Part shown: positions 1 through 24,865 of the stretch, piece after piece | Layout of the letters: each line of letters starts with the position of its first letter | Numbering within the stretch: the stretch's first letter is position 1 | Source of the DNA: a virus | IMG/VR virus record: IMGVR_UViG_3300032294_000891 | Coordinates: 1 to 24,865 of that record | Length of the DNA stretch: 24,865 bases | Direction: 5' to 3' (one strand) | Notes under the pieces: generated by a model | Told to the model about the DNA's origin: nothing | The model's database searches: none | What the model saw: only the letters and a program-made list of their open reading frames with translations | Made by a program: the position numbers and the translations under genes

Positions 1-183
1 ATCGACTTCCGCATGGCACCGATAACACAGGGCCGCAATAAGGGCATCACTGCATTTAATTCCTCTACCCTTACCATCTCTAAGCTGATTACTATGCGCT
101 GCAACCACGGTACCGTCGGATATCCCACAGTGTTGACAAGGCAGTTCTCGTACAATTTCTAATAGCCTCTTATTTCTGTACAC
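1..183 (-). CDS. DUF1364-type phage nuclease, N-terminal part (cut by window edge)
   Basis: The first 61 codons are visible; the rest lies beyond the left edge. The translation has a zinc-finger/HNH-like layout: PCQHCG near residue 19, AAHSNQ near residue 33, a GKGRGIKC stretch, and CYRCHAEVD near residue 53. This order (Cys pair, AAHSNQ, GKG, C-x2-CH-x2-D) is what I know from the DUF1364 family of phage nucleases. The start is GTG: an in-frame TGA lies just upstream, and GAGG sits about six bases before the GTG. It overlaps the end of the winged-helix gene by 14 bases, as expected in this operon. Family assignment is by motif recognition; the active site cannot be confirmed on a fragment. 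Confidence 0.8.
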   Translation of the reverse strand, partial: MYRNKRLLEIVRELPCQHCGISDGTVVAAHSNQLRDGKGRGIKCSDALIAALCYRCHAEVD

Positions 184-433
184 AAAACCTCATCATTTCC
201 CGAATATGGTGCTCGGTTACTTGGTCTGATTCACTGCGTTTCATGTTGACAATATCTTTACCAGTAGGAACCCGCCAGCCTTTTTGATCTTTGATCGCCA
301 TGCTTTCTTCTGCCAACTGTATCAACAGTTTTTCAACGGTCTGAGCTGGTATCCCTACTTTAAACTCAGGGCTGGTGATCCCTGGGTTCTTGTACAGGTA
401 TGCCAGCACTTTCTTCTTTTTGTCCGTAATCAA
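170..433 (-). CDS. Small winged-helix-like protein
   Basis: 87 residues. Residues 5-55 read as a compact winged helix: a first helix KKVLAYLYKN, the turn PGITSPEF, a recognition-like helix PAQTVEKLLIQL, then a beta-hairpin ending in GWRVP. The start used is TTG, because no ATG allows the whole domain; a GGGG stretch lies 11 bases upstream, which is weak. The first 68 bases overlap the end of the preceding 55-codon gene in a different frame, so either a long overlap or a +1 frameshift fusion is possible. A later ATG (residue 45) would destroy the domain. The likely role is DNA binding in the operon; this is inference. Confidence 0.6.
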   Translation of the reverse strand: MITDKKKKVLAYLYKNPGITSPEFKVGIPAQTVEKLLIQLAEESMAIKDQKGWRVPTGKDIVNMKRSESDQVTEHHIREMMRFCVQK

Positions 434-533
434 AGTAAACTACCCCGTTTTCTAAAATTGTATATTTAGGAACAGCACCTCCAGCAAGACGCAACGCCAT
501 AATTGCCTCTTCAATCTCCTCTATCAAGCTCAT
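366..533 (-). CDS. Hypothetical 55-residue protein
   Basis: The product begins MSLIEEIEEAIMALRLAGG, an amphipathic helix, followed by a short beta-like stretch (YTILENGVVYFDYG) and a polar tail. AGGAGA precedes the ATG by about 11 bases, and this Shine-Dalgarno overlaps the stop of the upstream gene. The 3' part overlaps the winged-helix gene by 68 bases. No family recognised. The C-terminal 17 residues look less protein-like than the rest, so the useful part may be the first 38 residues. Confidence 0.55.
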   Translation of the reverse strand: MSLIEEIEEAIMALRLAGGAVPKYTILENGVVYFDYGQKEESAGIPVQEPRDHQP

Positions 534-547
534 AATGGCGTTATCTC

Positions 548-679
548 CTAGAAACAGTTAGTTACAGTACCGCAGGTGGTACAGGTCATCATTTTACCCC
601 CAACAATAATTGTTTGTGTTGTGCAAGCTAAGGCATAAGTTGAGGCTAAAAACAAAACAATGGCTACGATCTTTTTCAT
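548..679 (-). CDS. Small exported cysteine-rich protein
   Basis: 43 residues. An N-terminal signal peptide is clear: MKKIVAIVLFLASTYALA, then Cys 19. ALA-C resembles a signal peptidase I site more than a good lipobox, although lipidation of Cys 19 is not excluded. The mature part is about 25 residues with a CTTCG motif and a final Cys-Phe. AGGAG lies 6 bases before the ATG. It is predicted to act in the periplasm or at the inner membrane. A lysis, superinfection-exclusion or envelope role is a guess from the location only. Confidence 0.7.
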   Translation of the reverse strand: MKKIVAIVLFLASTYALACTTQTIIVGGKMMTCTTCGTVTNCF

Positions 680-688
680 TTAATTCTC

Positions 689-970
689 CTAGTAAGTATT
701 ACCCTTGCGTTTAACATTAAAGCCATTAGCTGGGTACGATCTAATGTCTCCACTCCAATCAACCATTACTCGCTCACCGCTAGTAGTCCAGCAACCCATG
801 ATGGTCTTGCCGTTATCTACATAGGAATAAGCAACAAACAGGTTTGAGTTTGGGCAAGTAACGCTAGTTAAAACAATCTTGCCGCCGCCCTGATTATTCA
901 TCTCAGCGATTACTTCTGCGTTTACGTTTAGGGACAATGCTAACAATGCCGCCATCAGTAGCTTTTTCAT
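689..970 (-). CDS. Small secreted protein with signal peptide
   Basis: 93 residues when started at MKKLLMAALLALSLNVNA, a textbook signal peptide with an AxA-like cleavage site (NVNA before EV). The start is chosen because GGAGG lies just upstream and the preceding in-frame residues do not fit a signal peptide. The mature protein has two cysteines (TCPN and GCWTT) that could form a disulfide, and ends in a basic tail. It is followed 9 bases later by the second exported mini-protein, so the two form an export pair. Its 5' end overlaps the previous gene by 68 bases in another frame. No family assigned. Confidence 0.75.
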   Translation of the reverse strand: MKKLLMAALLALSLNVNAEVIAEMNNQGGGKIVLTSVTCPNSNLFVAYSYVDNGKTIMGCWTTSGERVMVDWSGDIRSYPANGFNVKRKGNTY

Positions 971-1112
971 CCTTATCCTCCATAGCATCAATCATTTCGT
1001 CTGCAATCGCCCAGACGGATTTAGGCGTCCAACTATCTTTACTCATAATGGCTCCTGCTAATGCAAAGCCAGCAAACATAATACGGGTGTACTCCTTGTC
1101 ATCTTTGGTCAT
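903..1112 (-). CDS. Small conserved phage-type hypothetical protein
   Basis: 69 residues. The core (YTRIMFAGFALAGAIMSKDSWTP followed by an acidic helix) resembles many short phage proteins that carry AGFALAG and a helical Asp/Glu-rich half. AGGAGA precedes the ATG by five bases, and the start overlaps the stop of the previous gene as ATGA. The tail is strongly basic (KRKRRSNR). Function unknown. Confidence 0.7.
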   Translation of the reverse strand: MTKDDKEYTRIMFAGFALAGAIMSKDSWTPKSVWAIADEMIDAMEDKDEKATDGGIVSIVPKRKRRSNR

Positions 1113-1327
1113 TGGATCTCCTGATTCTGTAGGGAATGCTCTAGATCATAGACCTCATCCATGCAACTCATAAAGGCGTCCTTAGACATATGGCAATTGT
1201 TGGCAATCACCGCCGTTAAATATGAAGTAACCATAAATGAATTTTTAAAAGACAAATTATGTTGGTTTAATAATTCGTGCATTTCATTCATCAGTGCAAT
1301 CGTTTCTGGCGATGGGGTTATTTCCAT
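1109..1327 (-). CDS. Hypothetical protein, 72 residues
   Basis: An all-helical short protein with several Met and His residues and no motif I recognise. Its ATG directly precedes the previous gene's TAA stop region, and its own stop overlaps the next ATG as ATGA, so it is translationally coupled on both sides. That packing is the main evidence that it is real. Confidence 0.65.
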   Translation of the reverse strand: MEITPSPETIALMNEMHELLNQHNLSFKNSFMVTSYLTAVIANNCHMSKDAFMSCMDEVYDLEHSLQNQEIQ

Positions 1328-1600
1328 TTAAGCCTCCAATTGTTCAATTTGATCCGTCAAAATGTCTGCTAAGGGTTTACCCTTAATAGCAATCATCTCG
1401 GCTTCTTTGCAATCTTTAATAACCCGGCAAGCCTCCCGTAGACCTTTATTAAACCCACTGTTAAAAGAATCATTGTCTTCCAAGGCCATAATCAGGGCGT
1501 CCCGAATAAATGCGGATGCCTTGCGGTTCTTGGCTTTCTTCTTTAACTTTGCAATCTGTTCCTGGGGTAGGTACAGACTATATGGAATTAATTTTTCCAT
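1328..1600 (-). CDS. Ribbon-helix-helix (CopG-like) protein
   Basis: 90 residues. The N-terminal half has the ribbon-helix-helix pattern: a short beta strand (IPYSLYLP), helix 1 (QEQIAKLKKKAKNR), a turn with KASAFIRDALIMAL as helix 2, then a helical C-terminal extension. Proteins of this size usually bind operator DNA as dimers. It overlaps the preceding gene by 13 bases. One of the four copies of the 12-bp AGGGTAAACCCT motif lies inside this gene. Target unknown; autoregulation is possible but not shown. Confidence 0.65.
   Translation of the reverse strand: MEKLIPYSLYLPQEQIAKLKKKAKNRKASAFIRDALIMALEDNDSFNSGFNKGLREACRVIKDCKEAEMIAIKGKPLADILTDQIEQLEA
1372..1383 (-). repeat. 12-bp motif AGGGTAAACCCT, copy 1
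   Basis: AGGGT-AA-ACCCT, flanked by TTA on both sides. Exact copies at 9334, 15289 and 18765. Confidence 0.6.
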
Positions 1601-1995
1601 TCTCTAAACTCCCGTAGTATTTTATTTAATGCTATCTGTGCATCTTGGTTATCTTTTAGCTCGCGCCTAGAATCAATGTTGAGATACGCCTTTAACCATT
1701 CGGTAGTGGCTTCCTCATTTGTTTCTAATAACAAACCCTGTTCGTATAGAAATTCCCAGAACTGCGGATCTCGGCACAACATACCAGCAGCCGAGATATG
1801 CTTATTAACTGGCTCCCGTTGCATGGGCGTCTCGTCGTCGTTCAAACGAACCATAACTACCATATACCGCGCACCCACAAAATCACGGATTAATTCTTCT
1901 GGCAAGTCGTCAGGATGGATTGCTAAAGACATCACAATGCCATCCTTGGTTTGTTTTAGGGCAACCTTCTTGCCTTCAAATTGACTTGTTTCCAT
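1588..1995 (-). CDS. Conserved phage hypothetical protein
   Basis: 135 residues. It has an N-terminal beta-rich half (GKKVALKQTKDGIVMSLAI, then a long hydrophobic strand ARYMVVMVRL) followed by a helical half containing DPQFWEFL. I associate this arrangement with uncharacterised single-domain proteins beside ERF recombination genes, but cannot name a family with certainty. It starts on the last base of the upstream stop region, so it is coupled to the coiled-coil gene before it. A recombination-accessory role is inferred only from position. Confidence 0.65.
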   Translation of the reverse strand: METSQFEGKKVALKQTKDGIVMSLAIHPDDLPEELIRDFVGARYMVVMVRLNDDETPMQREPVNKHISAAGMLCRDPQFWEFLYEQGLLLETNEEATTEWLKAYLNIDSRRELKDNQDAQIALNKILREFREWKN

Positions 1996-2276
1996 CAGAA
2001 TGGCAGCTCGCCGTCTTGGATCCTACGATTCTTTGCCATTTCCTCATAGAGTCTGTTTTCTAGATAGCAGATGATTGCATTCTTGTTCTTATTCTGAACA
2101 TAGGAACTAGTGCTTTCACCTTCGTAATGTTCACAAGCCTGACGATAAGAAGCAATTTCTTCGTTAAGATCGGCAATTAATCCCTCCAAACGCTCAACCT
2201 CTTTCATTTCTTTGGATAGGGCTTCTTGTAGATTCTTGGCTAGGTTTTCCCAGTCCACTTTCTTTAAATGTCCCAT
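1995..2276 (-). CDS. Coiled-coil hypothetical protein
   Basis: 93 residues, mostly a heptad-like helix (LAKNLQEALSKEMKEVERL continuing to IASYRQ), then a polar linker and a second helix. No catalytic motif. It overlaps the preceding DUF736-like gene by 13 bases. Probably a small structural or adaptor protein; function unknown. Confidence 0.6.
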   Translation of the reverse strand: MGHLKKVDWENLAKNLQEALSKEMKEVERLEGLIADLNEEIASYRQACEHYEGESTSSYVQNKNKNAIICYLENRLYEEMAKNRRIQDGELPF

Positions 2277-2527
2277 TCGTCTTTCTCCTGTGATTTAGGT
2301 GCTGCGTCTTTTTCATATGTGTTAACAGATACCGATAGGAATCGATTGCCAGACTTTGATTCTTTTTTCCAAGCAGATAGCTTGATAACAATTAAGTCTT
2401 CATCAGTCTTCTCCATGAGACTTTTAAGATACGCCCGCTCAATCTTGATATCACCAAAGAAGTCTGGTGACTTATCTGATTTTCTAATTGTTGATGGTAT
2501 TAAACTGCCAGTATTTGGATATTCCAT
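2264..2527 (-). CDS. DUF736-like small protein, possible ssDNA-binding accessory
   Basis: 87 residues. The pattern NTGSLIP near the start, SPDFFGDIKI at about 20, and a C-terminal SAWKKESKSGNRFLSVSV strand pair matches the layout of DUF736-like proteins (a small beta sandwich with a GWxK-type strand). The tail is acidic (SQEKDEWDI), as in single-strand DNA-binding proteins that recruit partners. It lies directly downstream of the ERF gene. An SSB-like or annealing-cofactor role is inference; the family match is moderate. Confidence 0.6.
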   Translation of the reverse strand: MEYPNTGSLIPSTIRKSDKSPDFFGDIKIERAYLKSLMEKTDEDLIVIKLSAWKKESKSGNRFLSVSVNTYEKDAAPKSQEKDEWDI

Positions 2528-2536
2528 TATTGCTCC

Positions 2537-3223
2537 TTACGTTAAAGAATTTTTAGTTTTAGAAAAGTTTGACATCATGTCTGCATAAAACACTTCGTCC
2601 AATGATTTAGCTTTATCAAAGATGACACGGTTGACCTTGAAGATAGTCTTCACATCGTCGGGCTTGGTTGCCATCTGCAATAATGCATCGGCTCCAGACC
2701 GCAGTGTTTCTAACCAGGCTTTGGGGTCAGCGTTGTCCTCTAAGGCAATCTGCCATGGCTCGGATACCTGAAGCGGTGTATTTTCTACCTTGGCCTTAAC
2801 TGGCTTCAAATTAATGGTCAAGGGTTCAGGCTTTTTTGCTGGTTCAGATCCTCCCATAGTAGCGTCTAAGGCATCGTGTTCTACGATCTCAAAGGCGTTA
2901 GTCCATAGGTACCGGCGTAGATAAGTCTGCACCGCACCAAGGTTCTGAACATCATGGCATCCTTTGAGCGCAGCAGAACTCATTGGCGAGGTAAACATAA
3001 TGGATGTGCCGTCCTCTACATCCGTGATCTGGAGATACGCCATATGCTCTGTAAACGACACAGCTCCACACAGACCCATATCATTGCAGATGGTCTGAAT
3101 TGCTGGGAGAAAGTCTCCTAGCTCAAAGTACTCGTAGCCAGCAAACTTGTTCTTGCCAGACTTGGATAGCTTGGTTCCTTGTAACTTGATCCTTGCTTGT
3201 TGTAATTTTTTATAAACACTCAT
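2537..3223 (-). CDS. erf: ERF-family single-strand annealing protein
   Basis: 228 residues, typical for the ERF superfamily. The conserved domain spans about residues 3-125: YKKLQQARIKL, the loop LSKSGKNKFAGYEYFEL, then CNDMGL, a beta strand pair around ITDVEDGTSI, and the signature QNLGAVQTYLRRYLW that ERF proteins share. The C-terminal 90 residues are a variable linker and helices. ERF proteins anneal complementary single strands in phage recombination and genome circularisation. The neighbours support this: a PD-(D/E)XK nuclease upstream and an SSB-like protein downstream in the same operon, and a RusA resolvase across the divergent promoter. The ATG overlaps the stop of the DUF3310 gene. 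Confidence 0.92.
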   Translation of the reverse strand: MSVYKKLQQARIKLQGTKLSKSGKNKFAGYEYFELGDFLPAIQTICNDMGLCGAVSFTEHMAYLQITDVEDGTSIMFTSPMSSAALKGCHDVQNLGAVQTYLRRYLWTNAFEIVEHDALDATMGGSEPAKKPEPLTINLKPVKAKVENTPLQVSEPWQIALEDNADPKAWLETLRSGADALLQMATKPDDVKTIFKVNRVIFDKAKSLDEVFYADMMSNFSKTKNSLT

Positions 3224-3438
3224 TATTGCTCCTTGTTAAGTTCAACTTCAATCAACTTCTCTAGATAGTGCGCCGCCTTTCTCAGGTCTTCTACACCACC
3301 CTTTTGCTTCCAACGAGACACGTATTTAATTACGTTTCCCTCTAGATACCCTATGTTGTTTGCCACTATGTAATCCCATGTCTGTATCGGCTTTAGTGCG
3401 TAGTGACTTCCGCCCACTTGATTTTGGTTTGCGCTCAC
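3223..3438 (-). CDS. DUF3310 protein
   Basis: 71 residues from a GTG start. The domain begins VGGSHYALKPIQTWDY and continues with GYLEGNVIKYVSRWKQKGG and LRKAAHYLEKLIE, the DUF3310 signature (HY..., GN.IKY..R...K, DL.KA..YL). GTG is preferred over the ATG seven codons earlier because AGGAGA lies ten bases before the GTG, inside that extension. DUF3310 genes are very common in phages and sometimes annotated as nucleotide-kinase-like; no biochemical role is established. It overlaps the preceding gene by 113 bases in another frame, which is long. Confidence 0.85.
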   Translation of the reverse strand: MSANQNQVGGSHYALKPIQTWDYIVANNIGYLEGNVIKYVSRWKQKGGVEDLRKAAHYLEKLIEVELNKEQ

Positions 3439-3586
3439 GTTTTGCTTTCTCCTGTTCAATGTACTGTTTCAAAATTGAGATCATTCCTTCTTGAATCAAA
3501 AACTCCATACCTTCTTTATTAAAGGTCACTACTGCATCAGCAGAACCGTCTGGGTTCTCTTTAATTACTTTTAATTGGATTTCCAT
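3326..3586 (-). CDS. Small hypothetical protein (MEIQLKV... type)
   Basis: 86 residues. The first 50 residues form a coherent alpha/beta unit: strand MEIQLKVIKE, hairpin NPDGSADAVVTF, then a long helix EGMEFLIQEGMISILKQYI. This short pattern is frequent in phage early regions. The last 36 residues are highly basic and overlap DUF3310 in another frame, so they may be constrained mainly by that gene. Start overlaps the upstream stop by 16 bases. Function unknown. Confidence 0.65.
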   Translation of the reverse strand: MEIQLKVIKENPDGSADAVVTFNKEGMEFLIQEGMISILKQYIEQEKAKRERKPKSSGRKSLRTKADTDMGLHSGKQHRVSRGKRN

Positions 3587-3840
3587 CTTTTCCCTTTAAT
3601 GTTGTGTGCCTTTTCAATCAATCTTACAAACTCATACAAGTTATCTGTTTGCGTATAGATCTTGTCAATTTGATCTTTAGTCAACGGATCTTGTGTTTCT
3701 GTGCAATACCGTAAAGAACTAACAATCTTTCTAAACGGCTCGCGCATATCCTCGTTATGCCAATTCAATTCGTCAATACTTGGGATAGAACTATCTGGCT
3801 CTACTTGAATCCAATGCCCTGTCCAATCACGATTGTTCAT
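3571..3840 (-). CDS. Hypothetical protein, 89 residues
   Basis: It starts MNNRDWTGHWIQVEPD; this ATG is selected because it overlaps the nuclease stop as ATGA, which implies translational coupling. Further upstream starts would only extend into the nuclease gene. It is rich in Trp, Asp and Glu, with a helical second half (QTDNLYEFVRLIEKAH). No family recognised. Being coupled to the nuclease, it may be an accessory, but nothing in the sequence shows that. Confidence 0.6.
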   Translation of the reverse strand: MNNRDWTGHWIQVEPDSSIPSIDELNWHNEDMREPFRKIVSSLRYCTETQDPLTKDQIDKIYTQTDNLYEFVRLIEKAHNIKGKRWKSN

Positions 3841-4712
3841 TCTTGCTCTTTTAAATACTCTTGATACTGGTTGCACCATTGACTGACGGGGCAGAAGTTT
3901 GCGCAACGGGTGCGCTCGCCTGGTCTAGTCTCCACATAAAATCCTTTGCCCATCTTCTCTACTGCGTCATCGGCTTCTTCTCTGGTGTCGTGGAGGGATT
4001 TGGCTCTGACGGCGCCTTCCTTTTTGACGGCGTATACCGCAGCTTTTTCCCAGCATTCGGCAGGTGTACAAGGTGAAATTTCTTCTCCAGTCTCCGTTGC
4101 GAATAGGGCTTCGGAGTGGGCGTGAATGCGCTCACGGATGTATCTTTCACGCTGTTCCATACTCCATAAAGGAACATCCAAGACCGCCACAGCAGCCTCT
4201 GGGTAGCCAGCACGGCTCTGAGCATCCCTTCGATTCCAATCACGAACAATAGCCACAATCTTGACCTTAGTGACTGGGATTTGCTTAACTGTTTCCACAA
4301 GCCAAGCATAGACATTGAGCTGTTGTTCCCATTCAATCTTTTCATTCATTACCCCCCATGCACCAACGGTTTTATAGTCATTGATCTCAATGCCATCGTC
4401 GTGGACGATCTGCAAATCAATCGCTCCTGAAAGGCGCCAGCCATCCATCTCAGCATGGATTCTCTGCTCTACGATATGGTTAGCGTCTTTGCCTTGCTCC
4501 AAGACATGGTGTACCGCAGAACCAAATACAGACCAGATCATATCGGACACATCGGTCTCTATCTGATCGTCATACTTAGCCTTGAGTTGCACAATCCTTG
4601 GACTGTTCAAGAGTTCAGTAACCGATAGGTGTGCCTTACCCTTGCTGTAAGTTGGTCTCTCAACTATGTTGAGAAAGGTTTGTGGTAGTCCAAACTTATT
4701 TGTGATTTTCAC
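3837..4712 (-). CDS. PD-(D/E)XK phage exonuclease (RecB/Cas4-like)
   Basis: 291 residues. Nuclease motifs are visible in order: GSAVHHVLEQ (His 68/69), the GAID aspartate (Asp 99), IEINDYKT (Asp 112, Lys 114) and EQQLNVYAWL (Gln 131). This is the RecB-type PD-(D/E)XK arrangement. Two cysteine groups follow near the C-terminus, PCTPAEC and RCANFCPVSQWC; the latter resembles the tail of nucleases with an iron-sulfur or zinc knot, though no N-terminal partner cysteine is present. The likely role is 5'-3' resection to give ssDNA for the ERF protein downstream. It overlaps a small upstream gene by 17 bases. Confidence 0.9.
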   Translation of the reverse strand: MKITNKFGLPQTFLNIVERPTYSKGKAHLSVTELLNSPRIVQLKAKYDDQIETDVSDMIWSVFGSAVHHVLEQGKDANHIVEQRIHAEMDGWRLSGAIDLQIVHDDGIEINDYKTVGAWGVMNEKIEWEQQLNVYAWLVETVKQIPVTKVKIVAIVRDWNRRDAQSRAGYPEAAVAVLDVPLWSMEQRERYIRERIHAHSEALFATETGEEISPCTPAECWEKAAVYAVKKEGAVRAKSLHDTREEADDAVEKMGKGFYVETRPGERTRCANFCPVSQWCNQYQEYLKEQE

Positions 4713-4866
4713 GTTTTCCTCTTATCCACTGTTTTACTTGTATTGCCGCAATGATGATCTCATCTGCCATCTTTTCTGCTTCATCTAGTTTACTACCAAG
4801 CAACAGATTGTGCAATTTCTTTTCACCTGTTTTAATTGTAAGTATATCTTCTGCGTAATCAATCAT
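4696..4866 (-). CDS. Small hypothetical protein, 56 residues
   Basis: A helical peptide: MIDYAEDILTIKTGEKKLHN, then a second helix with LDEAEKMADEIIIAA and a basic tail. An AGGGA site lies five bases before the ATG. It overlaps the nuclease start by 17 bases. No family recognised; the coupling suggests co-expression with the nuclease. Confidence 0.6.
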   Translation of the reverse strand: MIDYAEDILTIKTGEKKLHNLLLGSKLDEAEKMADEIIIAAIQVKQWIRGKRENHK

Positions 4867-4875
4867 GGTATTCCC

Positions 4876-5022
4876 TTATTTAGTTGCTAATATGTAAAGT
4901 CCAACATTGCTAAATGCGTATCCGCTATATACCACCGCCATAGGCAAGTTTCCTTTTACGCCTTGCTCTATGGCAATGTATGCATAGATAAGCCCAGTAA
5001 CGATAATTAACCAGGAGCTCAT
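4876..5022 (-). CDS. Two-segment mini membrane protein, 48 residues
   Basis: Two hydrophobic segments (SSWLIIVTGLIYAYIAI and a second around MAVVYSGYAFSNVGLYILA) joined by a GVKGN loop. I recognise this as a recurring short phage membrane protein type with a conserved YAFGNVGLY-like second segment. The ATG overlaps the stop of the glycosyltransferase as ATGA. It could anchor or assist the glycosyltransferase at the inner membrane; this is inference. Confidence 0.7.
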   Translation of the reverse strand: MSSWLIIVTGLIYAYIAIEQGVKGNLPMAVVYSGYAFSNVGLYILATK

Positions 5023-5783
5023 GCTCTGGGCAATTCACCGCTAAAGTTATATGTACCACTGTGCGTTAGCTTTGCCCAAGGCGCTGCGTATACATGAAAT
5101 CCATGCGAGCGGGCTAATTTGCAGAAGTGATAATCCTCAGACAGCAATCGGTTTGTTTCTTCGTCAATGCTGGTATCAAAGAACTCATGGAGTATAGACT
5201 TCTTGGGATTCGTCTCAACAGTTAAATGCATGTCATTGGTATAGGTAGGCACAAATTGTTTAAGGTGCTCAAATACTTCGCGCTTAATCAGCATAAATCC
5301 TGTGCCACCATTGGCAATTTCCATAGGCTGATTGATAGACCCTTGCTGTTCCTGAACATTGCCAACTAAGTTAACGACAAACGCCCCAGTCCAACGGTGT
5401 AATTCATCTGCTGGCACACCGTCTTTGACCGCAGATGCCACTGACGGCCAATTGATTTCTTTCTTTGGATACAGACCGCAGATAATATCCTTATCGGCAT
5501 TTAACATCCGCACAATGTCTTCTGGATTAAATGTAATATCCGCATCAATAAACATGAGGTGCGTGGAATCTGTAGCTAGGAAGTCATCGGTCAATCTGTT
5601 GCGAGCCCTAGTAATTAAGGACTCATTCTGCATATAGCCGTAGTACATCTGTACATTGTTATTAGAAAATACTTGGACTGAACTTAGCATGCCCATGGCG
5701 TAACCGCCGGTACATAATCCACCATACATTGGCGTTGCAATAAATACTTTTGATTTTGGTTTGTCAGTCACTTTGCTCTCCAT
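5019..5783 (-). CDS. GT-A-fold glycosyltransferase-like protein
   Basis: 254 residues. The N-terminal strand FIATPMYGG is followed by the ITRARNRL segment (about 57-64), the acidic HLMFIDADITF motif (Asp 80, Asp 82, a DxD for metal and sugar nucleotide), then ICGLYPKK and GTGFMLIKREVF around residue 165. These are the features of phage-borne GT-A enzymes that transfer sugar from nucleotide sugars. The start overlaps the upstream glycosyltransferase by 16 bases; its Shine-Dalgarno is weak, so it is probably coupled. The acceptor (host surface glycan, virion protein or modified DNA) cannot be read from the sequence. Confidence 0.8.
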   Translation of the reverse strand: MESKVTDKPKSKVFIATPMYGGLCTGGYAMGMLSSVQVFSNNNVQMYYGYMQNESLITRARNRLTDDFLATDSTHLMFIDADITFNPEDIVRMLNADKDIICGLYPKKEINWPSVASAVKDGVPADELHRWTGAFVVNLVGNVQEQQGSINQPMEIANGGTGFMLIKREVFEHLKQFVPTYTNDMHLTVETNPKKSILHEFFDTSIDEETNRLLSEDYHFCKLARSHGFHVYAAPWAKLTHSGTYNFSGELPRA

Positions 5784-6505
5784 GGAAAATTGCCGTTATA
5801 AAGTTTATTCATGTGTTCATTACCTTCTTTAAAAAATATTTCCGCATCAGGACGGATTCTGTAGTTCACTGTATAAAGTCCAGTGCAACCATAACTATAA
5901 AAGTCCTTAACCGTAGACACCGCCACCCTAGATAACAATCTGTCAGTCCAGTAGTAATCGGTCTGTAAGGTGCTATTGATCTTCATTAGGAATTCTGTCT
6001 TAAAACAATAACAGTTCATATCAACTAGGTTAATGTTCTTCCAGCTTGCAAAGATCCCAAGGCTATCGCAGTCGTCGTTAAATAGGTAGTTGCCTTCCTG
6101 GTTGACACATTTGCGCAAGCTATAACACCACTCATGTTCCCGTTCTGGCATGTCAAACATACTGAGCATGGTTTCTACATGATTGGGATCAAACCAATTG
6201 TCCTCATCCAAGAACAAAACATGCTCGGCATTAACTAGATTAGATATGCCAGCATAGACTCGATTACCAAAGAATTTGACTCCATCCTTCTTGCTCCAAT
6301 GGTTATTGGGTTTGCCCGTATTCTCTGGCAGTAGGATGATCTTCTTGTTGGTATACTGCCTAGCCCAAATCATCTCAGCAGCCTTCTCTGCATGCTCTGC
6401 GCCATCAATCACGATCCAGTGCTCGCAGGGTTGACCCTCGGTGGAGTCCATAGCCTGAGCCAAGAAAGGCGTTCCCGTTGTAGGGGTTATGACTACTGCG
6501 CTCAT
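5768..6505 (-). CDS. Glycosyltransferase-like protein, GT-A fold
   Basis: 245 residues from MSAVVITPTTGTPFL, a typical first strand of GT2-type enzymes. The acidic motif is VLFLDEDNWFDP (Asp 100 to Asp 102), with HWIVIDGAEH upstream and a Trp/Tyr-rich acceptor half. The ATG is chosen over a GTG six codons earlier because AAGGA lies inside that extension at a proper distance, and the ATG overlaps the preceding stop as ATGA. It forms a pair with the downstream glycosyltransferase. Probable function: sugar transfer by a soluble or peripheral enzyme; the substrate is unknown. Confidence 0.78.
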   Translation of the reverse strand: MSAVVITPTTGTPFLAQAMDSTEGQPCEHWIVIDGAEHAEKAAEMIWARQYTNKKIILLPENTGKPNNHWSKKDGVKFFGNRVYAGISNLVNAEHVLFLDEDNWFDPNHVETMLSMFDMPEREHEWCYSLRKCVNQEGNYLFNDDCDSLGIFASWKNINLVDMNCYCFKTEFLMKINSTLQTDYYWTDRLLSRVAVSTVKDFYSYGCTGLYTVNYRIRPDAEIFFKEGNEHMNKLYNGNFPWRAK

Positions 6506-6675
6506 TTTTGAATCCTTTCCCACAGCTCAGACAACGGCATCCCTTTAATCTCTTTCCATCCAATGTGTACGCAGGCATACATAATGAACAGAAAAAAACT
6601 AAACACCGCAGCAAATATCAGCACCGCAAAGGTAGCCAAAAACAAAGCAAATAAATTTAGCATTGTGACGATCAT
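6502..6675 (-). CDS. Single-pass mini membrane protein, 57 residues
   Basis: One long hydrophobic stretch (residues 5-35, LNLFALFLATFAVLIFAAVF and onward), then a short cytoplasmic-like tail HIGWKEIKGMPLSELWERIQK. AGGAAGAA stands directly before the ATG. Both ends are coupled by ATGA: to the methyltransferase upstream and the glycosyltransferase downstream. It is likely a membrane anchor or partner for this cassette; no family known. Confidence 0.7.
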   Translation of the reverse strand: MIVTMLNLFALFLATFAVLIFAAVFSFFLFIMYACVHIGWKEIKGMPLSELWERIQK

Positions 6676-7202
6676 TTCTTCCTCACGGCCAGTTGATAGT
6701 TCTTTAGCACCATGTCAAATTGCCCGTCAAACGCAGACAGAAACGCATCAATACCCAGTTTTGTTGGCTCATGCGGATACTCGTAGTCATCAAATAGCAT
6801 CACTCCACCGCTACGCAAAAGCCCCCAAGCCATACATGCATCAGTCAATGCCATGTCGGGCGCATGATTGCCGTCCACATAAATAAAATCAAACACTTGT
6901 TTTTTAACGATTAAGTCTGCTATTGCTTGATAAGAAGTATTCTTAATCAATACAACCATCTGACCCTTTATTGCCTCTCGTGTGTTATCCCAAAACCGTT
7001 GTTCTACATCCTGCATATTTTTGTATGGATCTATGCAATAAATGGTTCCTAGCTTTGGCAATGCTTTTTCTAGGAGCCAGCAGGTAGATCGACCCTCATA
7101 AGAGCCAATCTCTAAAAACTCTTTGCGTTGTTCGCCAACCGCCTCCATGCATAACTGAAAGTTGGGTATGTTGTTTGTAAACCAATCTTGAGTAAAGTTC
7201 AT
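6672..7202 (-). CDS. Class I SAM-dependent methyltransferase
   Basis: 176 residues. Motif I is FLEIGSYEGRST (29-40), followed by an acidic strand end IYCIDPY (about 54-60), and motif IV-like FDFIYVDGNHAP with DACMAWGLLRSGGVMLFDDY downstream. This is the methyltransferase_24 type pattern, in which an Asp-Gly-x-His replaces a DNA-type NPPY motif, so a small-molecule or sugar substrate is more likely than DNA. It stands at the head of the glycosyltransferase cassette. Methylation of a sugar or a glycan cap is a reasonable inference. Confidence 0.82.
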   Translation of the reverse strand: MNFTQDWFTNNIPNFQLCMEAVGEQRKEFLEIGSYEGRSTCWLLEKALPKLGTIYCIDPYKNMQDVEQRFWDNTREAIKGQMVVLIKNTSYQAIADLIVKKQVFDFIYVDGNHAPDMALTDACMAWGLLRSGGVMLFDDYEYPHEPTKLGIDAFLSAFDGQFDMVLKNYQLAVRKK

Positions 7203-7483
7203 TTCTTTTTTCTCTGTTTAAAGATCTTAGCTAACTTTTTTTCCCTCTCAGCTATCACCTCTGGCGGGGCATACTCGTCCAATTGATACACTTGTTTGTA
7301 GGTATCAAACAACTTTTCCATGCGCAGTTCTAAATGGTTTTGAACTGCAATAATACCGTTGCACATGTCGTCTTCGCTTAGTTGGTCAGGATGCTCCATA
7401 TAACGCCACAGCAAAGCATCTAGCTGGTCTGCAACGCCCTGTAGCTTATGGATCTCAGATTCAATGTAATGGTTCTCTTTCAT
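7199..7483 (-). CDS. Coiled-coil hypothetical protein, 94 residues
   Basis: The start MKENHYIESEI overlaps the upstream stop as ATGA; its own stop overlaps the methyltransferase ATG the same way. The protein is mainly helical (IHKLQGVADQLDALLW, then NHLELRMEKLFDTYKQ) and ends in a lysine run KIFKQRKKK. No known domain. It may be a partner of the methyltransferase or simply an operon passenger. Confidence 0.6.
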   Translation of the reverse strand: MKENHYIESEIHKLQGVADQLDALLWRYMEHPDQLSEDDMCNGIIAVQNHLELRMEKLFDTYKQVYQLDEYAPPEVIAEREKKLAKIFKQRKKK

Positions 7484-7698
7484 GTCAGCATCAACTTTAA
7501 GCAAACAACCATCAAAACAAAGCAGCTGGAACCAAAAACAATCTTATCAATCCAGTATCGTCGGTTTAGGACACCTGGATCATGGATCAAATACGACTGA
7601 ATTAACAGCATGTCACAGTCTTGCTCTACATATTTTGGTGGCTCATAGTACTGACCAATTTTTATTTTTCCATTGTTGTAATACTTTACTGGGTTCAT
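7480..7698 (-). CDS. Hypothetical protein with C-terminal membrane segment
   Basis: 72 residues: a polar half beginning MNPVKYYNNGKIKIGQYYEP, then a single hydrophobic segment at the end (KIVFGSSCFVLMVVCLKLML). It resembles a tail-anchored membrane protein. GGAGAAAAC precedes the ATG. No family recognised. Confidence 0.6.
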   Translation of the reverse strand: MNPVKYYNNGKIKIGQYYEPPKYVEQDCDMLLIQSYLIHDPGVLNRRYWIDKIVFGSSCFVLMVVCLKLMLT

Positions 7699-7712
7699 GT
7701 TTTCTCCTTTGT

Positions 7713-7868
7713 TTAAAACAATGCTTCTGGTAACTGCAATGGTGGAGGTGGATCAATCTTCATATATCGATATGTCCAATCCGTATAAGTCTTAATCAAA
7801 TGTTCTGCCTCGTGCTTGGTCTTAACCATGCGTATAGGCTGTCCAAATTCGTCGTATAACATGTACAT
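7713..7868 (-). CDS. Small conserved-looking phage protein, 51 residues
   Basis: Begins MYMLYDEFGQPIRMVKTKHE, a strand-turn-strand start I have seen in short phage proteins, then TYTDWTYRYMKID and a proline run. The ATG overlaps the preceding stop by one base (TAATG), a classic reinitiation layout. Function unknown. Confidence 0.6.
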   Translation of the reverse strand: MYMLYDEFGQPIRMVKTKHEAEHLIKTYTDWTYRYMKIDPPPPLQLPEALF

Positions 7869-8104
7869 TATTTAATCCCGTGCCTTTCTTCAATGGCTTT
7901 AACAAACTTCAGATCTTCTTTGGTTAGCTCAGTAAACCCATATGCTTCACGGGCACACGTAACAATCTGCTCTATATCTAACGGCTTCGGCTTCCAAATC
8001 ATCTTACCCGCATCCATACCCGAATATACCTGTTTAGGTGGCACGACCGCATCCTCATAGCCTGGATGGTATGGTGCTTCTTCTACATAATCTGGTTTAT
8101 TCAT
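7868..8104 (-). CDS. Hypothetical protein, 78 residues
   Basis: GAGGAAAG lies before the ATG. A Pro/Tyr-rich N-terminal third is followed by helices (LDIEQIVTCAREAYGF, LTKEDLKFVKAIEERHGI). No motif is recognised. It is coupled to the following gene by TAATG. Confidence 0.6.
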   Translation of the reverse strand: MNKPDYVEEAPYHPGYEDAVVPPKQVYSGMDAGKMIWKPKPLDIEQIVTCAREAYGFTELTKEDLKFVKAIEERHGIK

Positions 8105-8270
8105 TTCTTTCCTCGTCGTGTTTAATAACCCAATTTAACGCATCTGTAAGAACATCAAATGTAGGCGATTGAACACCGTTATGCTCCCAAAAATATGATG
8201 GTCTGTCCGCTACTTCCCATGTGTCATTTCTCCACTTGGCAGTTTTATTGTGAACAATATGCAGGTTCAA
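8097..8270 (-). CDS. Hypothetical protein, 57 residues, TTG start
   Basis: The frame between two good genes is filled by this ORF. It starts at TTG overlapping the upstream TGA (TTGA), with an in-frame stop two codons further up, so no other start is possible. The product contains Trp-rich segments (KWRNDTWEVADRPSYFWE) and ends in a helix ALNWVIKHDEE. The Shine-Dalgarno is weak, so translation probably depends on coupling. Confidence 0.5.
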   Translation of the reverse strand: MNLHIVHNKTAKWRNDTWEVADRPSYFWEHNGVQSPTFDVLTDALNWVIKHDEERNE

Positions 8271-8476
8271 TTCATTTCATCCAAAATGTCTTGATCTAAA
8301 CAACGCAGCATGCGCTCCAATGTTTCTCGCAAATCCGCAATATTTTCACCGCAAACGCTGACGCCCTTAGAGGTATGGGCAAATACACTGCCGTCCTCTT
8401 CGTAATAGACTTCGCAGATCTCATACCAATCTTCGTCGCCCTTAAAGCGCACAACTCGATGATTCCACGAGCTCAT
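8267..8476 (-). CDS. Conserved phage protein (SWNHRVVR type)
   Basis: 69 residues. The start SSWNHRVVRFKGDEDWYEI, a central beta sheet, then LRETLERMLRCLDQDILDE is a recurrent small phage protein type with the same order of elements. I recall it as common but without any known function. The start overlaps the upstream stop as ATGA. Confidence 0.75.
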   Translation of the reverse strand: MSSWNHRVVRFKGDEDWYEICEVYYEEDGSVFAHTSKGVSVCGENIADLRETLERMLRCLDQDILDEMN

Positions 8477-8883
8477 TGATCCCGCTCCTTCAATAGTTTT
8501 TCAGCGTAGTCAAACTCTTGTTTAAGCCTTGCTTCCAACTCCGCTATTCGGTCTGCTCTAGTATCCCAACCCTTACTCCATGCGATGCACCATACATCGT
8601 AAAAGCCATTCAACGGAAAGCCCTCCTTATCAACCGCCCAACCCGCAACATCTTTGCGTTTAATAAATGCTTCCCATGCCTTGTCTCTATCGGGGTTGTT
8701 GATTTGAATATCGTCAAACAATCCTGTATTCATTTCTCTCAGATCTTTCCGTCGTTTTTTGGCAAACGCTTCGGCTTCTTCTAAAGAACATACTTTGTAC
8801 TCGTCGGTTTCTTTCATGTAGGTTCCTCGGTCTATTGCTTTAACGACCTGACGTGCCTTATCAAAGAATTGTTTTTCATCCAT
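8473..8883 (-). CDS. First gene of the leftward operon, hypothetical
   Basis: 136 residues. The start MDEKQFFDKARQV is preferred because GAGGAAA lies seven to eight bases before it; a longer form would include the leader. The protein has a helical first half, a DKAWEAFIKRKDVAG segment, a Trp-rich stretch (YDVWCIAWSKGWDTRADR), then a C-terminal helix. No family assigned. It is the promoter-proximal gene of the whole left block, so it is probably made early. Confidence 0.65.
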   Translation of the reverse strand: MDEKQFFDKARQVVKAIDRGTYMKETDEYKVCSLEEAEAFAKKRRKDLREMNTGLFDDIQINNPDRDKAWEAFIKRKDVAGWAVDKEGFPLNGFYDVWCIAWSKGWDTRADRIAELEARLKQEFDYAEKLLKERDQ

Positions 8884-8993
8884 TTGCGTTTCCTCTATAA
8901 TCATATTATGCACGAACCAAACAGGTTGTACCTAATCTATTTCATGTATTGTAATCTACATGGTAACGTTTCCATGAATAGGTACTTTCCCTA
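8884..8993. promoter_or_regulatory. Divergent control region between the left operon and rusA
   Basis: About 110 bases without a gene, AT-rich, lying between two divergent transcription units. Leftward, TATGAT and TATAGA-like hexamers stand just before the first gene. Rightward, TTGTAC followed 18 bases later by TGTAAT is a plausible but weak promoter. The near-palindromic operator-like site described separately sits between the rightward promoter candidate and the rusA start. Confidence 0.5.
8959..8976. promoter_or_regulatory. Operator-like near-palindrome, copy 1
   Basis: CATGGTAACGTTTCCATG is symmetric except at the two positions flanking the central AACGTT. The same site in reverse orientation occurs at 21966-21983 with one further flanking base shared (19 bases in all). 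LacI-type regulators often use such sites with a central CG step, but no matching regulator is seen here; it may be a phage or host protein target. Confidence 0.55.
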
Positions 8994-9347
8994 ATGATTA
9001 CATTCCAGTTCCCATACCCGCCATCCGTCAATGCGTATTGGCTACAGTCTGGTAAGCGCCGTTATATCTCCAAGCGGGGCGTAGAGTTTAAGAAAGCGGT
9101 GCATGAAATTTGTAAACAATCAGAAACATTTTTCGGCAATAAGCATGTTGAGGTATCCATCATTCTGTTCCCGCGTGATAAGCGCCTCCTAGATATTGAT
9201 AACTGCTGCAAGGCCATCCTTGATTCCATGAATGGGATTATGTTTGACGACGACCAACAGGTCTGGAGGCTCACAGTTGAGCGCGGTGAGAAGATCAAAG
9301 GCGGCGGTTGTCAGGTAACAATATCAGAATATAAGGGTAAACCCTAA
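8994..9347 (+). CDS. rusA: RusA-family Holliday junction resolvase
   Basis: 117 residues, normal for RusA. It starts with the PYPPSVNAYW motif and contains the catalytic region LLDIDNCCKAILDSMNG with Asp 67, Asp 69 and Lys 73, followed by FDDDQQV (Asp 85-87). RusA dimers cut four-way junctions, which fits a phage using ERF-type annealing and needing branch resolution before packaging. The Shine-Dalgarno is weak (AGGT eleven bases upstream). Its last codons carry one copy of the 12-bp AGGGTAAACCCT motif, and a LexA-type box begins one base after the stop. Confidence 0.92.
   Translation: MITFQFPYPPSVNAYWLQSGKRRYISKRGVEFKKAVHEICKQSETFFGNKHVEVSIILFPRDKRLLDIDNCCKAILDSMNGIMFDDDQQVWRLTVERGEKIKGGGCQVTISEYKGKP
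9334..9345 (+). repeat. 12-bp motif AGGGTAAACCCT, copy 2
   Basis: At the last codons of rusA (KGKP-stop). Confidence 0.6.
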
Positions 9348-9367
9348 TACTGTATATCTATACAGAT
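9348..9367. promoter_or_regulatory. LexA-type SOS box, copy 1
   Basis: TACTGTATATCTATACAGAT: CTG, ten AT-rich bases, CAG. It matches the Escherichia coli-type LexA consensus at nearly every position, and its core CTGTATA...TATACAG is a perfect 7-bp inverted repeat. TAGAAT a few bases downstream could be a -10 hexamer. It lies upstream of a short transcription unit ending at the terminator at 9435. Confidence 0.75.
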
Positions 9368-9434
9368 TCATGTAGAATGATATGGACGACTATTCTCCAT
9401 GGCCGTCTTCATTTGTGATTTTCCTTGTATGTTT

Positions 9435-9471
9435 GGGGGTTGGCTTTCACGTGGCTAACCCCCTTTTTTTT
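9435..9471 (+). terminator. Rho-independent terminator
   Basis: GGGGGTTGGC pairs with GCTAACCCCC (ten pairs, one G-U) around a nine-base loop, followed by eight T. This is the strongest terminator in the window. It ends transcription from rusA and from any promoter at the LexA box, so the 9375-9471 stretch could be a short RNA. Confidence 0.88.
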
Positions 9472-9481
9472 ACCTGTATAC

Positions 9482-9544
9482 GTTACATGTAACATAAATG
9501 AACCCATAAGTTATGTTAAGTAACATATATGTTACCTATGGGTT
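9482..9544. repeat. Cluster of palindromes, operator-like
   Basis: Three palindromes stand side by side: GTTACATGTAAC (perfect), ATGTTA-AG-TAACAT (6-bp arms) and GTAACATATATGTTAC (perfect 16 bp). All are built from GTTAC/GTAAC half-sites. An outer pair AACCCATA...TATGGGTT encloses the last two. It lies about 55-115 bases before the next gene, where a repressor array would sit. TTGCAC with TAGACT 17 bases later follows and may be the promoter. Confidence 0.6.
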
Positions 9545-9597
9545 ATTGTTGCACTGCACCATTTATCGTAGTAGACTGTGGTTTTAAGGAGAAAACC

Positions 9598-9777
9598 ATG
9601 TTCAAACGCTATGCAGAAATCGCAGACCAAACCGTTGCAAACTTTGTAAACCTAGCGCCTAAAGCCCCTACGCCAGCCGAATACATTGACGCAGCGCTCC
9701 AGGCAAACAAGCTATGGGCAAAGGTTGTAGAAGAGTCTTTGGCTACCATCACCAAGGGTGTTTACAACTTTAAATAA
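9598..9777 (+). CDS. Small helical protein, 59 residues
   Basis: Start MFKRYAEIADQTVANFVNLA with AAGGAG seven bases upstream, a near-ideal ribosome-binding site. The rest (PTPAEYIDAALQANKLWAKV, ending TKGVYNFK) is an amphipathic helix pair with Pro in the hinge. It looks slightly like a shortened phasin helix, but this is weak. It is the only gene between the palindrome cluster and the structured RNA, so it is likely strongly regulated and well expressed. Confidence 0.7.
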   Translation: MFKRYAEIADQTVANFVNLAPKAPTPAEYIDAALQANKLWAKVVEESLATITKGVYNFK

Positions 9778-9795
9778 TCTGTGGTAAATTAGTCT

Positions 9796-9825
9796 CACTA
9801 GGAGATCGTGGAAAATCTCCTTGTG
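9796..9825 (+). other. Stem-loop after the 59-residue gene
   Basis: AGGAGAT and ATCTCCT pair around an eight-base loop, extended by CAC/GTG beyond a T-T mismatch. No T-run follows, so it is not a standard terminator; it may protect the upstream mRNA end or be part of the structured RNA that follows. Confidence 0.5.
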
Positions 9826-9841
9826 TTACAATCTTCCCCAA

Positions 9842-9949
9842 GCCCCGTCATGTATGGGGTCTATACCAGTATCTTTTGCGTTGGTAGGGCGAAGACAACA
9901 CAAAGGGTATTTCCACTATAGACCTCATACCTTACGGGGTTTTTGTTTT
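9842..9949 (+). ncRNA. Candidate structured RNA ending in a T-rich tract
   Basis: A long hairpin is visible. CCCCGT (9843-9848) pairs with ACGGGG (9934-9939), and the 13-base TATGGGGTCTATA pairs with TATAGACCTCATA with one G-U. Inside, CTTTTGCGTTG can partly pair with CAACACAAAG. TTTTTGTTTT follows the closing stem, as in an intrinsic terminator. No convincing ORF fits. The two long arms pair across about 50 bases, so chance pairing is unlikely. I cannot assign an RNA family with confidence. Confidence 0.6.
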
Positions 9950-10192
9950 CCTAGTCCTGATCTGTTGGACGGGGAATACCACACCAGCGACAGATCTTGT
10001 AAGCGGACTGGGGGTAAGTAACTGAAACACCGCACAAAGGGATGGCGAAGGAAGAGTCCCTGTTACGCACGTCTTCCGGGTGCTGTGGCTCCGATTGGAA
10101 ACGGCTGAAGGACGCATCAGGTGGGCAAGGTGCGTCCACCAAATGGAAACAGAGACTGTGTTAGACATATACAGAGATATACAGGGAGGGGC
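9950..10192 (+). other. Gene-poor stretch with several stems
   Basis: No convincing gene. Possible helices: GATCTGT with ACAGATC (9959/9990), GGAAGA with TCTTCC (10050/10072) and GGACGCAT with GTGCGTCC (10110/10130). A 40-codon ORF (ATG at 10042) exists but its AAAGGG sits directly against the ATG, too close to be a normal ribosome-binding site. The region may continue the structured RNA or be a leader of the next operon. Confidence 0.4.
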
Positions 10193-10381
10193 ATGGAAGT
10201 CCGAAAAATGTTGCAAAAACAAATAGGGATAATCCCTGATAGCGTAAAAACTGGATCCGTGCAAAATGTAATCCAGTGGAAAGAAAAAGCAGAACGGGCA
10301 ACGAAATTATTAAAAAACCCTAGAGCGTCAGTCCGTGAAATGCAAGACGCACTAGAACAATTACAGAGGATAAGCAAATGA
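10193..10381 (+). CDS. Small helical hypothetical protein, 62 residues
   Basis: The ATG after GGGAGGGGC starts MEVRKMLQKQIGIIPDSVK; a GTG further upstream would add residues encoded by the stem-forming leader, so it is not preferred. The C-terminal half is a helix pair around RASVREMQDALEQLQRI. Its stop overlaps the next ATG as ATGA. It is coupled to the ParB-like gene and could be a partner. Confidence 0.65.
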   Translation: MEVRKMLQKQIGIIPDSVKTGSVQNVIQWKEKAERATKLLKNPRASVREMQDALEQLQRISK

Positions 10382-11184
10382 ACTTGAAGTTAAGCGATAT
10401 ACGCGTTGATGGAGATTTACAAGTAAGGGCTACGATCAATGATGCAGTTGTCTCAGATTATTACGACATCCTACGAGAGGGTGGCAAGCTCCCTCCAGTT
10501 ATTGTGTTCTTTGACAGTGCGCAGTATCACCTGGCTGATGGATACCACCGCTTCCATGCTCACAAGTCTGCGGGCTTGGCTCTCATTGAAGCAGATGTCC
10601 GTGAAGGAACGAAGCGGGACGCAATGCTCTACGCCTTGGGCGCTAATGCAGAACATGGTTTCCGTAGAACTGCACAAGATAAGCACAAAGCAGTCACGAT
10701 TATGCTCAATGATATGGAGTGGGGTGAGTGGTCTGACCGAGAGATTGCAAAGCAGTGCAAAGTATCTCATCCATTTGTTTCAAAGGTTCGCAAAGAACTA
10801 GGTGCTGATACCGACGCAGTAAAGTACAGCCGCAACGGTAAAGAGCAGACCAGAAAGAAAGCAAAAAAAGATGCGCAGAGTGAAGATCAATCTGAGCCAA
10901 ACCCTCTTGAGACTAAGGTTCAGGAACTTGCAACGGAGTATGCTGAACTGGCGGAAGAGAAGGCAAAACTGGAAGACAGGATTGCGGTCGCCGCAGTGGA
11001 TGCGACAGAGGAAGAAAAGAATCAATACGCTGAAACTTTGGAGTCTCTCCGCTCACAAGTTAAAACTTTGGAGGTTGAGAACAGAGCGCTAAAGGCGACT
11101 CGCTCGGCATTACAAGAAGAGAACAATCAGTTGAAGAAGCAAGTGAATTATTGGAAAAAACAAGTACAGAAAGGGACTAAATGA
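10378..11184 (+). CDS. ParB/Srx-domain protein with HTH and coiled coil
   Basis: 268 residues. The ParB-like nuclease/CTPase fold spans about 1-110: LKLSDIRVDGDLQVRA, PPVIVF, then HLADGYHRFHA (Asp 54, His 57, Arg 58), equivalent to the catalytic DGHHR motif. A helix-turn-helix follows (SDREIAKQCKVSHPFVSKVR, 119-138). The C-terminal third (about 175-265) is a coiled coil rich in Glu and Lys. Phage proteins of this shape bind DNA sites and often serve in replication or transcription rather than partition; no parA is present. Being first in the replication block, a role at the origin or in regulation is inferred. Confidence 0.85.
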   Translation: MNLKLSDIRVDGDLQVRATINDAVVSDYYDILREGGKLPPVIVFFDSAQYHLADGYHRFHAHKSAGLALIEADVREGTKRDAMLYALGANAEHGFRRTAQDKHKAVTIMLNDMEWGEWSDREIAKQCKVSHPFVSKVRKELGADTDAVKYSRNGKEQTRKKAKKDAQSEDQSEPNPLETKVQELATEYAELAEEKAKLEDRIAVAAVDATEEEKNQYAETLESLRSQVKTLEVENRALKATRSALQEENNQLKKQVNYWKKQVQKGTK

Positions 11185-11345
11185 TTCGGTCAAACATTGA
11201 GCCGGCAGATTACGAACAGGCACAGATCATCTTACAAAGCACGATGGATTGCTTGGGCAGTAACGAGCCGACTGAATTTCAATCGTTAATCATTGATAAC
11301 TTAAAGAGAGTCATTGACGAATTTAGACTAACCATGACGCATTAA
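11181..11345 (+). CDS. Hypothetical protein, 54 residues
   Basis: A helical peptide (MIRSNIEPADYEQAQIILQS, then FQSLIIDNLKRVIDEFRL) coupled to the ParB-like gene by ATGA. No family recognised. It is followed by a hairpin in front of the helicase gene. Confidence 0.6.
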   Translation: MIRSNIEPADYEQAQIILQSTMDCLGSNEPTEFQSLIIDNLKRVIDEFRLTMTH

Positions 11346-11351
11346 AGCGAC

Positions 11352-11369
11352 GCTGGGCGCTTTCCCAGC
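11352..11369 (+). other. Stem-loop in the helicase leader
   Basis: GCTGGG and CCCAGC pair around CGCTTT, ending 14 bases before the helicase ATG; the ribosome-binding AGGAA is just after it. There is no T-run, so it is not a terminator. It may set helicase translation or mRNA processing. Confidence 0.45.
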
Positions 11370-11383
11370 AGATAGGAATACAA

Positions 11384-12868
11384 ATGTTAGAGTTGCGCGA
11401 GCATCAGCTCGAAGTAGTGGAGAAATTAAACGAAGGTTTTGCCAACGGCCACACCAGGCAGTTGTTGTATGCACCAACAGGATTTGGTAAGACCGAGGTA
11501 GCGATGGCTATTATGAAAGCCGTTGCTGACAATTATCAGAAGACCGCTATGGTCTTGGATCGTATCGTCTTGGTCAATCAAACAAGTATGCGTCTTGCCC
11601 GTTATGGTATTGAGCATGGCGTGATGCAATCAGGGCACTGGAGAGAGCGCCCATACGAAAAGATCCAAGTCTGTTCGGCCCAGACCTTAGAAAAGCGTAA
11701 GAATACACCAGACATTGATCTATTGATTATTGACGAGTGCCACGTCCTGCGCCGTTCTACTGTTAACTTCTTAAAAGATAACCCCCAAATCAAGGTCATT
11801 GGATTGACCGCTACGCCATTCACCAAAGGTTTGGGTGATATCTATACCCATATCATTGGCGCATCTCCTACGGGCGATTTGATTGAAAAGGGATGGCTTG
11901 TCCCGCTTAAAGTATTTATCGCTAAAGAGATTGATATGACAGGCGTTAAGAAGATTGCGGGCGAATGGTCTGCTGACCAAGTATCTGAGCGTGGTATGCG
12001 TATCGTTGGGGATGTCGTATCTGAATGGGCTAAGAAAACTTATGAGATCTTTGGTAAGCCCGTTAAGACTATCGTATTCTGCGCCGGCGTAGATCATGGC
12101 AAAGAGTTAGCAAAGCGATTTGAAGATGCAGGATTTAACTTTAAGTCCATCTCCTACAAAGAGGACGACGACTACAAGAGAATGATTATTGAGGATTTCT
12201 CCCGACCTGATACCGATATCAATGGGCTGATTGCTACAGACATTCTGACCCGTGGATTTGATGTTACCGATGTAATGATTGGTGTATCAGCAAGACCCTT
12301 CTCAAAATCATTTTCTTCCCATGTTCAGCAGATGGGGCGCGTAATGCGTCCGCATGAGGGCAAAGAGTATGGGGTATGGCTAGATCACTCTGGCAATTAC
12401 CTTCGATTCAAAGACGATTGGGATCGGGTGTTTGACTATGGCGTTGATTCCCTGGATGGTGGTCTTGAAGAGAAGGCTAAGAAAGAGCCGACTGAGAAAG
12501 AAAAAGTAGAAGCCAAGTGTCCATCTTGTGGTGCGCTATGGATTTGGAAGTCGGATGAGTGCGGTGAATGCGGGCACATAAAGAAGAAGATCGCACAGAT
12601 CCAAGTATTGGATGGTGAACTGCAAGAGTTAGCCGTTGCCAATTCCAAACTAAAGATTGATAACCGACAGTTTTTCCAAGAACTTATGCACTACGCCACA
12701 TCTCGTGGATACAAGGAGGGTTGGGCAGCTCACAAATATAAAGAGAAATTCGGAGTCTTTCCTAAGAACATACCAAAAGAAATGAAGCCTCCGTCGCCAC
12801 AGACATTGAGTTGGATTAAGAGTCGCATGATCGCATACAGTAAATCAAAACAGAGGATAGCAGCATGA
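11384..12868 (+). CDS. Superfamily 2 DNA helicase with C-terminal zinc ribbon
   Basis: 494 residues. Helicase motifs in order: Q-like REHQLEVV at the N-terminus, Walker A APTGFGKT (30-37), DECH (117-120), LTATP (141-145), then in domain 2 TIVFCAG, ATDILTRGFDV and QMGRVMRP (motif VI arginines). This is the UvsW/RecG-like SF2 pattern. After domain 2 comes a four-cysteine ribbon, CPSCGALWIWKSDECGEC, and a helical tail. ATP-driven DNA unwinding or branch remodelling during phage replication is expected. ATGA coupling links it to the next gene. Confidence 0.92.
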   Translation: MLELREHQLEVVEKLNEGFANGHTRQLLYAPTGFGKTEVAMAIMKAVADNYQKTAMVLDRIVLVNQTSMRLARYGIEHGVMQSGHWRERPYEKIQVCSAQTLEKRKNTPDIDLLIIDECHVLRRSTVNFLKDNPQIKVIGLTATPFTKGLGDIYTHIIGASPTGDLIEKGWLVPLKVFIAKEIDMTGVKKIAGEWSADQVSERGMRIVGDVVSEWAKKTYEIFGKPVKTIVFCAGVDHGKELAKRFEDAGFNFKSISYKEDDDYKRMIIEDFSRPDTDINGLIATDILTRGFDVTDVMIGVSARPFSKSFSSHVQQMGRVMRPHEGKEYGVWLDHSGNYLRFKDDWDRVFDYGVDSLDGGLEEKAKKEPTEKEKVEAKCPSCGALWIWKSDECGECGHIKKKIAQIQVLDGELQELAVANSKLKIDNRQFFQELMHYATSRGYKEGWAAHKYKEKFGVFPKNIPKEMKPPSPQTLSWIKSRMIAYSKSKQRIAA

Positions 12869-13038
12869 GAAAATACATAAAGAAAACACATTACGAAATG
12901 ACCTACGATGAGATCGCCAAAGAACTAGGCGTGAGCAGAGAGGCAGTCGCCGAGGTTTGCAAAAGGGCAGAGGCTAAAGTTAAAGAAGCCCTTAAACAAA
13001 AAGGGATAGACCCTGATGATTTATATGGTGAACTATGA
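12865..13038 (+). CDS. Sigma-region-4-like helix-turn-helix mini protein
   Basis: 57 residues. MTYDEIAKELGVSREAVAEV followed by CKRAEAKVKEAL is the sigma region 4 pattern (helix, turn at LGVS, recognition helix) used to contact the -35 element or anti-sigma partners. No sigma region 2 exists, so it cannot be a full sigma factor. It is coupled on both sides by ATGA. It may be a small transcription regulator of the replication block or a host RNA polymerase modulator. Confidence 0.7.
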   Translation: MRKYIKKTHYEMTYDEIAKELGVSREAVAEVCKRAEAKVKEALKQKGIDPDDLYGEL

Positions 13039-14561
13039 ACTACTTATCCGTATGCTCAGGAGTTGAAGCCGCCACAGTAGCGTGGCATTCATTGGGATGG
13101 AAGCCCGTAGGTTTCTCGGAGATTGAGAAGTTTCCATCAGCAGTTTTACAACATCATTACCCTCAAGTAAAAAACTATGGGGATATGACTACATATAAGG
13201 AGTGGGATATAAATGACACAGTTGGACTTTTGGTCGGAGGGACTCCCTGCCAATCATTCTCAGTCGCAGGACTACGCAAAGGACTTGAAGACCCCAGGGG
13301 AAACCTTGCCCTTACCTATGTTGGAATACTTGACCGCTTTAAACCCAAGTGGTTCATTTGGGAAAACGTGCCGGGCGTCCTCAGTTCAAACGGTGGACGG
13401 GACTTTGGTTCCTTCCTTGGGGCGGTGGCAGAATGCGGGTATGGGTTCGCATACAGGGTGCTTGACGCTCAATACTTCGGAGTTCCCCAAAGACGCAGAC
13501 GTGTGTTTGTTGTCGGATGTCTTGGAGATTGGGAATCTGCCGCAAAAGTTTTATTTGAGCCCGACTGCTTGCGCGGGGATACTCCGCCGAGCAGAGAAAA
13601 GGGGAAAGAAACTCCCGGAGTTACTACAAATCGCCTTGTCGCATTCGGTGAATACTCAGACGATGGAGTCGCCAGCACCATAAAGGCACGGGACTGCAAA
13701 GGGCATACAGATCTAATCGTTTATGAGACCCATCCCGCAGACTCAAGAGTCAAAGATATGGGTGATGTATGCCAAACAGTAACCTCAAGATGGGGCACAG
13801 GTGGTGGAAATGTGCCATTGGTTCAGTCTGTTGGGTTTACGCAGTGTGATGCAGCAAGAGATGTTGGTATAAATGTAAGCCCGACCCTCCGCTCTGGCGG
13901 TAATGGCGGGTATCCTAGCCATTCTGTTGCCTATGGGTTTGAACCAGGCATCTCTAAAAGGGAAGGGAATCCAAATAGATTTTCTGAAGAACTTTCCCCA
14001 ACACTAAGGGCGCAGATGGGAGATAACCAAGCCGCAGTCGCTTATTCCATCCGTGAAGATGCAAAAGCAAACAACTTTAGTGCTACCCCGTTACATGTAA
14101 CGCCCGCTCTCCAGGCACTGCGTCCGTCAGTTCAATCTCACCATGCTCAGACTTTTATCGTGGATCGTGCAGCTTTTAATCAGGGAGAGAACGCACAATA
14201 TGAGCCTAGGATTGAAGAGTCCGACACCATGTCTACTTTGGTAGCAAGAGGCCCGCATGCCGTTGCGCAGTCTTTCAATGTTAATGCTAGACCTGATGAG
14301 ATGAAGTTGGAGACGGAGATCTCTGGCACATTAACTTCTAGTCAAAACGCTGGTCTGTTTCAAGACATGGCAGTCCGCCGTCTTACTCCCGTGGAATGCG
14401 AAAGACTTCAAGGGTTTCCTGATAACTACACTCAGATCCCATGGGGTAAAGGTGATACTCCTGATAGCCATCGATACAAGGCTATGGGTAATTCAATGGC
14501 AGTCCCATGCATGCAGTGGATTGGTGATCGTATTCAAAAGGTAGAAAATGGACTTCTTTAG
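13035..14561 (+). CDS. DNA cytosine-5 methyltransferase
   Basis: 508 residues. Motif I SVCSGVEAA (5-13), catalytic Cys 72 in GGTPCQSFSVAG, motif VI ENV (110-112), motif VIII QRRRRVF (152-158), then the long target-recognition region (about 200-445), motif IX RRLTPVECERLQGFPDNY and motif X GNSMAVP (485-491). All key residues are present, so it should be active. The recognition region is unusually long and shows repeating TLxA...VAY-like units. It probably protects phage DNA from host restriction. No partner restriction enzyme is visible. A second gene is nested in another frame. Confidence 0.95.
   Translation: MNYLSVCSGVEAATVAWHSLGWKPVGFSEIEKFPSAVLQHHYPQVKNYGDMTTYKEWDINDTVGLLVGGTPCQSFSVAGLRKGLEDPRGNLALTYVGILDRFKPKWFIWENVPGVLSSNGGRDFGSFLGAVAECGYGFAYRVLDAQYFGVPQRRRRVFVVGCLGDWESAAKVLFEPDCLRGDTPPSREKGKETPGVTTNRLVAFGEYSDDGVASTIKARDCKGHTDLIVYETHPADSRVKDMGDVCQTVTSRWGTGGGNVPLVQSVGFTQCDAARDVGINVSPTLRSGGNGGYPSHSVAYGFEPGISKREGNPNRFSEELSPTLRAQMGDNQAAVAYSIREDAKANNFSATPLHVTPALQALRPSVQSHHAQTFIVDRAAFNQGENAQYEPRIEESDTMSTLVARGPHAVAQSFNVNARPDEMKLETEISGTLTSSQNAGLFQDMAVRRLTPVECERLQGFPDNYTQIPWGKGDTPDSHRYKAMGNSMAVPCMQWIGDRIQKVENGLL
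13213..13683 (+). CDS. Gene nested out of frame within the methyltransferase gene
   Basis: 156 residues in the +1 frame. Own ribosome-binding site AAGGAG ten bases before ATG. The product starts MTQLDFWSEGLPANHSQSQD, has an internal DGTLVPSLGRWQNAGMGS segment and ends with a compact basic helix region: YLSPTACAGILRRAEKRGKK followed by LPELLQIAL. I recognise this C-terminal pattern from phage proteins annotated as hypothetical next to or inside C5 methyltransferase genes. It covers methyltransferase motifs IV-VIII and continues to the start of the recognition region. Function unknown. The conservation could be imposed by the host gene, but the strong start site argues for translation. Confidence 0.6.
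   Translation: MTQLDFWSEGLPANHSQSQDYAKDLKTPGETLPLPMLEYLTALNPSGSFGKTCRASSVQTVDGTLVPSLGRWQNAGMGSHTGCLTLNTSEFPKDADVCLLSDVLEIGNLPQKFYLSPTACAGILRRAEKRGKKLPELLQIALSHSVNTQTMESPAP
13665..14363 (+). repeat. Degenerate repeats in the methyltransferase recognition region
   Basis: About seven imperfect units at residues 211-230, 246-268, 280-302, 319-338, 355-376, 398-415 and 428-443. Each has a core like S-x-T-L-x-A followed after a Gly/Asn-rich turn by a hydrophobic VAY/IVY strand. These are protein-level repeats and not visible as DNA repeats. Confidence 0.5.
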
Positions 14562-15366
14562 ATTTGCAGAACACCATGGGCTAATTATTGATAACCTAGT
14601 CTCTGATCGTTGGGTTCGTGTGCCTACGATTGACCATCCAGGCAAACGCAATGGCGCTTATATCTTCAATGGATCCAATGGCGCAGTGCAGAATTGGGCC
14701 TTGCATGAGAAACCCATAACATGGCGGGATAAAAACTATAAGCATGACCCTCAATTACAAATCAGGGTAAAAAAATCCCAAGACGATCAGGTTGTCCGGC
14801 AAGATAAGGCAGCAAAGAAGGCGGGATGGATACTCAATAATGCAGTCAAATCTACCCATCCATATCTCGCTAAGAAGGGATTCCCTGATGAGAAAGGGTA
14901 TGTATGGGAAGGTCTATTGGTAATCCCTATGCGGGTGGATGGCAGTCTGGTTGGATGCCAATTGATCGATGCCAATGGCACTAAGAAATTCTTGTATGGG
15001 CAAAGAACTAAGGGCGCGTCTGCTTGCTTTGATAATAAGGGCAGCATCATACTGTGTGAGGGATACGCTACCGCTTTATCAATTCGTAAAATCTTAAAGA
15101 AAAGCATGACCCGCTATTGTATTCATGTGTGTTTTTCTGCGGGCAATTTGATTGAGGTAGCCAAGTCGTATCCCAATTGCGTGATCGTGGCAGACAATGA
15201 TCCTGTTGGCATTCGATCGGCTAAGAAGACGGGTCGTCCGTATTGGGTATCCCCAAACCAGGGGGAAGACTTCAATGATTATGAGTTAAGGGTAAACCCT
15301 AAGACTGCTAAAGACTTACTGAATCTGATCGGTGGGAGAACTGATAAAGACACTCTCACGGACTAG
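14548..15366 (+). CDS. Toprim-domain primase-like protein
   Basis: 272 residues. The N-terminal part contains GAYIFNGSNGAVQNW, a beta-rich lead-in common in phage primase/helicase proteins; the middle has HPYLAKKGF and a GLLVIPMRVDGSLVGCQ segment. The Toprim fold follows: IILCEGYATALSIRKIL with Glu 171, then VIVADNDPVG with Asp 216 and Asp 218, the metal-binding residues. There is no zinc-finger or helicase domain; the separate helicase gene may supply the latter. Probable role: primer synthesis in replication. It overlaps the methyltransferase end by 14 bases and the convergent gene by 51 bases. Confidence 0.85.
   Translation: MDFFRFAEHHGLIIDNLVSDRWVRVPTIDHPGKRNGAYIFNGSNGAVQNWALHEKPITWRDKNYKHDPQLQIRVKKSQDDQVVRQDKAAKKAGWILNNAVKSTHPYLAKKGFPDEKGYVWEGLLVIPMRVDGSLVGCQLIDANGTKKFLYGQRTKGASACFDNKGSIILCEGYATALSIRKILKKSMTRYCIHVCFSAGNLIEVAKSYPNCVIVADNDPVGIRSAKKTGRPYWVSPNQGEDFNDYELRVNPKTAKDLLNLIGGRTDKDTLTD
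15289..15300 (+). repeat. 12-bp motif AGGGTAAACCCT, copy 3
   Basis: Inside the Toprim gene, in another reading frame than copies 1 and 2. Confidence 0.6.
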
Positions 15367-15513
15367 ATAAGTCCCGTCTGCTTGGGATAGATCCCTCATC
15401 AAATCATCTGCCAATAAAAAGGATTGGACGGGATCTCCGATAACTTCTACGGAGATCTCTACCTTACCCGCTTTCTCATCCGAGTCTTTCAGATAAATGA
15501 TTGTTGCGTTCAT
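15316..15513 (-). CDS. Small hypothetical protein at the convergent junction
   Basis: 65 residues: strand MNATIIYLKDSDEKAGKVEI, then GDPVQSFLLADDLMRDL, a helix. The pattern reads as a small alpha/beta protein. It is the last gene of the leftward right-hand block and overlaps the primase-like gene tail to tail by 51 bases. No terminator is apparent in the overlap, apart from a weak GGACT/AGTCC hairpin. Confidence 0.6.
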   Translation of the reverse strand: MNATIIYLKDSDEKAGKVEISVEVIGDPVQSFLLADDLMRDLSQADGTYLVRESVFISSPTDQIQ

Positions 15514-15691
15514 AAACTAATCTCAAACCATGACCCTCAATAAATAGATGGGGGAATGCGTTCACGAGTCTCCGTAAGTTATCTTGGTCTGCCAGGAGGG
15601 CCGCCTTACCCAATTGTCTCGCAAAACCCCCTAGTCTGTCCATTCTATCAACGGCTTGGATTAGTGCGGTTCGATCTGTCAATATCCTCAT
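15476..15691 (-). CDS. Small hypothetical protein, 71 residues
   Basis: Starts MRILTDRTALIQAVDRMDRL with the ATG overlapping a mini-gene stop (ATGA). The rest (RQLGKAALLADQDNLRRLVN, then AFPHLFIEGHGL) is a helical type I have seen in phage early proteins with an AFP-x-L motif. Carries one copy of a 20-bp repeat also found at 18660-18679. Function unknown. Confidence 0.65.
   Translation of the reverse strand: MRILTDRTALIQAVDRMDRLGGFARQLGKAALLADQDNLRRLVNAFPHLFIEGHGLRLVYERNNHLSERLG
15524..15543. repeat. 20-bp direct repeat, copy A
   Basis: CAAACCATGACCCTCAATAA, inside a small gene; the second copy is at 18660-18679. Confidence 0.6.
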
Positions 15692-15753
15692 ACAAAACAT
15701 AATCCTACGATCAGGATGCCCATAAAAAAAGTGCAAACAATATCGTCCATCAT
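15688..15753 (-). CDS. 21-residue membrane mini-peptide
   Basis: MMDDIVCTFFMGILIVGLCF is a single hydrophobic helix with two Asp at the N-terminus. AGAGGAGAA precedes the start, and the frame is linked to the genes before and after by ATGA overlaps. That double coupling is the reason to call such a short gene. It may be a small membrane regulator or a leader peptide. Confidence 0.55.
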   Translation of the reverse strand: MMDDIVCTFFMGILIVGLCFV

Positions 15754-15929
15754 TTGAATATTCTCCTCTTGGTTAGTCTTTCGCATAATGCTTGCACATC
15801 AGGCGGGCTATCTTTGTCCACCTCATGGCAAGCGTATACGATATTAGGTTCGTAGATCTCTTTCACCACGACATAAAGGGCTAGCGTTCCTACTACAACT
15901 GCCCAAAATGTCAGGATCTTAGTCCACAT
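15750..15929 (-). CDS. Small membrane-anchored protein with cysteines
   Basis: 59 residues from MWTKILTFWAVVVGTLALYV, a single membrane segment, followed by a soluble part with YACHEVDKDSPPDVQALC. The start is chosen because GAGG lies six bases upstream; the longer frame from further up lacks one. The two cysteines in the outer part suggest a disulfide in the periplasm. This is a recurrent phage type with a YACHEV-x-SPPDV pattern, function unknown. Confidence 0.68.
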   Translation of the reverse strand: MWTKILTFWAVVVGTLALYVVVKEIYEPNIVYACHEVDKDSPPDVQALCERLTKRRIFK

Positions 15930-16077
15930 ATACATCCTCAATCTCATAATCAGTGATGTCATCATCACATAATTCCCAAGGGTAATCCAAAACTGCCATA
16001 GCAGCCTCCTCCTCATTGGGTGCTATGACTGTGATGGTCTTTCTGAATGATCCCGTAATGACAACTTCGTATTCCAT
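15919..16077 (-). CDS. Small hypothetical protein, 52 residues
   Basis: MEYEVVITGSFRKTITVIAP followed by a helix (NEEEAAMAVLDYPWEL) and an acidic tail DYEIEDVYVD. AAGGAG precedes the chosen ATG by about seven bases; an in-frame ATG 19 codons earlier has no such site. It is a common alpha/beta layout for small phage proteins. Confidence 0.65.
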   Translation of the reverse strand: MEYEVVITGSFRKTITVIAPNEEEAAMAVLDYPWELCDDDITDYEIEDVYVD

Positions 16078-16121
16078 GCTTTTCTCCTTAAGTAAATGCT
16101 TAATAAAATAATCGTGTCCGG

Positions 16122-16319
16122 CTACCCATTCCATCCGTTTCTCCTCATTTCAGCGTTTAGATCAGCGTATTGTTGATGCGTAAAGTCTAGATTCCTCTTC
16201 AATACTTCCTTAAATCCCTCGTATCTGGAGTCGTGAATGCAAGCCTCAATCGCTAGGATGGCGGTCTGCAAATCGCGTAGTCGGCTCTTTTCTGCATGGA
16301 ACTGTGGCTTTCTACGCAT
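16122..16319 (-). CDS. Small helical hypothetical protein
   Basis: 65 residues, MRRKPQFHAEKSRLRDLQTA, then a histidine-containing helix CIHDSRYEGFKEVLKRNLDF. A double ATG is present; the second is used since AGGGG stands six bases before it. It overlaps the membrane protein before it. No known family. Confidence 0.6.
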   Translation of the reverse strand: MRRKPQFHAEKSRLRDLQTAILAIEACIHDSRYEGFKEVLKRNLDFTHQQYADLNAEMRRNGWNG

Positions 16320-16467
16320 CATATTCCCCTAGAAAATATGTTCCCAAGATCGTGGTGCAAACCAATCCAATCGTGGCTAGCCAATTGTCTTTTGTCATCA
16401 CTATGGCTACACATACCATAAACAATAGGACTATTACCCCCCAAAAAATAGCATCGATGCCTCTCAT
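16312..16467 (-). CDS. Two-segment mini membrane protein, 51 residues
   Basis: Two hydrophobic segments, IFWGVIVLLFMVCVAIVM and WLATIGLVCTTILGTYFL, joined by a TKDN turn. AAGGGGAATCAA precedes the ATG, which also overlaps the upstream stop (ATGA). Function unknown. Confidence 0.65.
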   Translation of the reverse strand: MRGIDAIFWGVIVLLFMVCVAIVMTKDNWLATIGLVCTTILGTYFLGEYDA

Positions 16468-16685
16468 TTGATTCCCCTTTTAATAAACTGTTTAGAAAAA
16501 TAGACCTCTCCCTGGAACTCGCTTGGAACAAGGTAAGCCTCGTATTCGGAGAGAAAATTCTCCTCCTCCCCCTCTTCAAGTAATAACTTAGCCTTGATCT
16601 CATGGATTATGGTGCATTGATACTCATCCTTACCCTTGAGAAAGTCCCCAAATTCAAAATTACCAAACCAAACTTGCCTACGCAT
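16464..16685 (-). CDS. Hypothetical protein, 73 residues
   Basis: MRRQVWFGNFEFGDFLKGKD, a beta hairpin, a long acidic segment LLEEGEEENFLSEYEAYLV, and a basic end. AGGAG stands 8-10 bases before the ATG. No family assigned. Confidence 0.6.
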   Translation of the reverse strand: MRRQVWFGNFEFGDFLKGKDEYQCTIIHEIKAKLLLEEGEEENFLSEYEAYLVPSEFQGEVYFSKQFIKRGIK

Positions 16686-16854
16686 TTTCCATCTCCTCTA
16701 CATCATCTACTCGCCATGCGCCATAATCCATAAAGTTCCATTGGGGATCAATGTAGCCTCCCTCTACCAATTTCTTTGCCTCTTCAGGGCTTTCTGCCTC
16801 CACCTTGGCAAACTCATACACAATTTGTCGTGCAATAACTCTATATTTAGGCAT
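16678..16854 (-). CDS. Small hypothetical protein, 58 residues
   Basis: MPKYRVIARQIVYEFAKVEA, then a helix SPEEAKKLVEGG and a Trp-containing end (WNFMDYGAWRVDD). The start uses the ATG after GAGGAGTTTGAAA, in preference to a TTG two codons earlier. This ferredoxin-like beta-alpha-beta shape is common in phage early proteins. It overlaps the large downstream protein gene by eight bases. Confidence 0.65.
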   Translation of the reverse strand: MPKYRVIARQIVYEFAKVEAESPEEAKKLVEGGYIDPQWNFMDYGAWRVDDVEEMENA

Positions 16855-17449
16855 TTTCAAACTCCTCTTGTTTTTCTAAAAGTGCGTCCAATTCATTGAG
16901 CAATTCTTGTCTCTTGGATAAGTCTTTCTCTTCTTCTACCAAGTCTTTTAATTCCTCAATGCGTTCTTTGCGTTCCTCATTTTCCCAATCTGCCATGCCA
17001 ATAGAAATACCCTCAGCATCGTCAATGATGCGTGGAATATGATCCCTGACCCATTCAGAATCGCCTGTAATATCATAGTAATCGTCTGTGGAATTGTCCC
17101 AATATCCACAAAACATCATGCCTGGTTCGTAGTAGGTAGCCTCAATTTCAAAGCCGAGATCCGATAATTTTTCGTAGGCTGCGGTAGGCGGAGACCACGC
17201 ACTACAAAAAGTAAAACCAAGTTCATGCTCTTTATCTCTAAAGATTGCACCCTGATCTAAACCCACATCCCATTTCGTCCCCCAATTGCTGATCCGAAAA
17301 CCATACCAAGCCTCGGTCTCTAACATTTCAAGAGGCACGGGGATAAATTCATCTAAAAATGTTCCCGTTTGTAATGCTTTCTTAGCCCGCTCAATCATGG
17401 ATGAATCGGTATGGGTAAGTGTGATTGTGTTATTGCACCAATTAGGCAT
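16847..17449 (-). CDS. YubB/Api92-like ferredoxin-fold protein
   Basis: 200 residues. The start MPNWCNNTITLTHTDSSMIE and the later RISNWGTKWDV and CSAWSPPTAAYEKLSDLGFE blocks are the signature of the Api92-like/YubB family, found in plasmids and phages. Residues 150-200 form a charged helix (ERKERIEELKDLVEEEKDL). The family has no established function. GGAGAACGCAA stands before the ATG. A DNA-transfer or host-takeover role is only inference from where the family occurs. Confidence 0.82.
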   Translation of the reverse strand: MPNWCNNTITLTHTDSSMIERAKKALQTGTFLDEFIPVPLEMLETEAWYGFRISNWGTKWDVGLDQGAIFRDKEHELGFTFCSAWSPPTAAYEKLSDLGFEIEATYYEPGMMFCGYWDNSTDDYYDITGDSEWVRDHIPRIIDDAEGISIGMADWENEERKERIEELKDLVEEEKDLSKRQELLNELDALLEKQEEFENA

Positions 17450-17459
17450 TTGCGTTCTC

Positions 17460-17837
17460 CTACCAATTTGCTAGTTTTTTGAATGCCTTTTTATACTCGG
17501 CATGGTTCTTAAATGATCCGACCACCATACAATGCTCTAGGAATCTATCGTCCATAAAATACCCTTGTGCCATCTCGTTATGAGATTTGCCAAGATCCTT
17601 ATAAGATTCACCCTCGTATGCGTCTGCAATAACAAACTTCAAACTTTCCCAAAGATCGTGATCGTATCCATTCGGGCATATATCTACCCCGTCTATCCTC
17701 CCGTATCCGTCATAGATACCCTCTACCTTTTTGCCGTCAGGATAAAGAACAACAACAGTGTGTAGTTTTGGATACCCTACACAATCTGCGACCACTGGTA
17801 AATGCGTCTTTGCACAAGTTTTAGAAAAAAATCCCAT
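17460..17837 (-). CDS. Conserved-looking hypothetical protein, 125 residues
   Basis: MGFFSKTCAKTHLPVVADCV, then a beta stretch with VVVLYPDGKKVEGIYDGYGR, a GYDHDLW segment and a helical end. The start MGFFSK is preferred because AGAGGAGAAT precedes it. I recognise the beginning (GFFSKTCAKTHLP) as recurrent in phage contigs but know no function. Confidence 0.7.
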   Translation of the reverse strand: MGFFSKTCAKTHLPVVADCVGYPKLHTVVVLYPDGKKVEGIYDGYGRIDGVDICPNGYDHDLWESLKFVIADAYEGESYKDLGKSHNEMAQGYFMDDRFLEHCMVVGSFKNHAEYKKAFKKLANW

Positions 17838-17851
17838 AACATTCTCCTCTG

Positions 17852-18070
17852 TTAAATAATTGAACAATCTCGGTATGATTTACCGAGTTCGTATTCCACT
17901 ACTTCAATGCCATCTACATCACCAAACATAAACCAATCAGGTTCACACTTGTATTGCTTGCCATGCTTTTTCAAGCCCGCTAAAAGAATGGCATGGGCCT
18001 TCGCCTCTGTCTCAGCGAAAGCCTCAAAACTAAAGTTACGGGAATCGTAATAAGCCTTATAGATTTTCAA
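17852..18070 (-). CDS. Hypothetical protein, 72 residues, TTG start
   Basis: Started at TTG (read as Met): KIYKAYYDSRNFSFEAFAET, then a helix AKAHAILLAGLKKHGK and a beta end. The TTG overlaps the upstream TGA as TTGA and GGAG lies eight bases before it; a GTG 11 codons earlier has no site. It is one of several TTG starts in this genome. No family recognised. Confidence 0.6.
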   Translation of the reverse strand: MKIYKAYYDSRNFSFEAFAETEAKAHAILLAGLKKHGKQYKCEPDWFMFGDVDGIEVVEYELGKSYRDCSII

Positions 18071-18435
18071 GATAATTTCTCCGTTAAATTGCCCTCGTTC
18101 CACATAGCCCTAGCGAAATTAATGACATCATCACTGATTGGAAAATCATAACTCTCAGCGTGATGTTCAATGACATCGATTGGGCATTCATCTGCCGTAG
18201 GAAAATTATCTCCCCAAGCCTGACCCCAATTAGTATTTGCTAATGACTTCTTAACATAGGTATCGCAGATGCCAATGGAAAACTGTCGCATGATGATCGC
18301 ATTGGTGCAGTCCAAGCCCAAATAGCAAGCATTGTTTAATTGACCTAATAATTCAGTTTTTGAGACTGTTGGATTCTCTGCCAAATACTCATCAATATAT
18401 TGATCGTCAATATCCACGACTAAATTAAATTTCAT
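18067..18435 (-). CDS. Hypothetical protein, 122 residues
   Basis: MKFNLVVDIDDQYIDEYLAE, then a Cys-containing loop (LNNACYLGLDC) and a helical C-terminal half. GAGGAGATCAA before the ATG is a strong ribosome-binding site. Function unknown; it sits in the middle of the small-gene block. Confidence 0.65.
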   Translation of the reverse strand: MKFNLVVDIDDQYIDEYLAENPTVSKTELLGQLNNACYLGLDCTNAIIMRQFSIGICDTYVKKSLANTNWGQAWGDNFPTADECPIDVIEHHAESYDFPISDDVINFARAMWNEGNLTEKLS

Positions 18436-18447
18436 TTTGATCTCCTC

Positions 18448-18621
18448 TTAATCTAATAAAACTGTGCCATCTGAAAGAATGGCAGACTGAACAAATGAAT
18501 CCGCCAGGATGCCGGATTCCGCTAAAGACTCATCAATCTTGACGCAAAATCTTGCAAGCCTTGGCAACAAAATGTCTAGATTGGTTTTGTCATCTACATC
18601 TACATAAATTGCTATCTGCAT
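18448..18621 (-). CDS. Small hypothetical protein, 57 residues
   Basis: MQIAIYVDVDDKTNLDILLP, a beta-helix start, followed by RLARFCVKIDESL and a short beta end. AGGAGAATCAA precedes the ATG. It is probably the first gene after the intergenic region at 18622-18775. No family recognised. Confidence 0.6.
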   Translation of the reverse strand: MQIAIYVDVDDKTNLDILLPRLARFCVKIDESLAESGILADSFVQSAILSDGTVLLD

Positions 18622-18775
18622 TTGATTCTCCTATTTTTAAAAAGCATGGGCCTTAATAGCAAACCATGACCCTCAATAACTAATCACTACATGAGAGAGA
18701 TTACTCTCACCTATTGCAAAAGTAAATAAAACCCTACTAAAAAAGTCGGGAATTATTCCAGGTTAGGGTAAACCC
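18622..18775. promoter_or_regulatory. Intergenic control region of the small-gene block
   Basis: About 150 bases without a gene. It holds an inverted repeat TGAGAG-N6-CTCTCA (18692-18709), a copy of the 20-bp direct repeat (18660-18679) and one copy of the AGGGTAAACCCT motif (18765-18776). On the minus strand a weak promoter (TTTACT, 17 bases, TAATCT) overlaps the inverted repeat. A weak GGAA/TTCC hairpin followed by CGACTTTTTT could end the genes to the right. Confidence 0.45.
18660..18679. repeat. 20-bp direct repeat, copy B
   Basis: Perfect match to 15524-15543, here in a gene-free region. Confidence 0.6.
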
Positions 18776-18776
18776 T
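18765..18776 (+). repeat. 12-bp motif AGGGTAAACCCT, copy 4
   Basis: In the intergenic region, at the stop codon of the small gene transcribed leftward. Confidence 0.6.
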
Positions 18777-18964
18777 TAGTTTTTGCTGCGGTGTATTTCT
18801 ACCCCAAAAGCACCTAAAAAGCGTATAGATTCTGGCTCGTTTGCTAGTGCCTCCTGTATCTTTTTGGCTATCTGTTCGGGTGTGTGTCGTGGGTTTGCCT
18901 CCTCCAATCGGTGGCGGGCTATTGCCCTCGGAACGGGTCGGGAGTTGATAAAGAATTGGATCAT
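18776..18964 (-). CDS. Small hypothetical protein, 62 residues
   Basis: MIQFFINSRPVPRAIARHRL, then a helical middle (EQIAKKIQEALANE) and SIRFLGAFGVEI at the end. The ATG overlaps the upstream stop as ATGA and follows GGGAGG. No known family. Confidence 0.68.
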   Translation of the reverse strand: MIQFFINSRPVPRAIARHRLEEANPRHTPEQIAKKIQEALANEPESIRFLGAFGVEIHRSKN

Positions 18965-19293
18965 TTGACCTCCCAATTCTCATAAAGGTCTTTTATTTTG
19001 TTTAGCGTCTCTTCTGCGTGTGAGTCAATTTCATAATCGTATTCTTTGGGGTTATGTTTCGCCCCCTCTGCCTTTGCTAATTTGTAAGCCAATTGCTCTA
19101 ATAAATGATCTTTTCCATCTAAAAAATGGCGATACGATTTTGAGTGAATCCAATTAAATGCCTCCTGAGATGTAAATCCCGAATCTATAAGCCCATTCAT
19201 AATGGCATTGGCAACAATCCAAGCGGGGCGATCATAAGAGTAAGCATTCTCAAATAAACCTCTGCCCGTAAAATCAATAAATTCTGCTTTCAT
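18961..19293 (-). CDS. Hypothetical protein, 110 residues
   Basis: MKAEFIDFTGRGLFENAYSY, with a central helical pair (IVANAIMNGLIDSG, SQEAFNWIHSKSYRHFLDG) that I have met in phage proteins of unknown function, then a Lys/Glu-rich helix. AAAGGAGAATTAAACC precedes the ATG. Confidence 0.65.
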   Translation of the reverse strand: MKAEFIDFTGRGLFENAYSYDRPAWIVANAIMNGLIDSGFTSQEAFNWIHSKSYRHFLDGKDHLLEQLAYKLAKAEGAKHNPKEYDYEIDSHAEETLNKIKDLYENWEVK

Positions 19294-19365
19294 GGTTTAA
19301 TTCTCCTTTGTGATTGACTTAGACCCCTTGACGGGGTTTCGGCTCATAAAGCCTCATCAGTAAGC
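19294..19365 (-). other. Leader with two small hairpins
   Basis: ACCCC/GGGGT around TTGAC, and GGCT/AGCC around CATAA, lie between two genes of the operon. Neither has a T-run on the minus strand. They could lower readthrough or stabilise the downstream mRNA. Confidence 0.35.
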
Positions 19366-19890
19366 CTAGCGATTTGTAGACCACCATTCATAGAGTTTGC
19401 GTTCCATTTTTTCTAAATCTTTGCTTTTGTATTCTGAACGCTCAAGTATTAAGTAATATTCGCCTCCCTCTAAAATTTCTATGAAATAACAATCGTCATA
19501 AATCAAAACGGGATTTGTGGCATATGCTGAGTCTATCGCCTCAACTTTTGACCCATCAGGGAAAAAGGTGCGAGTCTTTACAAAATCGTTAAATGCTTTC
19601 TCTTCTGCGGTTGTTTTGATCCGTTGCACTTCCATATTGTCAAAAGACCATTGTTGATAATTGCCCTCTAGCATCCGATTAAAAGCAGTTGGGAAGTTGA
19701 TCCAATCGCCTACTGCTCTGTCTCTATCGGTAATTACTGTGTCGTCTGTATCGTCAAAAACACCCGTTTCTGAGTATTTGTCTCGGAAGGTTTGCGGGCT
19801 ATGTATTTCTACAATTTCGCCACCATTCCAAGAAAATAAAAAAAGCGGTTCGGTGTATTGGCTAAGATCTAAAGTTGTGTTGAGTTTCAT
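19366..19890 (-). CDS. Hypothetical protein, 174 residues
   Basis: MKLNTTLDLSQYTEPLFLFS, an acidic middle (VFDDTDDTVITDRDRAVGDW) and a C-terminal beta half rich in Tyr (YDDCYFIEILEGGEYYLILE). AAGGGG precedes the ATG. No family recognised. The high Asp/Glu content could mean a DNA-mimic, but nothing specific supports this. Confidence 0.6.
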   Translation of the reverse strand: MKLNTTLDLSQYTEPLFLFSWNGGEIVEIHSPQTFRDKYSETGVFDDTDDTVITDRDRAVGDWINFPTAFNRMLEGNYQQWSFDNMEVQRIKTTAEEKAFNDFVKTRTFFPDGSKVEAIDSAYATNPVLIYDDCYFIEILEGGEYYLILERSEYKSKDLEKMERKLYEWWSTNR

Positions 19891-19892
19891 TT

Positions 19893-20123
19893 TTAAGCCC
19901 CTTTCAGACTGTCTAAAGTTTGTGTTCCGTAATGTGTGCCGATTGTGGCAATAACTTCTTTATTTGCAAAATTGGTGACTGAATACCCATGCATAGAATC
20001 AACAGATGTCTTGCAAGTAAATCCATCAATGCGGATTAAATAACGGGGGTTTCCGTTGAGACTGCTAGGCAATCGTTTAATAATTTCTAGTTTGCCCTGA
20101 TGTCTAGATATATTTTTCATCAT
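19893..20123 (-). CDS. Hypothetical protein, 76 residues
   Basis: A basic helix at the start (ISRHQGKLEIIKRLPSS) then a beta sheet with YLIRIDGFTCKTSVDSMHGY and VTNFANKEVIATIGTHYG. I recognise the latter stretch as recurrent in phages but not its function. Two adjacent ATG codons are present (20123 and 20120); the second has the better distance from AAGGGG. It overlaps the upstream stop by one base. Confidence 0.68.
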   Translation of the reverse strand: MMKNISRHQGKLEIIKRLPSSLNGNPRYLIRIDGFTCKTSVDSMHGYSVTNFANKEVIATIGTHYGTQTLDSLKGA

Positions 20124-20347
20124 TAAACCCCTTTCACTAAGTTATTGAAATAGTCTTGTGGCATTTCTACTGCACAATGAGACCATTTATTTATATGCCT
20201 TGTAGTGGTCTTAGACCATTTGTAAGAGGTCTTATAAAACTGTCCGTCTTTCCAAGATGCAACGGGGGTCTCATAACTAAATAAAACCTGAGTTCCATCA
20301 CCCAAAACTAATTCGGTCATATTTGATGCTATTGGTTTAATTTTCAT
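20123..20347 (-). CDS. Hypothetical protein, 74 residues
   Basis: MKIKPIASNMTELVLGDGTQ, a beta barrel-like start with VLFSYETPVASW, then KWSKTTTRHINKWSHC and MPQDYFNNLV. The central TT-x-RHINKW block is a recurrent small phage/plasmid pattern. Function unknown. It is coupled to the next gene by TAATG. Confidence 0.7.
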   Translation of the reverse strand: MKIKPIASNMTELVLGDGTQVLFSYETPVASWKDGQFYKTSYKWSKTTTRHINKWSHCAVEMPQDYFNNLVKGV

Positions 20348-20351
20348 TTGC

Positions 20352-20678
20352 TTAGTTTCCTTTGTAGTTGGTTAAAAATGCTTTTACTTCGTTTAAATCG
20401 TTGGTTCTGAGTAGGTCATCAAAAAAGCCCGTCTCGTCATTTTGGTGGTAAAGGTGATATCTTTTGTAATCCTCTATATCTGCCCAATCGCTGAGACTTT
20501 GGTTTTTATAATCACAATAGAGAATCAAATAGGAATCGTTCTCTAGATCTTTTGTGATACTTGGACAAGCGTCATTGTGCCAAGATGAATCATAAAAACC
20601 CTCTATCTCTGGCAGTTGGTCATCATACCGAGGGAACTCGTTCAAGCATTTATTAACTAGTTGTTTCATTGCGGACAT
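20352..20678 (-). CDS. Hypothetical protein, 108 residues
   Basis: MSAMKQLVNKCLNEFPRYDD followed by a Tyr/Asp-rich middle (SYLILYCDYKNQSLSDWADI) and a helical end. AGGAGAATGAACAA precedes the ATG. It is the first gene of the right-hand leftward operon. No family recognised. Confidence 0.65.
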   Translation of the reverse strand: MSAMKQLVNKCLNEFPRYDDQLPEIEGFYDSSWHNDACPSITKDLENDSYLILYCDYKNQSLSDWADIEDYKRYHLYHQNDETGFFDDLLRTNDLNEVKAFLTNYKGN

Positions 20679-20729
20679 TTGTTCATTCTCCTATTGTGTT
20701 TGGTGTCTGCGGTGTATTGCATTACCACG

Positions 20730-20759
20730 ATTAGAACATAGAACACAATACAAGTGCAA
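20730..20759 (-). promoter_or_regulatory. Candidate leftward promoter
   Basis: TTGCAC at -35 and TCTAAT (five of six to consensus) at -10, 18 bases apart, 52 bases before the first gene of the leftward operon. The -35 is weak. Confidence 0.45.
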
Positions 20760-20789
20760 TACCCTACTAGAATCCAGGGGTATTAGGTA

Positions 20790-20820
20790 AAAATAGGAAA
20801 ATCCCTATTTGGTAGGGATT
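20790..20820 (-). terminator. Probable rho-independent terminator
   Basis: On the minus strand AATCCCTA pairs with TAGGGATT (eight pairs) around CCAAA, followed by TTCCTATTTTT. It lies 16 bases after the stop of the small gene to the right, so it should end that transcript before the next leftward promoter. Confidence 0.65.
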
Positions 20821-20835
20821 CTCCCAAAAGCCCGC

Positions 20836-21000
20836 TTATTTCTGTGGATCGGCATTCCTAAAAGCGGTCATTAAGGCATGGGCAAACCTCAGTCTAGATT
20901 CATCCCCTAAGTCATTCCATGAGGGATCTTCTTCAAACATTTCATTACATAGATCAAGGGCTCTTTTTAATTGCTCTAACTTTTCGTTTAATGTGTTCAA
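20836..21000 (-). CDS. Small helical protein, 54 residues, TTG start
   Basis: Started at TTG (as Met): NTLNEKLEQLKRALDLCNEM, then an acidic turn DPSWNDLGD and a helix RLRFAHALMTAFRNA. GGAGA lies six bases before TTG. A longer frame exists but its extra part runs through the hairpin region and has no ribosome site. It is transcribed alone between the divergent region and the terminator, so it may be a regulator. Confidence 0.6.
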   Translation of the reverse strand: MNTLNEKLEQLKRALDLCNEMFEEDPSWNDLGDESRLRFAHALMTAFRNADPQK

Positions 21001-21240
21001 GGTAATTCTCCAAGTGATGGGATGCAAAATTGCGTCCCTACATACCAAGACGGATGAAAAGCGAAAAGGTGAGGGCATCATTGCAAAAAAGCCCGCAATC
21101 GTTCCTATTGGATGGTTTGCTTACTGATTCACTAATGGGAAATATACAAGGCAATCATCCTGGAACACTGTGTATTTATACAGTGTATGCTATCCTCTAG
21201 TCTGAGATTCCTAAACCATACCTATTATTAAGATAAAGCA
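21001..21240. promoter_or_regulatory. Divergent control region upstream of terS
   Basis: No gene. GGGATGC/GCGTCCC (21019-21038) makes a seven-pair hairpin near the left gene. A 36-codon ORF (ATG at 21018) lacks a ribosome-binding site. A LexA-type box lies at 21165-21186 and TATGCT/TGCTAT right after it may be a -10 element of the packaging operon. Confidence 0.55.
21165..21186. promoter_or_regulatory. LexA-type SOS box, copy 2
   Basis: ACACTGT and ACAGTGT are perfect arms around an AT-rich centre GTATTTAT, giving CTG-N10-CAG at 21168-21183. It lies 55 bases before the terS start, where it would overlap the promoter. Confidence 0.65.
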
Positions 21241-21906
21241 ATGAAGGTGCAGAGATTAACGAGGGCACAAGCAAAAGAGTTAATTAAAAAAACTCCAATG
21301 GATGTAATTCTGTGCAATGAGAATAAGCGATTAACCCACAAGCAGAAAGAGTTTGCTCGCCATATTGCATTAGGTGAGACTAAGACAGAGGCATATAGGA
21401 AAGCATATAAAGGGGGAAAGGCATCCGTGAACAAGAAAAGAGACGGGAATAGAGGTTCTGATCTAGCAAAGCATGAGGGGATTAGCAGGGAGGTAGATGC
21501 GATAAAAGCGGGGATTGAGTTCCAGAGACTATATTCCGAGGCACAATTGAAAGCCCTTGTTGTCGCACAACTAACAAAAGAGGCATTAAACCCCGACAAT
21601 CAGGGCTCAACGAGGGTCAATGCCCTCAAGACTCTGGGCACAGTTGCGGGCGTAGACGCCTTCATTCACAGAACCGAGACACGGGTCATTAAGGATAGCG
21701 AGACACTCAAGGCGGAACTCATGGCAAAGATTAAAGAGGCGATTAGCGATAAGGATAGAACCATTGATGCAGATGCAGAGGCACTATTGAACGAGATCAG
21801 CACCCGCCCGCCATCGATGCCTGGGGACGCGAGGCCCACCGAGGGGCAGCCCCCAAATTCTGAGATCGCTGAGGCTGACATACTGTATAGTATTCCACCC
21901 AAATAA
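21241..21906 (+). CDS. terS: Terminase small subunit
   Basis: 221 residues. The N-terminal DNA-binding part has LTHKQKEFARHIALGETKTE followed by AYRKAYK, the usual helix-turn-helix entry of terminase small subunits, then a helical oligomerisation middle (EAQLKALVVAQLTKEALNP) and a long polar tail. It recognises the packaging site and controls the large subunit, encoded about 1 kb downstream in the same direction. Confidence 0.85.
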   Translation: MKVQRLTRAQAKELIKKTPMDVILCNENKRLTHKQKEFARHIALGETKTEAYRKAYKGGKASVNKKRDGNRGSDLAKHEGISREVDAIKAGIEFQRLYSEAQLKALVVAQLTKEALNPDNQGSTRVNALKTLGTVAGVDAFIHRTETRVIKDSETLKAELMAKIKEAISDKDRTIDADAEALLNEISTRPPSMPGDARPTEGQPPNSEIAEADILYSIPPK

Positions 21907-22020
21907 TTATCAAATTTTTCATAATCCCTAAAAAAAATGTATATACATCATAGACTTCCAGCCCTCATGGAAACGTTACCATGAAGAATTGGAATAAAAA
22001 GGGGGTGGGGGGTATCATTT
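21907..22020 (+). other. Gene-free leader with operator-like site
   Basis: Contains the perfect palindrome ATGTATATACAT, operator-like site copy 2 (listed separately), and a G-rich stretch GGGGGTGGGGGG. The G-run acts as the ribosome-binding site for the next TTG-started mini-gene. Confidence 0.5.
21966..21983. promoter_or_regulatory. Operator-like near-palindrome, copy 2
   Basis: CATGGAAACGTTACCATG, the exact reverse complement of the site at 8959-8976, here between terS and the mini-genes. Confidence 0.55.
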
Positions 22021-22104
22021 TTGGGTACGACAATACTCAATGTGGGTATGGAAATCGGCCCCCTTGTGTTTTGGAATGAAAGGGTAGGGGGGTATATATT
22101 TTGA
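22021..22104 (+). CDS. 27-residue mini-gene, TTG start
   Basis: TTG lies eight bases after GGGGGG. The product MGTTILNVGMEIGPLVFWNE continues for seven residues. Its TGA overlaps the next TTG as TTGA. The second mini-gene has the same G-run and the same eight-base spacing. Confidence 0.4.
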   Translation: MGTTILNVGMEIGPLVFWNERVGGYIF

Positions 22105-22181
22105 CGGAATTGATTTTTTTGACATGGTTCTTTGGTCTACTCGCCTTGGTAGCATTCCTCTTATGGTTGGGAGATAGATAA
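22101..22181 (+). CDS. 26-residue membrane mini-peptide, TTG start
   Basis: A hydrophobic helix from TTG: MTELIFLTWFFGLLALVAFL, ending LWLGDR. GGGGGG stands eight bases before. The TAA overlaps the next ATG (TAATG), which supports coupled translation. Confidence 0.5.
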   Translation: MTELIFLTWFFGLLALVAFLLWLGDR

Positions 22182-22351
22182 TGATTGAGATATTAGTAGC
22201 CTATATCCTGGTGGAGGGGGGCGCAGGGGTTGAGTGGTGGCTACTGTATGCGGCGGTCTTTGGATATAAAGCGTATGTCTTATGGGAGCAACATAAAGTA
22301 AAGAGTGCGTTGATTAAGTCTTTAGGAGGAATAGATGGAATTAAAAAATGA
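22181..22351 (+). CDS. Small protein with hydrophobic segments, 56 residues
   Basis: MIEILVAYILVEGGAGVEWW, then LLYAAVFGYKAYVLWEQHKV and a short basic tail. Likely membrane-associated. It starts by TAATG coupling and overlaps the following gene by 17 bases. In this position between terS and terL a holin-like or packaging-accessory role is possible, unproven. Confidence 0.6.
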   Translation: MIEILVAYILVEGGAGVEWWLLYAAVFGYKAYVLWEQHKVKSALIKSLGGIDGIKK

Positions 22352-22538
22352 AGTAGCGATGAGCGATGACGGCATTGCCGTTATGGTGGAAAAGGAGCCG
22401 CGGGCGATTAAGTTTGTAGCGTGGCTTAGTTTTGAGGATTGGATTGCGGATGATCTAATGCATGAAGGCAGGACGCGCGGTGCCCATAATCGGCGCTGGA
22501 TGCATAAGAAATTGGATGAATTTATTGATAGTCTATGA
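22335..22538 (+). CDS. Hypothetical protein, 67 residues
   Basis: MELKNEVAMSDDGIAVMVEK, FVAWLSFEDWIADDLM, and a basic helix (GRTRGAHNRRWMHKKLDEF). TTTAGGAGGAATAG before the ATG is an ideal ribosome-binding site. No family recognised. Confidence 0.62.
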   Translation: MELKNEVAMSDDGIAVMVEKEPRAIKFVAWLSFEDWIADDLMHEGRTRGAHNRRWMHKKLDEFIDSL

Positions 22539-22756
22539 CAGAGAAGCAAGCATCTATATATCGGTTTATCGATGAGTGGTGGAAGCGAAACGGCTTTGCA
22601 CCATCTATTGACGACATCATGCAGGCGACAAACGACAGAAGTCGGAGCTCAGTCCATCATGTCATTATTAGGCTATGTGAGATGGGGGTCTGTAAACGGA
22701 TCCCAGGCAAGAAGAGTGTTAGACCCTCTTATATGAGGATTCGGGACGTTGTATGA
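22535..22756 (+). CDS. LexA-like DNA-binding domain protein without protease domain
   Basis: 73 residues, equal to the N-terminal winged helix of LexA only. MTEKQASIYRFIDEWWKRNG is helix 1, PSIDDIMQAT helix 2, RSRSSVHHVIIRLCEMGV the recognition helix, and CKRIPGKKSVRPS the wing. The Ser-Lys protease and dimerisation domain of LexA (some 130 residues) is missing, not frameshifted: a stop follows and the next gene is coupled by ATGA. It should bind LexA-type operators but cannot be cleaved by RecA-stimulated proteolysis. Two such boxes are in the window. Confidence 0.82.
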   Translation: MTEKQASIYRFIDEWWKRNGFAPSIDDIMQATNDRSRSSVHHVIIRLCEMGVCKRIPGKKSVRPSYMRIRDVV

Positions 22757-22923
22757 ATGAGGAGCTGATTAAGTTGTTTAACCACAGGACTTTGACCGAG
22801 CATGAAATACGGGCTTGTTTTGAGAGACTATCGCATACGCGCCCAGACGGGAGTTATTACACGGCGGATGAGCTGATGATTAACTTTGCCAGAGCCATTG
22901 AGCAGTTACACGGAATAGAATGA
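22753..22923 (+). CDS. Hypothetical protein, 56 residues
   Basis: MNEELIKLFNHRTLTEHEIR, then a helix and ELMINFARAIEQLHGIE. Both ends are coupled by ATGA to the LexA-like gene and to terL. No family recognised. Confidence 0.62.
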   Translation: MNEELIKLFNHRTLTEHEIRACFERLSHTRPDGSYYTADELMINFARAIEQLHGIE

Positions 22924-24407
22924 ATTTAGAAGAATTAATGAAAAGCCTACCGGCAACGGATCAAGTCAATATGACTGAGCTGATGCAGGAGTACTTGGAC
23001 TCTATTAAGCGGGAAGAGAATCAAAATAGCTTTTTGAAGTTCGTACATACGATGTGGCCCGGTTTTATTGACGGCGCCCACCATAAAATCATGGCTCAAA
23101 AATTTGAGGAGATAGCCAATGGAACATGTAAGCGTCTTATTATTAATATGCCTCCCCGCCATACTAAGTCTGAGTTTGCTAGTTACATGCTTCCTGCGTG
23201 GTTCTTGGGCAGATTCCCTGGAAAGAAAGTTATTCAGACTTCTAATACAGCTGAACTTGCTGTGGGGTTCGGTCGTAAGGTTCGTAACCTCGTGGGCTCC
23301 GAAGCCTATCAATCTATCTTTCCTGACGTCGGACTACAAGCGGACTCTAAAGCGGCTGGTCGTTGGGCTACAAATAAAGGCGGCGATTATTTCGCTATCG
23401 GTGTCGGTGGTACGGTTACGGGTAAAGGTGCGGATCTCCTCATTATTGACGACCCTCATTCGGAACAAGAAGCAGCCATAGCCGCCTCTAACCCAGAGGT
23501 CTACGATAAAGTCCATGAGTGGTACTCATCAGGCCCACGCCAGCGTCTACAGCCAGGCGGGGCGATTGTAGTCGTTATGACCCGTTGGTCTAAGCGAGAC
23601 TTAACGGGCAGGATCTTACAATCGGCAGTAGAGCGGGATGGCGACAAATGGGAAGTCATTAGTTTCCCAGCAATCCTGCCGTCAGGTAATTGTCTATGGC
23701 CGCAGTTCTGGAGTCTAAGTGAGCTAACCGCCCTTAAAGAAGAACTCCCTGTTTCCAAGTGGAACGCCCAGTATCAGCAAGAGCCGACATCAGAAGAAGG
23801 AGCTCTAGTCAAAAGGGAGTGGTGGCAAATTTGGGAGGGAGAAAAACCTCCTGTCTGTGAATTCATTATCCAGTCTTGGGATACCGCCTTTACTAAAAAT
23901 GAGCGAAGCGACTATTCGGCATGCACGACTTGGGGCGTCTTTTATTTAAACGAAGACGAACGCGAGCCCAATGTTATTCTTTTGGATGCCTTTAAAGAGA
24001 GGTTAGAATTCCCAGAATTAAAACAGCGGGCGTTTGAAACCTATAAAGAATGGGAGCCAGATGCATTTATCGTGGAAGCAAAAGCTGCTGGAAGCCCATT
24101 AATCTTTGAATTGCGTAGAATGGGCATACCTGTATCAGAGTTTACACCTACGAGGGGCAATGATAAGATTGCGAGATTGAACGCAGTAACAGATTTATTT
24201 GCTTCTGGCAAGATCTGGGCGCCACCCAAAAGGTGGGCAGAAGAGGTTATAGAAGAGATGGCAGCATTTCCTAATTCGGATCACGATGACTTAGTGGACT
24301 CATCCACCCAAGCATTGCTCCGCTTTAGAAAAGGTGGATTTGTAAGACTACCCTCAGACGAGGAAGATGAACCAACGTATTTCAAACGCAAAGCCGCGTA
24401 CTACTAA
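22920..24407 (+). CDS. terL: Terminase large subunit
   Basis: 495 residues. ATPase part: Walker A-like MPPRHTKS (77-84), Walker B LLIIDDPHSE (173-182), and the C-motif region VVVMTRWS (217-224). Nuclease part: Asp 321 in IQSWDTAF, Glu 386 in FIVEAKAAGSP, and Asp 456/457 in SDHDDLVDS. This is the complete motor plus headful or site-specific nuclease of the terminase_6 type that cuts and pumps DNA into the prohead. The ATG overlaps the upstream stop; the portal follows 10 bases later. Confidence 0.95.
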   Translation: MNLEELMKSLPATDQVNMTELMQEYLDSIKREENQNSFLKFVHTMWPGFIDGAHHKIMAQKFEEIANGTCKRLIINMPPRHTKSEFASYMLPAWFLGRFPGKKVIQTSNTAELAVGFGRKVRNLVGSEAYQSIFPDVGLQADSKAAGRWATNKGGDYFAIGVGGTVTGKGADLLIIDDPHSEQEAAIAASNPEVYDKVHEWYSSGPRQRLQPGGAIVVVMTRWSKRDLTGRILQSAVERDGDKWEVISFPAILPSGNCLWPQFWSLSELTALKEELPVSKWNAQYQQEPTSEEGALVKREWWQIWEGEKPPVCEFIIQSWDTAFTKNERSDYSACTTWGVFYLNEDEREPNVILLDAFKERLEFPELKQRAFETYKEWEPDAFIVEAKAAGSPLIFELRRMGIPVSEFTPTRGNDKIARLNAVTDLFASGKIWAPPKRWAEEVIEEMAAFPNSDHDDLVDSSTQALLRFRKGGFVRLPSDEEDEPTYFKRKAAYY

Positions 24408-24417
24408 GGACATACCA

Positions 24418-24865
24418 TGGCAATTGACAAGAGTATCGCTCAAGCCCCGAAAGGGATTCTAGATATGTTGGCGCTAGAAGGAGCTGGAGAACCTGATCTA
24501 GAAATTGAGATTGAGGATCCAGAATCCATAAAAATCGGCATGGATGGCTTAGAGATAGAAATTGAGAAAGCCCCAGAAACCGACGAAGAATTTGGAGCTA
24601 ACCTTGCTGAGTATATGAGCGAGGGCGACCTTGCCCAATTAACTGGCGATTTAGTGGGCGACTTTGAGGGAGATATTGCATCTCGTAAAGATTGGATTCA
24701 AGCCTATGTGGATGGACTAGAGTTACTAGGTCTAAAGATTGAAGAGCGCACTGAGCCATGGCCCGGCGCCTGCGGTGTCTATCATCCACTATTATCGGAA
24801 GCCTTAGTCAAGTTCCAATCAGAAACCATGATGGAAACTTTCCCAGCACAAGGCCCAGTAAAAAC
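24418..24865 (+). CDS. P22-like portal protein, N-terminal part (cut by window edge)
   Basis: 149 codons are visible. AAGGACATACC precedes the ATG. After an acidic N-terminal segment, the sequence reads EFGANLAEYMSEGDLAQL, then RKDWIQAYVDGLELLGLKIE followed by ERTEPWPGACGVYHPLL. This matches the P22-type portal (GACGV-x-HP and LLG motifs). The portal forms the dodecameric channel at which the terminase docks. Structural genes should follow beyond the window. Confidence 0.88.

Follow-up and report, generated by a model that had tools for sequence, protein, structure and literature searches.

How one stretch of phage DNA can encode a complete C5 cytosine-specific DNA methyltransferase and, in a shifted frame within the same gene, carry an open frame of 156 codons preceded by a ribosome-binding site, and whether that second frame is a gene at all, are the questions raised by the locus described here. 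Overlapping genes are difficult to prove and are usually lineage-restricted. The locus lies in the window, i.e., the whole 24,865-nucleotide stretch of viral DNA that was analysed, and its features are as follows (window positions).

13035..14561, + strand: C5 cytosine-specific DNA methyltransferase, outer frame, 508 amino acids (PF00145, E=1.2e-56; motifs)
13197..13202, + strand: predicted Shine-Dalgarno sequence AAGGAG of the nested gene (kept in 27/34 relatives, with 14% expected from codon usage; binomial ~1e-17)
13213..13215, + strand: predicted start codon ATG of the nested gene (in relatives, ATG at the same site in 20/34, TTG one codon upstream in 14/34)
13213..13683, + strand: predicted nested gene, +1 frame, 156 amino acids, ATG to TAA (ORF; constraint, no stops, kept start; phrog_16143, E=5.6e-8)
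13501..13668, + strand: predicted C-terminal helical domain of the nested protein, residues 97-152 (AlphaFold2; alignment)

The outer frame encodes a complete C5 enzyme, as judged from the PF00145 match and the positions of motifs I (residue 8), IV (PCQSFS, 71), VI (ENV, 109), VIII (QRRRR, 152), IX (449) and X (485). The nested ORF lies wholly within it at an offset of 178, that is, in the +1 frame, and overlaps methyltransferase codons 60-216, a segment with motifs IV to VIII and the first part of the target-recognition region. The AAGGAG sequence, which reads Lys-Glu in the methyltransferase frame, stands ten bases 5' of the nested ATG, with the in-frame stop TAA (13210-13212) immediately upstream of this ATG. 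The sequence-only reading, from which this work started, had given the same arrangement; its coordinates were confirmed, and the two peptides that it quoted, YLSPTACAGILRRAEKRGKK and FEPDCLRGDTPPSREKGKE, are correct. Each nested codon takes in methyltransferase positions 2, 3 and 1', and since a third-position change in the methyltransferase hits a nested second position and thus alters the nested amino acid, the two frames are easily distinguished.

The methyltransferase target-recognition region (13677-14340) contains five spaced TL/TI-x-A/S motifs (TIKARDC at residue 215, TLRSGGN at 284, TLRAQMG at 323, TLVARGP at 401 and TLTSSQN at 432), which suggests that it is built of repeats; in homologues, this region varies greatly in length. 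An ORF of 57 amino acids at 12865-13038 overlaps the methyltransferase start by four bases; its product resembles sigma-70 region 4 (PF04545, E=4e-6) and is a possible small regulator of the methyltransferase operon.

An ORF in a single sequence is weak support when taken alone and is suggestive only. When the window's own codons were shuffled among synonymous positions in 5,000 trials, region 13213-13683 was open in 0.08% of the shuffles, and a +1 run this long arose anywhere in the methyltransferase gene in 1.9% of them. Because such single-sequence statistics are weak on their own, relatives of the gene were compared. They were fetched by the methyltransferase protein alone, the second frame playing no part in the choice, and the removal of near-identical genes left 34 distinct sequences. 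There are no second-frame stops in the 4,768 codons of the overlap, compared with 5-8% of +1-frame codons outside it, and with methyltransferase proteins and codon usage held constant, the null probability of an open frame is ~0.16% per gene. Excess synonymous identity, a simple custom measure that has no phylogenetic correction and is taken over pairs sharing ancestry, is 0.52 in codons 60-205 vs 0.14 upstream and 0.06-0.13 downstream. When this interval was slid round the gene (399 rotations), the maximum began exactly at codon 60, which is the nested ATG, and synonymous constraint on the methyltransferase frame extends from there to near the nested stop. In codons 181-200, variation at methyltransferase positions 1, 2 and 3 is 0.56, 0.38 and 0.18, i.e., the codon periodicity is switched to the second frame. 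The identity of the nested proteins is 0.62 vs 0.36 expected under methyltransferase constraint alone and exceeds the null in 561/561 pairs; over codons 166-200, the nested frame is 66% identical vs 45% for the methyltransferase.

Signals for translation are conserved as well. A start codon is found at the same place in all 34 sequences (ATG in 20, TTG one codon upstream in 14), and AAGGAG is kept in 27, with AAG-GAG expected for only ~14% of Lys-Glu pairs by usage. Purifying selection on both frames, together with a conserved start and ribosome-binding site, is thus shown. The earlier proposal of a conserved overprinted gene is supported by these data: synonymous variation in 13213-13683 is reduced in the relatives, their +1 frame has no stops there, and the start and ribosome-binding site are retained.

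The breadth of the overlap is greater than was first proposed. With tblastn, the nested protein matched 141 phage records, including P1, P7, and Vibrio, Mycobacterium, Streptococcus and Faecalibacterium phages, as well as 532 plasmid records, mostly P1-like, and the same signature occurs in three further methyltransferase clades, namely P1 Dmt, that of pneumococcal phage MM1, and a Dcm-like one (phrog_1008). The P1-like (17 distinct) and MM1-like (54 distinct) sets were chosen by the methyltransferase. In the P1-like set, excess synonymous identity is 0.07-0.16 in codons 1-100, 0.61-0.82 in codons 201-260 and ~0.1 or slightly above past codon 280, and ATG is found at one aligned site in 36/37 genes. 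In the MM1-like set, it is 0.04-0.08 in codons 1-40, 0.20-0.39 in codons 41-160, 0.76 in codons 161-180 and ~0.05 past codon 200; ATG is kept in most genes, with an AAGGAG-type site upstream. In the Dcm-like clade, constraint is mostly 0.43-0.70 over codons 81-320 (0.27 in the most variable stretch), with 0.10-0.13 upstream.

Phage P1 Dmt, a bifunctional C5/N6 methyltransferase, differs from the window enzyme in being fused to a Dam domain but contains the nested frame as a 163-codon open run with an ATG and GGAG, whose C-terminal domain is 66% identical to that of the window over 56 residues; this frame has no annotation in AF234172. The remark in the sequence-only reading that products like this one are on record close to phage methyltransferases proved correct. 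The profile of phrog_16143 is matched by the window protein (E=5.6e-8), by 84/98 relatives and by MM1 orf14 (AAZ82426.1; E=5e-82); phrog_16143 and MM1 orf14 belong to the same family and, just like the window gene, occupy the +1 frame of a C5 methyltransferase gene, although they are labelled as a methyltransferase or its subunit ('C5 methyltransferase beta subunit'). The products of phrog_1008 and phrog_31772 ('DNA methyltransferase', up to 329 amino acids) are also +1-nested in a C5 methyltransferase under synonymous constraint but differ from the window gene in the methyltransferase clade, in the C-terminal motif and in the overlap, which is much longer and extends almost as far as the C-terminus of the methyltransferase. 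The large PHROG family phrog_1008 is thus itself an overprinted +1 frame over most of a Dcm-like gene (L331, 1332-2168 and 1489-2130; L333, L334, L335).

Shifted-frame nesting and dual purifying selection are known from other same-strand overprinted genes of phages and bacteria. The window family differs from these in turning up in four clades of a single enzyme family, with no intact copy found outside that enzyme family. We found no description of the overlap, its breadth or the dual selection in the open-access literature that was searched.

The association with the methyltransferase is close to obligate. Among 492 loci encoding the C-terminal domain, 489 lie within a methyltransferase gene, at the same frame offset. 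The other three were scored as having no methyltransferase hit in the partner frame: L507 is a remnant that lacks its 5' end, L553 is cut at a contig edge, and the PF00145 match of L469 has an internal TAG. The sequence-only reading envisaged a profile search of phages where the two genes are separate, but no intact standalone copy was present in the best 160 profile hits, in 398 Pseudomonadota genomes or in the 492 loci overall. The phrog_1008 family was considered as a free-standing relative and rejected, being itself nested in a methyltransferase. The second frame is lost in essentially no intact methyltransferase of five distinct-sequence sets, and such a loss would need just one change that is silent in the enzyme. 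The one clear case of a broken second frame is L666 (1501-3146), where ~220 extra methyltransferase codons split the PF00145 match; no Pfam domain, be it intein or endonuclease, was found in this insertion. As a control, 27 C5 methyltransferases were collected from bacterial genomes by PF00145; three of them have the domain, and in each of the 24 others the +1 frame is interrupted by stops between motifs IV and VIII, so the C5 family as such does not force an open +1 frame. Since the nested gene was never found intact without the enzyme, and methyltransferase genes that persist have hardly ever lost it, a role linked to the methyltransferase may be inferred.

What the nested protein looks like is suggested by structure prediction. 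AlphaFold2 predicts no fold with confidence for residues 1-92 and, with confidence, a small helical domain at residues ~100-152. In the C-terminal domain as delimited here (residues 97-152), pLDDT is 83-97 over most of the length and helices span 117-130 and 136-152. This domain is the most conserved part of the protein (LSDxLE...KYYLSxxACxGILRRAEKRGKxLPxxLxxAL). Searches of Pfam, NCBIfam, PADLOC and PDB yielded nothing useful as a functional relative, structure searches (Foldseek, VIA) gave no significant match, and the nested proteins of the window, of P1 and of the phrog_1008 type had no match to anti-phage defence models in PADLOC. The MM1 nested protein has only a hit of E=0.001 (16 bits) to a type II methyltransferase model of PADLOC. 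Residues 82-134 of this protein (L006, 1938-2360) align to model positions 239-291, beyond motif VIII, and the model was possibly built in part from frame-mixed sequences.

The C-terminal domain could be a ribbon-helix-helix DNA-binding fold, in which case the nested protein would be an autoregulator of the methyltransferase operon. The order of elements fits, as a strand-like KFYLS segment is followed by a helix, an RGK turn and a second helix; the family profile scores 15.5 against 29 RHH_1 proteins, compared with 10.9 for the best of 40 column shuffles, and one family member matches RHH_1 at E=0.05. However, the hhalign probability is just 4% over 22 columns, neither Foldseek nor VIA gives a match and the window protein has no Pfam match. 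The predicted monomer shows helices only. We consider this identity unlikely, though it fares better than the other alternatives.

Programmed +1 frameshifting, by which the second frame would be reached from the methyltransferase frame to give a short hybrid of a methyltransferase N-terminus and a nested C-terminus, is improbable. A hybrid of this kind, fused at a poly-G tract, is indeed the annotated product of Faecalibacterium phage Toutatis, but the tract is a length-variable homopolymer (9 G vs 14 in phage Lelie), i.e., a site of mutation or phase variation. In many relatives, an in-frame TAA, TAG or TGA directly precedes the nested ATG, the start codon and the Shine-Dalgarno sequence are conserved, and the constraint begins at the ATG. 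Poly-G tracts lie inside the overlap in several methyltransferases of the Faecalibacterium type (Toutatis, L167 1946-1954; Lelie, L671 1141-1154; L667 2126; L668 2123). Their length differs between near-identical flanks, and the frames are joined differently in Toutatis and Lelie, which suggests phase variation within a dual-coding region or, alternatively, sequencing error there.

Still less probable is a split C5 methyltransferase of the M.AquI type with the nested protein as its beta subunit, as the annotation of MM1 orf13 and orf14 as C5 methyltransferase alpha and beta subunits would have it. The beta subunit of AquI carries the target-recognition region and motifs IX-X; here, the outer frame already carries motifs I-X, and the nested protein has neither a PF00145 match nor motif IX or X. 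Membership in the M.AquI type was rejected on these grounds.

The second frame might also never be translated and be open by an accident of codon usage and conserved methyltransferase motifs. A single ORF of this kind would be expected somewhere in the gene in 1.9% of cases, and the motifs of C5 methyltransferases are conserved DNA, so that their +1 translations look alike. Against this, there are the stop-free overlap and the low probability of its being open in each gene, an identity of the second frame that exceeds the null for each pair, constraint borders that coincide with the ORF borders, and the +1 stops in all 24 C5 methyltransferases that lack the C-terminal domain. The start, ribosome-binding site, stop and constraint tests led us to reject this explanation, which we regard as highly improbable. 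Even less credible is an RNA or DNA element (a structure or regulatory site) in place of a second protein: synonymous constraint by itself cannot separate the two, but the constraint is frame-specific, variation shifts to the third positions of the second frame, and the amino acids of the second frame are kept along 140 codons in four clades, with the start and ribosome-binding site kept and no stops.

We conclude that the 13213-13683 frame is very probably a real, selected overprinted gene nested in the methyltransferase gene, and it is best read as an ancient one. One DNA stretch would thus give rise to two proteins in two frames, the outer one being an orphan phage C5 methyltransferase. The inner protein is probably made, and its production likely occurs by internal initiation on the methyltransferase message, at a Shine-Dalgarno sequence and start codon of its own, and not by frameshifting. 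The product would be a small protein whose N-terminal half has no confidently predicted fold and whose C-terminal domain is compact and helical. Its target may be the methyltransferase or else the same DNA; as a binding partner or regulator, it would set the level of methylation activity or of expression, and such a role would ensure that both proteins are inherited and made together. That the nested protein works with the methyltransferase is suggested by linkage and co-retention, and its assignment as a partner or regulator is therefore tentative, with a little less than even chances; we would give much the same weight to the proposal that it is an obligate partner (an activator, inhibitor or specificity factor) of these methyltransferases.

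For the nested gene there are several independent lines of evidence, and it occurs in phages of both Gram-negative and Gram-positive hosts. It represents a conserved protein family that has largely escaped notice, the databases putting both frames together under 'DNA methyltransferase', and two genes may have been hit at once by earlier mutations in phage C5 methyltransferase genes. The presence of the nested gene in the classic model phage P1 makes it testable in E. coli K-12. If the nested protein is an obligate partner of the enzyme, P1, MM1 and many other phage modification enzymes would be two-protein modules encoded in one DNA stretch, and the work on P1 dmt would need a fresh look.
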